A DNA stretch of 64,000 nucleotides, taken from assembly GCF_023555385.1 (NCBI RefSeq), contig NZ_JAJSED010000001.1, forward strand, positions 248,001 through 312,000. Reading direction: 5' to 3'. The notes beneath the pieces are model-generated. The model was not told where the DNA came from, did not search any database, and saw only the letters and a list, made by a program, of their open reading frames with translations. Positions 1 to 64,000 of the stretch are shown piece after piece; position 1 is the stretch's first letter, and each line of letters opens with the position of its first letter. The translations under genes were made by a program, and so were the position numbers. Source of the DNA: Guyparkeria hydrothermalis. GTDB taxonomy: Bacteria > Pseudomonadota > Gammaproteobacteria > Halothiobacillales > Halothiobacillaceae.

Positions 1-513
1 GGTACGGCACTCGGCTCGATCCTTCCCGGGGAGACGTTGCGGGTGCTGTTCGGCGCGTTCATGGCGCTGATCGCCACCCACATGCTGCTGACCGCCGGTC
101 GGTCGGTGGCGCTGACCGACACGTTGCCCGGCAAGTGGGGCCAGCGGGGCGCGGCGACCGGTATCGGCGGGCTGGCGGCGCTGCTGGGCGTCGGCGGTGG
201 CACGCTGGTGGTGCCGTATCTCAACTTCTTCAACTTCCCCATCCACCGGGCCGTCGGTTCCTCGGCCGTCCTGGGGCTGGTGGTCGCCATCCCGGCGAGC
301 ATCGGCTACATCCTTTCCGGCTGGGGCGCGGCGGGCTTGCCGGCGGGTTCGACCGGCTACGTCAACTGGCTGGCCTTCGGCCTGATCGTGCCGATGACCA
401 TGCTGTTCGCCCCGCTGGGCGTCCGGCTCTGTCAGCGCCTGGACGTGACCCGCCTGAGGCGCGCGTTCGCCGTGCTGCTGGTCGCGGTGGGCATCAAGAT
501 GCTCTTCTTCTGA
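1..513 (+). CDS. TauE/SafE family sulfite/anion exporter, C-terminal part
   Basis: The reading frame is open from the first base of the window, so the 5' part of the gene lies outside. About 170 residues are visible with at least four hydrophobic segments. The glycine-rich stretch GIGGLAALLGVGGGTLVVP followed by a polar loop and a VGSSA motif is the typical repeat of the TauE/SafE (DUF81) family of membrane transporters for sulfite, sulfoacetate or similar anions. An internal TTG at 37 could be mistaken for a start, but coding continues upstream of it. Substrate cannot be read from the sequence; a sulfur-oxidising host makes a sulfur oxyanion plausible. No terminator is obvious before the next gene. 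Confidence 0.85.
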   Translation, partial: GTALGSILPGETLRVLFGAFMALIATHMLLTAGRSVALTDTLPGKWGQRGAATGIGGLAALLGVGGGTLVVPYLNFFNFPIHRAVGSSAVLGLVVAIPASIGYILSGWGAAGLPAGSTGYVNWLAFGLIVPMTMLFAPLGVRLCQRLDVTRLRRAFAVLLVAVGIKMLFF

Positions 514-585
514 TCGGCGGGCCGATTGAAAAACCGTTGGGGCACCGATACATCCTCGTCACCGACAAGTGAGCCGGAGGTAACC

Positions 586-852
586 ATGGCCGGAGGCTGG
601 GCAAAGGACGGCGCCGAACAGGCGCAGATCGACGACACCGTCAACGATGCGCTCGCCCGGGTGCGGGCGGACATTCCCGAGGGCGAGAGCCTCGAGCATT
701 GCGAGGAGTGTGACGAGGTTATTCCCGAGGCGCGCCGGCGGGCGGTGCCCGGCGTGCGCCTGTGCGTGAGCTGCCAGACGGAACAGGACGAGCAGTCGGC
801 CGCCGCCTCGCCCTACAACCGGCGTGGCTCGAAGGACAGCCAGCTGCGCTAG
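586..852 (+). CDS. DksA/TraR-family C4 zinc-finger protein (YbiI-like)
   Basis: A soluble protein of 88 residues. The start is set by a perfect GGAGG at 576-580, five bases before the ATG; a longer frame from 526 has no such site. The central part has CEEC followed about 20 residues later by CVSC, a four-cysteine zinc finger as in the short DksA/TraR relatives such as E. coli YbiI. These bind RNA polymerase or act in stress responses; the exact role of the short versions is poorly known. The long coiled-coil of true DksA is missing. The gene ends a few bases inside the 3' end of the convergent MscS gene. Confidence 0.75.
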   Translation: MAGGWAKDGAEQAQIDDTVNDALARVRADIPEGESLEHCEECDEVIPEARRRAVPGVRLCVSCQTEQDEQSAAASPYNRRGSKDSQLR

Positions 853-1673
853 GCCGCCGCGCCCGCATCCGGAATGACCGCGGTGGCCGCGAATCGCACC
901 CCCTGGCGGGTGAGGAGGGCCTTGCCGCGAACGGTCAGGTCGGTGACGAAGCGGAACTGCTGACCGCTGTCGACCGGGTAGGCCTTGAGCCGGTAGTGAG
1001 TGCCCCAGGGGCGCTCATTGATGATCACCGTCACCGGCGAATCCAGATGCAGGTAGGGACTGGTAAGCGCCACGTCCTTGAGCATCGAACGGACCCGATC
1101 GGCGTCGTGCTCGGGGTGGAGGTAGAAGTCCGCCACGCACAGCAGGCGCGGCTTGCCGTCGTTGGAATTGACGATCGCATCGTTCCACAACCGGTTGTGC
1201 GGGATGGCGATACGATCGTCATCGGCCGTGACCAGCTCGACGGTACGCATGCCGACGTGGATGACCTCGCCGTAGTGATCCCCGATCTGCACCCAGTCAC
1301 CGTTGCGATAGGGCTTCTCGCCGATGGCGACCACGCCGGCGATCAGGCTGCTGGCGTAGTCCTTCAAGGCAAAGCCCAAGGCGATGCCGACGGTGCCGAG
1401 CACGGCGACCATGTTCTGCAGTGACGGTTCGATCACCAGCGGCACGATCAGGATGACCGCGCTGACGCCGATCAACAGGCGCAGCAGCGGCACCAGCGCT
1501 AGCAGGGTCAGGCGACGCTGACCGTAGAGGCGCTGCCCGAGCCAGTTCAACGCCCGCTGCATGGCAATGATCAGCACCACGGCCGTGATGATTATCGCGG
1601 CGATCTCGACGATGACGACCAGGTCGATCTCGCGGAAAATCTTGGTGCTGGCGCTGGCGAGATTTTCGTTCAT
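849..1673 (-). CDS. MscS-family mechanosensitive ion channel
   Basis: Inner-membrane channel of 274 residues, close to the size of E. coli MscS. The N-terminal third has three hydrophobic segments; the third carries the family pore helix with GTVGIALGFALKDYASSLIAG (given here only to identify the pore, about residues 92-112). The beta domain with GDWVQIGD and a C-terminal alpha/beta domain follow. Such channels release solutes during osmotic downshock, which fits a halotolerant host. The gene starts eight bases after the stop of the upstream gene, so the two form an operon. The 3' end overlaps the convergent zinc-finger gene by four bases. Confidence 0.9.
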   Translation of the reverse strand: MNENLASASTKIFREIDLVVIVEIAAIIITAVVLIIAMQRALNWLGQRLYGQRRLTLLALVPLLRLLIGVSAVILIVPLVIEPSLQNMVAVLGTVGIALGFALKDYASSLIAGVVAIGEKPYRNGDWVQIGDHYGEVIHVGMRTVELVTADDDRIAIPHNRLWNDAIVNSNDGKPRLLCVADFYLHPEHDADRVRSMLKDVALTSPYLHLDSPVTVIINERPWGTHYRLKAYPVDSGQQFRFVTDLTVRGKALLTRQGVRFAATAVIPDAGAAA

Positions 1674-1681
1674 GGCCTTCC

Positions 1682-2932
1682 TCAGAATCCATCGGTGAGA
1701 TAGTCGCGCCCGGCGAGCATCGAGCGCACGCTCGAATACCCCGTCGCGGTGACGACCCAGCGCTCGTCACGCTCGGTGACCAGTCGCGCCCGCTTGAGCC
1801 GTAGCAAGATCGCGAGGCAGCCGTCGTGCGTCAGGGGCAGTAGGGTGGGCAGCAACGCCGCCGGCAGGCCGTCGTGCAAGAGCAAGGCATGCAGCACCAG
1901 CGCGACGTCCTCGTCGGCCTCGTTGGGCAGCATCGGCTCGTCCAGCCGTGCCGAGACCCAGATGTCCTCCTCGTCGAAGACCTCGCCGGATATCGGTTCG
2001 CTGGCCGCCTCGACGACCTCCTCGTGCGGTTCGGTACGCAGGGAGCGTCGCCAGTAGGTCAGCGCGGTCCCCGGATTGCCGCGGGTGTGAGAGGCAAGTC
2101 GCACGATCTCCGGATGCACCTCGGTGTCGTCCGACGGCACGCTCAAGATGTCATGGCCCGTGCTCGCGTTGCGAAAGCGCACGCGTCGATGCGGGCGGCG
2201 CTGTATCTGATGCGTCAGCAGCCGGGTCAGGCGTTGGCCGTCGAAGGCCTGGGCGGTGAGCGCCCCCGGGTGCGGCACCGGCCAGAGGTGCATCAAATAG
2301 GCCCAGGCCCAGCTGTCGCAGCCGATCACGCCGCGGCCCAGTTCGCCGGCTTCGGCCCGGGCGAGCAGGGTGCGCACCAGCTTGAGGCCATCGGTGTGTC
2401 GCAGGTAGCAGTGCGCCAGTCGTGGCAGCACCCAGAAGCGATGCGATCCGCCGTCGACGGGCCACTGCTCGAGCCAGTCGAGATCGCCGTCGAGGATCTG
2501 CTCGATGGAGGGTGGCTCGATCACAGCCGCCCCGTGACGGACGGCCCAGAGATGCAACAGCTCCGGGTGCGCATGGGGCTGGTTGACCACGAAGCGGACC
2601 GGCCAGTCGGGATGATCGCTCTCCAGCCAGTCATACAGGGCGGCATCGAGCGCATCGGCCGGTTCGGTCGGGTCGATCGGCGGCGCGAGATGCTCGAGCT
2701 GTACCTCGGGGAGCGCGCGCAGCTTGGCCTCGTCGCGGGCCGGTTGCAGGGACGACTGGTCCACCTTGCGCAGCAGGCGCTTGAACGAGGCCCAGGCATC
2801 GGCAATCGCGCTGGTGGCGGGCAATCCCGGTACCTGGTATTCGCCGATCGGGACGAAGCTCCAGAACGACGGGCTCTCGGGCGAGACTTCCTCGTCGGGG
2901 TGGTCGTGACGTGGTGGATCGCTACGGGTCAT
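1682..2932 (-). CDS. Conserved hypothetical protein, AAA+-like fold without a visible Walker A, MscS partner
   Basis: A soluble protein of 416 residues that I do not recognise as a named family. No GxxxxGK[ST] is seen. The middle has [11 protein letters not shown] (about residue 215) and, further on, [20 protein letters not shown] (about 290), which resembles the lid/sensor part of ORC- or STAND-type AAA+ ATPases. The last 90 residues look like a winged helix that ends in a predicted DNA-binding-like wing. It lies directly upstream of the mechanosensitive channel with an eight-base gap, so a role in control of the channel is possible but is an inference. Confidence 0.55.
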
Positions 2933-3083
2933 GGATTCATCCGTGATGTCGATCGGATCGATGCGCGAGCGCAGCCGGCATCAGCCTGGACGAAGTATGG
3001 CAAATCCCGGGGTGGCACGCTCGCCCGGCGGGCGGCAGGGCGCGTTGGCGAGGGAGTTGACCGGGTTCGCTACACTCTCCCGC

Positions 3084-4091
3084 ATGATTCCGTTCTCGAT
3101 ACTCGATCTCGCCCCGATCACCGCCGGCTCGGATGCCCGCACGGCCCTGGATAACAGCGTCGATCTGGCCGGGCATGCCGAGGCGCTCGGTTATCGGCGC
3201 TACTGGCTGGCTGAACACCACAACATGCCCGGCATCGCGAGCGCGGCCACGGGGCTGGTGATCGGCCAGGTGGCCGCTGCCACCCAGCGCATCCGTGTCG
3301 GCGCCGGCGGCATCATGCTGCCCAATCATTCGCCGCTGGTGGTGTCCGAGCAGTTCGGCACGCTGGAGACGCTGTTTCCGGGGCGAATCGACCTGGGGCT
3401 CGGTCGTGCGCCGGGCACCGATCAGACCACCGCCCGTGCCCTGCGGCGCGAGGGCAGCGACCCGAAGCGTTTCCCCGACGATGTGGCCGAGGTGCTGGCG
3501 CTGCTGGACGATCCCGAACCCGGACAGGCCGTGCGGGCGATCCCCGGCGCGGGAAGCCACGTGCCGGTGTGGATTCTCGGTTCGAGCCGGTTCGGTGCAC
3601 AACTGGCGGCCTCGCTGGGGCTGCCGTATGCCTTCGCCTCGCATTTCGCACCGGGGGATCTGATGGCGGCACTGGCGGACTACCGCGAGCAGTTCCGTCC
3701 GTCGCGCTTTCTGGAAAAGCCGTATGCGATGGTGGGCTACAACGCCTATGTGGCGGATACGGACGAGGAGGCGCGTTTCCATGCCAGTTCCATGGAGCAG
3801 TCGTTCGTCGCCCTGCGCGAAGGCCGGCCCGGCCCGATTCCGCCGCCGGTCGCCAACTACCGCGAGCGGGTCGGGCGTTTCGAGCGTATGGTGGTCGAGC
3901 GGACCATGGCCTGTTCGGCGATCGGCTCGCCCGAAACGGTCGAAGGCGAGATCGAGCGATTCCTCAAGGAGACCGAGGCCGACGAGCTGATCGTCACCAA
4001 CTCGAGCTTCGACCATGCCGCCCGTTGCCGTTCCTACGAGTTGCTGGCGGGTGTGCGGAATCGCATTGCCGCGAAGGCCGACGCCTCGTGA
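3084..4091 (+). CDS. LLM-class flavin-dependent monooxygenase (MsnO8-like)
   Basis: A 335-residue TIM-barrel protein of the bacterial luciferase-like family, starting [12 protein letters not shown] and carrying the family signatures [12 protein letters not shown] (about 36-47), [11 protein letters not shown] and [12 protein letters not shown]. These enzymes use reduced flavin and O2 on unknown small substrates. The frame is open further upstream, but the chosen ATG begins the conserved first beta strand; no strong ribosome site is seen. Its TGA overlaps the GTG start of thpR by four bases, so the two are translationally coupled. Confidence 0.85.
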
Positions 4092-4630
4092 CCCGGAACG
4101 GCAGGCCGGAAACGAGCGCGAAGAAGCGGGTGTTCCTCGCCCTCTGGCCGGACGAAACCACGCGCGGCGCGCTGCACCACCTGGCGCGCGGGCTGGCGGT
4201 GGGTGGACGGCCGGTGCCGCGGGCTCACCTGCACCTGACGCTCGCGTTCCCGGGAACCGTCGATTCGGTACGCGCCACCTGCCTTGCCGAGCGCCTATCC
4301 AGCCTGCACTTCGACCCGATCCCGATCGTGCTCGACCGGGTGGATCATTTCGAGCGGGCCCGAATGGCATGGGTTGGGCCAAGCCGCTGCCCCGATGCGC
4401 TCGAACAGCTCGCTGAGCGAGCCCGCGGCCTGTGTCTGGCCTGCGGTGTCGAGACGGACGATCGGCCGTTCCGACCGCATGTCAGCCTGCGTCGCTTTGC
4501 CCGAGCGCCGGAACGGCCGGATCTCGACGAGCCGATCCACTGGTTCGCCGACACGCTCGTGCTGATCGAGTCCGGCAACAACGGCAATCCGGGCCCCTAT
4601 CGCCTGCTGGCACGCTGGCCGGCGGAGTAG
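4088..4630 (+). CDS. thpR: RNA 2',3'-cyclic phosphodiesterase ThpR (LigT family)
   Basis: A 180-residue 2H phosphoesterase. Both catalytic HxTx/HxSx motifs are present: HLTL (about residue 46) and HVSL (about 132). The family opens 2',3'-cyclic phosphate RNA ends and ligates tRNA halves in vitro. The start is a GTG within the GTGA overlap with the upstream monooxygenase gene; the first conserved strand [11 protein letters not shown] begins 13 residues later. Length fits the family. Confidence 0.88.
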
Positions 4631-4668
4631 CGCGACGCCTCGATTTCGATCGCCGGGCACAAAAGAAA

Positions 4669-4688
4669 GGCCGCCCCAACGGACGGCC
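4669..4688 (-). terminator. Rho-independent terminator of the iron-uptake operon
   Basis: On the minus strand, GGCCGTCC pairs with GGGCGGCC (one G-T pair) around a short loop and is followed by CTTTCTTTTG. It lies 30 bases after the stop of the outer-membrane protein gene. Confidence 0.75.
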
Positions 4689-4718
4689 CTCGCCTCAAGC
4701 CTGGCCGCGGACGACCGC

Positions 4719-5405
4719 TCAGAATTCGTATTCGAGCTGCCAGCGCAGGATGGTGTCTTCGGTCTCATCGTTGAGACCAAACAATAGGCCGGCTTCCCAC
4801 TTCACGCGCTCCATGCCGAACGGGTTGGCGCCGATCAGGACCGGGCCGACGGCGTGGGTCTCTTCGTCACCGTAGTACTCGATGCCCGGCTCGAGGTTCG
4901 GGCTGAGGCGATACTTCAGCTGGACGGAGCCGAGCGTCTCCCACTCGCTTTCCGCGACGTCGTCGCCAAATTTCTTCTCGAACAGCAGGTTGCCGGTCGC
5001 GACCACCTTGCCGAACTGCTTCGTTACCAGCGGGCCGACCTTCGTTTCCCAGGCATCCTCGTCGAAGGCCTTTTCCAGTTCGACCAGCAGGCCGAGATCG
5101 GCCCAATACTGGCCTTGCTCGGTGAGCTGGAACTTGTTCTCGATCTCTGCTTCCTCGACCTCGAAATCGCCGTCTTCCTTTTCGCCGATCAGGTAGCCCT
5201 CGACGAACCAGCGCGAGGTTACGCCGTAGCCGATACCGAACTTGGTCTTGTACTCGCCTGAATCGAGGCCGTGCACGCCGCGGGCTTCGATCTCGACTTC
5301 GCCCTGCTCGACATAGGGGTCATAGACCTTGTCGACGCCGGCAAGCGCCGTGCCGGAAGCAAGGGTGGTCATGGCGGCGAGGCCGCATAGCGACTTTTTC
5401 CACAT
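4719..5405 (-). CDS. Small outer-membrane beta-barrel protein linked to iron permease
   Basis: A 228-residue exported protein: signal peptide MWKKSLCGLAAMTTLASGTALA, then alternating polar/apolar strands with many aromatic residues and a C-terminal phenylalanine (LEYEF), the usual signal for outer-membrane assembly. It is rich in Asp and Glu. I cannot name the family. It is the last gene of an operon with an FTR1 iron permease and a cupredoxin protein, 18 bases after the permease, so a role in iron passage across, or binding at, the outer membrane is suggested by context only. Confidence 0.7.
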   Translation of the reverse strand: MWKKSLCGLAAMTTLASGTALAGVDKVYDPYVEQGEVEIEARGVHGLDSGEYKTKFGIGYGVTSRWFVEGYLIGEKEDGDFEVEEAEIENKFQLTEQGQYWADLGLLVELEKAFDEDAWETKVGPLVTKQFGKVVATGNLLFEKKFGDDVAESEWETLGSVQLKYRLSPNLEPGIEYYGDEETHAVGPVLIGANPFGMERVKWEAGLLFGLNDETEDTILRWQLEYEF

Positions 5406-5423
5406 ACGATAGGTTCCCGTTTT

Positions 5424-6257
5424 TCAGTGGGTTGAATGAAGTTTTCGGCTGACGGCCGGTGCCCTTTGGCGTGACAGGTACATGCCCGCGGCGATCAGCA
5501 CGAGGGTGGTGAGATAGAAGCTCAGCTGGATGGCGGTGGGGCGATCCTGGTAGCCCACGAGCACGTGCAGGATCTCGCCGGGGACCGAGTGCTGCGAGAG
5601 CAGGTCGGAGCTGTTCCAGAGCGGGTTCTGTACAGGCAGCCAGCCGGCCTGAGCGAGAAAGCCCGCGGCACTGGCAGCCATGCCCGCGGCGAGCAGCAGG
5701 ATCAGCCAGCCGGTGACGGTAAATAGGTGCCGGGTAGGAATGCGTACCAGCCCGAAGTAGATCAGCGCGCCCAGCACCAGGCCGGCGCCCAGCCCGATGA
5801 CACCACCCCAGAGCAGGGCGAGGTTGTCACTGCCGCCGGCGGCCATCCCCTGGGTGAACAGCACCACCTCCGATCCTTCGCGCAGTACCGCGAGACCTAC
5901 GGCCGTGGCAAGGAAGTAGATCGGCAACTGGCCGCTCGAGACGTTGCTGCCCACCTGCCTGAGGTGGGCGACCAGCTGGCTGGCGTGCCGGGACATCCAG
6001 ATGTTGTGCCAGGCGAGCATGGCCACTGCGGTCAGCAAAATGGTCGCGTTGAACAGCTCCTGGCCGACCCCTTCGAACGCCATCGAGATTTCCTGGGTAA
6101 GACCGGCCACCACGAACGAGCCGAGCAGGCCACCGGCGATGCCGCCGATGATCCAGCGGCTGCGGCCGGCCAGTCCCTGTGTGGCGGCCAGGACGACGGC
6201 GACCACAAGGGCCGCCTCGAGGACTTCGCGGAACACGATGATTGCCGTACTGAACAT
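5424..6257 (-). CDS. efeU: FTR1-family iron permease (EfeU-like)
   Basis: A 277-residue membrane protein with about seven hydrophobic segments. The N-terminal REVLEA (RExxE, about residue 10) is the iron-binding motif of the Ftr1/EfeU family, and a second one, REGSE, is near residue 126. These permeases move ferric or ferrous iron into the cytoplasm, with an oxidase or cupredoxin on the outside. It sits between the cupredoxin gene and the outer-membrane protein gene, all on the same strand. The usual EfeB peroxidase is not in the window. Confidence 0.88.
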   Translation of the reverse strand: MFSTAIIVFREVLEAALVVAVVLAATQGLAGRSRWIIGGIAGGLLGSFVVAGLTQEISMAFEGVGQELFNATILLTAVAMLAWHNIWMSRHASQLVAHLRQVGSNVSSGQLPIYFLATAVGLAVLREGSEVVLFTQGMAAGGSDNLALLWGGVIGLGAGLVLGALIYFGLVRIPTRHLFTVTGWLILLLAAGMAASAAGFLAQAGWLPVQNPLWNSSDLLSQHSVPGEILHVLVGYQDRPTAIQLSFYLTTLVLIAAGMYLSRQRAPAVSRKLHSTH

Positions 6258-6301
6258 GGGTCACCTGTGCGTTGGCTTGGGTGGGGTATCTGCGACCGGG
6301 G

Positions 6302-6631
6302 TTATTCGGCGATGACGCGGCCCTGGGCGGTGGCCTGGTTGAACTCGCCGAAGAAGGGGTATTCGCCGGGCTCGAGCGGGCCGACGAAGATCACGGCCTT
6401 GCTGTTGCCGGGGATGATCTTTTCGCGGTTGAGCTCGTAGCTTTCGAACTCCTCCGGCGTGGCATCCTGGTTGTGCACCATCAGCTTCACCTTCTCGCCG
6501 GCCGGGATCGTTACCGCCTCGGGCTGGAAATGGTGGTCCTTGATGTTGAGGTCGAAGACTTTGGTTTCTGCCTGGGCAGTACCGACGGAGAGCAGGGCGG
6601 CGATGGCGAATGAGGATGCAATGCGTGTCAT
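6302..6631 (-). CDS. Periplasmic cupredoxin-domain protein (EfeO N-domain-like)
   Basis: A 109-residue protein with a signal peptide ending TAQA and one cupredoxin domain. The start at 6631 gives a classical signal peptide; the frame runs further upstream without signal. HHFQPEAVTIPAGEKVKL and the later EPGEYPFFGEF match the cupredoxin family next to FTR1 permeases and the N-terminal domain of EfeO. The usual C-terminal copper-ligand cluster (Cys-x-x-His) is not seen, so it may bind iron or copper differently. First gene of the iron operon; a Fur-box candidate lies just upstream. Confidence 0.85.
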   Translation of the reverse strand: MTRIASSFAIAALLSVGTAQAETKVFDLNIKDHHFQPEAVTIPAGEKVKLMVHNQDATPEEFESYELNREKIIPGNSKAVIFVGPLEPGEYPFFGEFNQATAQGRVIAE

Positions 6632-6649
6632 GAAAAAAACCTCAATTGA

Positions 6650-6668
6650 AACGAGAACGGTTCGCATT
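6650..6668 (-). promoter_or_regulatory. Fur-box candidate before the iron operon
   Basis: The 19-mer AACGAGAACGGTTCGCATT matches the Fur consensus form AATGAGAATCATTCTCATT at 14 of 19 positions and is an imperfect palindrome. It ends 19 bases upstream of the cupredoxin start. Function is inferred from position and from the gene content. Confidence 0.5.
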
Positions 6669-6699
6669 CTGTTCGAGATTCGGTGGCAATGCAAATAGA

Positions 6700-7074
6700 A
6701 AGCGCAAGGCGCTAAATATGCGTCCGGTGCGATGTGGGGCTGCGCCCCGCTGGGCGCGGCCGGGACGGGGTCAGCGCAGCGGGATCAGATCGACCACGCT
6801 GGTGGCATCGAGTGCGATGTCGGCGGGAATGACGGCGAGGGCATCGTCCTGTTCCGGTTCGATCCCGCCTGCCCGTGCCCAGCGGCTGGCATCACGAGAC
6901 TCGAGGCGCATCGGGAGATAGCGCTTTGTGCCGGCGGGTTCGACGGAGTTCGCTCAGGTCAGAAGAACCAGGATGGGGCGTTCAGCAATGGGGCTGTCCC
7001 GCCGAGTCATCGGCACGGTGTTCGGCGGGGCATGCGGCGAAGCGATTACCCACCTGAGCGCGCGTCATGTCGGG
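6700..7074. other. Gene-free stretch with a possible decayed minus-strand coding end
   Basis: About 370 bases between the iron operon and the guanidine operon. On the minus strand the frame ending at TGA 6770-6772 reads RYLPMRLESRDASRW, then about 35 more residues ending VVDLIPLR, with good codon bias for this genome, but stops upstream near 6960 and has no good start. It looks like the tail of a broken gene (a TOBE-like end is possible but not certain). A 28-codon frame beginning with ATG at about 7062 follows the allophanate hydrolase; I see no ribosome site. No terminator is evident. Confidence 0.3.
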
Positions 7075-8871
7075 CTAGGGTTGCGTATCCAGATAGCGTC
7101 GCCAGGAGCCGAGCGCGGTGATGTCGGTCGCGCCCTCGACGGCAATGGGCTCGGCGATGAAGCCCGGTACCTCGCGTCCGTCGGAAAGCTCGAGCTTGCC
7201 GATGCCGAGCGGGGCGGGGATGCCGGCGACGAACGAGCCAAACAGGCTTGCCGGCACGTGCCAGACCTCGACGTCGATGGCGTCACCATTGTCGGTGACG
7301 CGCACGAGACCCGGACGTTCCGGTGGTCCGCCGGGCAGGGCGTAGAAGCGGTAGTGCGGCGCCGTGGTGGTGGTCTCGGCCAGCCGGCCGCGGCGCTCGG
7401 TCAGTTGCCAGTTGAGCGGCAGGCCGCTGAGGTGCGCGCCGCAGACAGCCACCGGGATCACGTGCTCGCCACCAGCGGTGACCGCCTCGGGCGGCAGCGG
7501 GTGGTCGGTGGCGCCGAGCCGCTCGACGCTGGCCCGCTGCAGCCGGTCGCCCAGCGCGAGCAGGTCGCGGTCGGTGAAGGCCGGGGCGAACAGGGTCACG
7601 CCGAACGGCAGGCCATCACTGCGGAAGCCCGCCGGGACGGCCAGGGCGGCGAAGTCGAGCAGGTTCATGAAGTTGGTGTAGTAGCCGAGATCGCTGTTCT
7701 TCTGCACCGGGTCGGCCTCGACCTCGTCGATGCGGTAGTGGCGCCCGGCGGTGGGCGTGACGATCAGATCGACCTCGTCCCAGACCGCTTCCGTCTGCCG
7801 GCGCAACTCGGCGAGACGATATTGCGCCTTGAACGCCTCGGCCGCTCGCGGCTCGGCGCCGCCGGCGATGATCTGCCGGGTGACCGGGTGCAGGCTGTCG
7901 GCCGACTCGTCGATGAAGGTCTCGATTGCGGCATAGCGTTCGGCCACCCACGGCCCCTCGTAGAGCAGGCGCGCGGCCTCGAGGAACGGCGCGAAGTCGA
8001 CCTCTACCTGCGTGCCGCCCAGCTCGACCAGGCGGTCAATCGCCGCCTCGAACCGCGCCGGGTTTTCCGCGTCATCGAAGAAGGCCAGCTGCTCGCGCTT
8101 GGGCACGCCGAAGCGGAACCCGTTGGCGGGAATGGCGCCATGACCGAGTGCGGGCACCTGGTCGGGGCGGGCGTAGGCATCCTCCCGATCGAAGGCGGCG
8201 GCGACATCCAGCACCCGCTCGGCGTCCGCGCCGGTCAGGGCAAAGATCGAGACGGTGTCCAGCGTGCGGCAGGCCGGCACCACGCCGCCGGCGCTCAGCA
8301 GCCCGCGGGTGGGCTTGACCCCGACGAGGTTGTTGAACATCGCCGGCACGCGGCCGGAGCCGGCCGTGTCGGTCCCGAGCGAGAAAGCCACCTGGCCGAG
8401 GGCCACGGCCACCGCCGAGCCCGAGCTCGAGCCACCGGAGAGGTAGTCGGGATCGAAGGCGTTGCGGCAGGCCCCGTAGGGCGAGCGGGTGCCGACCAGG
8501 CCGGTGGCGAACTGGTCGAGGTTGGTCTTCCCCACCGGCACCGCGCCGGCCTCGATCAGTCTTTGCACCACGAAGGCGGACTGGTCGGGCGTGTAGGCAT
8601 AGTCCGGGCAGGCGGCGGTGGTGGGCACGCCGGCGAGATCGATATTGTCCTTGATCGCGAACGGCACCCCGTAGAGCGGCAGCTCGGCCGGGTCACTGGC
8701 CTCGAGCCGGGCGAGGTAGGGCTCGAGCTGCGCATCGTCGAGCACGCTGATCCAGATATGGTGCGTATCGGCGGCGTGGATCGTGCGCATCACCTCGCCG
8801 AGGTGGGCGCGGACGTCCAGCCGGCCGTTACGGTAGGCGGCGAGCAGGTCGGTGACAGTGATGGTGTGCAT
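7075..8871 (-). CDS. atzF: Allophanate hydrolase
   Basis: A 598-residue cytoplasmic enzyme that splits allophanate into ammonia and CO2. The N-terminal 450 residues are an amidase-signature domain with the catalytic lysine in AIKDNIDLAG (about residue 79) and the serines in SGGSSSGSAVA (about 152) and GTDTAGSGR (about 173). The C-terminal 130 residues (HVIPVAVCGAHLSGLPLNW onward) are the extra domain of AtzF/DUR1,2. Start at ATG 8871 with GGAG in front. It is the last gene of the guanidine operon, 14 bases after the carboxylase, and performs the final step. Confidence 0.93.
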   Translation of the reverse strand: MHTITVTDLLAAYRNGRLDVRAHLGEVMRTIHAADTHHIWISVLDDAQLEPYLARLEASDPAELPLYGVPFAIKDNIDLAGVPTTAACPDYAYTPDQSAFVVQRLIEAGAVPVGKTNLDQFATGLVGTRSPYGACRNAFDPDYLSGGSSSGSAVAVALGQVAFSLGTDTAGSGRVPAMFNNLVGVKPTRGLLSAGGVVPACRTLDTVSIFALTGADAERVLDVAAAFDREDAYARPDQVPALGHGAIPANGFRFGVPKREQLAFFDDAENPARFEAAIDRLVELGGTQVEVDFAPFLEAARLLYEGPWVAERYAAIETFIDESADSLHPVTRQIIAGGAEPRAAEAFKAQYRLAELRRQTEAVWDEVDLIVTPTAGRHYRIDEVEADPVQKNSDLGYYTNFMNLLDFAALAVPAGFRSDGLPFGVTLFAPAFTDRDLLALGDRLQRASVERLGATDHPLPPEAVTAGGEHVIPVAVCGAHLSGLPLNWQLTERRGRLAETTTTAPHYRFYALPGGPPERPGLVRVTDNGDAIDVEVWHVPASLFGSFVAGIPAPLGIGKLELSDGREVPGFIAEPIAVEGATDITALGSWRRYLDTQP

Positions 8872-8885
8872 GGCGTCTCCCTCCG

Positions 8886-11800
8886 TCACTCGGCGTCGTC
8901 GAGGACGATCAGGGTCTGGCCGGGCTTGACCTGGTCGCCTTCCTTGCAGAGCACGCTGGCCACGGTGCCGGCGGTCTCGCTGTCGACCTGGATCTCCATC
9001 TTCATCGACTCGAGCACCATCAGCGTCTGGCCGGCCTCGACCCGGTCGCCCTCGTCGACCTCGAGCTTCCAGACCACGCCATGGACGTGCTCGGCGATCG
9101 CCGTCTGGCCCTCGCCGAGCTCGATGGTGTCGATGCCGGTGTCGACCGGTTCGGACTCGGATTCGTAGTTGGCCTGCCCGGTGGCGATCCAGTGCTGGCG
9201 CTCGGCCTCGAAGGCGGCCTGCTGGCGTTCCTTGAAGGCGCGGATCTCCTCGGCGTTCTCCTCGATAAAGCGGTTGTAGCGCCCCAGCGAGAAGGTGGTC
9301 TCCTCGATCTCGAGCTCGATGCCGCCGTGCGGGAAGGCATCGCGCATCTTGAGGAGCTCGTCCTCGCTGACCTCGTAGTAGCGGATCTGGTCGAAGAAGC
9401 GCAGCAGCCACGGCTGCTGGAACTCGCGGGTCTGCTTGTAGCGGTTCCAGATCGGCAGGGTGCGACCGACGAACTGGTAGCCGCCCGGGCCCTCCATGCC
9501 GTAGATACACATGTACGAGCCGCCGATGCCCACCGCGTTCTCCGGCGTCCAGGTGCGCGCCGGGTTGTACTTGGTGGTCACCAGGCGGTGACGCGGGTCG
9601 ACCGGTGTCGCCAGCGGCGCGGACAGGTAGACGTCGCCCAGGCCCATGACGAGGTACGAGGCGTCGTAGACGATCCGCTTGACCTCCTCCTCGCTCTTCA
9701 GCCCGTTGATCCGCCGGATGAACTCGATGTTGCGCGGGCACCAGGGTGCATCCTTGCGCACCGACTGCATGTACTTCTCGGTCGCGAGCTGCGTCTGGCT
9801 GTCGTCCCAGGCCAGCGGCAGGTGGATGATCCGCGAGGGCAGCTCGACGTCCTCGAGACTCTTGAGCTCGCTTTCGGCCTGCTCGAGGATCGTCAGCAGC
9901 CGTTCGGTGGAGAGTGCGCGCGGCTCGTAGTGGATCTGCAGGCTGCGCACGCCCGGCGTCATCTCGACGATGCCGTCGATGCCCTGCTCGTTGAGCCATT
10001 CCAGCAGCGCCTGGACGCGGAAGCGCAGGGAGAGGTCGAGCACGATCGGGCCGTACTCGACCAGCAGGTACTTGTCGCCGGCCGGCCGGTAGGTCACGCC
10101 CACAGCGTGCTCGCCCTTGTCGGCGCGGCGTTGACGGATGACCGGGGTGGTGATCGGGGCTGGCTCGGCCTCGCACTCGGCCGGTTCGAGCCGGGCGACG
10201 GCTTCGGTCTGCTCGCGTTCGAGGCGGTTGGCCTCCTCGAGCGTGGTGGGGACGAAGCGGATGGTGTCGCCGGGCTTGAACTGGCCGAGCTTCCACAGGT
10301 CGGCGGTGACGATGGTCGCCGGGCAGACGAAGCCGCCCAGGCTGGGTCCGTCCGGGCCCAGGATCACCGGCATGTCGCCGGTGAAGTCGATGGTGCCGAT
10401 GGCGTAGGCGTTGTCGTGGATGTTCGACGGGTGCAGGCCGGCCTCGCCGCCGTCCTCGCGCGCCCACTCGGGCTTCGGGCCGATCAGGCGAACGCCGGTG
10501 CGGCTGGAGTTGTAGTGCACCTCCCAGTCGGTGCCGAAGAACATCTCGATGTCGTTGTCGGTGAAGAAGTCCGGCGCGCCGTGCGGGCCGTAGATGGTGC
10601 GCACTTCCCAGGCGTTGCCGTAGGTCGGCACCGAGTCCGCCGGCATGGCCGCCGGTGCGCCCTCGGTCTGCTGGCCCACGTGCAGGACGTCGCCCGGCCA
10701 GAGTACGCGCCCGCCGTGACCGCCCATCTGGCCGAGGGTGAAGGTCGAGCGGCTGCCCATGTGCCGCGGGACGTCCAGTCCGCCGCGGAAGGCGAGATAC
10801 GCGCGCGCACCGGTCCCCTCGACCGCGCCGATCTTGAGCGTCTGGCCACGACGGACGGCCACGGGCTCCCAGAAGGCCACCGGCTGGTCGTCGAGCGTGG
10901 CCGCCATGGCCGCGCCGGCCAGCGCGATGGTGGCGTCCGTGTTGAACTTCAGCGTCGGGCCGTTGACCGTCAGTTCCAGCCCGGCGACATCCTCCGGGTT
11001 GCCGACCAGACGATTGGCCTGGCGGAAGGCAAGCATGTCCATCGGGCCCGAGGGCGGCACGCCGATGTCCCAGTAGCCGACCCGGCCGGGGTAGTCCTGG
11101 ATGGTGGTCTGCGTGCCGGGCTTGATCACCTCGATCGTCGGGGCGCGGTACTCGATGCCGGCCAGGTGCGCAGTGGTGTAGTGGCCGCCGGTGAAGCCGG
11201 CATCGGTGGCGACCTGGCGCAGATAGAGCAGGTTGGTCTCCAGGCCGTGGATGGCGGTGTGATCGAGCGCCTCGCGCAGTTTCGCGATGGCGGCCTCCCG
11301 GTCGGGGGCGTGCACGATCAGCTTGGTGACCATCGGGTCGTAGAACGGCGAGATCTCGGTGCCGCTCTCCACCCAGGTCTCGATGCGGGTGTCCGCGGGC
11401 CAGCTCACCTCTGTGAGCAGCCCGGTGGAGGGCTGGAAGTTCTTGCCCGGATCCTCGGCGTACAGGCGCACCTGGATCGAGTGGCCGTCGACGCCTGCCG
11501 GGCGGAGGGTTTCCAGATCGGGCAGGTCATCGGCCGCGCCGCGCACCATCCACTCGACCAGGTCCACACCGGTGACTTCCTCGGTCACGCCGTGCTCCAC
11601 CTGCAGGCGGGTGTTGACCTCGAGGAAGTAGAAGCGGCCGGTGTCGTCGTCGAGGATGTACTCGACGGTGCCGGCCGAGCGGTAGTTCACGCCGCGACCG
11701 AGCGCCTCGGCGGCGCGCTGCAATTCCTCGCGCACCTCGGGGGTGAGGTTGGGCGCGGGCGTCTCCTCGACCACCTTCTGGTTGCGCCGCTGTAGCGAGC

Positions 11801-12491
11801 AGTCGCGCTCGCCCAGAGCGATCACCTGGCCCTTGCCGTCGCCGAACAGCTGCACCTCGACGTGGCGGGCGTGGCGGACGAACTTCTCGAGAAAGATGCC
11901 ACTGTCGGAGAAGTTGCTCTGCGACAGGCGACGGACCGATTCGAAGGCCTCCTCGAGTTCGGCGGCGTTCTCGCACAGGCGCATGCCGATGCCGCCGCCC
12001 CCGGCGGTGCTCTTGAGCATGACCGGATAGCCGATGCGCTCGGCCTCCGCTTTTGCCTGCTCGACATCGTCCAGCAGCCCCGTGCCCGGCAGCATCGGCA
12101 CGTCGGCCGCCTCGGCCAGTGCCCGGGCGGTGTGCTTGAGGCCGAACTCGCGCATCTGGCGTGGCGTCGGGCCGATAAAGGCGATCCCGGCCGCCTCGCA
12201 GGCCTCGGCGAAGGCGGCATTCTCGGAGAGAAAGCCGTAGCCGGGGTGGACGGCCTGGGCGCCGGTCTCGCGCGCGACCTCGAGGATGCGCTCGGCATTC
12301 AGGTAGGAGCTTGCGGCGGACGCCTCGCCGATGCAGACGGCCTCGTCGGCCTGACGGACGTGCAGGGCGTGACGATCCTGCTCGCTGTAGACGGCCACCG
12401 AGCGCACGCCGAGGCGCTTGAGGGTGCGGATGATGCGGCAGGCGATCGCGCCGCGATTGGCGATGAGAACCTTGTCGAACATGTCGGGCAT
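8886..12491 (-). CDS. Biotin-dependent guanidine/urea carboxylase
   Basis: A 1201-residue enzyme. Domains in order: biotin carboxylase (1-450, with [15 protein letters not shown] loop), KipA-like half of the carboxyltransferase (about 475-780, starting [11 protein letters not shown]), KipI-like half (about 795-1000) and a biotinyl domain with LESMKMEI near the C-terminus, the lysine being the biotin site. Such proteins are usually annotated urea carboxylase. With a guanidine-I riboswitch and both DUF1989 genes in the same operon, guanidine is the likelier substrate, giving carboxyguanidine. [11 protein letters not shown] (start 12482) is an alternative start. A CCGGGG/CCCCGG hairpin (12547-12562) lies in the gap to the gene before it. 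Confidence 0.92.
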
Positions 12492-12584
12492 TCCAGGCTT
12501 TTCAGGGGACCAGTCGGGCGGGCCGTCCCGCCGGGGTGAACATCGCCCGGGGTCGTCCCCGGTGCGGTCGGATCGATCCCGTGG

Positions 12585-13235
12585 TCAGTCCCAGACGATC
12601 ATCTCGACCGGGGTGGGGTTGTAGGCGTTGCAGGGATTGTTGAGCTGCGGGCAGTTGGAGACCAGCACGATCACGTCCATCTCCGCGCGCATCTCGACGT
12701 ACTTGCCCGCATCCGAGATGCCGTCCTCGAAGGTCAGGCCGCCCTCGGGGGTCAGGGGCACGTTCATGAAGAAGTTGATGTTCGGGATGATGTCGCGCTT
12801 GGTCAGGCCGTAGTGGCTCTCGGCGATCGCGGTCAGGAAGCTGTCACGGCAGTTGTGCATCGGCTTCTTGTCGAGCGCGTAGCGCACCTGGTTGGACTCG
12901 GCCGAGCAGGCGCCGCCCAGGGTGTCGTGACGGCCGCAGGTATCGGCGGTGATCGTCAGCATCACGTTGCCCTCGTTGGACATCAGCTCCGAGCCGGCGG
13001 TCAGGTAGGCATTGCCCTGGGCGCGAATGGTGTCAATCGCGCTGTAGTGCTCCTCGGTGGGGCGTTCGAGGCTGTAGAAGAGCGTGTCGGCGGCCTGGTT
13101 TCCTTCGAGATCGAGGATGCGGAAGGTCTGGCCCTTCTTTACCTCGTGCATCCACGGTTTGCCTGCCGGGACCACCTCGCGGTAGACGGCGTTGGTCGGG
13201 TCGAGCGGGCTTTCGACCAGTGTCTGGCTGCTCAT
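12585..13235 (-). CDS. DUF1989 protein, urea-amidolyase-associated UAAP2 type (carboxyguanidine deiminase subunit)
   Basis: A 216-residue protein of the DUF1989 family, homologous to the product of the gene it overlaps. Conserved pieces are [11 protein letters not shown] (about 46), [12 protein letters not shown] and NCRDSFL, and the C-terminal [21 protein letters not shown] that holds paired cysteines. Known work on this family shows that the two DUF1989 proteins together form carboxyguanidine deiminase, converting carboxyguanidine to allophanate and ammonia. The start overlaps the stop of the UAAP1 gene by four bases (ATGA), supporting a heteromeric enzyme. Confidence 0.9.
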
Positions 13236-13981
13236 GAGTACGCCTCCTGACAGTTGTGGATTGCGGTGTTGGCGTAGGCGCGCGCATTCTCCGGGCGGAA
13301 GTTGACGCAGTAGTCGTAGGCGGGCACCACCGGCTCCGAGCGGTAGATGACGATATCCACGTCACCGGGACGGTAGGACGGGCCCGGGTCCATCGGGTGC
13401 GGGGCGGTGTTGAGCACCACCAGGGTGTCCATCTCGGCGCGCAGGTCGATGTAGTCGCCGGCCTGGCTGTTGTCCTCGTCGAATCGTAGCCCGCCGTCCG
13501 CGTCGGCGTGCACTTTGCTGAAGAAGTTGAGGTTGGGCACCAGGTCACGCTGGCCGAGGTTCCATTTCTCCAGCTCGATCAGGAACAGCTCGCGGCCGCT
13601 GCGGTAGAAGTCGTTGCGGTACTCCTGGTAGCTGTGCTCGCCGTACTTGTCGCGGATCATCGACGCGTCGGTGATGCCGCCGATGGTGTCGTGCCAGCCG
13701 ACGCTGTCATCGACGATCGACATCATCACCCGGCCCATGTCGGAGTAGAGCATGTTGCCGTGTGACAGCTTGGAGGTGTGCTGGCCCTTGAGCGTGTCCG
13801 GGGCGTTGTAGCGCTCCAGCGGGTTGGTCGGGTTGTAGAGCAGGGTGGAAACGTTCGCGCGGCCGTCGCGGTCGACCAGGCGCAGCGTAAAGCCGCGCTT
13901 GATCACCAGCGACCAGTAGCGTGCGCCGGGCAGGGTGTCCCGGTACACGATCGGGGTGTTGAGTTCGGGAGTGGTGTTCAT
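13232..13981 (-). CDS. DUF1989 protein, urea-amidolyase-associated UAAP1 type (carboxyguanidine deiminase subunit)
   Basis: A 249-residue DUF1989 protein, the longer of the pair. It carries [29 protein letters not shown] and a C-terminal region without the cysteine pair of its partner. As the companion of the UAAP2 protein it is expected to form carboxyguanidine deiminase. The start overlaps the ATP-binding gene's stop (ATGA, 13978-13981), and the stop overlaps the next start, so three genes are translationally coupled. The old annotation, urea degradation accessory protein, is superseded by the guanidine role. Confidence 0.9.
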
Positions 13982-14793
13982 CCGTCCTCCTCGGCTGTTG
14001 ATGAATGGGGGACGACATGGGCTTCAACGCCCAGGCGCTGACCCACGGCGCGATAGACCGACGGGTGCGGGGTCGCGTGGGACAGCGGGATGTCGTAGGT
14101 GATGTTGGCCCCGAAGGCCCCGGGGGCCTGCGGGTCGTGGCGGACCTTGTCGAACACCAGCAGGCGGCTGCCGAGTTCGAAGGCCTCCTTGAGGTCGTGG
14201 GTGACCATGAAGATGGTCAGGCCCTGGCGCTGCCAGAGCTCGCGGACCAGCTCGTGCATGTCCTGGCGGATGCCCGGATCCAGCGCGCCGAACGGCTCGT
14301 CCAGGAGCAGGATCTTCGGATCCTTCATCAGGGCCTGGGCAATGGCCAGGCGTTGCTGCATGCCGCCGGAAAGCTCGCTGGGGTACTTGTTCGCCGCCTG
14401 CTCGAGGCCGACGGAGGCAAGCATCTTCAGCGCCCGGTCACGGGCCTCGCGGCGCTGCCGGCCGAACAACCGCCCGGTGAAGCGGGTGCGGCCCAGTTCC
14501 TCGGCGACCAGCACGTTGCCCAGGGCGGTCAGGTGCGGGAACACCGAGTACTTCTGGAACACCACGCCGCGATCGGGGCCGGGCTCGTCAGGCATCGGCT
14601 GGCCGTCGAGCTGCATCTCGCCGCGGGTCGGGCTCTCCTGGCCGAGCAGCATCCGCAGGAACGTGCTCTTGCCGCAGCCGGAGGCGCCGACGATGGTGAC
14701 GAACTCGCCCGCCTCGACGTGCAGGTCGATGTTCTCCAGCACCACGTCGCGACCGTATTCCTTCCAGACGTTCTTGAGCGTGACGGTGCTCAT
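13978..14793 (-). CDS. ABC transporter ATPase (guanidine uptake, NitT/TauT class)
   Basis: A 271-residue ATPase with Walker A GASGCGKST (about residue 36), signature LSGGMQQR, Walker B ILLLDEPFGALD and the switch histidine in MVTHD. The frame is open upstream, but the ATG at 14793 starts the first strand and overlaps the permease stop as ATGA. It powers the transporter whose permease and binding protein precede it. Substrate is inferred to be guanidine or a close relative from the riboswitch. Confidence 0.92.
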   Translation of the reverse strand: MSTVTLKNVWKEYGRDVVLENIDLHVEAGEFVTIVGASGCGKSTFLRMLLGQESPTRGEMQLDGQPMPDEPGPDRGVVFQKYSVFPHLTALGNVLVAEELGRTRFTGRLFGRQRREARDRALKMLASVGLEQAANKYPSELSGGMQQRLAIAQALMKDPKILLLDEPFGALDPGIRQDMHELVRELWQRQGLTIFMVTHDLKEAFELGSRLLVFDKVRHDPQAPGAFGANITYDIPLSHATPHPSVYRAVGQRLGVEAHVVPHSSTAEEDG

Positions 14794-15611
14794 CAGGACC
14801 TCCGTGCCCGGTACCAGGGGAAGACGACGCGCACGATCAGACGCAGGATCGCGTCGGCGAGGAACGCCAGCAGCGTGATCCACATGACGTACGGCAGGAT
14901 CAGTTCCATGTCGAGGTAGCGGCGCACCAGGAAGATGCGGTAGCCCAGCCCCTCGGTGGCGGCGATGGCCTCCGAGGCGATCAGGAACAGCCAGGCCGAG
15001 CCCAGCGCCAGGCGAGTGGCGTCGAGCAGGCGGGGCATGACCTGGGGCAGCACCAGGCGCAGAATGATCTGCCAGGTGTTGGCACCCAGGGTCTGCGCCT
15101 TCACCAGCAGCTCGCGGGGGAGTTCCTCCACGCGCTGCTGGATGTCGCGCATGATGAACGGGGCGATCCCGAACACGATCAGTGCCACCTTGGCGACCTC
15201 GCCAACGCCCAGGGCGATGAAGAGGATCGGCAGCACCGCGAGCGGCGGGATCATGGATAGGACCGAGACAAACGGCGAGAAGGTCCGGTTGGCGTAGGGG
15301 ATCAACCCGGTCAGCACGCCCACTACCAGGCCGATGGCCATGGCGATGCCGACCCCGAGGCCCAGCCGGATCAGGCTGGCCGAGGTGTCCACCCAGAGGG
15401 TGAGCTCGCCGGTGCGCCGGTTGGGCTCGGTGGCGACATCGGCGAAGGTGTCGGCCATCGCCGCGATCGAGGGCAACAGCGGGTCGTCCGGGTTCTCGGC
15501 CAGCCGGTTGGCGGAGACTGAGAGGTAGACCAGCAGTACCAGCACGAACGGCAGCAGGCCGAGGGCGAGTCGCCATGGGGCAGCCGGTGCTTGGTTGATC
15601 AAACGCTTCAT
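14793..15611 (-). CDS. ABC transporter permease (guanidine uptake, NitT/TauT class)
   Basis: A 272-residue inner-membrane protein with about six hydrophobic segments and the permease EAA-type loop around ELPRELLVKAQTLGANTWQI. It belongs to the SsuC/TauC/NrtB-like permeases. Coupled to the ATPase gene by a four-base overlap. An 80-base gap with a strong hairpin (15652-15678) separates it from the binding-protein gene, which is expected to raise the level of binding protein relative to permease. Confidence 0.92.
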   Translation of the reverse strand: MKRLINQAPAAPWRLALGLLPFVLVLLVYLSVSANRLAENPDDPLLPSIAAMADTFADVATEPNRRTGELTLWVDTSASLIRLGLGVGIAMAIGLVVGVLTGLIPYANRTFSPFVSVLSMIPPLAVLPILFIALGVGEVAKVALIVFGIAPFIMRDIQQRVEELPRELLVKAQTLGANTWQIILRLVLPQVMPRLLDATRLALGSAWLFLIASEAIAATEGLGYRIFLVRRYLDMELILPYVMWITLLAFLADAILRLIVRVVFPWYRARRS

Positions 15612-15651
15612 GGACTAGTCACTTTTGGGGTCCGTTTGGCTCGGTGGTTGT

Positions 15652-15678
15652 CCCGGGCAGGCATTAGTCCTGTCCGGG
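15652..15678 (-). other. Intercistronic hairpin after the binding-protein gene
   Basis: CCCGGACAGG and CCTGCCCGGG pair across a seven-base loop, 14 bases after the binding-protein stop. No T-run follows, so it more likely protects the 3' end of the upstream message or causes partial termination than ends the operon. Confidence 0.5.
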
Positions 15679-15691
15679 TCGACGGGCCGGA

Positions 15692-16783
15692 TCAGAGCTC
15701 GCCGTCGCGCGCCATGCGCGTGTAGTCGGCGTTGAAGCGGAACTTGACGTTGGACTCGCTGCCCAGGACGGAACCATCGGCGAACTCGATGCCGACGAAG
15801 TCCGGGCTGTCGGCGCGCTCGCCCAGCAGACCGTGCTTGAAGGCGAACTGACGGACGCTTTCCATGGTCTCCGCAGGGGTGTCGCTTTCGAGGAAGGAGA
15901 CGGCGTTGGCCGGGTCATAGAACATGCTGGTGGAGTCCAGCTGAGCCTCGTAGCCGGCCAGATCGGTGCCGGCGGCCTCGGCCATCGCGGTGCGCGCCTC
16001 GACGGCCGCCTCGGAATCGCCGCGCATGCTGCTCATGATTTCGTACCAGGCGCCGGTCAGGGCCTTGCCGAGCTTGGGGTTGTCCTCGAGGGTCTCGGTG
16101 TTCACGACCAGGAGGTCCATGATCTCGCCGGGGATCTCGGAGGAGTCAAACACCACGCTGGCCTCGCCCTGCTTCTTGAGCTCGCCCAGCTGCGGGTTCC
16201 AGGTGACCACCGCCTCGACGTCGGGCGAGGAGAAGGCGGCGACGATGTCGGCATCCGAGGTGTTGACCACCTTGACGTCGCGCTCGCTCATGTCGACCGA
16301 TTCCAGGGCGCGGGCGAGCAGGTAGTGGGAGACGGACAGCTCGACCAGATGCACCGACTTGCCTTCGATATCCTCGAGCTTGTCGGTGCCCTTGAGCACG
16401 ACGCCGTCGTTGCCGTTGGAGAAGTCGCCCATGATCAGGGCAGTGGAGTCGACGCCACCGGCGGCCGGAATGGTCAGCGCGTCCATGTTGGTGACGGTTA
16501 CGCCGTCGTAGGAACCGGCGGTGTAGAGGTTGATCGACTCGATGTAGTCGTTGATCTGCACGACGTCGATCTCGATGTCGTACTTGTCGGCCCACTTGTC
16601 GACGATGCCTTCGGCCTCGCCATAGCCCCAGGGCATCCAGCCCACGTAGATGCTCCAGGCGATCTTGAAGCTGTCACGCTCCTCGGCAAGTGCCTGGGGA
16701 GCGGCGAACGAGCCGGCGAGTGTGGCGGCCGACAGCGCGGCGGCGGTCAGGTACGAACGGAACGGGCGTTTGAAACCGGACAT
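15692..16783 (-). CDS. ABC transporter substrate-binding protein (guanidine uptake)
   Basis: A 363-residue periplasmic protein with a signal peptide ending PQALA. The mature start FKIAWSIYVGWMPWGY is typical of the SsuA/TauA-like proteins in urea-carboxylase (guanidine) operons; the aromatic WxxxxGWMPWGY could line a cation-binding pocket. It is the first gene behind the guanidine-I riboswitch, 49 bases from the end of the aptamer. GGAGAG precedes the ATG. Direct guanidine binding is not proved by the sequence. Confidence 0.92.
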   Translation of the reverse strand: MSGFKRPFRSYLTAAALSAATLAGSFAAPQALAEERDSFKIAWSIYVGWMPWGYGEAEGIVDKWADKYDIEIDVVQINDYIESINLYTAGSYDGVTVTNMDALTIPAAGGVDSTALIMGDFSNGNDGVVLKGTDKLEDIEGKSVHLVELSVSHYLLARALESVDMSERDVKVVNTSDADIVAAFSSPDVEAVVTWNPQLGELKKQGEASVVFDSSEIPGEIMDLLVVNTETLEDNPKLGKALTGAWYEIMSSMRGDSEAAVEARTAMAEAAGTDLAGYEAQLDSTSMFYDPANAVSFLESDTPAETMESVRQFAFKHGLLGERADSPDFVGIEFADGSVLGSESNVKFRFNADYTRMARDGEL

Positions 16784-16831
16784 GGTTCTCTCCTTTGAGG
16801 GTTACGGACGGCGCGCCGGAGCATCACGTGC

Positions 16832-16927
16832 GATCTCCCGGGCTTTTGTCCCGCCGTGTAACCCCTCCGCTGGAGAGGTCGGCGACTCTCGGACCAGTCA
16901 CCCGCCGTAGCGGATCGGAACCCTAGT
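16832..16927 (-). promoter_or_regulatory. Guanidine-I (ykkC) riboswitch
   Basis: Read on the minus strand, the leader has, in order, CTAGGGTTCCG, then GGCGGGTGACTGGTCCGAGA, a variable stem, then ACACGGCGGGACAAAAGCCC followed by GGGAGA. These are the conserved segments of the ykkC subtype 1 aptamer, which binds guanidinium. It sits in the 5' UTR of the transporter/carboxylase operon. No separate terminator with a T-run is clear between aptamer and start codon; the expression platform could work at translation, since GGAGAG before the ATG is the ribosome site. Confidence 0.95.
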
Positions 16928-17003
16928 CGCCCATTGAATCCATGTTGTAGACGGTGTCCGGAACCGCACGTCCCGACTCCTTGCGCGTCACGGTTACCGG
17001 TAT

Positions 17004-17019
17004 TGCAGGGATGGTGCCA
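17004..17019 (-). promoter_or_regulatory. Sigma-54 promoter of the guanidine operon
   Basis: Minus strand TGGCACCATCCCTGCA fits TGGCAC-N5-TTGCW with one change, with GG and GC at the required 10-base spacing. Transcription would begin about 12 bases downstream and run through the riboswitch. Confidence 0.8.
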
Positions 17020-17105
17020 ATTTTACGTTCGGAGGAATGTTTCGTATTAACAGCATGTTGCGAGGCTGTTGTGTCAAAGGACATTAGGTGGGTCGAGGGA
17101 CGGTC

Positions 17106-17142
17106 TGCACGGTGATGGGGTGCCGTGCCCGGGATTGGTGCA
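17106..17142 (-). promoter_or_regulatory. NtrC-like enhancer sites upstream of the guanidine operon
   Basis: TGCCCGGGATTGGTGCA (17126-17142) matches the NtrC form TGCACYANNNTGGTGCA at 14 of 17 positions. A second, less regular pair of half-sites, TGCAC and GGTGC, starts at 17106. They lie 87-123 bases upstream of the sigma-54 promoter, a normal enhancer distance. The stretch 16784-17149 otherwise holds only the promoter and riboswitch. Confidence 0.45.
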
Positions 17143-17149
17143 GGGGTGA

Positions 17150-18700
17150 CTACAGCAACCACTCGACCGGCATCAGCGAAAACAGCCAGGACGTCGCGCG
17201 CTTCTTGAGACCGGCGCCGGGCTCGATCGTATGCCGGATGATCTCGTCGTCACGCTGCTCGACCCAGCGCAACTCGCCCTCCTCGAGTTCCAGCCGGTAG
17301 GCGGCTTCCGGCACATGCACGTCAAAGGTATGGCTGATCGCACTGGCCAGTTCCGTACTCTCGATCACGAAGCCCAGTTCGGTATTGAGGAGCACCGAGC
17401 GTGGATCGACATTGTAGGAGCCGATGAATACCCGCTTGCCGTCGATGACCACTGCCTTGGCGTGCAGGGTGGTGGCCGGACTGCCGAACGGACCCCGGCC
17501 TTCGGAGTCCGGTTCCTTCTCGCCGACCCGTTTCATTTCGTAAAGCTCGACGCCGGCTTCGAGCAAGGGTTCGCGGTAGCGCGCATAGCCGGAATGGGCG
17601 GGGGCCATGTCGGTGGCGTCGAGCGAGTTGGTGAGTACTCGAACCCGCACGCCGCGTTGCGCGAGGGTGCTCAGGGCCTCGGTCAAGGTCGGGGTGGGGA
17701 CGAAGAACGACGAGATGATGTCGACTGATTTTTGCGGCACACCGAGCTTTTTACGCAGATCGAGCGTGAGCAGGTCCTCGAGTTCGATGGCTCCGAGTCC
17801 CTTGGCCGGGGGATCGATCACCAGGTCGGTTGGCGCCCAGATCAGACCCAGCTTCCCCCGGAACAGGTTGCCAATGACGTAGTTCTCGCGCACCGCGACC
17901 AGAAGGTCCTGGGTGTGGGGGGCGAGCGAGAGGGCATCGGCCTCCCAGTCCATTTTCTCCAGCACGTCCTCGTCCGCGGGATCCAGGATCTGCTCGGCCG
18001 GGTAGGCGGATTCGCTCTGCCAGTATTCGTCGAAGCCCCGCGAGACATTGTCGACCACCGGGCCGATGGCGAGGATGTCCAGATCCGAGAACAGGAACCC
18101 TTCGGTGGAGCCGAAGTAGCTGTCCCCGATATTGCGCCCACCGCTGATCAGGGCGGCGTTGTCGGCAATCAGCACCTTGTTGTGCATGCGACGGTTGGAC
18201 CGCTCGAAGCGGGTGAGGAACTCGATCCAGCGGGCATTGCGCGCCATGAAGGGATTGAACAGCCGGACCTCGAAATTCGGGTGGTCATTGAGGGCGGCCA
18301 GTTCGGGGTCCAGTTCTCGGGTGCCCTGATCGTCGAGTAGCAGGCGGACGCGCACGCCTCGCTTGGCGGCATCCAGCAACTCGCGCAGGAGGAGCGTCCC
18401 GGAGCGGTCGTCGTACCAGATGTAGTACTGCACATCGAGGGTGCGCTGGGCGTTGCGGGCCAGATGGGTGAGGGCTGCGAAGGTTGTCGACGGGTCGGCG
18501 AGCAGGTAAGCGCCCACCTTGCCCGGATGGGCAGCAAGTTGGTCTTCGATCGCACTGCCGATCGGGGTGAAGCGTGTCTGCTCCACCGGAATGGCCGTCG
18601 AGGTCGGCCGGTGTTTCAGCGGCGGCAGCGCGCAGCCAGCCAGCAATACAGCGGCCAGCACAACGACCAGCAATCTCGGTGCGGGCGTCCCCTTTATCAC
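17150..18700 (-). CDS. clsC: Phospholipase D family lipoprotein, cardiolipin synthase C-like
   Basis: A 516-residue protein with a lipoprotein signal (LLAGC, about residue 23) and two HKD catalytic motifs: HNKVLIAD (about 172) and HAKAVVIDG (about 405), each followed by a GS/GG loop. The arrangement and length match ClsC/YmdC-type cardiolipin synthases, which make cardiolipin from phosphatidylglycerol and phosphatidylethanolamine; a lipid-anchored form is common in this group. It is transcribed alone and ends next to the enhancer sites of the guanidine operon. The E. coli partner YmdB (a macrodomain protein) is not adjacent, although another macrodomain gene lies 6 kb away. Confidence 0.82.
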   Translation of the reverse strand: MIKGTPAPRLLVVVLAAVLLAGCALPPLKHRPTSTAIPVEQTRFTPIGSAIEDQLAAHPGKVGAYLLADPSTTFAALTHLARNAQRTLDVQYYIWYDDRSGTLLLRELLDAAKRGVRVRLLLDDQGTRELDPELAALNDHPNFEVRLFNPFMARNARWIEFLTRFERSNRRMHNKVLIADNAALISGGRNIGDSYFGSTEGFLFSDLDILAIGPVVDNVSRGFDEYWQSESAYPAEQILDPADEDVLEKMDWEADALSLAPHTQDLLVAVRENYVIGNLFRGKLGLIWAPTDLVIDPPAKGLGAIELEDLLTLDLRKKLGVPQKSVDIISSFFVPTPTLTEALSTLAQRGVRVRVLTNSLDATDMAPAHSGYARYREPLLEAGVELYEMKRVGEKEPDSEGRGPFGSPATTLHAKAVVIDGKRVFIGSYNVDPRSVLLNTELGFVIESTELASAISHTFDVHVPEAAYRLELEEGELRWVEQRDDEIIRHTIEPGAGLKKRATSWLFSLMPVEWLL

Positions 18701-18988
18701 GCATCGGCTCCTTTCATTACCACATCACCATAGACGGTTGGATCGGGTCACGGTTCGATACTTCCGCCGAACGGCGGAGCGTTCCGGGTCCTGGTGTGGC
18801 AGTTCTGCGTCAGGTGAGTCGGGTGCGTGGTTGGAACGGGCACTTTTTTGGTGCATCACGGTTGCCTCGCTGGCAGAATCCGCGCTCCTTTGCCACGGTC
18901 AATCCTGAGAGCGTTGCTCGGGTATTCCGTGCGTACTGATATGAGGCCGCCCCGCCGCCGGGAGCGGCCGTACACGGAGAAGCGTTAC

Positions 18989-20542
18989 ATGCGCGAGAAC
19001 CTGCCCGTTACCGACAACGAGCGCACCTTCCAGTCCGGCGAGCGGCTGGTATCCACCACGGACCGCAAGGGGCGGATCACCCACTGCAACGATGCGTTCG
19101 TGGCCATTAGTGGTTATGACCGCGACGAGCTGATCGGTCAGCCGCACAACATCGTTCGTCACCCGGACATGCCGCCGCAAGCCTTCAAGGTCATGTGGGA
19201 GCACCTCCGGGCGGGCCAGCCGTGGATGGGGCTGGTGAAGAACCGCGCCAAGAACGGTGACTTCTACTGGGTGGATGCCTACGTCACGCCGATCACCGAA
19301 GGTGGTGAGATCGTCGGCTACGAATCGGTACGCTCCTGTCCCTCGCGCGACGATGTCCGGCGGGCGGAAGAGCTCTACCGCCGCATCAATCGCGGGCGGT
19401 CGACCCGCTCCGGAAAACTGCAGGGTCACGACGCCGTGGGCGCGGCCGGGCTGCTGGCCAGCGCGGTGGCGCTGCTGGCCGGGGGCATCGTGCCGGGGGC
19501 GGTGACTTTCGGCGGCGCCGGCGTGGTCTACGCACTGACGAGTCGTCTGCAGGCCGGACGCATGGTGCGTGCGCTGGACGAGCAACTTCCGCATGCATTT
19601 CAGCACCCGCTGGCCGTTGCCTCCTACACGGATGACAGCGGGTGGTTGGGGCGCCTCAAGGTGGGGATCAAGAGCGAGCAGGCGCGCATGATTACGGTGC
19701 TCACCCGGATCCAGGATGCCTCCTGGCGGGTCAACCGGCAGTCGAGCGAGGGGCTGGACCACTCGAGCCAGGCGAAGCAGGAAATCGCGCGGCAGCAGAC
19801 GGAGACCGAGCAGGTCGCCGCCGCCATGCACGAGATGTCCACCACCATTGGCGAGGTATCCCGCCACGTGCAGCGGACCGCGGACGAGGCGGGCCGCTCC
19901 GCCGAGATGGTCGAGGAAGGACGTCATCTCTCGACCCGCACACGCGAGTCGATCGTCGATCTGCAGGAGACCGTCAATGCGATTGGCGATGCCGTCGAGG
20001 GGGTTTCGCGGCAGACCGCCGAGATCGCTGCGGCAGCCGGGTTGATCAATCAGATTGCCGATCAGACGAATCTGCTGGCCCTGAACGCGGCCATCGAGGC
20101 GGCCCGGGCCGGCGAGCACGGACGCGGCTTTGCCGTGGTGGCCGAAGAGGTGCGGCACCTGGCGCGCCGTACGCAGGAATCCACCCGCGACATCCACGAG
20201 ATCATCAACGTCCTGACCGAGCAGGCCGAGGCCTCGGTAACCGTGGCGAAGCGTGGTCGGGAGGCGGCGACGGACGGCGTGGGGCGAGTGCGCGAGTCGG
20301 AAGAGATGCTCGACGGCATTGCCGAGGCGGTCGATTCGATCCGCGACATGGCCACGTCGATGGCGGCAGCCGTCGAGGAGCAGGCGACGGTCTCCGGCGA
20401 GGTGGACCAGCAGGTGCAGAACATCTCCTCGCTGGCCGGTTCCAGCCTGGAGCGTTCGTCAACGGCCAACGAAACCATCCACCAGCTCGAACATATCGCC
20501 GCGGAATTGCACGAACTGGTGAGCCGGTTCAAGCGCGATTGA
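18989..20542 (+). CDS. Methyl-accepting chemotaxis protein with PAS domain (Aer-like)
   Basis: A 517-residue chemoreceptor. Residues 10-120 are a PAS domain with [21 protein letters not shown] and [11 protein letters not shown], as in the redox receptor Aer, which binds FAD. A hydrophobic stretch at about 150-190 anchors it; no clear HAMP is seen. The C-terminal half is the signalling hairpin with the near-invariant tip [18 protein letters not shown]. Start chosen by GGAG eight bases before the ATG; the frame continues upstream. It probably senses redox or energy state for motility. The 288 bases before it hold no gene. Confidence 0.9.
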
Positions 20543-20589
20543 TCAATCGGTAGCCAGCTCCCTGCGAGGAGGGCGGTGTCTGAACTACG

Positions 20590-20659
20590 CTCTGTTGTAG
20601 TTATCCCACGATGTGGATACGGATTATTTCGATCCGTATTACTTGGGATCGCAACAGAG
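20590..20659 (+). other. Structured leader: three nested inverted repeats before the MgtC locus
   Basis: CTCTGTTG (20590-20597) pairs with CAACAGAG (20652-20659); inside it ATCCCA (20603-20608) pairs with TGGGAT (20644-20649); inside that ATACGGAT (20617-20624) pairs with ATCCGTAT (20632-20639). All three pairs are perfect. The outer right arm runs into the ribosome site (AGAGGAGGG), eleven bases before the ATG at 20671. No T-run follows, so it is not a terminator. A cis-acting RNA switch is an inference. Confidence 0.6.
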
Positions 20660-20670
20660 GAGGGTGAGTC

Positions 20671-21201
20671 ATGGGACATGCCGAAATGATCAGCGAACGT
20701 TTTCCTCACGTGGTCGATGCCGTCTTTCACGACGAGCAAGGGGCCCGAGACGCGGCGATCGCGCTGGCGGCCAAGGGCGGCCTTTCGAATGAGCAGATCG
20801 ACGTGGTCGAGCCGAACGACCCCGAGTGGGCGGCCAAGCTGGAGCCGGAGTCGTCCGATATCTTCCGGACCCTTCTTCGTTCCCACGCAGGGCTTGCCGT
20901 GATCGGTGCGGTCGTCGGCCTGATCCTGGCCGGCATTCTGGTGGGCGCAGGGTTCGATTTCGCGCAGACCCGGCCGGGCTGGGTGTACGGTATTCTGGCC
21001 GTGATCGGTGGCCTGATCGGCATGATCGGTGCCGGTGTGGTCACTGTCCGACTGGATCATGAGCGGTCGGTCGTTGAGACCCGGCACGCGACGACGCACG
21101 GCGAGTGGACGGTCGTCGCTCACGCTCACGACGAGGACGAGAAGCATCGTGCCGAAGAGCTCCTTCGGGAGCGCTCGAATCGAGTGAGCGGGTCGCTCTA
21201 A
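20671..21201 (+). CDS. Small membrane protein upstream of mgtC
   Basis: A 176-residue protein with a soluble N-terminal domain, two hydrophobic segments at about 72-91 and 105-128, and a soluble C-terminal part rich in His, Glu and Arg. The N-terminal DAVFHDEQGARDAAIALAAKGG and the C-terminal VVAHAHDEDEKHRAEELLRE look like two halves of one ferredoxin-like fold split by the membrane hairpin, as in DUF1269-type stress proteins. Not assigned to a named family. It shares a transcript with the MgtC gene 22 bases downstream and is preceded by a folded leader. Confidence 0.7.
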   Translation: MGHAEMISERFPHVVDAVFHDEQGARDAAIALAAKGGLSNEQIDVVEPNDPEWAAKLEPESSDIFRTLLRSHAGLAVIGAVVGLILAGILVGAGFDFAQTRPGWVYGILAVIGGLIGMIGAGVVTVRLDHERSVVETRHATTHGEWTVVAHAHDEDEKHRAEELLRERSNRVSGSL

Positions 21202-21223
21202 TCAGTCACCGGGGAGTTGCCGA

Positions 21224-21706
21224 ATGACATTCGACATCGACTGGTCCTCGGTCTACTGGAACCTAAGTTTTCTGGCCGCGGCCTACGTGCTGGCGCTTCC
21301 CGTGGGCTTCGAACGCGAGCGGCATTCGCGCTCCGCGGGTCTGCGGACCTTTCCCCTGGTGGCAGTCGCCAGCTGCGCGTACATGCTGCTGGGGATCAAT
21401 GTGCTCGAATCCAGCACGGCCGAGGCGCGGGTCTTCGAGGGGATCATCACCGGCATGGGTTTCATTGGCGGTGGGGCGATCCTGAAGAACAGGGACTACA
21501 CCACCGGCACGGCCACGGCGGCCAGTCTATGGGCGACCGGCGGGATTGGCGTTGCCGTGGCCTGGAATCACTTCGAGGTCGCCCTGCTGCTCTCTGTGGT
21601 GACGTTCGTCAGTTTGCGCCTGCTCTCGTCGGCCAAGCCGGTCATAAACGGGGAACGGCGGGACACCGAGAAGGAAAGCGACAGGGCATCCCGTCAAGAC
21701 GACTGA
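21224..21706 (+). CDS. MgtC/SapB-family membrane protein
   Basis: A 160-residue inner-membrane protein with four to five hydrophobic segments. It carries the family motifs LPVGFERERHSRSAGLRTFP, ITGMGFIGGGAILK and TGTATAASLWATGGIGVAVA. MgtC proteins help growth at low magnesium and inhibit the F-type ATPase in Salmonella; many members lack the C-terminal domain, as here. GGGGAG precedes the start. A terminator follows 20 bases after the stop. Confidence 0.9.
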   Translation: MTFDIDWSSVYWNLSFLAAAYVLALPVGFERERHSRSAGLRTFPLVAVASCAYMLLGINVLESSTAEARVFEGIITGMGFIGGGAILKNRDYTTGTATAASLWATGGIGVAVAWNHFEVALLLSVVTFVSLRLLSSAKPVINGERRDTEKESDRASRQDD

Positions 21707-21726
21707 CGGGATAGCCCACCAACGAA

Positions 21727-21757
21727 AAACGCCCCCGGGTTATGTCCGGGGGCGTTT
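21727..21757. terminator. Bidirectional terminator between mgtC-like and glycine-zipper genes
   Basis: AAACGCCCCCGG and CCGGGGGCGTTT form a 12-bp stem with a seven-base loop. It is followed by TTTCTGTTTTC on the plus strand and GTTTTTCG on the minus strand, so it can serve both converging genes. Confidence 0.85.
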
Positions 21758-21782
21758 CTGTTTTCGCTTACTTGATACCGGA

Positions 21783-22103
21783 TCAGCAGCGGCCTTTCTT
21801 GGCCTGTCCCGGTGGACAGAACCGGCTCGGATGCGAGTGACGGTTCTCGTGGTAGTGCCGCTCGCGATAGCGATGGCCATCGTGATCGTCGTAATCGCGG
21901 GTCGTCACGGCCGTGCCGGCAGCCGCACCGATGCCCGAACCGACGATCGCGCCTTCGCGACCACCGACTTCGGCACCGACAACGCCGCCCAGTGCACCGC
22001 CGACAGCGCCACCAATGGCCGCATCCTTGTGCAGGTCTCCGCCCATCGCAGCGGTGGCAGGCAGAATCAGTGCGGCCAACAGGGTTGGAATACGTACTGA
22101 CAT
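21783..22103 (-). CDS. Periplasmic glycine-zipper protein
   Basis: A 106-residue exported protein: signal peptide ending ATAAMG, then a glycine zipper (AAIGGAVGGALGGVVGAEVGG and GSGIGAAAGTAV), then a His/Arg/Tyr-rich tail ending CPPGQAKKGRC. Glycine-zipper proteins of this type insert in or under membranes; their functions are mostly unknown. The histidine-rich tail (DDHDGHRYRERHYHENRHSH) could bind metal ions. It converges on the mgtC-like gene and shares its terminator. Confidence 0.75.
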   Translation of the reverse strand: MSVRIPTLLAALILPATAAMGGDLHKDAAIGGAVGGALGGVVGAEVGGREGAIVGSGIGAAAGTAVTTRDYDDHDGHRYRERHYHENRHSHPSRFCPPGQAKKGRC

Positions 22104-22194
22104 GAATGTTTCTCCGGTATGGGTTTGTCAGCCGGGGCTTCCTCTTCCGGCGTTTCAGTGCGTTTCGATTGCCGTTTTACGGGCAAGTTCCCCG

Positions 22195-23565
22195 CTAGTT
22201 GTCGTCGTGCCGGGCCGAATTCTCTTCACCCTTTGGCCCGACAATGACCACGATGCGCCTTTCGGGTTCGATGTGCCGGTCGAAGGCGGACTGGATTTCC
22301 CCGGCCTCCACGGCTTGTACGCGATCCGTGTAGCGATCGAAATAATCGAGCGGCAGGCCGAGAAAAGCAAGGGCGCCGATCTGCTCGGTAATCTTGCTGT
22401 TGCTGTTCAGCCGCATCGGGAAACCACCGATCAGGTTCGCCTGCGCGTCGGCGAGTTCTTTCTCGTCCGGCCCGTCCCCGATGAAGTCGCTCAACTCGTC
22501 GGTCATCAGTGACAGGGCATGCTCGACCTGGTCGCTGCGCGTCTGGATACCCATCACGAAGCGGCCCCCGGCGCGCAACGGCATCAGGTAGCTGTAGGTG
22601 CTGTAGGCCAGACCGCGCTTCTCGCGCAGCTCGGACATCAAGCGCGAGGCAAAGCCGCTACCGCCGAGGATATGGTTGCCCACGTTCAGTGGCTGGTAAT
22701 CCTCGTGCTTGCGCGGAATCCCGTCGAAGGCCATCAGGACGGTCGACTGTTCGGACGGGAAGTCGACCCTTACGGTCTTCGATTCTTCGATTGGCGGCAC
22801 CGACGGCAGTGCGGCCGGGGCCTCGCCGGCGGGGAGTTTGGCGGTGAGACGCTCGCCGAGCCGTTCGGCTTGTTTGCGGTCGAGGTCGCCGACGATCACC
22901 ACGATGGCGTTGCGCGCGACGAAAAGGCGCTCGTGGAAGGCCTGCATGTCGTCACGGTTGATGCCCTTGACGCTGTCCGGGCTGCCCTGGGTCGGGTGGC
23001 CGTAGGGATGATCTCCGAAGGCGGCGCGCCGCAGGGCATCGTGAGCCACCGATGAGGCCGACTGCTGGCGCGCCTCGATTGCTCGTAGCTGGCGCTCGCG
23101 CTCGCGTTCGACGTCGTCCGGGGCAAAGGCCGGTTCGGCGATCACCTCCGCCATCAGGTCGACGGCCGGCCAGAGCCAGTCCGACTCGGTCAGGCTGCGC
23201 AGCCTGACGGCGGTGGACTCCAGATTGGCGCTGACGGAGAACTGCGCGCCAACGCGGGCGAAGCCGTCGGCGATCGCCTTGGCGTCACGCTTGGTGGTGC
23301 CTTCCTCGAGCAGGCTTGCCGTCAGACTCGCGGTGCCGGCCTTGTCGGCCGGGTCGCGGGCGCTGCCGGCATCGAGGATCACGCGGGCATCGACCATCGG
23401 CAGGGTGTCGGTGGCGTAGAAGAGCACCTGCGCGCCGTTGTCCGTCTCCCAGGTTTGCAGCGGCAGCACGCTCTCGGCGTGTGCGCTCGTGCTGGCGAAC
23501 AGGGCGACGACGAGAACCGGGATCAGTCGCAGGGTCTGGCGGGAGGAGTCAGTCACGAGTCGCAC
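22195..23565 (-). CDS. M16 family peptidase, non-catalytic subunit
   Basis: A 456-residue exported M16 protein with a signal peptide ending STSAHA. The HxxEH zinc motif is absent from its first domain, but the C-terminal REKRGLAYSTYSYL, the R/Y pair that contacts substrate, is present. This is the usual companion of the catalytic M16 protein encoded just before it, with a 17-base overlap; together they form a heterodimeric clam-shell peptidase in the periplasm, like the YmxG/PqqL group. Confidence 0.88.
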   Translation of the reverse strand: MRLVTDSSRQTLRLIPVLVVALFASTSAHAESVLPLQTWETDNGAQVLFYATDTLPMVDARVILDAGSARDPADKAGTASLTASLLEEGTTKRDAKAIADGFARVGAQFSVSANLESTAVRLRSLTESDWLWPAVDLMAEVIAEPAFAPDDVERERERQLRAIEARQQSASSVAHDALRRAAFGDHPYGHPTQGSPDSVKGINRDDMQAFHERLFVARNAIVVIVGDLDRKQAERLGERLTAKLPAGEAPAALPSVPPIEESKTVRVDFPSEQSTVLMAFDGIPRKHEDYQPLNVGNHILGGSGFASRLMSELREKRGLAYSTYSYLMPLRAGGRFVMGIQTRSDQVEHALSLMTDELSDFIGDGPDEKELADAQANLIGGFPMRLNSNSKITEQIGALAFLGLPLDYFDRYTDRVQAVEAGEIQSAFDRHIEPERRIVVIVGPKGEENSARHDDN

Positions 23566-24955
23566 CTCCGGTGGTCTGGCTGGGGGTCGAACCGGCCGGC
23601 TGGCCGCCGCTCGCCTGCGGTTCGAGAGTGGTCACGGTGAGTGTCTCGTCCCGCAGATAGGTCTGGGCCACGTCCTGCACGTCGGCGGGCGTGATCGCGC
23701 GGATGCCTTCGACGAACTGGTCGGCTAGCCGGTAGTCGAGGCCGGTTGTCTCGTACATGCCCAGCGTCATGCCCTGGTAGAACAGCGAATCACGCTCGTA
23801 GATGTCCGAGGCGACCACCTGGGCCTTGATGCGATCGAGCTCGTCCTCGCCGACCGGCTCGTTCTTCAGGCGCTCGATCTGCTCGCGCAGGAGCGTCTCG
23901 ACCTCGTCGAGCGACTGGCCCTCGCGCGGCGTGGCATCGAGGGTGAAGAGCGTGGTCTCCCGCGCGTTGAGGTTGTAGCCCGCCGAGGCGGCCGAGAGCT
24001 TGCCGGCGCGGACCAGGTCGTTGTTCAGGCGGGCTCCGGAATCCCCGGCGAGAATGCCGGCGGCCACGGCGAGTGCGTAAGCGGTCTTGTGATCCTCGGC
24101 GGTCACCAGCGAGGGCGCCTTGTAGCCCATCGACAGGTGCGGCAGCTTGGCCGGGATGATCAGGCTGGCCCGCTTGGTGCCGTGCTGGGCCTTCTCCTCG
24201 CGCGGCTTGGCCGGCGGCAGGTCGCGCTGTTCGACCTGACCGTAGTGGCGGCGCGCCAGTTCGATTACCTGTTCGGGATCGACGTCGCCGACGACGACCA
24301 ACGTGGCATTGTTGGGCGCGTAGTGCGTTTGGTACCAGTTCCGCAGGTCGTCGATCGTGTAGGCATCGATGTCCGTCTTCCAGCCAATCACTGGGTGGTG
24401 ATAGCCGCTGCTGGTGAACGCGGTGGCGTAGAGAAGCTGGTCGAGCCGAGCGGTGGGGTTGTCACGCACCCGTGAACGCCACTCTTCCTTGACCACTTCC
24501 TTCTCGCGGGCGAACTCCTCGGCATCGAGGGCGAGGTTGGCCATCCGGTCGGCCTCCCAGCGCATCATCGTTTCGAGTTCGCCGGCGGCCAGGGTCTGGT
24601 AGTAGGCGGTGAAATCCCGGCCGGTGAAGGCGTTCTCGTCGCCCCCGAGGCGCGCGATGATCTCGGAGAACTCGCCCGGGTCGAGCTTTTCGGTGCCCTT
24701 GAACATCATGTGTTCGAACATGTGGGCGATGCCGGTAATGCCGCCGGGCTCGTCCGCCGAGCCGACCTTGTACCAGATCTGGTGGGTGACGACTGGCGCC
24801 CGGTCGTCGGGCAGCACCAGCACCTTGAGACCGTTGTCCAGGGTGGCTTCGTGGACGTCTGTGGTCGCGTTGGCGGCCAGGGCATTGGGCCCGGCCAGTG
24901 AGGCCAGCAGGGAGAGCAGGGCGGCAAGCGCCGCCAGGGGGCGTCCTCGATGCAT
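23549..24955 (-). CDS. M16 family zinc peptidase, catalytic subunit
   Basis: A 468-residue exported peptidase with a signal peptide (about 28 residues, ending NALA). The catalytic inverted zinc motif HMFEH is at about residue 82, with the distal glutamate expected in the EKEVVKEEW segment (about 158). It pairs with the following non-catalytic M16 gene. A degradative or quality-control role in the periplasm is usual for such pairs. No protein substrate gene is recognisable next to it. Confidence 0.9.
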   Translation of the reverse strand: MHRGRPLAALAALLSLLASLAGPNALAANATTDVHEATLDNGLKVLVLPDDRAPVVTHQIWYKVGSADEPGGITGIAHMFEHMMFKGTEKLDPGEFSEIIARLGGDENAFTGRDFTAYYQTLAAGELETMMRWEADRMANLALDAEEFAREKEVVKEEWRSRVRDNPTARLDQLLYATAFTSSGYHHPVIGWKTDIDAYTIDDLRNWYQTHYAPNNATLVVVGDVDPEQVIELARRHYGQVEQRDLPPAKPREEKAQHGTKRASLIIPAKLPHLSMGYKAPSLVTAEDHKTAYALAVAAGILAGDSGARLNNDLVRAGKLSAASAGYNLNARETTLFTLDATPREGQSLDEVETLLREQIERLKNEPVGEDELDRIKAQVVASDIYERDSLFYQGMTLGMYETTGLDYRLADQFVEGIRAITPADVQDVAQTYLRDETLTVTTLEPQASGGQPAGSTPSQTTGGATRD

Positions 24956-25036
24956 GCGTGTCGGCTACCGATGGTTGAGTTGAGTCGTCGGGACCGGATC
25001 GAAAACGAGCCGGCTCGACCCGAATACGACCGAAAG

Positions 25037-25106
25037 GATCCCCTCCGGTTTCACTTCCGGGCTTCCGGGGTCCAGACTCCGGGGACATCACATCCCGGAG
25101 GGGATC
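25037..25106 (+). other. Leader with perfect 12-bp inverted repeat masking a ribosome site
   Basis: GATCCCCTCCGG (25037-25048) is perfectly complementary to CCGGAGGGGATC (25095-25106), and the right arm contains the GGAGG ribosome site and touches the ATG of the macrodomain gene at 25107. The 46-base loop has further C/G-rich repeats (TTCCGGG twice, TCCGGGG twice) that could form competing pairs. Folding of this RNA would hide the start site. Confidence 0.65.
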
Positions 25107-25616
25107 ATGGACTTCACGATCATACAAGGTGATATCGCCAGCGAGGCAGCGGATTGTCTGGTCAATGCCGCCGGCACGTCGCTCGCGATGGGCAGCGGAG
25201 TCGCCGGGGCGCTGCGCGAGGGGGCGAACGGCCCCATCAACGAACAGGCGATGGCACAGGGCCCGGTGCCACTCGGCGGCGTGGCCGTGACCGACGCCTT
25301 CGACCTCCCGGCCCGCTGGGTGATCCATGCCGCGGCGATGCCTCACTACGGCGACGGTCGCGCCACCGAGGATAGTATCCGTGACGCGGTGCGCAACACG
25401 CTCGAGAAGGCCGACGAGCTCGGTTGCGGCTCGCTGGTGATCCCGCCGCTGGGTTGCGGAGTGGCCGGCTTCGACCTGGCCACCGGCGCGCGCCTGATTC
25501 TCGAGGAGATCACCGCGTACCGGCCGCGCCGTCTCAAGCAGGTGCGTTTGATCGTCTACCGCCCCGAGGACCAGCAGACCGTCGAGACCGTCGCCCGGCA
25601 GGTGCGCGAGGGCTAG
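25107..25616 (+). CDS. Macrodomain protein (ADP-ribose binding or hydrolase)
   Basis: A 169-residue single macrodomain. The ADP-ribose pocket is visible as GDIASEAADCLVNAAGTSLA (about 8-27) followed by GSGVAGALREGA, and the second loop as IPPLGCGVAGFDL (about 112-124). Macrodomains of this type remove ADP-ribose or O-acetyl-ADP-ribose. In many homologues an Asn-Ala-Ala/Asn pair at the first loop marks hydrolase activity; here it is NAAGT, without the second Asn of MacroD enzymes. Translation may be controlled by the hairpin leader in front. Confidence 0.85.
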   Translation: MDFTIIQGDIASEAADCLVNAAGTSLAMGSGVAGALREGANGPINEQAMAQGPVPLGGVAVTDAFDLPARWVIHAAAMPHYGDGRATEDSIRDAVRNTLEKADELGCGSLVIPPLGCGVAGFDLATGARLILEEITAYRPRRLKQVRLIVYRPEDQQTVETVARQVREG

Positions 25617-25632
25617 TGCGTCTTGCACAAAA

Positions 25633-25655
25633 AATCCGGCCGCGGGGGCCGGATT
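25633..25655 (-). terminator. Terminator of the cyn transporter operon
   Basis: AATCCGGCC and GGCCGGATT form a nine-base stem with a five-base loop, followed on the minus strand by TTTTTGTG. It lies 24 bases after the stop of the ATPase gene. The same hairpin may weakly end the macrodomain transcript. Confidence 0.8.
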
Positions 25656-25678
25656 GTCGTGTCGTGTTGGGGCTGGGG

Positions 25679-26551
25679 TCAGCCGTTGACCACGTGACGC
25701 GGCCCGTCGGCGGGTGCCTCCACCGGTGGCGGGGCGTCGCCCTCGAGCTTGTCCGCGTAGGCGGTGCTCGGCCCGTTCACCAAGAAGTCCATCAGGTGGT
25801 TGCGGAACGGGTAGTAGTGCGCGTCGTGGTGCATCTCCTGGCGTGATCGCGGCTTGGTGAGCGGGTTCTCCGCGCATTCGGCCACCTCGGCGAGCGGACC
25901 GTTGGTCATCAAGAGGATCTTGTCGGCCAGCAGGATCGCCTCGTCGACGTCGTGAGTGATCATGAACACCGTCTGGCCGGTTGCCCGGCAGATCTCCAGC
26001 AGCTCGTCCTGGATCACCCCGCGGGTGAGCGCGTCCAGCGCCCCGAACGGCTCGTCCATGAGAAGCATCTTCGGCTCGATGGCGAAGGCGCGGGCAATCC
26101 CGACCCGCTGGCGCATGCCGCCGGAGAGCTGATGGGGTTTCTTGTCGATCGCGTGCGACAGGCCGACCATGTCGACGAACTTCTCCACATGGGCGTTGAT
26201 CTCGTCCCGGGACTTGTCCTTGAAGCGCGACTTGACCGCGAAGGCGACGTTCTCGCGCACCGTCAGCCACGGCATCAGGGCGTGCCCCTGGAAGACCACC
26301 CCGCGCTCGAGCCCCGGGCCGGTCACTTCCTTGTTCTCCATGAACACGTAGCCGGCGGAGGCCTCGTCCAGCCCGGCGAGGATGTTGAGGATGGTGGACT
26401 TGCCGCAACCCGAGTGGCCGATCAGGCAGACGAACTCGCCCTGTTCGATCGTGAAGTTGAGGTTGCGGAAGACGGTGACCGGATCCTGGCCCATCGGGCC
26501 GGGAAAGGTCCGTTCCAGGTTGTCGACCTGGATGAAAGCGGGAGTAGTCAT
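25679..26551 (-). CDS. cynD: ABC transporter ATPase, cyanate/nitrate class
   Basis: A 290-residue ATPase with Walker A GHSGCGKST (about residue 46), signature LSGGMRQR, Walker B MLLMDEPFGALD and ITHD. The long C-terminal tail with YYPFRNHLMDFLV is typical of NrtD/CynD rather than SsuB. It follows the permease by two bases. The symbol rests on the order cynA-B-D, the divergent sigma-54 activator, and the nearby cyanase; nitrate or bicarbonate remain alternatives by family alone. Confidence 0.82.
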   Translation of the reverse strand: MTTPAFIQVDNLERTFPGPMGQDPVTVFRNLNFTIEQGEFVCLIGHSGCGKSTILNILAGLDEASAGYVFMENKEVTGPGLERGVVFQGHALMPWLTVRENVAFAVKSRFKDKSRDEINAHVEKFVDMVGLSHAIDKKPHQLSGGMRQRVGIARAFAIEPKMLLMDEPFGALDALTRGVIQDELLEICRATGQTVFMITHDVDEAILLADKILLMTNGPLAEVAECAENPLTKPRSRQEMHHDAHYYPFRNHLMDFLVNGPSTAYADKLEGDAPPPVEAPADGPRHVVNG

Positions 26552-26553
26552 GC

Positions 26554-27396
26554 TCAGACCTCCTTATAGCTGACGACCTTGCCGAGCAGGCCGAAGATCA
26601 GGTCGAGGATCATGCCGACCACGCCGATCAGCAGGATGGCGAAGATCACGTTGGCGAGATCGAGGTTGTTCCACTCGTTCCAGATGAAGTAGCCGATGCC
26701 GGTGCCGCCGACGAGCATCTCCGCGGCGACGATGACCAGCCAGGCGATGCCCATCGAGATGCGCATGCCGGTGAGGATGGTCGGCGCGGCGGCCGGCAGG
26801 ATCACCTTGAAGGCCTTGCGCAGCGGGCCGACTTCCAGCGTCTTGGCGACCGCGAGCCAGTCGTCACGCACCGCGGCGACGCCGTAGGCGGTGTTGACCA
26901 GCATCGGCCAGATCGAGCAGATGAAGATCACGAAGATCGAGGAGATCGACGCGTCCTGGATGATGTACAGGGCCAGCGGCATCCAGGCGAGCGGCGAGAT
27001 CGGCTTCATCACCTGGATGTACGGGTCGAGGGCCTTGCGCATCAGCGGCGACATGCCGATCAGGAACCCCAGCGGCACGGCGACCAGCGCGGCGAGCGCG
27101 AAGCCGGCCAGCACCCGCCAGAGCGAGTAGGCCAGCTGGATGCCGATGCCCATGTCGTTGGAGCCGGCGACGTAGAACGGGTCGGACAGGTGCGTCCAGA
27201 TGGCCGAGCCGATATCCCCGGGCGTGGGGATGTCGGACTCCTGGACGGTGTCCAGGCCCATCATCTTGGCGTACTCGGGATCCATGTCGCCGAGGTCGAC
27301 CTGGGTCGGCAGGGTGGCCCCCCACCAGGCGCCGAGGAAGACCAGCAGGATCAGGATCGAGACGATGCTGGCCCGGAAGGTCATTGACTGGCTCAT
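26554..27396 (-). CDS. cynB: ABC transporter permease, cyanate/nitrate class
   Basis: A 280-residue inner-membrane protein with about six hydrophobic segments and the permease loop VAKTLEVGPLRKAFKVILPA. It matches NrtB/CynB-type permeases. Spacing of three bases to the binding protein gene before it and two to the ATPase after it shows one operon. Confidence 0.82.
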   Translation of the reverse strand: MSQSMTFRASIVSILILLVFLGAWWGATLPTQVDLGDMDPEYAKMMGLDTVQESDIPTPGDIGSAIWTHLSDPFYVAGSNDMGIGIQLAYSLWRVLAGFALAALVAVPLGFLIGMSPLMRKALDPYIQVMKPISPLAWMPLALYIIQDASISSIFVIFICSIWPMLVNTAYGVAAVRDDWLAVAKTLEVGPLRKAFKVILPAAAPTILTGMRISMGIAWLVIVAAEMLVGGTGIGYFIWNEWNNLDLANVIFAILLIGVVGMILDLIFGLLGKVVSYKEV

Positions 27397-27399
27397 GGC

Positions 27400-28776
27400 T
27401 TAGCTCCTCCCGATCTCGAAGGATTCGAGGTAGGCCTGCGGGGTGGTCGGGTCGAAGACCTTGCCCATGATCGTGTGCTTCTTGCTGTTGACCTCCGGCA
27501 CCGGCAGGCCCATCTCGGCCAGACGCTTGCGGGCGTCGGTGGCACGGAAGATGTCCTCGGCGATGTCGGCGTAGTCGATGTCTTCCTTGATGTAGCCCCA
27601 GCGCTTCATCTGAGTGAGGATCCACACGCCCATCGACTCCCACGGGAACGGGTCGAAATCGGCGCGCTCCGGCTCCTCGATGATGTTGCCCAGGCCGTCG
27701 GCGTAGCGGCCGGTCATGACCTGGTCGAGCACGATCTTCGGCTGGTTGAGGTAGTTGGCCGGCGCGATCGCGTCGATGATCTCGGGCCGGTTCTCCTTCT
27801 TGTGCGCGTAGACCGTGGCGCTGGCGATGGCGCGGAACAGCGCGGAGAAGGTGTTGGGGTTCTCCTCGACGAAGCTCTTCGTCGCGCCGAAGGCACAGCA
27901 GGGGTGGCCGTCCCAGAGGTCTTTCGAGAGCACGTGGATGAAGCCGGCGCCCTCGTAGACCGCACGCTGGTTGAACGGCTCGGGGCCGAGGAAGCCGTCG
28001 ATATTGCCGGCCTTGAGGTTGGCGACCATCTCCGGCGGGGCGATGACCTTGAGCTTGACGTCCTTGTCCGGGTCGACACCGTGCTCGGCCAGGTAGTAGC
28101 GCAGCAGCAGGTTGTGCATCGAGTGGTCGTAGGGGATGCCGAAGGTCATGCCCTTCCAGTTGCTCGGGTCACGATTCTCCTTGTGCTTGTTGTGCATCGT
28201 GATCGCCTGGCCATTGATGTTCTGGATGGTGGCGACGTAGGTGTCCTGCTGACGGGCACCGATGCCCAGCGAGGCCGAGATCGGCATCGGCGAGAGCATG
28301 TGCGAGGCGTCGAGCTGGCCGTTTGCGACGTTGTCGCGGATCAGCGCCCAGCCGGCGGTCTTGACCACCTCGACATCAAGCCCTTCTCGCTCGTAGAAGC
28401 CCATCGGGTGGGCCATGATGATCGGGGTGGCGCAGGTGATCGGAATGAAGCCGACCTTGAGCTTCTTCTTCTCCAGCGGGCCGACCGGATCGGCGGCCAC
28501 GGCCTTGGCGGCGGCCATCGGGAAGAAGGTCGAGACAGCGGCCATCGCGGTGCTCACGCCCACGGCCTTGAGGAAATTGCGACGAGTCCGGTCTTCCGGG
28601 AACAGCGATCGCATGACCGAGGATTCGACGGCGCGATTCAGGGCGGCTTCCTCGTCCGTCGGATTCGGACTGGCGGCCAGCGCGGCATTGTGGTCGGCTT
28701 GGCTGGCGTGCTTGCCGCAGGTGCAGCCGCGGTGCAGGGATTTGTTGGGATCGAACGGGTTATCGAATGCGGACAT
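27400..28776 (-). CDS. cynA: Tat-exported ABC substrate-binding protein, NrtA/CynA class
   Basis: A 458-residue protein. Residues 62-68 hold a twin-arginine motif (RTRRNFLKAVG) followed by a hydrophobic stretch and AAAKA, so it is exported folded. The mature part has the CmpA/NrtA family start GFIPITCATPIIMAH and the ligand region ASHMLSPMPIS. The unusually long pre-Tat segment includes HRGCTCGKH. Start at 28776 is chosen over an open upstream extension because a sigma-54 promoter ends about 28 bases before it. Cyanate is the inferred ligand from CynF-like regulator and cyanase. Confidence 0.82.
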   Translation of the reverse strand: MSAFDNPFDPNKSLHRGCTCGKHASQADHNAALAASPNPTDEEAALNRAVESSVMRSLFPEDRTRRNFLKAVGVSTAMAAVSTFFPMAAAKAVAADPVGPLEKKKLKVGFIPITCATPIIMAHPMGFYEREGLDVEVVKTAGWALIRDNVANGQLDASHMLSPMPISASLGIGARQQDTYVATIQNINGQAITMHNKHKENRDPSNWKGMTFGIPYDHSMHNLLLRYYLAEHGVDPDKDVKLKVIAPPEMVANLKAGNIDGFLGPEPFNQRAVYEGAGFIHVLSKDLWDGHPCCAFGATKSFVEENPNTFSALFRAIASATVYAHKKENRPEIIDAIAPANYLNQPKIVLDQVMTGRYADGLGNIIEEPERADFDPFPWESMGVWILTQMKRWGYIKEDIDYADIAEDIFRATDARKRLAEMGLPVPEVNSKKHTIMGKVFDPTTPQAYLESFEIGRS

Positions 28777-28814
28777 GGTTTTCGCTCTCGGTCGGTGAGT
28801 GACGACCATGGAGT

Positions 28815-28830
28815 TGCAGATGCCGTGCCA
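28815..28830 (-). promoter_or_regulatory. Sigma-54 promoter of cynABD
   Basis: Minus strand TGGCACGGCATCTGCA matches the consensus TGGCACG-N4-TTGCW at all but one position (C for T). It is 39-54 bases upstream of the cynA start, in the region shared with the divergent sigma-54 activator gene. Confidence 0.82.
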
Positions 28831-28950
28831 TGCCACGCGTTCTTGCTTAATCGGCTCCAATTTGCCGCAATTGTCCACTTTTCGCACCACGATGAGGCGT
28901 GCCGCAGCCATGCGTCCCGCTTCTGGTGCGCGCGTTCGCGGCCGATCGCT

Positions 28951-28961
28951 GCACAATGCCC
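28951..28961. promoter_or_regulatory. Enhancer-like half-conserved palindrome upstream of cynABD
   Basis: GCACAATGCCC shares 9 of 11 bases with the GGACAATGTCC palindrome found twice between osmC and cynS and lies 121 bases upstream of the sigma-54 promoter. A weaker copy, CGCAATTGTCC, is at 28866-28876. Assignment as an activator site is an inference. Confidence 0.35.
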
Positions 28962-29032
28962 GCCAATGGCAGACAAAGTCGCAGGCCTGCTTCTTGCAGT
29001 CATGCCGGTATCACCGAACCGGAGTGCCCGCC

Positions 29033-30703
29033 ATGCCCCAAGCCGCCCCCATTGCCAGTCCGTCGCGTGCCGACAGCGCCGATGCCGAACTGCTGGTCGT
29101 CCACGAGGCGACGCAGCAGCTCTCGCACATGAACGATCCCGATACCGTGATCGGCCGCATGCTGCGCCTGCTCTCGCAGATCACGGGGCTCAACCGCGGC
29201 CGGGTGGTGCTGCCCGATGCCAGCGGCGAGTTCATGGAGATCCGCTATTCCTACGGCCTGGTGGCCGCCGAGCGCGAGCGCGGGCGCTACCGGGTGGGCG
29301 AGGGCGTGACCGGGCGGGTGATGCGTACCGGCCAGGTGGCCGTGGTCCAGGATATCGATGAGGAGCCGGTTTACCTGACGCGGGCGGTCGACCGCGATGC
29401 CTTGCCGCCGGAGACGGTGGCGTTTCTCGCCGTGCCAATCCTCAACGAGGATCAGCCGATGGGCGTGCTGGGAGCACACCGCATCCGCGAGCGTCACCGG
29501 CCTTTGCACCGCGATATCACCCTGCTGCGGATCATGGCCGCCCTGATTGCGCGTGTCCTCAAGGTCGACGACCTGATCCGCGAGCAGACCGCCGCGCTGG
29601 CGCAGGAAAACCAGACGCTGCGCCAGGCGCTTTCTTCCAGCCAGGAGGGTGCACACGGCATCCTCGGCGAGAGCCCGGCACTGCGCCAGGCCGTGCGCCA
29701 GACGCTGCACGTCTCGCCCACCCAGGCGACGGTGCTGCTCAACGGCGAGTCGGGTACCGGCAAGGAGCGCTTCGCCCGCATGGTGCACCTGACCAGCCCG
29801 CGCTGCGACGGGCCGTTCATTGCGATCAACTGCGCGGCCATTCCCGACCAGCTGCTTGAATCCGAGCTGTTCGGTCACGAGAAGGGCGCGTTCACCGGTG
29901 CGGTGAGCGCGAAGAAGGGCAGCGTGGAGCTGGCATCGGGCGGCACGCTGTTTCTCGACGAGATCGGCGATCTCGCCTTCGATCTGCAGTCGAAACTGCT
30001 GCACGTGCTGGAGAAGCAGACCATCCACCGCGTTGGCGGCACCAAGGACATTCCCGTGGACGTGCGCATCATCGCCGCGACCCACAAGAACCTGCAGGAG
30101 GCGGTCAATCAGGGCCGTTTCCGCATCGACCTGTTCTATCGCCTCAATGTCTTCCCCATTCACCTGCCGCCGTTGCGCGAGCGCGAGGGGGACGTGAAGC
30201 TGCTCGCCCGGCATTTCCTGCAGGTGGCCAGCCAGGAATTCGACCGCAATGCGGCCTTCGAGGCCGGCGTGCTCGACCGGCTGGCCGCCTACAATTGGCC
30301 GGGGAACATCCGTCAGCTCGAGAACGTGATCAAACGGGCGGTGCTGGTCGCACAGAACGGCTGGATCACCGTTGCCGACATCGAACTGATCCTCACCCAC
30401 GAGTCGCACGTGGCCGATCACCTCGAAGCCGGCGCCGCGCCGCGACCCGCTGCCGAACCGGCCCCTCGTCCGGCAGATGCGCCCGTGTGGGGAGAAGCCG
30501 GTACGGCCACCGCCGGGGCGTCGGGTGGGTCGGGAACGCCCCCGGCACGGAGCTATCGTTGGGTGCGAGAGGACGAGTCGGAGGCCCTGTTGCAGGCGCT
30601 CGATCAGACCGGCGGCAACAAGACGCAGGCGGCCGCCCGGCTGGGCATGACGCCCCGGCAGTTCCGCTATCGGCTGGACAAGCTCGGCCTGCGACCCACC
30701 TGA
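29033..30703 (+). CDS. cynF: Sigma-54-dependent transcriptional activator with GAF domain (CynF/NifA-like)
   Basis: A 556-residue activator. A GAF sensor domain covers about 20-170. The AAA+ domain has Walker A GESGTGKE (about 239), the sigma-54 contact loop GAFTGA (about 287), and Walker B FLDEIGDL. The last 45 residues form a Fis-type helix-turn-helix (NKTQAAARLGMTPRQFRYRL). Start at 29033 begins a typical N-terminus; the open frame upstream is not needed. It is divergent from cynABD, whose promoter is of sigma-54 type, so it very likely controls that operon. In Pseudomonas pseudoalcaligenes the cyn cluster has a sigma-54 regulator CynF in the same place. Confidence 0.85.
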   Translation: MPQAAPIASPSRADSADAELLVVHEATQQLSHMNDPDTVIGRMLRLLSQITGLNRGRVVLPDASGEFMEIRYSYGLVAAERERGRYRVGEGVTGRVMRTGQVAVVQDIDEEPVYLTRAVDRDALPPETVAFLAVPILNEDQPMGVLGAHRIRERHRPLHRDITLLRIMAALIARVLKVDDLIREQTAALAQENQTLRQALSSSQEGAHGILGESPALRQAVRQTLHVSPTQATVLLNGESGTGKERFARMVHLTSPRCDGPFIAINCAAIPDQLLESELFGHEKGAFTGAVSAKKGSVELASGGTLFLDEIGDLAFDLQSKLLHVLEKQTIHRVGGTKDIPVDVRIIAATHKNLQEAVNQGRFRIDLFYRLNVFPIHLPPLREREGDVKLLARHFLQVASQEFDRNAAFEAGVLDRLAAYNWPGNIRQLENVIKRAVLVAQNGWITVADIELILTHESHVADHLEAGAAPRPAAEPAPRPADAPVWGEAGTATAGASGGSGTPPARSYRWVREDESEALLQALDQTGGNKTQAAARLGMTPRQFRYRLDKLGLRPT

Positions 30704-30743
30704 AACGGGCAGCCCCACAACGACCCTCGATCCAGCGGTTCGA

Positions 30744-30770
30744 TTGAACCTCCAGTGTCTTGCCTACACT
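30744..30770 (+). promoter_or_regulatory. Possible sigma-70 promoter before the PA2779-type genes
   Basis: TTGAAC (30744-30749) and TACACT (30765-30770) are good -35 and -10 boxes, but the spacer is 15 bases, shorter than ideal. It is the best candidate before the small-protein genes. Confidence 0.35.
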
Positions 30771-30864
30771 AAGGGGAGTCCGGTCTTCCGGGCCAGCAAT
30801 AGAACGAACCAAAGGAAAGCCCGGTTCGCCGGGCCGAATGTGGAACCAACCAGAGGGATACGTG

Positions 30865-31263
30865 ATGAAACGAGTCGCCAGAATCGTCAGTCCGTTCGTG
30901 ATTGCCTCGTTCACCATGGGCAGCATGCCGGCGATGGCTACGCCGTCTGCCGTGGTCGATGGGATGGTCACCACCCAGGAAGCAATGAGCGCCGACCGGA
31001 CAAGCGCCGACCGCGAGCGCATCGCCGAGTTGCTGAACCGTGATGACGTGCGCAATCAGTTGGTCGCGCAGGGCGTCGCTCCGGCCGAGGTCGAGCAGCG
31101 GGTTGCGGCACTTTCCGACGAGGAAGTGCGCCAGATGAACGAACGTCTCGACCAGATGCCCGCCGGTGCCAATGCCGTGGTTGGCGCGCTGTTCGTGGCG
31201 TTCCTGATCCTGCTGATGACTGACCTCGCTGGTCTGACCCACGTCTTCCCGTTCACCCGTTGA
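30865..31263 (+). CDS. PA2779-family small membrane protein, copy 1
   Basis: A 132-residue exported protein with an N-terminal signal (MKRVARIVSPF to PAMA), a soluble middle that begins with VTTQEAMSADRTSADRERIA, the repeat-like segment LVAQGVAPAEVEQRVAALSD, and a C-terminal hydrophobic anchor ending TDLAGLTHVFPFTR. This is the PA2779 family, found widely in proteobacteria next to a C39-like peptidase but of unknown function. The chosen ATG follows AGAGGG. It is duplicated immediately downstream. Confidence 0.8.
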   Translation: MKRVARIVSPFVIASFTMGSMPAMATPSAVVDGMVTTQEAMSADRTSADRERIAELLNRDDVRNQLVAQGVAPAEVEQRVAALSDEEVRQMNERLDQMPAGANAVVGALFVAFLILLMTDLAGLTHVFPFTR

Positions 31264-31345
31264 TCGCGTGAGTCGCGATCATGCTCGGCCGGCGGTCGCC
31301 AATGGCGTCGGCCCGAACCTGTCTTCAACCCAGAGGGATTTCACC

Positions 31346-31744
31346 ATGAAACGAGTTGCTCGAATTGTCACTCCGTTCGTGATCGCTTCGTTCACCATGG
31401 GCAGCATGCCGGCGATGGCCGCACCGTCTGCCGTGGTCGACGGGATGGTCACCACCCAGGAAGCGATGAGTGCCGATCAGGCGTCTGCCGATCGTGAGCG
31501 CATCGCCGAGTTGCTGAGCCGTGACGACGTGCGTAACCAGCTGGTCGCTCAGGGCGTCGATCCGGCCGAGGTCGAGCAGCGTGTTGCGGCACTCTCCGAC
31601 CAGGAAGTGCAGCAGATGAACGAACGTCTCGATCAGATGCCTGCCGGCGCGAGCAGCGTCGTCGGCGTTCTGTTCGCCGTGTTCGTCATCCTGCTGGTCA
31701 CCGACCTGCTGGGCCTGACCAACGTCTTCCCGTTCACCAACTGA
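31346..31744 (+). CDS. PA2779-family small membrane protein, copy 2
   Basis: A 132-residue paralogue of the preceding gene, the same length and about 86 percent identical by my alignment. Differences are few in the signal and middle part and concentrated in the C-terminal anchor (for example GVLFAVFVILLVTDLLG). Tandem duplication is therefore fairly recent or kept alike by conversion. AGAGGG again precedes the ATG. The peptidase gene begins 18 bases after the stop. Confidence 0.8.
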   Translation: MKRVARIVTPFVIASFTMGSMPAMAAPSAVVDGMVTTQEAMSADQASADRERIAELLSRDDVRNQLVAQGVDPAEVEQRVAALSDQEVQQMNERLDQMPAGASSVVGVLFAVFVILLVTDLLGLTNVFPFTN

Positions 31745-31762
31745 TAACGGGCTATCGCAAGC

Positions 31763-32704
31763 ATGCGAACTCGACTGTTCAAAAGCGCCCGCTGGACGGG
31801 CGCTTTCCTATTTCTGGGGATGGCCGCTCTGCTGGGCGGCTGTGCCACGACGCCGCCGTTGTCCGAGGAGACGCGCACGGCGGTGCCCGAGCGCCACGTC
31901 ATCGAGGACGTGCCGTTCCACGGCCAGCGCGACTACCAGTGCGGGCCGGCCACTCTAGCCATGCTGCTGGCGGAGGCTGACCGTCCGGCGGAGGTCGACG
32001 AGCTGATCCCGCAGGTCTTCCTGCCCGGACGCGAGGGCAGCGTGCAGCCGGAGATGCTGGCGACGACGCGCCGGCACGGGCTGGTGCCGTACGTCATTCC
32101 GGGCACGACGGACTGGCTCATCGCCGAAACGGCAGCCGGGCACCCGGTTGCCGTACTGCAGAACCTGTCGCTGCCCTGGTGGCCCGCGTGGCACTACGCG
32201 GTGGTCATCGGCTATGACCTCGACGAGGAGAGCCTCATCCTGCATAGCGGCGAGACGCCGCGCATGGAAATGGGGATGGGCCGCTTCGACAACACCTGGG
32301 CGCGTTCCGATCGTTGGGCATTTGTCGCCTTGCCACCGGGCGAGCTCCCCGCCTCCCCGGTGGGGCGCCCCGCGGCCCAGGCAGTGGCCGCATTCGAGTC
32401 GGTGCAGGGCAGCGAGGAGGCGCTACCGGCATGGCGGGCGTTGGCCGAACGTCGTCCTGATCTCGCCCTGGCGCAGTTCGGGCTGGGCAATGCCCTGGTA
32501 GCGAGTGGCGAGTCGCGCGATGCGGTCACGGCATTCCGTCGTGCCACAGAAGCCGATCCGGGATTTGCTGCCGCCTGGCTCAACCTCGGTCTGCTGCTGC
32601 GTTCGCTCGGGGAGGGCGAGGCCGCGCGCGGGGCCATCGAGCGTGCCGCGGCAATTCCCGGGCCGTTGAAGGAGCGTGCCGAGGAGCTTCTAGACGGTTC
32701 CTGA
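31763..32704 (+). CDS. PA2778-family C39-like cysteine peptidase lipoprotein with TPR
   Basis: A 313-residue lipoprotein (lipobox LLGGC, about residue 27). The C39-like peptidase domain has the catalytic Cys in YQCGPATLAML (about 60) and His in WHYAVVIGYD (about 142), with a likely third residue in ILHSGETPR. The C-terminal 100 residues hold TPR repeats (LALAQFGLGNALVASGE and FAAAWLNLGLLLRSLGE). The partner of PA2779 proteins; cleavage of those proteins is a tempting idea, not shown. A terminator-like hairpin is inside its signal-peptide codons. Confidence 0.82.
   Translation: MRTRLFKSARWTGAFLFLGMAALLGGCATTPPLSEETRTAVPERHVIEDVPFHGQRDYQCGPATLAMLLAEADRPAEVDELIPQVFLPGREGSVQPEMLATTRRHGLVPYVIPGTTDWLIAETAAGHPVAVLQNLSLPWWPAWHYAVVIGYDLDEESLILHSGETPRMEMGMGRFDNTWARSDRWAFVALPPGELPASPVGRPAAQAVAAFESVQGSEEALPAWRALAERRPDLALAQFGLGNALVASGESRDAVTAFRRATEADPGFAAAWLNLGLLLRSLGEGEAARGAIERAAAIPGPLKERAEELLDGS
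31782..31806 (+). terminator. Terminator-like hairpin inside the peptidase signal-peptide codons
   Basis: AAAGCGCCCG and CGGGCGCTTT form a perfect ten-base stem with a five-base loop, followed by CCTATTTC. It begins 19 bases into the peptidase gene. Partial termination here would favour the two small-protein genes over the peptidase. Confidence 0.5.
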
Positions 32705-32729
32705 CCGCTGCATCCGGCCCCCTTGGCGG

Positions 32730-33341
32730 CTACCCGGCGTCCTCGTCGAGGAGCGGCACCCAGCCGGGCAGGGCCTCGACGCGTGACAGCCAGGCACGCA
32801 CGCCGGGGTAGGGTTCGAGCGACACACCTGCCTCGTCGGCCAGGGCCACGTAGGGGTAGCAGGCCAAGTCGGCGATGGTGGCGCGCTTGCCGGCCAGCCA
32901 GTCGGCGTGAGCCAGCCGCGATTCCATCAGCGCCAGTCCCTGGCGACCTTCCTGCTGGCACTGTTCCCGGTTGAAGGGGCGCTTGAGCCGCCAGACCGCC
33001 CGTGCCCGCGCCAGCCCGTAGAGCAGCTCGTCCCCGGCCACGGCCACCCACTGCATCACGCGCGCCTCGTCCGCGGGATCGTCTGGCAGCCAGTCCCGGC
33101 TGCCGTAGCGCCGGGCGAGGTAGACCAGGATCGCCATCGAGTCCCAGATTCGCACATCGTCATCGACCAGGAACGGCACCTGCCCACGCGGGTTGATGCG
33201 GGTGAATTCGGGCGAGGCGGTTTCGTTGTTGACCACGTCGACCGTGACGCGTTGATAGTCCATGCCCAGCATCGAGAGCAGCAACCTCACCTTGTGGCAG
33301 TTACCGGATAGCGGGAAGTCGTAGAGGGTGAGCGAATGCAC
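32730..33341 (-). CDS. Glutathione S-transferase family protein
   Basis: A 203-residue GST. The thioredoxin-like N-terminal domain has SGNCHKVRLLLSMLG (a Ser at the usual catalytic place, about residue 12) and NPRGQVPFLVDDD followed by DSMAILVYLAR, the glutathione gamma-glutamyl binding turn. The C-terminal half is the all-helical domain. Substrate unknown. It converges on the peptidase gene. Confidence 0.88.
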   Translation of the reverse strand: MHSLTLYDFPLSGNCHKVRLLLSMLGMDYQRVTVDVVNNETASPEFTRINPRGQVPFLVDDDVRIWDSMAILVYLARRYGSRDWLPDDPADEARVMQWVAVAGDELLYGLARARAVWRLKRPFNREQCQQEGRQGLALMESRLAHADWLAGKRATIADLACYPYVALADEAGVSLEPYPGVRAWLSRVEALPGWVPLLDEDAG

Positions 33342-33427
33342 GATGAAGTCTCCGAGGTGGCGGCGTTAGTCGTTTGTCCTCCAGTCCGCAGGCGAGTTCA
33401 AGCGAAAACGTGGCGGCCCTGAAAAAA

Positions 33428-33445
33428 AGCCCGGCATGCCGGGCT
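33428..33445 (-). terminator. Terminator of the sulfurtransferase gene
   Basis: AGCCCGGCATGCCGGGCT is a perfect 18-base palindrome, followed on the minus strand by TTTTTTT. It lies 23 bases after the sulfurtransferase stop. Confidence 0.88.
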
Positions 33446-33468
33446 CCTCAGGACGGGAAGGTGGTATG

Positions 33469-34329
33469 TCAGGCCACGTAGGGCAGGCCTTCCTCGATCG
33501 GCAGACTCGGATCGCGCGACCATTCGTTCCACGAGCCGAAGTAGAGGCGGACCTTCTCGATGCCGGCCGAGCGCAGGGCAACCAGGGTGTTCGACGCCCG
33601 CGCGCCCTTGAAGCAGTACAGATACACCTCCGAGTCCGGCGTGATGCCGACACTGTCGCACTCGGCCCGGATTTCGGTGGGGGATTTGAAGCGGGCGACC
33701 GCGCCCGGTTTCATGAAGCGGTACCACTCGATCCAGACGGCCTCGGGCAGCCGTCCCTTGCGCGGGCAGAAGTCCCTGCCGTAGGGCGAGGAGCTCTCGG
33801 CAACCCATTCGTCGACGTCGCGCACGTCGAGCAGCGTGACGTGATCCGAGGACAGGGCGGCCAGGACGTCATCCTTGTCGAGCATCACGTCGCTCGCGCC
33901 GGTGTCCAGCGGGAACGTGGCCGGGGTGGGTGAGGGGACGTCGTCGGTCACTGGCAGCCCCGCGGCGACCCATCCCTGAAAGCCGCCATGCAGGATGCGG
34001 ATCTTGTCCTTCGGGTACCCGAGATGCTCGAGCAGGAACAGTCCACGACAGGACTGGCCGAAGCCCGTGTCCATCGCATCCTCGTAGAGGACCGCGACCT
34101 TCTCGCCGTCAAGGCCCGCGGCGCCGAACTTCTCGCTGAACTGTGTTTCCAGTTCCGCGAGCCCCTCGGGGGTCGAGTTGGCGAGAAAGGTGAAGATTTC
34201 CGGGATGTTGACGGCACCCGGCAGGTGCCCGGCGGCATAGGCCTCCGGATTGCGTGTGTCGATCACGACATGCGGCGTGGTCTGGATCAGTTGCTGTAGT
34301 TCGGTGGGTTCGATGACGGGGTTGCTCAT
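33469..34329 (-). CDS. Two-domain rhodanese sulfurtransferase
   Basis: A 286-residue protein with two rhodanese domains (1-125 and 145-286). The second domain has the active-site loop CFKGARASNT with the persulfide cysteine (about residue 241); the first keeps a cysteine in GQSCRGLF (about 92). Such enzymes move sulfane sulfur from thiosulfate to cyanide (giving thiocyanate) or to other acceptors. Start at 34329 is set by AGGAG seven bases ahead. It lies next to the rubredoxin-reductase operon, which is on the same strand, 58 bases upstream. Confidence 0.88.
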   Translation of the reverse strand: MSNPVIEPTELQQLIQTTPHVVIDTRNPEAYAAGHLPGAVNIPEIFTFLANSTPEGLAELETQFSEKFGAAGLDGEKVAVLYEDAMDTGFGQSCRGLFLLEHLGYPKDKIRILHGGFQGWVAAGLPVTDDVPSPTPATFPLDTGASDVMLDKDDVLAALSSDHVTLLDVRDVDEWVAESSSPYGRDFCPRKGRLPEAVWIEWYRFMKPGAVARFKSPTEIRAECDSVGITPDSEVYLYCFKGARASNTLVALRSAGIEKVRLYFGSWNEWSRDPSLPIEEGLPYVA

Positions 34330-34386
34330 GCGGCGCTCCTGATGGTGGTGCCCCAACGGGGCAGGGACGAGGTCGGCGATTCGGCC

Positions 34387-35793
34387 TCACTGGCCGGCAT
34401 GTCGGCTGACATCCCGGTAAAGCGATTCGTGTTCACTGACCGCCGGGCCGGAAAGGGCGTAACCGATCAGCTCACCGCGGCTCAAGAAGTCGTTGCGCTG
34501 CCCGTCCGCCACGGGGCGTGCCGCCCAGTGGCCGAGGTCGGCGCGGTTGCGATCCGGCGGGCACAGCATGATCGGCAGGCTCGGGGTCTTCACCCGGATC
34601 GCGGCCGGGCGGTGGTCGAACGGCTCGGATCCGCCGGCAAGATGGGCCGCCGCGCTCTGTGCCATGCGACGGATCGGCTCGATGAAGAAGTAGCTTCGCC
34701 CCCCGATCTCGGCGCAGTCGCCCACCGCGTAGACGTGGCTGTCGCTGGTCTGCATCGTCTGCGCGGAGGCCACGATGCCGCGATTGGTGACCAGTCCCGC
34801 CCGTCGGGCGAGATCGGTGTTGGGCACCAGCCCCATCGCCGAGATGACCTCGTCGGTGATCAGTTCGCCGCCGTTGGTGAGCGTGATCTTCAGCCGCCCG
34901 TCGTGATGGTCGAGGCGTCTGAGGCTGGCGTGCGGGCGGAAATCGACGCCCTTGGCGGCCAGGTGATCGCCCAGTTCGGTTCCCAGTGTGGCCGGGGCCA
35001 GGCGGTCGAGGACCCGTTCGCCCAGATCCAGCAGCGTGACCCGATGGCCTCCGGCGGTCAGATCCTCGGCCAGCTCCACGCCGATCAGGCCGGCACCGAT
35101 CAGGGTCACGTGCCGGCTTTCGCCGTCGAGACGATCGCGTAGGCGCCGGTAGGCGGCCAGGTGGTTGAGTCGCGTGATCCGGCCGACCGCGTCGCCGTCG
35201 AAGGCGCGGAAGCGCTGTCGGGCACCGAGCGCGAGGACCAGATCGCCGTAGTGAACCGGACCGCGCGTGGTCAGCAGGCGTTTGCCTTTGAGATTGAGCG
35301 AGATCACGGCGGTATTGGGCTGCAGGGTGATGCCCAGTTCGGCCGCCTTCGCCGGCCCGCTCTGTTCGATCAGCTCGGCCGGTGCGCGCCCCAGGCCGAT
35401 CGCCATCGACAGGCCGGGCTTGGTGTAGGCGGCCGCCTCGTCGTTGCTGATCAGGGTGATCGGCCGATCGGGATCGCGGGCGCGCAGTTCCTCGGCGACG
35501 GTCCAGCCCGCAATGCCGGCACCGACGATGACCACCGCATCCGGACCACCGACACCGCCGCGGGCCGCACGGGGACGCGGAGCGTCGGCCTCGGCCGCGC
35601 GCTTTGCGGCGTACTCGTGCAGGGGCATGAAGTCGGCCTTGGTGACGCCGCAGAGCGGGCAGTACCAGTCGTCGGGGATGTCATCGAAGCGGGTGCCGGG
35701 GGCAATGCCGCTGTCCGGGTCGCCCTCGTCCTCGTCGTATATCCAGCCGCAGACGGTGCAGATCCAGCGGATGTCCTGGTCAGATGTGCTCAT
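34387..35793 (-). CDS. Rubredoxin fused to NAD(P)H-rubredoxin reductase-type flavoprotein
   Basis: A 468-residue fusion. Residues 8-60 are a rubredoxin with both iron knuckles, CTVCGWIY and CPLCGVTK. The rest is a pyridine-nucleotide disulfide reductase fold with the FAD site [17 protein letters not shown] (about 87) and the NAD site [15 protein letters not shown] (about 230), ending with YAVGDCAE. It would pass electrons from NAD(P)H to the linked rubredoxin and on to an oxygenase. Its start overlaps the small upstream ORF. The dehydrogenase-like gene of this operon may be the electron-using partner. Confidence 0.88.
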
Positions 35794-35956
35794 GGCGGGT
35801 CACTCTCGATTCGGTCAGTTCGGTCAGGGCCGGGAAGCGCGGGTCCGGCTTGGGTCGGGTCGCCTGGTTCAACTCCAGTCCCGCCCGCAGCAGCAGGGTG
35901 GCCACCAGCATCAGCTGGCAGGCGTGGAGCGCGAGTTGGCGGGTAGGGCAGGGCAT
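35780..35956 (-). CDS. Small hypothetical protein between dehydrogenase and rubredoxin reductase
   Basis: A frame of 58 codons, starting [20 protein letters not shown], with a hydrophobic stretch of about 16 residues and a polar Arg/Glu-rich tail. It starts six bases after the dehydrogenase stop and ends 14 bases inside the next gene, which is the spacing expected of a coupled gene. No family recognised. Codon use resembles the neighbours. It may be a short membrane protein or a spurious frame. Confidence 0.45.
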
Positions 35957-35961
35957 GGCGT

Positions 35962-37113
35962 TCAGTCGATCAGCGACTCGATCTCCTTGCGCAGGTGCTT
36001 GATCGCCGGGGTGACGATCGCGACGAAGTACGCCTCGCGTAGCTTGCGCTGTGCCGGGGCGTCGGCCAGGTAGCCGTTCGCGCCGGTGTGCAGCATCGCG
36101 CTATTGGCCGCGCGCAGAGCCAGTTCCGAGCCGGCGAGTCGCAGTTCGAGGACCTGGCGGAAATAGGCCGGGTCGGGGTTGTGGACGTCGTCGGCCAGCT
36201 CGCGCACCAGGGCGCGGGCATCCTCGAGCGCCTCGCGCAGCTCCTCAGGTCGGTCGTCGAGGTAGCAGTTGACGTGGCCGAGGCGTGGTTCGACGTCCTC
36301 GCACAGCCGGATGCAGCCCTCGATCACGCCGGTTGCCATGCCGGCCTGCAGCAGGACGAATCCGGCCTTGATGCGATTGAGGAACGGGCCGACCGGGTCG
36401 GCGATCACGTCGCGCTTGGGAATGAAGGCGTTGTCGAAGAACAGGGCGTAGGTGCCGGTGCCCTCCATCCCGCAGAACTCCACCAGTTGCTTGAGTTCGA
36501 GGCCGGGCATGTCGGTGTGGATCAGAGCCATCACGTCGCGCGGGTTGTCGCCCTCGACGCGGAAGATCGAGCCGAACACGTGCGATTCGCCCAGGTTCGA
36601 GATCCACGGCAGGTTGCCGTTGACGATGAAGCCGTCCTCGGTCTCCTCGGCGTGCAGGAGGATGTCCTCGATGCCGGCGAAGTACTTCATCGGATTGGAG
36701 AGGGCGGTGCCGCCAAGCAGCTCGCCGCTGGCTAGCTTGGGCAGGACGGTCTCGCGGAGGTAGTGGTTGTCGGAGTTCTCGACGTACCAGGCCACGGCAT
36801 CCTGACACCAGGTCATGAAGCCGGTGGACATGCACTCGGCGGAGATGCGGTCCATGGCATCGATGGCGGCGGCGATGTCCATGCCATCGGGGTTCTGGGA
36901 TGCCACGTGATGGCGGTAGGCGCCGGCGGCGCCCAGCTCGTGCAGCACGTCGGCGGGGTACTCGCCATGGTCGATGGCGATCACCTGCGGCTTGAGGGCG
37001 CGACGGATAACGGTATCGAGATCCGGTGCCGTCGCCTCGCGCAGGAACGCCGGTATCGGCGGCGTCGATGGGGAATGCGGGCTCGCCACGTCGTTGGGAG
37101 TGACAAGGGTCAT
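35962..37113 (-). CDS. Acyl-CoA dehydrogenase-like flavoprotein
   Basis: A 383-residue protein of the acyl-CoA dehydrogenase superfamily, probably with FAD or FMN. GLP-type conserved parts: SNPMKYFAGIEDILLHAEE and NGNLPWISNLGE replace the usual acyl-CoA contact regions, and the C-terminal NSAMLHTGANGYL precedes the usual helical end. The canonical catalytic Glu region is not clear. It could be a flavin monooxygenase of the DszC/SfnC type or a nitroalkane oxidase relative rather than a true dehydrogenase. In one operon with osmC and the rubredoxin reductase. A 14-base palindrome (GGCCCGGCCGGGCC, 37132-37145) lies upstream. Confidence 0.75.
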   Translation of the reverse strand: MTLVTPNDVASPHSPSTPPIPAFLREATAPDLDTVIRRALKPQVIAIDHGEYPADVLHELGAAGAYRHHVASQNPDGMDIAAAIDAMDRISAECMSTGFMTWCQDAVAWYVENSDNHYLRETVLPKLASGELLGGTALSNPMKYFAGIEDILLHAEETEDGFIVNGNLPWISNLGESHVFGSIFRVEGDNPRDVMALIHTDMPGLELKQLVEFCGMEGTGTYALFFDNAFIPKRDVIADPVGPFLNRIKAGFVLLQAGMATGVIEGCIRLCEDVEPRLGHVNCYLDDRPEELREALEDARALVRELADDVHNPDPAYFRQVLELRLAGSELALRAANSAMLHTGANGYLADAPAQRKLREAYFVAIVTPAIKHLRKEIESLID

Positions 37114-37217
37114 GAATCACCTCCTGGAAGAGGCCCGGCCGGGCCGGGCAAGGGTCGGTGACAAGGCGGGCGGTGTCGTGAGCCTTGATGGAGCGGCCGC
37201 CCGCTCGTCGGTCCGGT

Positions 37218-37781
37218 TCAGGCCAGGTGGCAGGAGAGGTCGACCGGGCGGGTCATGGTGTTAGCCACCGGCGACCACTTCTCGGCGGTATCCAGCAGGT
37301 CCTGCAGTTCCTCGTCGGGAATCGGCTCGACCGGCTCGACGTCGAAGTAGACGCGGATCGCGGTGAAGCCCAGAGGCTTGGATTCGTCGAGATCGCCCGT
37401 GCCCCAGACGGCGGTGACGTTGATGTCCGCTTCCATGGAAAGCTCGAGCTTGGCGAGCTTGATGCCGCGAGCGGTGGCGTTCGCCTGCACCCCGACGGCC
37501 AGACAGGCGCCCAAGGCGGCCAGCGTGGCCTCGGAGGGGTTCGGTGCGGTGTCGTCACCGAGCAGGTGCGGCGGCTCGTCCACCACGACCGGATCCAGAT
37601 CACGGATGTAGGTCAGGTTGCGGAAGCGGCCTTCGCAGACGGTCTTTGCCTTGAGCGTGACGATGGCCTCCGGGTTGGCCTTGCCCTTCTCGCCCAGGGC
37701 CTTTAGGCCGTCGGCATCGATTTCCTTGAGGGCCTGGCGGACACAGGACGGGGCGACGGGTTGGGCGGTTGCAGTGCTCAT
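37218..37781 (-). CDS. OsmC/Ohr-family protein
   Basis: A 187-residue OsmC-fold protein. The first conserved cysteine is in ALGACLAVGVQANA (about residue 93) and a second is near the C-terminus (SCHLA), in addition to TVCEGR (about 49). OsmC/Ohr enzymes reduce organic hydroperoxides by a cysteine pair; here the second cysteine of the pair is not in the usual place, so another thiol chemistry is possible. It is the first gene of the operon behind a sigma-54 promoter. Confidence 0.82.
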   Translation of the reverse strand: MSTATAQPVAPSCVRQALKEIDADGLKALGEKGKANPEAIVTLKAKTVCEGRFRNLTYIRDLDPVVVDEPPHLLGDDTAPNPSEATLAALGACLAVGVQANATARGIKLAKLELSMEADINVTAVWGTGDLDESKPLGFTAIRVYFDVEPVEPIPDEELQDLLDTAEKWSPVANTMTRPVDLSCHLA

Positions 37782-37854
37782 GGATGGTTACTCCGATGGT
37801 TGGCTTGAATGGGACGGGGATCGTCTGCAGCGATCCCGCCGTCGCCTCCTGAAC

Positions 37855-37870
37855 TGCAGGGGCTGTGCCA
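37855..37870 (-). promoter_or_regulatory. Sigma-54 promoter of the osmC operon
   Basis: Minus strand TGGCACAGCCCCTGCA keeps TGGCAC and TGCA at the required spacing. The first start codon is 74 bases downstream. It is the third such site of the window and has the same CTGCA -12 element as the others. Confidence 0.8.
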
Positions 37871-37947
37871 ACTATCGAAAACCGCGCTGTGACGCCGTTT
37901 CGTCGGTTCATGGGTGCAGGGCGCCCCGTGGTGGTGCGGGCATTGGC

Positions 37948-37990
37948 GGACAATGTCCATCGATGGGGAGCGGGGAGGCGGACAATGTCC
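37948..37990. promoter_or_regulatory. Two identical palindromes, likely enhancers shared by osmC and cynS
   Basis: GGACAATGTCC occurs at 37948-37958 and again at 37980-37990, each preceded by GC. Each is a perfect palindrome around one base. Their centres are 32 bases apart, three helical turns. They lie 78-120 bases from the osmC sigma-54 promoter and 67-109 bases from the sigma-54-like site of cynS. The gap 37782-38148 holds no gene. Confidence 0.6.
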
Positions 37991-38056
37991 GTTTGGCGGT
38001 GGGTCAAGTGTGAGTGGAAGAGGGTAATAGACTGAAATACAAGGAAACGAGCGGTC

Positions 38057-38072
38057 TGGCAGGCTTCTTGAT
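38057..38072 (+). promoter_or_regulatory. Sigma-54-like promoter of cynS
   Basis: TGGCAGGCTTCTTGAT keeps the -24 GG and the TTG of the -12 box, but has A in place of the usual C after it. Position, about 77 bases before the cynS start, and the palindromes upstream support it; the -12 mismatch lowers confidence. Confidence 0.45.
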
Positions 38073-38148
38073 ACGGGTTTGAGTCAGGCGACGGCCGTAA
38101 CCGGTCGTCACCGGCATCAAACCATGAAAATCCGCGGAGGCATTCGCC

Positions 38149-38592
38149 ATGATGACCAAGCAAGCACTGACCGACCTGATTCTGGAAAAGAAGGACGCAC
38201 TGGGCCTGTCCTGGGCCGACATCGCGAGCGGCGTGGGGCTCTCGCCGACATTCGTCACCTCGGCCTGTCTGGGCATGAACAGCCTCAAGCCCGAGTTCGC
38301 CGACAAGCTGGTCGCGATCCTGGAGCTGCCGGCCGAGGCCAAGGCCGCGATCGAGGCCTGCCCGATGAAGACCTGGGAGCAGACGGTGCCGACCGACCCG
38401 CTGATCTATCGCATCTACGAGGTCATGGGCGTCTACGGTCCGACCATCAAGGAGTTGGTTCACGAGGAATTCGGTGACGGCATCATGAGTGCGATCGACT
38501 TCACCCTGGGCGTCGATCGCGAGGCCAACCCGGCCGGTGATCGCGTCGTGATCACCATGAACGGCAAGTTCCTGCCCTACAAATCCTGGTAA
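38149..38592 (+). CDS. cynS: Cyanate hydratase (cyanase)
   Basis: A 147-residue enzyme that converts cyanate and bicarbonate to ammonia and CO2. The catalytic triad known from E. coli (Arg96, Glu99, Ser122) is seen in YRIYEVMG and GIMSAIDF. The N-terminal 80 residues are the helix-turn-helix-like bundle. GGAGG is found before the two consecutive ATG codons; 38152 is an equally good start. In the host it removes cyanate and supplies nitrogen; it may also matter in thiocyanate degradation. It is divergent from osmC and followed by a terminator. Confidence 0.96.
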   Translation: MMTKQALTDLILEKKDALGLSWADIASGVGLSPTFVTSACLGMNSLKPEFADKLVAILELPAEAKAAIEACPMKTWEQTVPTDPLIYRIYEVMGVYGPTIKELVHEEFGDGIMSAIDFTLGVDREANPAGDRVVITMNGKFLPYKSW

Positions 38593-38629
38593 CGGTGCTC
38601 GCGTCGGCTCTGTCGACAGCACAAAAAAA

Positions 38630-38654
38630 GGGCGCGTCGATACGCGCCCTTTTT
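38630..38654. terminator. Bidirectional terminator between cynS and carbonic anhydrase
   Basis: GGGCGCGT and ACGCGCCC form an eight-base stem with a four-base loop, with AAAAAAA on the left and TTTTT on the right, so it ends transcripts from both sides. Confidence 0.9.
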
Positions 38655-38702
38655 GCTGCCCGGCGATGAACTCCGTCGGGCAGGGCCTGTGCACGGATTC
38701 AA

Positions 38703-39449
38703 TCAGTCGATCAGCATGCGGGCATTGACCGGTTGTACCGGGCGATTGTTGTCCATACCGATCGCTTTCTCGAACGCCTTGATCTGCTTCTCGGACAGAG
38801 AGGGGTGCTGCTGCATGACCACCCAGCGAACCCCCTCGGTGCAGGGCGGCGTGGTCAGCGAGCCGTTGTAGCGGTAATGCTCGCCCTCGCTGGGCAGCAG
38901 CGTGGCGGCATCGAAAGCGGTATCCAGCTGTACCTCGTCGCCCGCCGAGCCGGGGAGCTTCTCTACCAGCGACTCGAGTGCCTCGTTGGTGTCCCCTTTC
39001 TTGAAGAGCACGGCCACTACGGCCAGGTTGCCGTCAGGATCGGCGTGGACAAAATGCGCCTCCAGCGGGAAATGTTCACCATCGATGGTGTGCTCGCTCG
39101 GGGCATGGAAGTGGAACTGCTTGAGCTGGTAGTCCCGGCCGTCGATCGTCAGGGTGCTGCCTTTCTGGTAATCGACCTGGACGGCATGACCATTGTTGAC
39201 GACGTTAGTGCCGCCAGCGCTGTAGTCGAAGACCGGAGCCTTCTGGTCGGCGGATACCGGGTTGCGCAGGTCGACCGGCGACTGGTTTACGCCCTCGCCG
39301 CAGGTCTCGAAGGACGCATCCAGGGTTTCCCATTTCGCCGGGCCGGTGTCGCCCTCATAACTCCAGTGCGGCGTGTCGGCCGCCAAGGCGTGCTGGGAAA
39401 AGCCGAATGCCGTGACCAGTACGGCGAGGGTTCTGGGAGCAATGCGCAT
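38703..39449 (-). CDS. Periplasmic alpha-carbonic anhydrase
   Basis: A 248-residue exported enzyme (signal peptide ending HALA). The zinc histidines are in QFHFHAPSEH (about residues 115-124) and EAHFVH, and the substrate-pocket TTPPCTEGV is present. A cysteine near the N-terminus (FETCGEG) can pair with the one in TPPCTEG, as in bacterial alpha enzymes. It hydrates CO2 in the periplasm; with the DabAB pump next door, it can help supply or recapture bicarbonate and CO2 for carbon fixation. Start at 39449 is set by GGAGA and the signal peptide. Confidence 0.95.
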   Translation of the reverse strand: MRIAPRTLAVLVTAFGFSQHALAADTPHWSYEGDTGPAKWETLDASFETCGEGVNQSPVDLRNPVSADQKAPVFDYSAGGTNVVNNGHAVQVDYQKGSTLTIDGRDYQLKQFHFHAPSEHTIDGEHFPLEAHFVHADPDGNLAVVAVLFKKGDTNEALESLVEKLPGSAGDEVQLDTAFDAATLLPSEGEHYRYNGSLTTPPCTEGVRWVVMQQHPSLSEKQIKAFEKAIGMDNNRPVQPVNARMLID

Positions 39450-39634
39450 CAGGGTCTCCTTGTTTCTTGGTTTCTGGTTGATGGGCGATCGGTGCGACAA
39501 GGTAGCAATGCTACTAGTTCCCAAGAGCATAGAAAAAGGATGTTTTCGGGTTGGCCACTGCATACATAGACGGCTAATGAAAAGGCGGCTATGCTCGGCC
39601 ACGACACTCGGAATCCATGACAAGGAGCGTGACG

Positions 39635-40036
39635 ATGCTGATGCTGGAGGTGAAGGACGTCGGTTGGTGGTACTGGCTGGTGACGGCCGTGCTGTTGACC
39701 TACGGGGTTCTGGTTGACCCGCTGGGATTGTTCCTGGCAGTCGGTCTGACCGTGATCAACCTGTCGCACTTCGTGGTGAGGGCGGATCGCCTGACCGCCT
39801 TTCCGGTACAGGTGCGGTTTTTCTATCTGCTTCTGCTGTTGGTCGCGCTGCCCGAACCCATGCGGTGGCTGTTCTGGATTCCCATGATTGGCACCTGGGC
39901 CCAGGTGCTGGTGGGCTACTGCACCATGGCGCGACTGGTTTCGCTCTTTCCCTGGAATCGACGAGAGCCGCTGACGTGGCGACTGGTTTGGCTGCGGTTC
40001 ATCTCGGCGCCGGTGCGTGGCAGCGTGGCCGACTGA
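39635..40036 (+). CDS. Small inner-membrane protein, unknown function
   Basis: A 133-residue protein with three to four hydrophobic segments (about 10-30, 32-48, 62-76 and 84-98) and a basic C-terminus. AAGGAG at 39622-39627 with a seven-base gap selects this ATG over one at 39617. Conserved-looking features are GWWYWLVTAVLL and FPVQVRFFYLLLLL. I do not recognise the family. It lies between the carbonic anhydrase and the DAB operon on the other strand, which suggests but does not prove a link with inorganic carbon. Confidence 0.65.
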   Translation: MLMLEVKDVGWWYWLVTAVLLTYGVLVDPLGLFLAVGLTVINLSHFVVRADRLTAFPVQVRFFYLLLLLVALPEPMRWLFWIPMIGTWAQVLVGYCTMARLVSLFPWNRREPLTWRLVWLRFISAPVRGSVAD

Positions 40037-40084
40037 GGCCGGCCCGAGCCCGGCCCAAGCTTGGCTGACAGATGATCAACAAAA

Positions 40085-40110
40085 AACGGCGCGGAGGAGT
40101 CCGCGCCGTT
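40085..40110 (-). terminator. Terminator of the dab operon
   Basis: AACGGCGCGG and CCGCGCCGTT form a ten-base stem with a six-base loop, followed by TTTTGTTG on the minus strand, 28 bases after the dabA stop. Confidence 0.88.
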
Positions 40111-40137
40111 CGTCGTTTACGGGGTTGAAAAAGCACG

Positions 40138-42609
40138 TCAGCCGGCTTCTGCTACCCAATCGCCATGCGCGCGGCGGCGCTGTACCTCGCCGTCGTCGGC
40201 AATCCGCAGTAGGGTGATCCAGCGGTTGTCGATCAGGTGCTGCAGGGTCTCGTTGCCGGCGATGATCTCGTCTATTGCCTTTGCGGGCGCCTCGATAAAT
40301 GCCGACAGGCGCAACGGCTCGTGCCGCCAGTTCTCGCCGTCGTGCAGTGACTGCATCGACAGGCCGACGCGCAGGTCGCCGCCGTTGCCTTCGAGCACGC
40401 CAACGAGCCCGCCGACCACGTTGTGCAGCACCTTGTTGCCCGATCCCTGGCGCTCGTTGTCCACGGTTGAGCCGTAGTACTGCAGGTTGATCCAGCTGGC
40501 GACGACCAGCGGTGCGGTCAGGATGAGGTTGAGCACGCCGAAGCCCTCGTCCTGACGCCAGTCGTAGTCGTGCAGGAATGACCGGCCGCCGAGATCCAGG
40601 TCGCGGGTGCGCTCGCGCGGGGCGGCGATGAAGGCCGCGTTGCCGGCCAGCCCCCACTCGGGGCGCACCTCGGACCAGTCCCGTCCACGATGGTTGGCGG
40701 CCTTGCGGGCTGCCTCACGGTCGCTCGGTTGCTCCCGCAGGGTCACCAGTCGTTCCAGCCGGGTGAGATCGCCCGCCTGGACCAATGCCTGACGCAGCTC
40801 GTCGAGTCGCGCCCGCTCCACGGACCCCTCGGTAATGTCGAGCAGGTCGACCTCGTCCGTGGTGGTGTCGTGCAGTGCGGCAACGAAGCGCGTGTCCTCG
40901 GGGAGCTCGATGCCACGCTCGGCCAACCCCGGCCGGATCGCCGGATCGTTGAGCAGGTCGGCGGCCACCCGGGCGCTGACTTCGCCGGTCTGTCCGGCGC
41001 AGGCACCACAGTCCAGCCCGGCCCGATGCGGGTTGTTGGTGGTCGTGCTGCCATGCCCGGCCAACACCACGATCGGCGCGATATCGCCGGTCAGGCCCAG
41101 CCCGCGCAGGATGCCCTCGGCCATGTCGGTCCGCTGTCCGAGCGACGGGCTGCCGGCGAGGCTCGGGTGCACCTGTGCGCGTTCCTCATCGGTCAGCCCG
41201 GCTTCATCCGGCGGTGGGGCCGGGGTATGCCAGCCGAGGGTGTCGCCGATCAGCTTGGGCAGGTAGGACAGGCCGGCCGACTCGACGAAAGTAAAACAGG
41301 ATGCCGCGGAGAGCTTGAACTGCTTCCACGACAGGCCCGCGCCGATACGCTTCTCGCGGCGCGTGGCGAGATCCTCGTTACCCTCGACACGATCGGCGAC
41401 CTCGACGCCCGGGTTGAGCAGTACCGGTGTGTGCGTGCGGCACTTGGACTCACCCAGACGGCTGTAGGCCAGCGGCACGCCGAAGAAGCCGGCGAAGCCG
41501 ATGGTCTGCGCGCCGGGGAAGCTCGTTTCCAGGTGGCGACGAAAGACCTCCGAGCGCACGTCGATGCAGAAGGCCGCCTGGACCGGCGGGCGACCCGCGG
41601 TGGCGTCACGGCCCTCGTCGGCCGTGCGGAAATGACGGACGACCGGGTCACGGAAGGCGATCTCGGTGGCCGTGAGCATCACCTCGTCGATAAGCGCCTC
41701 GTTCTCGGCGGCGGCGATCGCCTCGTGGTGGCGTTCGATCTCCCTCTGCCATTCGCGTCGGATCGCGTCGCTGCCGTCGGTGGCCTCGAGCGCCAGCGCC
41801 TCCCAGACCAGTCGCACGGCGAGCAGGTCTGTCAGGTCGTCGCAGCGCCCGCCGTTGAGCTCTGCACCCCACTGACGGTAACGGCAGTAGGCGGCCCAGC
41901 CGTTGATCGACTTCAGCGCGGCGAATAGGTAGTCCGCGTGCACCGATTCGGGCAGCTTCAAGGTCTCGATCGCCCACGCGATCGCCTCGATCGGATCGGT
42001 GGGCACGTCACGCAGGTAGCGGCGCGCCTTGCCCAGTCCGGCCGCCTGCGCGCTGCGGTCGATCAGGGTGTACTCGCGCCAGGCGGTGAACAGTGCGGCA
42101 TCCTCGTCGGGCGCACTCCAGATCGCCTGGCCGCGGTCGAAGTGTGCGGCAAGGAAGTGGCTGATCTGGTCGACGACGAAGATCGAGATCGGCGCCGCAC
42201 CGGGGCGGTCGAGCGCCTCGACGAGCATGGGCACCGGGGTGATTCGCGAGCCCGGTGACTCGAGCGCGTCGATGACGGTCTCCACGGCTACCGGACGGCC
42301 CAGGTGCTCGACGGCCCGCTCGATGTGCTCGCGGGTCAGGCGACCGTCACGCCATTGTGCGGCGTACCACTCGTGATCCATGACCGTGCGCTCGCCGGCG
42401 ATCGCGCCCAGATAGCCGCTGGCCTGGGTGAACGACTGGTCGATCAGGCCGAGGTAGGGATTGACCGCGACGAACGAATCCAGCGGCCAGAGCGGGGCGA
42501 TCTTGCGCCCGGCAGCATCGGCCAGTTGGCGCACCTGCTCGACATCGAGATGGCCGAGCCCGGACGTCGTCTGGTTGGTGACAGGTTGTACTTGGGTTGC
42601 CTGTGTCAT
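40138..42609 (-). CDS. dabA: DabA, carbonic-anhydrase-like subunit of the DAB inorganic-carbon pump
   Basis: An 823-residue protein of the DUF2309 (UPF0753) family. The zinc ligands of DabA are seen: CxD in AFCIDVRSE (about residue 348), His in VLAGHGSTTTNN (about 518) and Cys in LDCGACAGQ shortly after. DabA is held on the inner face of the membrane by DabB and hydrates CO2 in one direction, driven by the cation gradient, to build up bicarbonate for carboxysomes. It is downstream of dabB in the same operon, with a 57-base gap. Confidence 0.95.
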   Translation of the reverse strand: MTQATQVQPVTNQTTSGLGHLDVEQVRQLADAAGRKIAPLWPLDSFVAVNPYLGLIDQSFTQASGYLGAIAGERTVMDHEWYAAQWRDGRLTREHIERAVEHLGRPVAVETVIDALESPGSRITPVPMLVEALDRPGAAPISIFVVDQISHFLAAHFDRGQAIWSAPDEDAALFTAWREYTLIDRSAQAAGLGKARRYLRDVPTDPIEAIAWAIETLKLPESVHADYLFAALKSINGWAAYCRYRQWGAELNGGRCDDLTDLLAVRLVWEALALEATDGSDAIRREWQREIERHHEAIAAAENEALIDEVMLTATEIAFRDPVVRHFRTADEGRDATAGRPPVQAAFCIDVRSEVFRRHLETSFPGAQTIGFAGFFGVPLAYSRLGESKCRTHTPVLLNPGVEVADRVEGNEDLATRREKRIGAGLSWKQFKLSAASCFTFVESAGLSYLPKLIGDTLGWHTPAPPPDEAGLTDEERAQVHPSLAGSPSLGQRTDMAEGILRGLGLTGDIAPIVVLAGHGSTTTNNPHRAGLDCGACAGQTGEVSARVAADLLNDPAIRPGLAERGIELPEDTRFVAALHDTTTDEVDLLDITEGSVERARLDELRQALVQAGDLTRLERLVTLREQPSDREAARKAANHRGRDWSEVRPEWGLAGNAAFIAAPRERTRDLDLGGRSFLHDYDWRQDEGFGVLNLILTAPLVVASWINLQYYGSTVDNERQGSGNKVLHNVVGGLVGVLEGNGGDLRVGLSMQSLHDGENWRHEPLRLSAFIEAPAKAIDEIIAGNETLQHLIDNRWITLLRIADDGEVQRRRAHGDWVAEAG

Positions 42610-42666
42610 GGCAGGGTCCTCCCCGGATGTGACCGGCCCTTGAGGGTTACGAGTAAGGATTGCGTA

Positions 42667-44334
42667 TCAGCTTTGCGTGCTGGTAACGGACATGTGCGCC
42701 TCGAGGCGAGCGTGTCGCGACCGGTGCTGGCCGACCTTGTGCGGCCACAGGCGGTGTGAGGCGCGCTCGACCAGCAGGTCGACGTAAAGCCCGTTGTAGA
42801 GGTGCACGAACAGCCCCTTGCGGCCCGTGCCGTTGAAGTGCTCGCGCCCGGGTCCCTGCAGCCAGGCCAGCAACAGGAAGCTTGCGATCGTCAGGGCGAG
42901 CATCAGGCCATAGGCCGGCGTCAGGCTGTCCGGAATCGCTGCCACGGTCGGGCCGAACAGGGTCATGAACGCCTCGTGCAGGACGAAATAGATCACGGCC
43001 ATGCCGGCAGCCAGTGCCGAGGCCCGGGCCACGCCTGCGCCTGTCGGGGCGAGGGCGATCGCCTTGAGCACCAGCTGCGCCACGGCCAGGGCGACGATCG
43101 CGATCAGGGCGATCAGGGCTGGCTCCTCGGCGATGTGCATGCCCAGAGCGGCGGCCAGGGCCGCGGTCAGCCCAAGCGAGGCGACCATCGTCATCAGCCA
43201 GGTGCCGATGCCGACGCGCCGACGGGCGGCTGGCTTCGGCTGGCGCAGCTGATCCGGAATGCTGCCGGCGGCGAGGAAGGCGTGCGCCTTGTAGAGCGAG
43301 TGGCCGACCAGGTGCAGCAGACCCAGGGCGAACAGGCCCAGACCCAGTTCGAGCAGCATGAAACCGAGCTGGCCAGTGGTCGACCAGGCCAGCGACGACT
43401 TCACCGCTGTCTGTGTGAGCATGACCAAGGATGCGATCACCAGCGTGGCCAGGCCGACGATGGCCAGCAGATAGAGGGCGCTTCCCTGCGCGAGCAGGAA
43501 CTCGCTGGTGCGCAGCACGATGATCGCGCCGCTGTACACGATGCCGGCGTGCATCAGCGCGGATACCGGCGTCGGCGCCTCCATGACCTGCAGCAGCCAG
43601 CCGTGGAACGGGAACTGTGCGCTCTTGAGGATCGCCGCGAGGACGATCAGGAACGCCGCGGCATGCATGCCCAGCGGCATGCCGTTCTCCTGGCTGTTCG
43701 CCCAGCTGGCGATCGCGTCGAACTGCAGGCTGCCGACCTGGTGGCCGATCAGCAGGGTGGCGCCGACCAGGCAGGCATCCGCGGTGCGGCTGAATAGCGA
43801 CTTCTTGTGGGTCGCCATCACCGCACGCGGGCGGTCCGGGTAGAACAGCAGCAGCTTGTGCAGCGAGAAGCCGGTCAGGAAGATGCCGAGGGTGAACAGG
43901 CCGAGATTGCCGGCGATCACGACCAGCAGAAAGAAACCGGCGGTCAGTGCGAGCAGGCGGAAGAAGCGTGCCTGTTGCGGGTCGCCATCAAGATACTGCT
44001 CGCTGTAGCGGGCGATCAGGGTCACGACCAGGGCGACCAACACGGCCAGCGCGAGGGTGAGCTGGTCGACCTGGATCGACAGGGCGAGCGCACCGAAGCC
44101 GCCCGGCAGGGGGAGGGCGGCGACGGTCAGGCCCTCGCGGCTACCGGTCAGATAGGCGACCACGGCGGCGAGCGCCAGCGACAGTGCAATGACTGCTGCT
44201 GAACGCACGCGCTGGCGATACGCCCGAGCCGCCGCGACGCCCGCTTTCGGCGCCGGGATTGCTGTCGCGAGCAGCAACAGTGGCATGAGCAAGAGCAAGG
44301 TGCCCGCAATCGGCCAGTTGGTGAACATGTCCAT
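42667..44334 (-). CDS. dabB: DabB, proton-channel subunit of the DAB inorganic-carbon pump
   Basis: A 555-residue membrane protein of the NuoL/MrpA-like family with about 14 hydrophobic segments. The conserved transporter helix residues lie in SAQFPFHGWLLQVMEAPTPV (lysine before it, ALMHAG after it) and in the HSLYKAHAFLAAGS segment. It couples cation flow to DabA. The ATG at 44334 has GGAGGG five bases ahead; the frame is open further up. It is the first gene of the operon, divergent from a LysR gene. Confidence 0.93.
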   Translation of the reverse strand: MDMFTNWPIAGTLLLLMPLLLLATAIPAPKAGVAAARAYRQRVRSAAVIALSLALAAVVAYLTGSREGLTVAALPLPGGFGALALSIQVDQLTLALAVLVALVVTLIARYSEQYLDGDPQQARFFRLLALTAGFFLLVVIAGNLGLFTLGIFLTGFSLHKLLLFYPDRPRAVMATHKKSLFSRTADACLVGATLLIGHQVGSLQFDAIASWANSQENGMPLGMHAAAFLIVLAAILKSAQFPFHGWLLQVMEAPTPVSALMHAGIVYSGAIIVLRTSEFLLAQGSALYLLAIVGLATLVIASLVMLTQTAVKSSLAWSTTGQLGFMLLELGLGLFALGLLHLVGHSLYKAHAFLAAGSIPDQLRQPKPAARRRVGIGTWLMTMVASLGLTAALAAALGMHIAEEPALIALIAIVALAVAQLVLKAIALAPTGAGVARASALAAGMAVIYFVLHEAFMTLFGPTVAAIPDSLTPAYGLMLALTIASFLLLAWLQGPGREHFNGTGRKGLFVHLYNGLYVDLLVERASHRLWPHKVGQHRSRHARLEAHMSVTSTQS

Positions 44335-44778
44335 GGTGTCCCTCCGGTAATTCTGTTGACCGGAACCGCAAGGCGCGGTCCCGCCGGTGAAACGCACCGT
44401 AGTGACGACTGGGAGTGATCACCAATACGAATTCCCGAAGAGTCCTATTGATAAAAGTCTATGGTTGGTGAGGCGCGGGCGTTTCCCGCCCAATGCAGAG
44501 GCGTTCGCCTGGGTGGAATGACCGGGAAATCGCGCCACGACGGGGCCCGGCAGATCCATGGGGTAAAGCCAATGGAATGGCCGGTCGTGGTCAATGCATA
44601 GGTCTGAATAAATGCATAACCCAGGAAATTCCAATGCAATGGATGTGATCGGCCGTCACCACAAACCGGTTTTCCTGCGGCCAACACGCCGGCAAGGCAG
44701 CGGTCGGATCGTCATTCGCCGGGGTGTTGCATAGTATCTACTCTATGCAAGAGCAAGAGAATGGTTCGGGGAGGCATG
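44335..44778. promoter_or_regulatory. Regulatory region between dabB and lysR
   Basis: About 440 bases without a gene. It includes the perfect palindrome TTGCATAG-N8-CTATGCAA (44727-44750), AATGCATA at 44593-44600 and again at 44611-44618, two near copies of CCAATGSAATGG (near 44569 and 44632), and a CTATTGAT-N4-GTCTATGG motif at about 44448-44467. These look like LysR-type sites controlling both the dab operon and lysR itself. Confidence 0.5.
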
Positions 44779-45729
44779 ATGGTTGAGGACTCACGACAGA
44801 CGGAAGCGCGCTATCTCCTGCGGCATGCGACGTTGCGGCAGATCGAAATCGTCGAGGCGGTCGCGCGACTGGGGAGCTTCACGCGGGCGGCCGAGGAGCT
44901 GTTTCTCACCCAGCCGACGGTGTCGGCCCAGGTAAAGAGCCTCTCGGAGACGGTCGGCATGCCGCTGTTCGAGCAGATCGGGCGCAAGATCTACCTCACC
45001 GACGCGGGAAGCCTGGTCGCGCGTGGCTGTCGCGACGTCATCGATTCGCTGTCGAACCTCGAGATGTCGCTCAACGATCTCAAGGGGCTGAAGAAGGGCC
45101 GGCTGAGACTGTCGGTGATCACCACCGCCAAGTACTTCGCGCCACTGGCGATGGGCGATTTTGCGAAGCAGTTTCCGGATATCGACATGGAGCTGAAGGT
45201 CTCCAACCGGGATACGCTTCTGAAGCGCATCGAGGACAACCTCTCCGACCTTTACATCATCGGTCACGTGCCCGACAGCGGGCTCGATCTCGAACTGATC
45301 CCCTTCGCGCCCAACCCGCTGGTGGTGATCGCGCACCGTGATCATCCGCTGGCCCGCGAACGTGCCATTCCCCTGGAGCGCATCGCCGAGGAGCCGTTCA
45401 TCATGCGCGAGCCCGGCTCCGGCATCCGTCACAAGGTCGAGGAGCATTTCGCTCAGCACGGCCTGCGCCTCAAGCAGCGGCTGGTGCTGGAGGGCAACGA
45501 GTCGATCAAGCATGCCGTGGTCGGACAGCTGGGCATCTCGATCGTCTCGGAGCATGCCCTGAACCTGGAGAGCGAGGCCGGTCCGCTGGTGAAGCTCGAT
45601 GTAGAGGGCTTTCCGCTGGAGCGTTACTGGAACATCGTCTACCCGCGCGGCAAGTCGCTGTCCGTCATCGCTCGCGAGTTTCTCGCCTTTCTCAAGGAGC
45701 ACGGCGGGGACTATCTCAAGATCGGCTGA
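44779..45729 (+). CDS. LysR-type regulator of the dab operon (CbbR/CcmR-like)
   Basis: A regulator of 316 residues from this start. The N-terminal helix-turn-helix is clear (RQIEIVEAVARLGSFTRAAE, then LTQPTVSAQVKSL). The rest is the two-lobe effector domain. GGGGAGG just upstream favours the second of two adjacent ATGs; ATG 44761 and 44776 are in frame and possible. The sequence style is that of CbbR-type regulators, which sense carbon or redox metabolites, and position opposite dabB suggests control of carbon uptake. Confidence 0.9.
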   Translation: MVEDSRQTEARYLLRHATLRQIEIVEAVARLGSFTRAAEELFLTQPTVSAQVKSLSETVGMPLFEQIGRKIYLTDAGSLVARGCRDVIDSLSNLEMSLNDLKGLKKGRLRLSVITTAKYFAPLAMGDFAKQFPDIDMELKVSNRDTLLKRIEDNLSDLYIIGHVPDSGLDLELIPFAPNPLVVIAHRDHPLARERAIPLERIAEEPFIMREPGSGIRHKVEEHFAQHGLRLKQRLVLEGNESIKHAVVGQLGISIVSEHALNLESEAGPLVKLDVEGFPLERYWNIVYPRGKSLSVIAREFLAFLKEHGGDYLKIG

Positions 45730-45816
45730 CCGATGCCGACTACAGAGGGCAGGATGGTGCGCGCCGCTGGCGTCATTCGGTGCCGCCCTCGTGATAAAGT
45801 CTCGCCCGCCAAACGC

Positions 45817-47292
45817 ATGCACCGGGATCTCGCCCCAGACGTGAAAGAAAGCTTCCGCTCCACCCTGATCAAACGGATTGTCCAGAATCCGGATTTCCCG
45901 GCCTTCGCGCGCACGGTGCAGGAAGCGTATCGGATCACGGACGACGAACTTGCTTCGGCCAACGATCTCTCCGCGCTGATCCTGCGCGACCCGGCGCTCA
46001 CCCATCGCATCCTGCGTCTGGCGAACGCGGCACACTTCCGCCACCTCGGTGGGCAGATCAATACGGTGACCCGGGCGGTGACGGTGCTCGGCTTCGAGGA
46101 AGTGCGTCTGGCCGCCCTGGCGCTGTCGCTGTTCGAGCAGATCGAGAGCCGTGAACACAGCCGGGTGCTGCAGAGCCGCTTCCTGCAGGCGCTCTACCAG
46201 GCATTTCTCGCCCAGGACCTGGCGCGCGAACTTGGTGGTCTCTCAGCCGAGGAGATGTTCCTCTGCGCGCTCTTCCAAGACTTCGGTGCGCTGCTCGTCT
46301 ACCGGCACGCGCCGGAGCATATCGCCGAGATCGAGCGGGCTCGTCGCGAGGAGGGCATGGACGAGGACACGGCGATCCAGAAGGTCGTGGGCGTGCTGCC
46401 GGCGGCACTCGCCCGCGACGTCTGTCGCCAGTGGGGCCTGCCCGAATCGGCGCGCCGTTTTCTGACCACAGCGCGCGCCTCGGGCAAGATCACCCGCCTG
46501 ACGCCGGAGGCCCGGGCCCTGCGGATGGCGCAGCTGGCGCGCGAGAGTGGCGAGGTGATCGCCCGGGGCGAGTCGGCCGAGGCAATCCGGCGCGACACGC
46601 TCGAGCTGGCGCGTCGCTGCGACATCGGCCCTCAGGTATTCGAGCAGGCATCTGCCAGCGCCCGTGAGCACATGCTCGGTTACGAGGAACTGCTGAGCCA
46701 TTCGGACGGACGTCCCGCCTTCCTGCAGCGTCTCGAGGCCGACGAGGATACGCCGATGCCGGCCGACTTCGCGGCGGCGGACGAGGAGCCCGAGGAACGC
46801 TCGGAGCGGCTCATACGGTGCATCGAGCAGACAACGCAGGATCTCACCGACGATTACGCGCTCGCCGACCTGTTCGGTCGAATGCTGGAGGCCATGCGCG
46901 AGGGGCTGGATCTCGACCTGGCCGTACTCTTCATGCTGGATCGCAAGGCCTGGAAGCTGGATCCGCGCATGGGTGGTGGGCCCCTCTACGCCCGCCACAA
47001 GGGGGAAATGACAGTTTCGCTGTCCCACAACAGCCGTCTGGCCCAACTGTTCCAGACGGGGGAAGACCGCAATATCACGCGGCCGAAACAGGCCGGCGAC
47101 GATATCCTCGGCTGGCAGTTCGGCGGGGCGGCCGACGTGGCCATGATCTACCCGCTGCAGGTCAACCGCGCGCCGTTCGGCGTCTTCTACCTCGAGGGCC
47201 GACGGTCGGTATTCACCGAGGGCAACGTCAACAGCCTGCGCACCCTGCGCAACCAGGCTGCGCTGGCGATCAAGTCGCGTTCGCGGCGCTAG
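45817..47292 (+). CDS. HDOD-domain protein with C-terminal GAF domain
   Basis: A 491-residue cytoplasmic protein. Residues 10-215 are an HDOD domain with [20 protein letters not shown] and [20 protein letters not shown]; the HD metal pair of true phosphodiesterases is not evident. A GAF domain fills about 340-490 ([15 protein letters not shown] to [13 protein letters not shown]). Such proteins act in signalling, often linked to cyclic-di-GMP or cell cycle control; the output is unknown. The frame is open upstream to 45733; the chosen ATG and the GTG at 45841 are the best starts. Confidence 0.78.
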
Positions 47293-47374
47293 GAGAGTGG
47301 TTGCCCGCCGAGGCGGGCGTGTCGGCGGTGTGGTCCGGGTTACCATGTCGTTTTCACCGACCAGGACCCCTTCG

Positions 47375-47716
47375 ATGACAGACCTGCCTCGCTGCCCCGA
47401 ATGTGATTCGGCCTTCACCTATCATGACGGCACGCTGTTCGTCTGCCCGGAATGCGGACACGAGTGGTCCGGCGAGGCGGACGCAGCCGCGGATGCCGGC
47501 GAGCCGACGGTGCGCGATGCGAATGGCAACCCGCTGACCGACGGCGATACCGTGACCGTGATCAAGGATCTGAAGGTCAAGGGCTCCTCGTCGGTGGTCA
47601 AGGTGGGCACCAAGGTGAAGAACATCCGCCTGGTCGACGGCGACCATGACATCGACTGCAAGATCGATGGGATCGGGGCGATGAAGCTCAAGTCCGAGTT
47701 CGTCAAGAAGGCCTAG
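47375..47716 (+). CDS. yjdM: YjdM (PhnA-family) zinc-ribbon protein
   Basis: A 113-residue protein. The N-terminal zinc ribbon has CPECDSAF and CPECGHEW; the C-terminal part has the family sequence [20 protein letters not shown] and [10 protein letters not shown], ending with the SEFVKK tail. The old name alkylphosphonate utilisation protein PhnA is historic; function unknown. Start at the ATG before TDLPRCPEC; the open frame before it lacks family similarity. Confidence 0.9.
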
Positions 47717-47763
47717 GCCGTCCGTTCGCAGGTACGTGAGCCCGTAGCGACAGGGAGGAAAGG

Positions 47764-48390
47764 ATGAGTCGACGCGAGGCAATGCCGGTCCAGAAGATAT
47801 CCGTCGAGGCCGTGGTCCGTGCCAGCGACCAGTTGGCGCGCCGGGTCCGCGAGAGCGGCTTCGAACCCGACACGGTGATTGCCGTGGCCCGAGGCGGGTT
47901 CATGCCGGCCCGTTTCGTCTGCGATTTCCTCGGCATCTCACGACTCTTGAGCCTCAAGATCCAGCACTATGGTGCCGGGGCGCAGGCCCAGCCGCGCGCC
48001 GAGGTGACCGAGCCACTAGGCAGCTCGATCCGCGGCGCGAGCGTGCTGCTGGTGGACGACGTCAACGACAGCGGCGAGACGCTCGAGGCCGCGCGTCCCT
48101 ATCTAGAGGGGCTCGAACCGGCAGCCATCCGCACCGCCGTGCTGCACGAGAAGGCCAACACCGCCTGCCGCGCCGATTTCGTCGCCGAGACGATCGACGA
48201 GTGGCGCTGGATCCTCTACCCCTGGGCGGTGGTCGAGGATGTGGGCCAGTTCCTGCGCGAGATCCATCCGCGGTCGGCCACCCGGGAGGAGGCCTTGGCG
48301 CGCCTCAAGGACCTGCATGGCCTTGAGTTGAGCGAGGCCGAGATTGACCGGGTGCTCTATTTCCATGACCTGTCATTGGGCGGGGAATGA
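47764..48390 (+). CDS. Purine phosphoribosyltransferase (xanthine/hypoxanthine type)
   Basis: A 208-residue type I phosphoribosyltransferase. The PRPP-binding loop VLLVDDVNDSGETLEAA (about residues 96-112) is clear, as is the entry VIAVARGGFMPAR (about 39-51). Homologues of this short form act on xanthine or hypoxanthine. GGAGG lies five bases before the ATG. The C-terminal helical tail ends in HDLSLGGE. Confidence 0.82.
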   Translation: MSRREAMPVQKISVEAVVRASDQLARRVRESGFEPDTVIAVARGGFMPARFVCDFLGISRLLSLKIQHYGAGAQAQPRAEVTEPLGSSIRGASVLLVDDVNDSGETLEAARPYLEGLEPAAIRTAVLHEKANTACRADFVAETIDEWRWILYPWAVVEDVGQFLREIHPRSATREEALARLKDLHGLELSEAEIDRVLYFHDLSLGGE

Positions 48391-48406
48391 TCACAGAGCA
48401 GACGGG

Positions 48407-48940
48407 TCAGTAGGTGACCTCGCGCACTTTCCTTATGCGATCGGGAGGGCCGGTCAGTTCCCGAAGTTGTTCTCGCGTCAGCGGAAGCACGTGACAGACG
48501 CTCCCATCTGCAGAGCAGAGGGCGGGCTCCTGCCGTCCTCCGTGACAATGTGAGCAGAGGCTCACGAAGCCGAGTCCCGAGTCATCGAAGCCTATGTAGA
48601 ACCCCCCGCCCTGGAAACTTGGGTGCTCACGGGCCTTGCTCTTCCAGGTATCCGGCCACTGTGGCGGTGGGACGAAGCGAGGCAGATACTGGGCTGCAAG
48701 GTCGGGGGTCAGTGCGTCCACCGGTACCGGACTTTTGGTCTTCGACAGCTGTAAAGCAAGTGGCGGTAGCTTGCCCGAGGGGAGGCCGCGCGCGTCCAGC
48801 CGGATAAGGTAGTAGAGCTGCGTGTCGGTCTGCCCGGGGGGTTCCCCGAAAGCGGTAAGGGGACCGACGTCGATTCGCGAGACATGGGCGCAGCCGGACA
48901 GGGTCGCGCTGATAAGAGCAATCAACAGGCACGCTCTCAT
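48407..48940 (-). CDS. Lipoprotein with a CSHCH motif, unknown function
   Basis: A 177-residue lipoprotein with a lipobox LSGC at about residue 17; the start at 48940 gives a typical signal, while the frame continues 14 codons upstream. The mature protein has no family I know. It contains FVSLCSHCHGG (about residue 137), which is formally a CXXCH heme c motif, and two further cysteines 13 and 20 residues later. Its last base follows 16 bases from the phosphoribosyltransferase end on the other strand. Composition resembles the neighbours. Confidence 0.6.
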   Translation of the reverse strand: MRACLLIALISATLSGCAHVSRIDVGPLTAFGEPPGQTDTQLYYLIRLDARGLPSGKLPPLALQLSKTKSPVPVDALTPDLAAQYLPRFVPPPQWPDTWKSKAREHPSFQGGGFYIGFDDSGLGFVSLCSHCHGGRQEPALCSADGSVCHVLPLTREQLRELTGPPDRIRKVREVTY

Positions 48941-48974
48941 TTGGTGTGTCTTCCTGCCGTTGAGTCGGTCCTGA

Positions 48975-50249
48975 TCATTCACCTAGCCCGATAATAGCCC
49001 CCTGAGCGATCAACGCCCCGGCCGAGAGGGCAAGCCCGAGCCACGGGACTAGGCGCGGGACGTTGGGTACGTCCTCCGGCTGGCCGCGGCGTTTGAGCAA
49101 GATCAGCGAGGCGTTCACGGTGACGAAGACGGCCAGCATGATGGCGCTGGTCAGGTTGGCGAGCGTCTTGAGCGGCAGGAACAGGGCGAGCAGCAGGACC
49201 GTGCCGGTAATCAGCACCGTGGCGATCACCGGGGTGTGCGTGCGTGGATGGACCCGGCCGAGGATCGACGGTGCTCCACGGCGGTCGCGGCCCATGTCCA
49301 TGACCAGGCGGGTGGCCATGATGATCTGCCCGAGCGCGCCGTTGACGATGATGAACAGGCTGATCAGGCCGAGCGGTTCGCCCGGATGGCCTCGTGCCTC
49401 GACCACCGCGACCAGCGGTGCATGTGCCAGAGCGAGATCGTCGGGGGAGAGCACACTGGTGGCCGCCACGGCGACCAGGGCGTAGATCACCAGCGAGATG
49501 ATGACCGCGGCGATGATCGCGCGTGGCAGATTGCGTTTGACGTCCCGCACCTCCTCGGCGAGGTTTGCCATGTCCTCGAAGCCGATGAACGAGTAGAAGG
49601 CGAGGAACGCGCCCAGGAACAGGCCGAGCAACAGGCCGGCCTCGAGGTCGGCGAGGCTGGTTGCGAGCGTGATCGGCGCGTCGCCCATCGATGGGGCCGC
49701 CACCCAGACCACGTAGGCGAGCCCGCCGATCCCCAGCAGCGTCGTCACCGCCATGAACCAGGCGCTTTCGCGCATCCCGGCAATGGCCACGCCACCCAGC
49801 GCCAGGGTGACCAGCGCGATCGTGAGCATGGCCGGGACATCGATGAACAGCGAGGCGTAGCGTTCGAAGCCGGTGAGGATGGTTGCTGCCGAAACCACGC
49901 CGGTGGCCGTGAGCCCCCAGCCGATCGCGATGCATAGCCGGCGCCGGCCGAAGGCCTCCCGCGCATAGTCGATCGGTCCGCCCGCATCGGGGATGCGTGC
50001 GGTCAGTTCGCTGAACGACAGGGCGGTCAGCGAGGCGACCAGTGCGGCGAGCACGAAGGCGAGCGGCGTAAGCACGCCGGCGGCACCGGCAACCTCGCCG
50101 ATGACCACGTAGATTCCCGCGCCGAGGATGGTGCCCAGCCCGTAGAGCGTCAGCAGCACCGGCCCCAGTTCGCGTTGCAGCATCGCCTGCCTTGGGGCGG
50201 GCAGACCCTTCGGCGGCTGCGAGGATCGATGGCGACGTGACCGATTCAT
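48975..50249 (-). CDS. APC-superfamily amino acid permease
   Basis: A 424-residue inner-membrane transporter with about 12 hydrophobic segments. The N-terminal GLGTILGAGIYVVIGEVAG and the FYSFIGFEDMANLAEEV segment are typical of the APC family (cationic amino acid transporter type). Substrate not readable. The frame is open far upstream, but MNRSRRHRSSQPP begins a normal APC N-terminus. It ends 34 bases before the lipoprotein start on the same strand. Confidence 0.88.
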   Translation of the reverse strand: MNRSRRHRSSQPPKGLPAPRQAMLQRELGPVLLTLYGLGTILGAGIYVVIGEVAGAAGVLTPLAFVLAALVASLTALSFSELTARIPDAGGPIDYAREAFGRRRLCIAIGWGLTATGVVSAATILTGFERYASLFIDVPAMLTIALVTLALGGVAIAGMRESAWFMAVTTLLGIGGLAYVVWVAAPSMGDAPITLATSLADLEAGLLLGLFLGAFLAFYSFIGFEDMANLAEEVRDVKRNLPRAIIAAVIISLVIYALVAVAATSVLSPDDLALAHAPLVAVVEARGHPGEPLGLISLFIIVNGALGQIIMATRLVMDMGRDRRGAPSILGRVHPRTHTPVIATVLITGTVLLLALFLPLKTLANLTSAIMLAVFVTVNASLILLKRRGQPEDVPNVPRLVPWLGLALSAGALIAQGAIIGLGE

Positions 50250-50330
50250 GGTGCCAGTGTAGCCATCGGCCGATGAGGGGCCAGAGGCTATATGTACTAT
50301 CCTGAATGCGAACCCGCATCGACCGACTCT

Positions 50331-51686
50331 ATGTTTCGTCACCTGTTTCCCGTTTTCCTCTCCCTCCCGCTTGTTCTGTCTGGTTGCGATCAAGGCCCGG
50401 TAGCCGGCGCGGCACCCCCGGAAGAGGAGGGTGTGCTGGTCGTGGCCACCCGCAATGGCCCGACGACCTGGTATGTGGGTCCCGACAAGGCATCGGCGGG
50501 GCCGGAACATGACCTGGTCGAGGCCTTTGCCGAGTCGAAGGGCTGGACCGTTGACTGGCAGGTACATGATTCCACCGCGGCCGTACTCGCCGCCCTGGAG
50601 CGCGGCGACGCGCACCTCGCGGCCGCTGGGTTGACCCACCTGCCGGCACGCGACGAGCGTTTCCGCAAAGGGCTCACGCACGGCGAGGTGGTGCAGCAGG
50701 TCGTCTGCCACCGTGAGGATCGTCCGCTGCCGGATACGGTCGAGGAGCTGGCCGGCGTCGATCTTCATGTCACCGGCGATTCGAGCTACGTCAGTCGACT
50801 GGAATCCCTGGCCGAGGACGTGGAGGGACTGGGCTTCGAGACCCATCCCGACGTCAGCACCGAGGTGCTGCTCACCCGGGTGGCCGAACGGGATATCGGT
50901 TGCACGGTGGCCGATTCGACCATCGTGCAGGTCGTGCGGCGTCACTGGCCGCACCTCGAGGTGGCGTTTGATCTGGCGGAACCGGAGGCGATCGGCTGGT
51001 ACGCGGCGGCGTCGCAGGGCGATCTGGCCAAGGCGACCCGGAGCTGGCGCTCAACCGGCGAAGGGCTGACGGCCGTCGCCGCGATGCGCGAACAGTATTA
51101 CGCCTATATCGGCGAGTTCGACTTCGTCGATCTCAGGGCACTCAACCGCCGTCTGGACGAACGCCTGCCCCGTTACCTGGACGAATTCGAGCGGGCCGGC
51201 GAGACCACCGGGTTGCCGGTGGATCTGCTGGCGGCAATGGCCTACCAGGAATCTCACTGGGACCCCCTGGCGACCTCGCCGACCGGGGTGCGAGGGATGA
51301 TGATGCTCACCCGGCCGACGGCCGAGTCCCTCGGCGTTGCGGATCGGCTTGATCCGAGCGAGTCGATCATGGGTGGTGCGCGTTACCTTGCCGACCGCCT
51401 CGAGCGTCTGCCGGAGGACATCCCCGAACCCGACCGGACCTATCTGGCGCTTGCGAGCTACAACATTGGTCGGGCGCACGTGCTGGATGCCCGCAAACTC
51501 GCCCGTGAGCTGGGTCGCGATCCGGACTCCTGGAGCGACATGCGCGAGGTGCTGCCGCTCAAGGCCGATAAGCGCTACTACCCGAAGACCAAGTACGGCT
51601 ACGCGCGCGGTTATGAGCCGGTTCACTACGTGCAGCGCATCCGCAACTACCGCGACGTGATCGCGCGGGCACTGGATTCCGACTGA
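50331..51686 (+). CDS. mltF: MltF-like membrane-bound lytic transglycosylase
   Basis: A 451-residue lipoprotein (lipobox LSGC, about residue 19) with two parts: a periplasmic solute-binding-like domain (about 30-255) and a C-terminal SLT transglycosylase domain. The catalytic glutamate is in MAYQESHWDP (about 306), followed by SPTGVRGMMML. MltF cleaves peptidoglycan glycan strands, and its N-domain senses muropeptides. The ATG at 50331 begins a correct lipoprotein signal. Confidence 0.92.
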   Translation: MFRHLFPVFLSLPLVLSGCDQGPVAGAAPPEEEGVLVVATRNGPTTWYVGPDKASAGPEHDLVEAFAESKGWTVDWQVHDSTAAVLAALERGDAHLAAAGLTHLPARDERFRKGLTHGEVVQQVVCHREDRPLPDTVEELAGVDLHVTGDSSYVSRLESLAEDVEGLGFETHPDVSTEVLLTRVAERDIGCTVADSTIVQVVRRHWPHLEVAFDLAEPEAIGWYAAASQGDLAKATRSWRSTGEGLTAVAAMREQYYAYIGEFDFVDLRALNRRLDERLPRYLDEFERAGETTGLPVDLLAAMAYQESHWDPLATSPTGVRGMMMLTRPTAESLGVADRLDPSESIMGGARYLADRLERLPEDIPEPDRTYLALASYNIGRAHVLDARKLARELGRDPDSWSDMREVLPLKADKRYYPKTKYGYARGYEPVHYVQRIRNYRDVIARALDSD

Positions 51687-51718
51687 CCGTCGTCCCCGAT
51701 GCAATTCCCACAACGTAA

Positions 51719-51741
51719 AAGGCCCCGGTCGACGGGGCCTT
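51719..51741 (-). terminator. Terminator after the small acidic lipoprotein
   Basis: AAGGCCCCG and CGGGGCCTT form a stem with a five-base loop, followed on the minus strand by TTACG after TTTT. It can also help stop the mltF transcript on the other side, although the T-run there is short. Confidence 0.7.
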
Positions 51742-51774
51742 GAACCATGCTGGGCTGTCGGGACAGCCGGGCGA

Positions 51775-51987
51775 TCAGTAGTCGGTGGATTCCTCGGCGG
51801 AATCGCCCATCTCCTCGGCTTCGCCACCCATCTCGTCGGTGGCCTCTTCCATTTCGTCACCGGCCTCTTCCATGGTTTGGTCGATCTGCTCGCCGGCTTC
51901 CTCGGCCGGGCCGTCGTTGTCGGAACAGCCGGCCAGGGTCAGCCCGAGGGCCATCATCAGCGCGATAAGTGCGTTTCTGGCAGTCAT
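51775..51987 (-). CDS. Small acidic lipoprotein
   Basis: A 70-residue lipoprotein: signal MTARNALIALMMALGLTLAGC and then about 50 residues that are nearly half Glu and Asp in a loose repeat (EEAGEQIDQTMEEAGDEMEE). AAGGAG precedes the ATG. Likely a short helical rod in the periplasm; function unknown. Preceded by its own promoter region and followed by a terminator. Confidence 0.7.
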   Translation of the reverse strand: MTARNALIALMMALGLTLAGCSDNDGPAEEAGEQIDQTMEEAGDEMEEATDEMGGEAEEMGDSAEESTDY

Positions 51988-52046
51988 TGTCTGCTCTCCT
52001 TCTCGTCGTTTGGCCGGATCGATCCGGCACGGATTTTCCAAACATC

Positions 52047-52085
52047 GATGCGATGGGTGAGCGTCCGGTGGGCTTCCATCGCATC
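52047..52085. repeat. Ten-base inverted repeat downstream of the nitroreductase gene
   Basis: GATGCGATGG (52047-52056) and CCATCGCATC (52076-52085) are perfectly complementary with 19 bases between. On the minus strand GATGTTTGG follows, so it could be a weak terminator for the nitroreductase; alternatively it is an operator for the small lipoprotein gene. Confidence 0.45.
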
Positions 52086-52120
52086 CTCGGCCCTTTTGAG
52101 GCGCCGGAAAGGGACAAGTT

Positions 52121-52723
52121 TCAAAATTGATCGACGAATCGGACCTCGTCGATCCCCAGTTGGCCCGGACGGGGCCAGACGTCGGCCGCCTTCTTGCCGA
52201 TGGCGACCATGAAACTGATTACGTGGTTGTCAGGCAGGTTGATGACCCGCCCCACGGCGTCGAAATCGAAGCCGTCCATGGGGCAGGAGTCCAGCCCCAT
52301 CTCACGGGCAGCCAGCATCAGAGTCTGCCCGGCGATGCCGCAGCTGCGCATCACCTCGTCGCGCTCGACCTGCGGCTGGTCGCGGTAGTAGGCGTCGATG
52401 GCACCATGCATCATTTCCCGCACCTCGGCCGGAGCGCCGCGCCAGACACGCTGGGCATCTTGCTGCCATACATCGCGACGACCGCAGAGGATAACCAGCA
52501 TGGAAGCGTCGGTTACCTGCGACTGGTCCCAGGCCACTTCACGGATTGCCTGCCGCTGCGCGGGGTCACGCACCACGACGAAACGCCAGTGCTGCAGATT
52601 GAAGGCGGTGGGGGATTTCATTGCCAGTTCGATCAGTCGGTCCTGCTCGGCTACCGACAACTCGTGCTCCGGATCGAACTGCTTGATGGCACGTCGAGAT
52701 TCAATCGCCTCGCTGACTTGCAT
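52121..52723 (-). CDS. Nitroreductase-family FMN oxidoreductase
   Basis: A 200-residue nitroreductase. SRRAIKQF (about residue 9) and SPTAFNLQHWRFVVVRD (about 37) form the FMN phosphate site; GLDSCPMDGFD is the C-terminal conserved segment. These enzymes reduce nitro groups, quinones or other acceptors with NAD(P)H. Physiological substrate unknown. It is a single gene. Confidence 0.88.
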   Translation of the reverse strand: MQVSEAIESRRAIKQFDPEHELSVAEQDRLIELAMKSPTAFNLQHWRFVVVRDPAQRQAIREVAWDQSQVTDASMLVILCGRRDVWQQDAQRVWRGAPAEVREMMHGAIDAYYRDQPQVERDEVMRSCGIAGQTLMLAAREMGLDSCPMDGFDFDAVGRVINLPDNHVISFMVAIGKKAADVWPRPGQLGIDEVRFVDQF

Positions 52724-52815
52724 GCTTTCTCCCGTGTTCAGAGTGGTTTGGCACGGGAAGTATAGGCACCCAGTTGGCGGGCTGCCGGAGGCGCGCTAAG
52801 GGCGTGGGGGTAGCA

Positions 52816-53244
52816 TCAGAACGACTTGCCGCGCAGGGCGCGCAGCAGGGCGCGGGCCTGCTTGGCTGGCTTGTGGTGGGGGTTGAGTTCGCGCTCGGCC
52901 CGGCGCTGCTCGGCGACCAGGCGTCGTTGCTCGACGCTCTCGGGTGTCTCGCGATAGAGCGCCTGGGCTTCGCTTGCGGGCCCACGCTTGGGATTCAGCC
53001 CCTCGACATCGACGACAAAGCGCATGCCAGCCTTGCCGATGGTCAGGCGGTCGCCCGGGCGGATCGACTTGCCACGCTTTCCCACGGTCTGGCCGTTGAG
53101 CTCGATCTTGCCGCCGTCGATCGCCGCCGAGGCGAGCTGGCGAGTCTTGAAGAAACGCGCGGCCCAGAGCCAGGTATCAAGGCGCTGGCTGTCGGACGCA
53201 GTCGATGCGGTGGAAGCGCGGGTTTTTTCGGGGCGTTTTTTCAC
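52816..53244 (-). CDS. hslR: S4-domain RNA-binding heat-shock protein Hsp15
   Basis: A 142-residue protein. The S4 domain starts at about residue 22 (RLDTWLWAARFFKTRQLA) and the basic C-terminal tail holds RLVAEQRRAERELNPHHKPAK, as in Hsp15, which recycles stalled large ribosomal subunits carrying a nascent chain. Length and order fit the family. Confidence 0.9.
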   Translation of the reverse strand: MKKRPEKTRASTASTASDSQRLDTWLWAARFFKTRQLASAAIDGGKIELNGQTVGKRGKSIRPGDRLTIGKAGMRFVVDVEGLNPKRGPASEAQALYRETPESVEQRRLVAEQRRAERELNPHHKPAKQARALLRALRGKSF

Positions 53245-53336
53245 GTCGCTGGTGACACTGCAGGGCGGCGTTGGGATAGGCTTGACGTCTCGTCGGGCGG
53301 TTTGCGCCCGTGGAATCGTTTCGATGTGGAGGCATC

Positions 53337-54002
53337 ATGCAACTCGAACTGATCAGCTTCAAGCTCTGTCCTTTCGTCCAGCGTTCGGTGATTACCCTCA
53401 ACCACAAGGGTGTGCCGTTCGACACCACCTTCATCCGCCTGGACGATCTGCCGGATTGGTTCGATGAGATCTCACCGTTGGGCAAGGTACCGGTACTGAA
53501 GGTCGATGGTGCGGTGCTGTTCGAGTCGGCCGTGATCAACGAATTTCTCGACGAGTCCTTCGGCGAGCGCATGCTCTCCGACGATGCCCTCGAGCGTGCC
53601 CAGCAGCGGGCGTGGATCGAGTTCGGTTCGGCGTGCCTGTTCGCGATGTTCGGGGCGATCACCGCACCGGAAGAGGCGGGAAGCACGGCCAAGCGCCAGG
53701 AGTTGACCAAGCTGTTCGGCCACCTCGAACGGCAGATGGCCAAGGTGCCGCCGGCGCCTTTCTTCTCCGGCGCGACGCTCTCCCTGGTGGATGCCGCGTT
53801 CGCACCATTGTTCCAGCGCCTGTTCGCGCTGCCCGAGTCGATTCTCGACTGGGACACGGTGCCGACCGTCAAGCGCTGGGCCGAGCGGCTGGTCGAGGAG
53901 CCGGTAGTGCGCGACTCGTTGCCCGAGGGCTTCGACGAGTTGTTCCCGATGATGCTCAGGAAACAGAACGGCTGGTACGCGCGTCAGCATCTCCCCGAGT
54001 AG
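53337..54002 (+). CDS. Glutathione S-transferase family protein
   Basis: A 221-residue GST. The N-terminal domain has SFKLCPFVQRSVITLN with a CPFV motif like that of Omega/Lambda-type or glutaredoxin-like enzymes, and GKVPVLKVDG with ESAVINEFLDE. A redox (dehydroascorbate or glutathionyl reductase) activity is likelier than conjugation. The start follows GGAGG. Not closely similar to the other GST of the window. Confidence 0.88.
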   Translation: MQLELISFKLCPFVQRSVITLNHKGVPFDTTFIRLDDLPDWFDEISPLGKVPVLKVDGAVLFESAVINEFLDESFGERMLSDDALERAQQRAWIEFGSACLFAMFGAITAPEEAGSTAKRQELTKLFGHLERQMAKVPPAPFFSGATLSLVDAAFAPLFQRLFALPESILDWDTVPTVKRWAERLVEEPVVRDSLPEGFDELFPMMLRKQNGWYARQHLPE

Positions 54003-54015
54003 GGAGGAGGGCGCC

Positions 54016-54441
54016 TCAGCGGCTGGCGAGGCGCTGATTGATCCAGCTGCCCATGCCGGCGCCGAGAACGATGCCGGCGCCCACCCAGGCGGCAAACCAC
54101 TTGCCCTCGCCGAGCATCGCCAGTGCCGTGCCCGGGCAGACGCCGGTGGCCGCCCAGCCTAGCCCGAACAGGACCGCACCGACGATCAGACCGCGCTTGA
54201 ACGGTTTGTGCTGGATGGTGATCGGCTCGCCGGTGTTTCTTGCGCGCCACTGCCGCCGCCAGGCGAGCCAGGTGAGCGCACCGCCCAGGGCAACGGCGGT
54301 GGCGATCACCCACAGCAGTCGCAGGTCGTCGAACAGCAGCAGTTCGCTGATGATCGCCGGGCTGGTTGCCCCGGCACGGCTGAGCAGAAAGCCGAAGCCG
54401 ACGCCGAAGGCCAGGAACAGCGTGTTGCGTCGATTGATCAT
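54016..54441 (-). CDS. YeeE/YedE-family membrane protein, C-terminal half (DUF6691)
   Basis: A 141-residue protein with four hydrophobic segments. GVCPGTALAMLGEG (about residue 96) is the second half-site of the sulfur-transport YeeE/YedE family, with the cysteine used for thiosulfate passage. It pairs with the preceding gene, which has the first half-site. In such split systems both halves form one transporter for thiosulfate or another sulfur compound; export or import cannot be told here. Confidence 0.85.
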   Translation of the reverse strand: MINRRNTLFLAFGVGFGFLLSRAGATSPAIISELLLFDDLRLLWVIATAVALGGALTWLAWRRQWRARNTGEPITIQHKPFKRGLIVGAVLFGLGWAATGVCPGTALAMLGEGKWFAAWVGAGIVLGAGMGSWINQRLASR

Positions 54442-54444
54442 GGC

Positions 54445-54966
54445 TCAGACCCCCAGCATCCAGGCGGCGAGCTGGGCGCTGCCTACCGCGACGGCAAAGA
54501 AGACGGCCGAGGCGACGATACTGGCCGGCGCGCCCATGGCAACGCCGGCGATGGTGTGTCCGGAGGTGCAGCCACCGGCCAGTCGTGCGCCCAGCCCGAT
54601 CATCAGGCCGCCGACCAGCCACCAGACCGCCGAGCCGATACTGGAGTCGGGTACGAGTGCCGAATAGAAGCGACCGAACTCGGCGGCAGTACCCTGCCAG
54701 GCCGGTGCACCGTCGGTGAGTGCCGCGAGCAGGCCGCCAAGGACGATGCCGAGCAGGAAGACGACCCGCCAGTCGCCATCGCGATCGCGTTGCGCCCCCG
54801 GGCGAAGCCAGGTGGCGAGGTTGGCGAACCCGGTCGAGCAGGACAGGGGCTGGTCCGCGAGCCAGCGCTGTCCGAAGGCCAGCAGGGCGATTAGGGCGCC
54901 GGCCAGAACCGGAGGCCAGAGTGGCGCAAAGAAGGCATCGATCAGCGTGTCGAGCAGGTCCATCAT
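54445..54966 (-). CDS. YeeE/YedE-family membrane protein, N-terminal half
   Basis: A 173-residue protein with about four to five hydrophobic segments. LAGGCTSGHTIAGVAMG (about residue 130) is the conserved first half-site of the family. It precedes the DUF6691 gene by three bases. The start is one of two adjacent ATGs (54966 or 54963). Together with the neighbour it is similar in arrangement to split TsuA-type thiosulfate uptake proteins. Confidence 0.85.
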   Translation of the reverse strand: MMDLLDTLIDAFFAPLWPPVLAGALIALLAFGQRWLADQPLSCSTGFANLATWLRPGAQRDRDGDWRVVFLLGIVLGGLLAALTDGAPAWQGTAAEFGRFYSALVPDSSIGSAVWWLVGGLMIGLGARLAGGCTSGHTIAGVAMGAPASIVASAVFFAVAVGSAQLAAWMLGV

Positions 54967-55058
54967 CTCCGTGGGTACCGCTTGTCGAGGAAATTCCGCA
55001 CCTTAACGGGGATGCGGCATGGGCGCCAGCAGATGTTTTTCTGTGCCCATAACGAGAA

Positions 55059-55082
55059 ACACCCCCGGCTGGGCGGGGGTGT
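55059..55082 (-). terminator. Terminator after minE
   Basis: ACACCCCCG and CGGGGGTGT form a nine-base stem with a six-base loop, followed on the minus strand by TTTCTCGTTAT. It lies 26 bases after the minE stop. Confidence 0.7.
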
Positions 55083-55108
55083 GGCTGGCGCGGTGGAGCG
55101 GGCCGAGG

Positions 55109-55396
55109 TCAGTCCGAATCGCGCTCTCCTGCCTCGAGCTTCTCGGGCAGGGTGATGTTGAGCTCGAACAGTTCGAACTGCTCGTTGTGCTCGACCTCGA
55201 ACTTGACCGCATCGTCCTCGACATGGACGTACTTGCGGATTACCTCGAGGATCTCCTTCTGCATCTCGGGGAGGTAGTTCGGGGTTCGGTGCTGCCCCTG
55301 GGCACGCTCGTGCGCGATGAGAATCTGCAGGCGCTCCTTGGCCATCTTGGCCGAGGGCTCGTTCGATCGGGTGCGGAAGATGTCGAGCAGTCCCAT
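55109..55396 (-). CDS. minE: MinE, topological specificity factor of cell division
   Basis: A 95-residue protein. The N-terminal membrane-targeting and anti-MinCD part is MGLLDIFRTRSNEPSAKMAK and the next segment ERLQILIAHERAQG is the MinD-contact helix; the C-terminal half is the dimer domain. It drives pole-to-pole oscillation of MinD. Three bases separate it from minD. Confidence 0.95.
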   Translation of the reverse strand: MGLLDIFRTRSNEPSAKMAKERLQILIAHERAQGQHRTPNYLPEMQKEILEVIRKYVHVEDDAVKFEVEHNEQFELFELNITLPEKLEAGERDSD

Positions 55397-55399
55397 GGC

Positions 55400-56215
55400 T
55401 TAACTCCGGCCGAACAGGCGACCGAGGAACGACTTCTTCTCGGTCTCGATGAAACGCATGGGTCGATCCTCGCCGAGGAGACGGGCGCACGAATCGGCGT
55501 AGGCCTGACCGGCATCCGTGGAATCGTCGAGGATGACCGGGCGGCCGGCGTTGGAGGCCTGCAGCACCGCGTTGGATTCCGGAATCACGCCGAGCAGCGG
55601 CACGGCGAGGATTTCCATCATGTCTTCCACCGAGAGCATCTCGCCGGTGCCGACGCGATCCGGGGCGTAGCGGGTGATCAGCAGGTGTTCCTTGATGGCC
55701 GTTTCGCCTTCCTTGGCACGGCGCGACTTGCTGGCCAGGATGCCGAGCATGCGGTCGGAGTCGCGTACCGAGGAAATTTCCGGATTGGAAACCACGATCG
55801 CCTCGTCGGCGTAGTACATCGCCAGCTGGGCGCCGCGCTCGATCCCGGCGGGCGAGTCGCAGACGATGTACTCGAAGCCTTCTTCGCGCAGCTCGTCGAG
55901 CACCTTGCCGACGCCTTCCTCGGTGAGCGCGTCCTTGTCCTTGGTCTGGGAGGCGGGCAGCACGTAGAGGTTGTCCACTTCCTTGTGGCGGATCAGGGCC
56001 TGGTTGAGGCCTGCCTCGCCGTGGATGACGTTGACGATGTCGTAGACGACCCGTCGCTCGACGCCCATGATCAGGTCGAGGTTGCGCAGACCGACATCGA
56101 AGTCGATCACGACGGTCTTCTTGCCGGCCATTGCCAGCCCGCTTGAAATGGCCGCACTGGTCGTTGTTTTGCCAACGCCGCCCTTACCGGAAGTTACCAC
56201 CAGGACTTTGGACAC
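55400..56215 (-). CDS. minD: MinD, septum-site ATPase
   Basis: A 271-residue ATPase with the deviant Walker A GKGGVGKTTTSAA (about residue 10), switch DFDVGLRNLDLIMG and the C-terminal amphipathic membrane helix (FLGRLFGRS). The start is a GTG at 56215, seven bases after GGGAG; an open frame upstream adds residues not found in MinD. It recruits MinC to the membrane. Confidence 0.96.
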   Translation of the reverse strand: MSKVLVVTSGKGGVGKTTTSAAISSGLAMAGKKTVVIDFDVGLRNLDLIMGVERRVVYDIVNVIHGEAGLNQALIRHKEVDNLYVLPASQTKDKDALTEEGVGKVLDELREEGFEYIVCDSPAGIERGAQLAMYYADEAIVVSNPEISSVRDSDRMLGILASKSRRAKEGETAIKEHLLITRYAPDRVGTGEMLSVEDMMEILAVPLLGVIPESNAVLQASNAGRPVILDDSTDAGQAYADSCARLLGEDRPMRFIETEKKSFLGRLFGRS

Positions 56216-56363
56216 GGATTGTCTCCCTACTCGCGAAAGATTGTTGACGTTTGCCTGTCCTGCCGGTCTGTCGCCGACAGGCTTCGGATCGTCAGGGTGG
56301 CCGGACTGTGCCACAAAGCCACGTCTTTCCCAACGATCCCGTTCGGCCGGTGCGCGCTGCGCC

Positions 56364-57179
56364 TCAGTCGAACGTCTGAACCACCAATTGGCCGTCCTTC
56401 AGTTCCACCACGACTCGCTTTCCCCAAGCCGGGTGTCGGGCCAGTTGTTCGCCATCCAGAAACGTGCCGCAGATGGCGATGATCTCGGGTTCGAACGACT
56501 CGCAGAAGATGCGGGCCTCGGTCTGGTTGCCGGCGCCGGCCGCCGCCGTGCCCTTGAGCGCGCCGTGGATGTAGATCGAGCCGTCGGCAACCACGCGGGC
56601 ACCCGCGCCCACCGTGTTCATCACCACCATGTCCTGACCCTGAGCGTACAGTTCGGTTCCGGAGCGTACCGGGTGGCGCAGGATCATCGGTGCGACCGGG
56701 CCGGCCGGGCGGGCCGGTGCCTCGGGTTTCGGTTCGGGGGCTGCTACCGGTTCGGGCTCGGGCTGCGGTTCCGGCTTCGGTGCCGGTTCGGCGGCCGCCG
56801 GCGGGGCAGGGGGAGCGGCCTGCTGATCGTCGAATACCGGTAGCTCGGCTCCGCGGGCCTGGGTCTTTTGCTGTTCGTTGCCGTGCACCACGCCAACCGG
56901 CTCGAGCCGGTAGTTGCGCAACAGGCTGACCAGGGCCGGGAAGTCGATCCACTTGCCGCTGTCGGCGATAACTGCCAGATCGATCACACAAGGTTCGCGC
57001 TCGTCACCGACACCCGGGTTGCCGAAACGATCGCTCAGGCTGCGGGTCAGCTTGAGCAGGTGGGTCTCGAACAGGTGGACGTGGGTGAGTGTGAGCGGGC
57101 GCTGGTCGATGTCGAGGGCCGGGGTGCCGGTCCGGTCGGCCTTGCGTGTTGTTGTGGTCATGTACGGCTCGGGTTTCAT
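56364..57179 (-). CDS. minC: MinC, septum-site inhibitor
   Basis: A 271-residue protein. The N-terminal FtsZ-inhibiting domain covers about 1-110. A Pro/Glu/Ala-rich linker of about 45 residues (EPAPKPEPQPEPEPVA) follows, longer than in E. coli. The C-terminal beta-helix domain has HPVRSGTELYAQGQD and ADGSIYIHGALKGTA with FCESFEPEIIAI for binding MinD. MTTTTRK (start 57161) is an alternative start. It precedes minD by 148 bases, in which no gene or terminator is seen. Confidence 0.93.
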   Translation of the reverse strand: MKPEPYMTTTTRKADRTGTPALDIDQRPLTLTHVHLFETHLLKLTRSLSDRFGNPGVGDEREPCVIDLAVIADSGKWIDFPALVSLLRNYRLEPVGVVHGNEQQKTQARGAELPVFDDQQAAPPAPPAAAEPAPKPEPQPEPEPVAAPEPKPEAPARPAGPVAPMILRHPVRSGTELYAQGQDMVVMNTVGAGARVVADGSIYIHGALKGTAAAGAGNQTEARIFCESFEPEIIAICGTFLDGEQLARHPAWGKRVVVELKDGQLVVQTFD

Positions 57180-57213
57180 CCTGAACGTTAGGGGAATGCC
57201 GGTTCTCTCGCCG

Positions 57214-57993
57214 TCACAGGCGGCAGAGAGCCAGACGGAATTCGATATCCTCGTGAACCTGTCTGGGGTGACCGTTCTCTCGGTCCAGCGTCATGAAGCG
57301 CACGGTGAAGCGATGCTTGCCGGCGCTGATCTCGGGATATGAGACGGTGTCCTCGTCGACCATCACGCGCAGCAACTGGTAGGGAGTGGCGCTCTCGATG
57401 CTCTGCTGGAGGAAGCCTTCCTCGGCAACGACGGACATGGTGTCGACGCTGTTGCGGATCAGGCCGATCACGAGTTCATTGGCGTGACGGATGTCGGCGA
57501 ACGGCTCGAGCCAGACGTCGATGTCTTCGCGGCGCTCCTCGTCCGGCAGGTTCAGCCAGTAGTGCAGGCCGGGGATGTCGAACTCGCACAATGCGCCCGG
57601 AATCGAGGCGCGCTGGCGCACCGCGTTGAGGAGCTCGTGCGTCTTGAGGTGCGCGCCCGGCTGAGCATGGTAGGCGTGCAGGGCCTGGATGAGGCCGTCC
57701 TGCTTTTCCAGCAGTGCGTTGAGCTTCTCGCGGTCGACACCGGGGGAGTCGGGCACCTTCATCAGTCGTGCCTGCTGGCGCTCGAGCTCCTTGATCAGTT
57801 CACGCTTGATGTCGATGCGCGAGAGAACGTCGGATGCCTCGAGCAGCAGGAGCACCGTGCAGAGGGTGTCGTCCCGCGAGGTGCTCTGCAGGTGGTGATC
57901 GATGCGCGAGAACAGATGATCGAGCCTCAGGCAGGCCCGGATCCGTTCGTTAAGCGGTTGCTCGAAGATTTTCAGAGGTGCGTTCCGATCCAT
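57214..57993 (-). CDS. zapD: ZapD, FtsZ-ring cross-linking protein
   Basis: A 259-residue protein of the DUF1342 family. The N-terminal IFEQPLNERIRACLRLDHLF is the family signature; the rest is helical with a C-terminal beta domain ending EFRLALCRL. ZapD bundles FtsZ filaments. The frame runs upstream to 58272 but the ATG at 57993 begins the conserved sequence. It lies 34 bases upstream of minC on the same strand, so co-transcription with minCDE is likely. Confidence 0.92.
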   Translation of the reverse strand: MDRNAPLKIFEQPLNERIRACLRLDHLFSRIDHHLQSTSRDDTLCTVLLLLEASDVLSRIDIKRELIKELERQQARLMKVPDSPGVDREKLNALLEKQDGLIQALHAYHAQPGAHLKTHELLNAVRQRASIPGALCEFDIPGLHYWLNLPDEERREDIDVWLEPFADIRHANELVIGLIRNSVDTMSVVAEEGFLQQSIESATPYQLLRVMVDEDTVSYPEISAGKHRFTVRFMTLDRENGHPRQVHEDIEFRLALCRL

Positions 57994-58093
57994 TGGATGC
58001 CGGTGCTGGTCGAGAGTGAGTCGGCCGTCTTCGCCATTCTCTGCCTGCCCGCGGAATAACTCAACTCCCGCGGTGCGGCCGGGGCGAGGGCGG

Positions 58094-61789
<3,696 letters not shown>

Positions 61790-61808
61790 GGGCGACGCGG
61801 CGTCCTGA

Positions 61809-61850
61809 ATCGCCCGGCGAGCCACGCAGCGGACGTGGCGCCGGGACGAT
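61809..61850 (-). other. Strong hairpin just before the metH start
   Basis: ATCG, CCCGGCG and CCACG on one side pair with CGTGG, CGCCGGG and CGAT on the other around a seven-base loop, giving 16 pairs with only small bulges. It ends 20 bases before the metH ATG and could affect translation. Confidence 0.6.
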
Positions 61851-61872
61851 GGGTGAATGGTAGGGAAGCTCG

Positions 61873-62120
61873 GCACGAATGCCATGTCACTCTGGCCAGG
61901 CGAGCCGTTCGTGATCAAGGCGCGTTGTCGCCGGCGTGCCGGTGGCCACGGCAAGACGACGCAACACCGAGCACGGGCGGCTCGCCTGGCCCCGTTGGGC
62001 GTGTCTTGAGCCGGGCATCTGCTGCGTTGCCGTCCTTGGAAAGAGAATGACTCTTCCGCGGCGGACGGTCGCCTTGCATCCGCCCGGCTCAAGGCACGCA
62101 GAGCGGTATGGCATTCGTGC
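61873..62120 (-). other. Large cloverleaf-like inverted-repeat element in the metH leader
   Basis: Three perfect long inverted repeats are arranged as an outer stem with two inner arms. Outer: GCACGAATGCCAT (61873-61885) with ATGGCATTCGTGC (62108-62120). Arm B: GGCCAGGCGAGCCG (61894-61907) with CGGCTCGCCTGGCC (61978-61991). Arm C: CTTGAGCCGGGC (62005-62016) with GCCCGGCTCAAG (62082-62093), extended by GCGTG/CACGC to 18 pairs. Both arms have further inner pairing. No gene is seen in 61790-62182. No match to B12, SAM or SAH aptamers that I know. Confidence 0.75.
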
Positions 62121-62143
62121 AGAGTTTCCCCTAAAAGCCCGGA

Positions 62144-62149
62144 AGTATA
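62144..62149 (-). promoter_or_regulatory. Possible -10 box for metH leader transcription
   Basis: TATACT on the minus strand, preceded by GT, would start a transcript about 62137 that runs through the folded element into metH. No good -35 box was found. Confidence 0.4.
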
Positions 62150-62182
62150 ACGCAGGGAAGGCGCGCTCCGGGCGGAGGCGGC

Positions 62183-62737
62183 TCAGCGCCGGTGCTGTGA
62201 ATGCGTGCGGCGCAGCCGCAGGCGTCGCTGCGCCTGCCGACGCCGCTTGTGGGCGGCGATATTGAGTCGCCAGAGCAGCCGGATGATGGCGAAGCCGGCG
62301 ATCGAGCTGACGAACGCCATGGTCAGCAGGCCGATCCCGAGCGGCAACCAGATATGTGGCAGCTGCCCCATGGCGTAGCCGATGCTCATTTCGCCACCGG
62401 CAGGCGGCGGCAGGTGCCAGCCGGTCAGGGTTGCGCCGACCTTGTAGGCAAGCCACAGCAGTGGCGGAATGGTGATCGGGTTGGTCGCCCAGACCATGGC
62501 GACGGCCAGCGCAATATTGACCCGCATGAAGATCGCGCCGGTCGCCGCGATCAGCATCTGGCCGGGGAGGGGGATGAAGGCGAGAAACAGGCCGAGTGCC
62601 ACGCCGCCGGAGACGGACCGGCGATTGAGATGCCAGAGGTTCGGGTCACCAAGGAACTGGGCGACCGGTCGGAGGAACGGCTGGTTCACGATCCGGTGGC
62701 GGTTCGGTGTCAGGCGACGAAAGAACTTTCGTGGCAT
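62183..62737 (-). CDS. DUF2062 membrane protein
   Basis: A 184-residue protein with three hydrophobic segments. PNLWHLNRRSVSGGVALGLF and ATNPITIPPLLWLAYKVG are the DUF2062 signatures. Function unknown; members are small inner-membrane proteins. The C-terminus is very rich in Arg, Gln and His. It is transcribed toward the metH leader, with its stop about 35 bases from the -10 candidate. Confidence 0.85.
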   Translation of the reverse strand: MPRKFFRRLTPNRHRIVNQPFLRPVAQFLGDPNLWHLNRRSVSGGVALGLFLAFIPLPGQMLIAATGAIFMRVNIALAVAMVWATNPITIPPLLWLAYKVGATLTGWHLPPPAGGEMSIGYAMGQLPHIWLPLGIGLLTMAFVSSIAGFAIIRLLWRLNIAAHKRRRQAQRRLRLRRTHSQHRR

Positions 62738-62864
62738 GCAGGCCTCATCGAACGTCGACTCGGGAGAGCGAGTCTAGTCGGCTGGGTGCCGACTCTCATG
62801 GAGCGAGGCGGTCCATCGCGTTTGTTCCCGGCGCATCCAGTCGCACCGGGCAGGTGAGCCGAGT

Positions 62865-63317
62865 CTAGCGGCTCTTGAGCAGATCGCGCAGCTTGCGGCT
62901 CAATGTCATGTAGCTCTGCTTTTCCTCGTCGGAAAGCTCGCCGATCACGCCGTGTCGGAAGCGGGCGAGGGCGCGCTCGGCCTCCTCGATGCGTGGTCGC
63001 GCGCCCGGCTTGAGCCAGATGGTCTTGGCCCGCCGATCGGCCTCCGAGACGCGTCGTTCGATCCAGTCTCCCTTTTCCAGCCCGTCAAGCAGCTTGACCA
63101 GCGTCGGGCCCTCGATCGCGAGTTCGCCGGCAAGGTCCTTCTGCGTGCGGCCTTCGCCCTCGTCACGCAGGATGCGCAGCACGGCCCAAGCCGATGCCGT
63201 CAGGTCGAACGCTCCGAGAGTCTCGTTAACCTGGACGCGCCACAGGCGTGACACGTCGAACACCAGTCGAGTGAATTCGTCTTCGCGTTGCTGGATGGAG
63301 TCTTGCGAGTCGGTCAT
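62865..63317 (-). CDS. MarR-family transcriptional regulator
   Basis: A 150-residue winged-helix regulator. ASAWAVLRILRDEGE, the recognition region KDLAGELAIEGPTLVKLLDGLEKGDWIERR and the wing VSEADRRAKTIWL are typical of SlyA/HpaR-like MarR proteins. The start is uncertain: ATG 63317 or ATG 63337 in the same frame; neither has a good ribosome site. Divergent from pyrG. Ligand unknown. Confidence 0.85.
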   Translation of the reverse strand: MTDSQDSIQQREDEFTRLVFDVSRLWRVQVNETLGAFDLTASAWAVLRILRDEGEGRTQKDLAGELAIEGPTLVKLLDGLEKGDWIERRVSEADRRAKTIWLKPGARPRIEEAERALARFRHGVIGELSDEEKQSYMTLSRKLRDLLKSR

Positions 63318-63346
63318 TGGGATCGGCGTGGCTGTCATTAAAATCG

Positions 63347-63366
63347 AATACGCATATGGTCGCATT
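63347..63366. promoter_or_regulatory. Candidate MarR operator
   Basis: AATACG-N8-CGCATT is an imperfect palindrome (5 of 6 pairs) just upstream of the marR start, at the place of its promoter. Autoregulation is inferred only from position. The rest of 63367-63506 holds nothing I recognise. Confidence 0.35.
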
Positions 63367-63506
63367 ACACGCGGGTTTTCGCCATCCTGTGGAGTTTGCG
63401 ACCCGCCCCGGGGTGATGGGCACAACCCGGCTCGGCGGTCCGTGGCGGCAGGATCGATTCGCCGTCGCACGGCCGGGCGAGCGCGCGGTCGGGGCGGTTG
63501 TGCAGA

Positions 63507-64000
<494 letters not shown>

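Follow-up and report, generated by a model that had tools for sequence, protein, structure and literature searches.

A probable MITE-like mobile element with a conserved, folded two-hairpin core in the metH leader of Guyparkeria hydrothermalis

Does the strongly folded stretch in front of metH in Guyparkeria hydrothermalis regulate this gene, or did it land there as a mobile element? The first-pass annotation of this DNA described a cloverleaf-like element and considered a leader RNA sensing a methionine-cycle metabolite or cobalamin, a small RNA, or a palindromic insertion of REP or MITE type. The window analyzed here is a stretch of 64,000 nucleotides (C1:248001-312000 in G000, the 2.39-Mb source genome), to which positions refer unless a locus is named. 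We consider it probable, at roughly 80%, that the sequence is a non-autonomous MITE-like element with a conserved folded two-hairpin core, moved in trans and recently arrived at metH. Its dispersal, its empty sites, its target duplication, its covarying fold, the class-wide occurrence of its core and the two kinds of ends around this core are directly supported. The folded structure is real, and its outer stem, its two arms and the metH-proximal hairpin are all present. The features are as follows, R1 being a covariance model of arm A.

58094-61789, minus strand: metH coding sequence; the start at ATGACTTCG was chosen and is conserved in relatives
61809-61850, minus strand: separate metH-proximal hairpin, outside the element
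61860-61863: GTAG flank, presumed to be one half of an imperfect target duplication
61864-62129, minus strand: whole mobile element, 266 nt; the strand with arm A first is the sense of the metH mRNA
61864-61894, plus strand: terminal inverted repeat, one end, GGAAGCTCGGCACGAATGCCATGTCACTCTG
61892-61993, plus strand: arm B, a hairpin homologous to arm A and inverted (R1, 50 bits, L001:1543-1644)
61991-61999: CCC-nnn-GGG link joining arms A and B (columns 139-146 of the A1 alignment)
61997-62101, minus strand: arm A, a long hairpin with bulges, the basis of R1 (101.4 bits, L001:1648-1752, and covariation)
62099-62129, minus strand: terminal inverted repeat, other end, GGAAACTCTGCACGAATGCCATACCGCTCTG
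62130-62134: flank C-CTAA, opposite side of the presumed target duplication
62144-62149, minus strand: TATACT, likely metH -10 box, 14 nt before the element

In the element, a long outer stem encloses two hairpin arms. The outer stem, first described as 13 bp long, exists but has about 31 nt per arm, with 84% complementarity across 32 nt. Each inner arm measures about 102-105 nt, and the likeness between the two noticed earlier is a true homology in inverted orientation. The predicted folding energy of the 266-nt element is -168.3 kcal/mol on the minus strand (z -11.0) and -176.1 kcal/mol on the plus strand (z -11.2), values reached by 0 of 200 shuffles in either case, so that pairing beyond chance is confirmed. 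In the terminal repeats of the Guyparkeria elements a transition pair recurs near the arms, e.g. ATACCG versus ATGCCA, with the result that the folded outer stem carries an A·C and a G·T at constant positions. Elsewhere in the window, Rfam models recognize a Guanidine-I riboswitch (16833-16937, minus strand, 99.5 bits) and, about 4.3 kb from it, a Guanidine-II (mini-ykkC) riboswitch (12518-12562, minus strand, 37.4 bits).

The metH leader, on the minus strand, spans about 62150 to 61789. It was compared in ten members of Guyparkeria, including the source genome (L067-L076). TTATACT is conserved in all ten leaders, and a consensus promoter scan gave no report of the TATACT box. The site of the element is empty in 7 of the 10 leaders, among them that of the closest relative (L068, metH 96% identical); L070 carries a different, one-arm copy and L076 a degenerate one. 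The metH copy therefore arrived after divergence from these relatives, and the site behind the conserved TTATACT has been struck more than once. The element at metH is thus a recent insertion just behind the metH promoter. The 16-pair hairpin directly before metH is present as annotated but does not belong to the element, because comparable hairpins occur in congeners with an empty site; it is weakly significant on its own (z -1.8), and the folding scores in the congeners are individually weak. Although the element sits in the metH 5' leader and folds strongly, a riboswitch or other regulatory RNA sensing SAM, SAH, methionine or cobalamin can practically be discounted, and the reading as a conserved metH regulator is already refuted, since the element is missing from most relatives' metH leaders, has copies next to unrelated genes and corresponds to no family in Rfam at the gathering score, either in the window or in 20 loci of other genera. 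The insertion may plausibly alter metH expression; a ligand-sensing role is unsupported.

Further copies were found in the same genome by BLAST; it holds about 10 in all. With at most 2 mismatches, the end pattern matches 9 forward and 9 reverse arms in the source genome and 77 and 78 arms in one congener (congeners hold up to about 77 copies), and the reversed pattern used as control gave 0 matches in the genus. From Guyparkeria loci, 120 elements were extracted. Their usual length is 265-266 nt, with arm-less variants of about 92 nt, one-arm variants of 161-199 nt and others of 327-359 nt. Longer forms of 338-350 nt, with some 70-85 extra bases, lie at L054, L058, L133, L167 and L168, and the arm-less 92-nt copies at L129 (7557-7648) and L166 (499-590) have their terminal repeats nearly back to back. 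Either arm may be kept in the short copies, no preference being seen. Identity between copies at different loci reaches 98%, and 57 full-length elements fall into three subfamilies with 63-78% consensus identity. A simple gene caller could assign a position to 109 copies; nearly all of these (107) are intergenic, and their orientation relative to the neighbouring genes (35 sense, 24 opposite) is not significant. Identical tetranucleotides flank 30 of the 120 copies, against 9 expected with shuffled partners, and other duplication lengths are seen in 0-4 copies only. These target duplications are mainly CTAG, CTTG, TTAG and CTAA, i.e. 4 bp of YTAR type; that of the metH copy is imperfect (GTAG / CTAA). 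Copies at unrelated loci with terminal repeats had been named beforehand as the mark of a mobile repeat, and the palindromic, MITE-like insertion is the proposal of the first-pass annotation that these data bear out. As in a MITE, the element is shorter than 500 bp and lacks a transposase gene (266 nt, with a folded non-coding alignment), and it has terminal inverted repeats of about 31 bp, a target-site duplication and empty sites.

The IS5 group of insertion sequences combines GG-type ends with a YTAR-like target duplication. A 1211-bp IS found in Halothiobacillaceae (L229) has perfect GGAAGGTCTGATCAAT ends, is flanked by TTAA and contains an ORF matching NF033581, the IS5-family transposase. 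The first 10 end bases, GGAAGGTCTG, are common to this IS and the element, as is the YTAR-type target; in contrast to the element, L229 encodes a transposase and lacks the core. The GG-type outer stems (GGAACCTCTGATCAATTAT...) agree with L229 at 18 of 30 bases, and at 14 of the first 16. Both the GG-type ends and the 4-bp YTAR duplication are as expected of an IS5-derived element. A search for an IS with GTACTCTTTCAAGG ends found none. Within Guyparkeria, no IS5-type transposase with the element's ends was found: DDE_Tnp_1 occurs in 1 of 11 genomes, as one IS in G002 with different ends, DDE_Tnp_1_2 is absent from the genus, and the Guyparkeria loci examined offered no convincing case of matching ends around a transposase-sized interval. 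To judge from ends and target, the mobiliser in Guyparkeria is most likely an IS5-type transposase recognising GGAAnSTCTG ends. Transient IS5 visitors may have mobilised the copies, or the models used may have missed the enzyme. The paired, inverted intergenic hairpins resemble REPINs in outline, but mobilization as a REP/REPIN-like element, by a Y1 (RAYT) transposase, is very unlikely, as the source genome has no Y1_Tnp and repeats of about 30 bp with a 4-bp duplication point to a DDE enzyme.

The fold itself is maintained. Covariation, which the annotation had proposed to look for upstream of metH, appears across the copies of the element. RNAalifold predicts 88 pairs from the 57 full-length elements, and 50 of these pairs show compensatory changes. 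Standard pairs fill 96.8% of the pair cells, against 33-40% when the partners are slid, and the covariation score is 0.448, against 0.163 for shuffled and at most 0.091 for slid partners. Between the subfamily consensus sequences, both partners have changed in 16-32 of 90 pairs without loss of Watson-Crick pairing, against only 3-8 pairs with a one-sided change.

The core of the element extends far beyond this genus. At a cut-off of E <= 0.01, with E-values that are rough, R1 has hits in 95 of 369 gammaproteobacterial genomes, which represent 77 of 272 genera. An inverted partner arm adjoins the R1 match, 3-25 nt away, in 22 of 27 loci outside Guyparkeria. This core measures about 206 nt, usually 204-209 nt. 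In most of these loci an outer stem of about 30 bp surrounds it, and the sequence of that stem varies strongly from one lineage to another. A class alignment of 37 elements, with a median identity of 48%, has 91.7% standard pairs in its pair cells (38-40% when slid), and 95 of 108 pairs are changed on both sides in some sequence. In the same alignment, the unpaired A's of the motifs GCAAGGCG and GCAACGCC and the CCC-nnn-GGG link are each at least 90% conserved. No BLAST match was obtained in phages, no exact pattern match in viral contigs and no match of any kind in E. coli genomes; in plasmids there were partial matches only (arm model 47-62 bits), in records of Azotobacter, Halomonas and Pseudomonas aeruginosa. 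A cobalamin riboswitch (L261 1179-1362, minus strand, 106.6 bits) adjoins one class-wide copy and lies outside it.

Long DNA palindromes can become more perfect through template switching. The covariation could thus come from palindrome correction, i.e. template switching between the arms in replication, the core being neutral. The outer stem behaves accordingly, with no strand bias in the class set (44 G·T versus 33 A·C), and neither does arm B show one (63 versus 71). Arm A, read on the A-first strand, does: G·T exceeds A·C by 103 to 21 cells, by 21 to 5 columns and, counted by element, by 29 elements to 1, these class-set figures depending on an orientation set by the stronger R1 arm and on sequences that are related. 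The same excess is seen in Guyparkeria alone (100 versus 19); here as in the class set, the pairs were those derived from an RNA energy model. Since a purely double-stranded palindrome would not be expected to show such a bias, that of arm A suggests that one strand is under selection in folded form, as RNA or ssDNA. Correction would also be expected to erase the bulges, which are at least 90% conserved at a median identity of 48%, and length is nearly constant across genera. For these reasons we regard a neutral, self-correcting core as unlikely.

The ends differ in kind. Besides the GG-type outer stems, others are of GTR type at CTAG (GTACTCCGACAAAG..., GTGTCCCTTAACAG...) and resemble the ends of IS630-type ISs. 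Two such ISs, L306 and L322, have ends of about 30 bp at CTAG like the outer stems of L276, L257 and L288; unlike these elements, they encode a DDE_3 transposase. L257 and L288 agree with L322 at 21 of 30 bases, and L276 with L306 at 20 of 30, in each case between different genomes. Most other comparisons of ends give 4-17 of 30, with 20 for L257 and L288 against the IS630 end L314 and 20 for L263 against L322. IS and element come from different genomes, and the GTR-type matches would accordingly be read as kinship of ends rather than as a demonstrated pairing. A copy of the core in the source genome itself (L273, G000:C1:1654600-1656000, at 546-752) has quite different ends, GTGTCCGCCGCCGTTGATTC; therefore both end types occur in one genome. 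As far as comparison of sequences can tell, conservation lies in the core and variation in the ends.

This pattern could mean that the core is a functional module of structured RNA or ssDNA whose ends have been exchanged between IS5-type and IS630-type systems. In its favor, one and the same core lies between either type of end, the targets (CTAG/YTAR) being related, arm A has a polarity and the bulges are conserved; on the other side, the exchange would have to be deduced across different genomes and has never been caught directly. We rate such an exchange as possible, at somewhat less than even odds. Put for the class as a whole, a core functional on one strand may have spread through Gammaproteobacteria by way of unrelated IS5 and IS630 ends with its fold kept, a proposal that we advance tentatively.

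For the MITE-like element at metH, we propose the following. Terminal inverted repeats of about 30 bp would flank the folded two-hairpin core of about 206 nt, and an IS5-type transposase (elsewhere an IS630-type one) would move the element in trans, duplicating a 4-bp YTAR target. With an insertion just behind its promoter, the metH mRNA should begin with a very stable cloverleaf, and any effect on metH would be a by-product of insertion, not ligand sensing. The folded core would owe its upkeep to selection on a single strand (RNA or ssDNA); palindrome correction is the less likely reason. The transposase, the transcription and the selection on a folded single strand as the reason for upkeep of the core are what we infer here. 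It becomes testable why a gene-less element keeps its fold, where its different ends come from, and whether it acts as RNA or as ssDNA. The model can also serve in the annotation of repeats that break draft assemblies and can be mistaken for riboswitches.

MITEs, IS5, IS630 and REP elements are already known. MITEPsy1 of P. syringae, 100 nt long, is described (PMC3189936) as having the end GGAAGGTCTG and a 4-nt CTAG or YTAA target duplication, lacking coding sequence and being tentatively IS5-related. It shares end and target with our element; its 100 nt are too short for the two-arm core, and its size is closest to the arm-less Guyparkeria copies of about 92 nt. QMITE1 and QMITE2 of Coxiella and the Correia element of Neisseria are small, with terminal repeats and folding transcripts, and some yield sRNAs or are cut by RNase III (PMC5896051, PMC10969869); in the portions of these papers that we cite, they are described for single genera, with neither a core common to many families nor two kinds of ends. 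REP and REPIN sequences with their RAYTs (see PMC3116915, PMC2817692) are likewise intergenic, with inverted hairpins and high copy number, but they are much shorter, and their Y1 transposase is the one missing from the source genome. Neither Rfam nor the open-access literature searched yielded a core kept across many gammaproteobacterial families and shared by two kinds of ends, and matches to words of the core sequence in open-access papers look unrelated; the core may conceivably have been described for a single genus under some local name, in subscription papers or in ISfinder. Bacterial MITEs are usually seen as worn-down copies of one IS, with an interior of no importance. Here the interior is the conserved part, a cloverleaf that covaries in roughly one in four of the sampled gammaproteobacterial genera, and the ends differ, resembling those of two unrelated transposase families. 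If this reading is true, the element would be a mobile, structured, non-coding one that switches its mobiliser and retains its fold.
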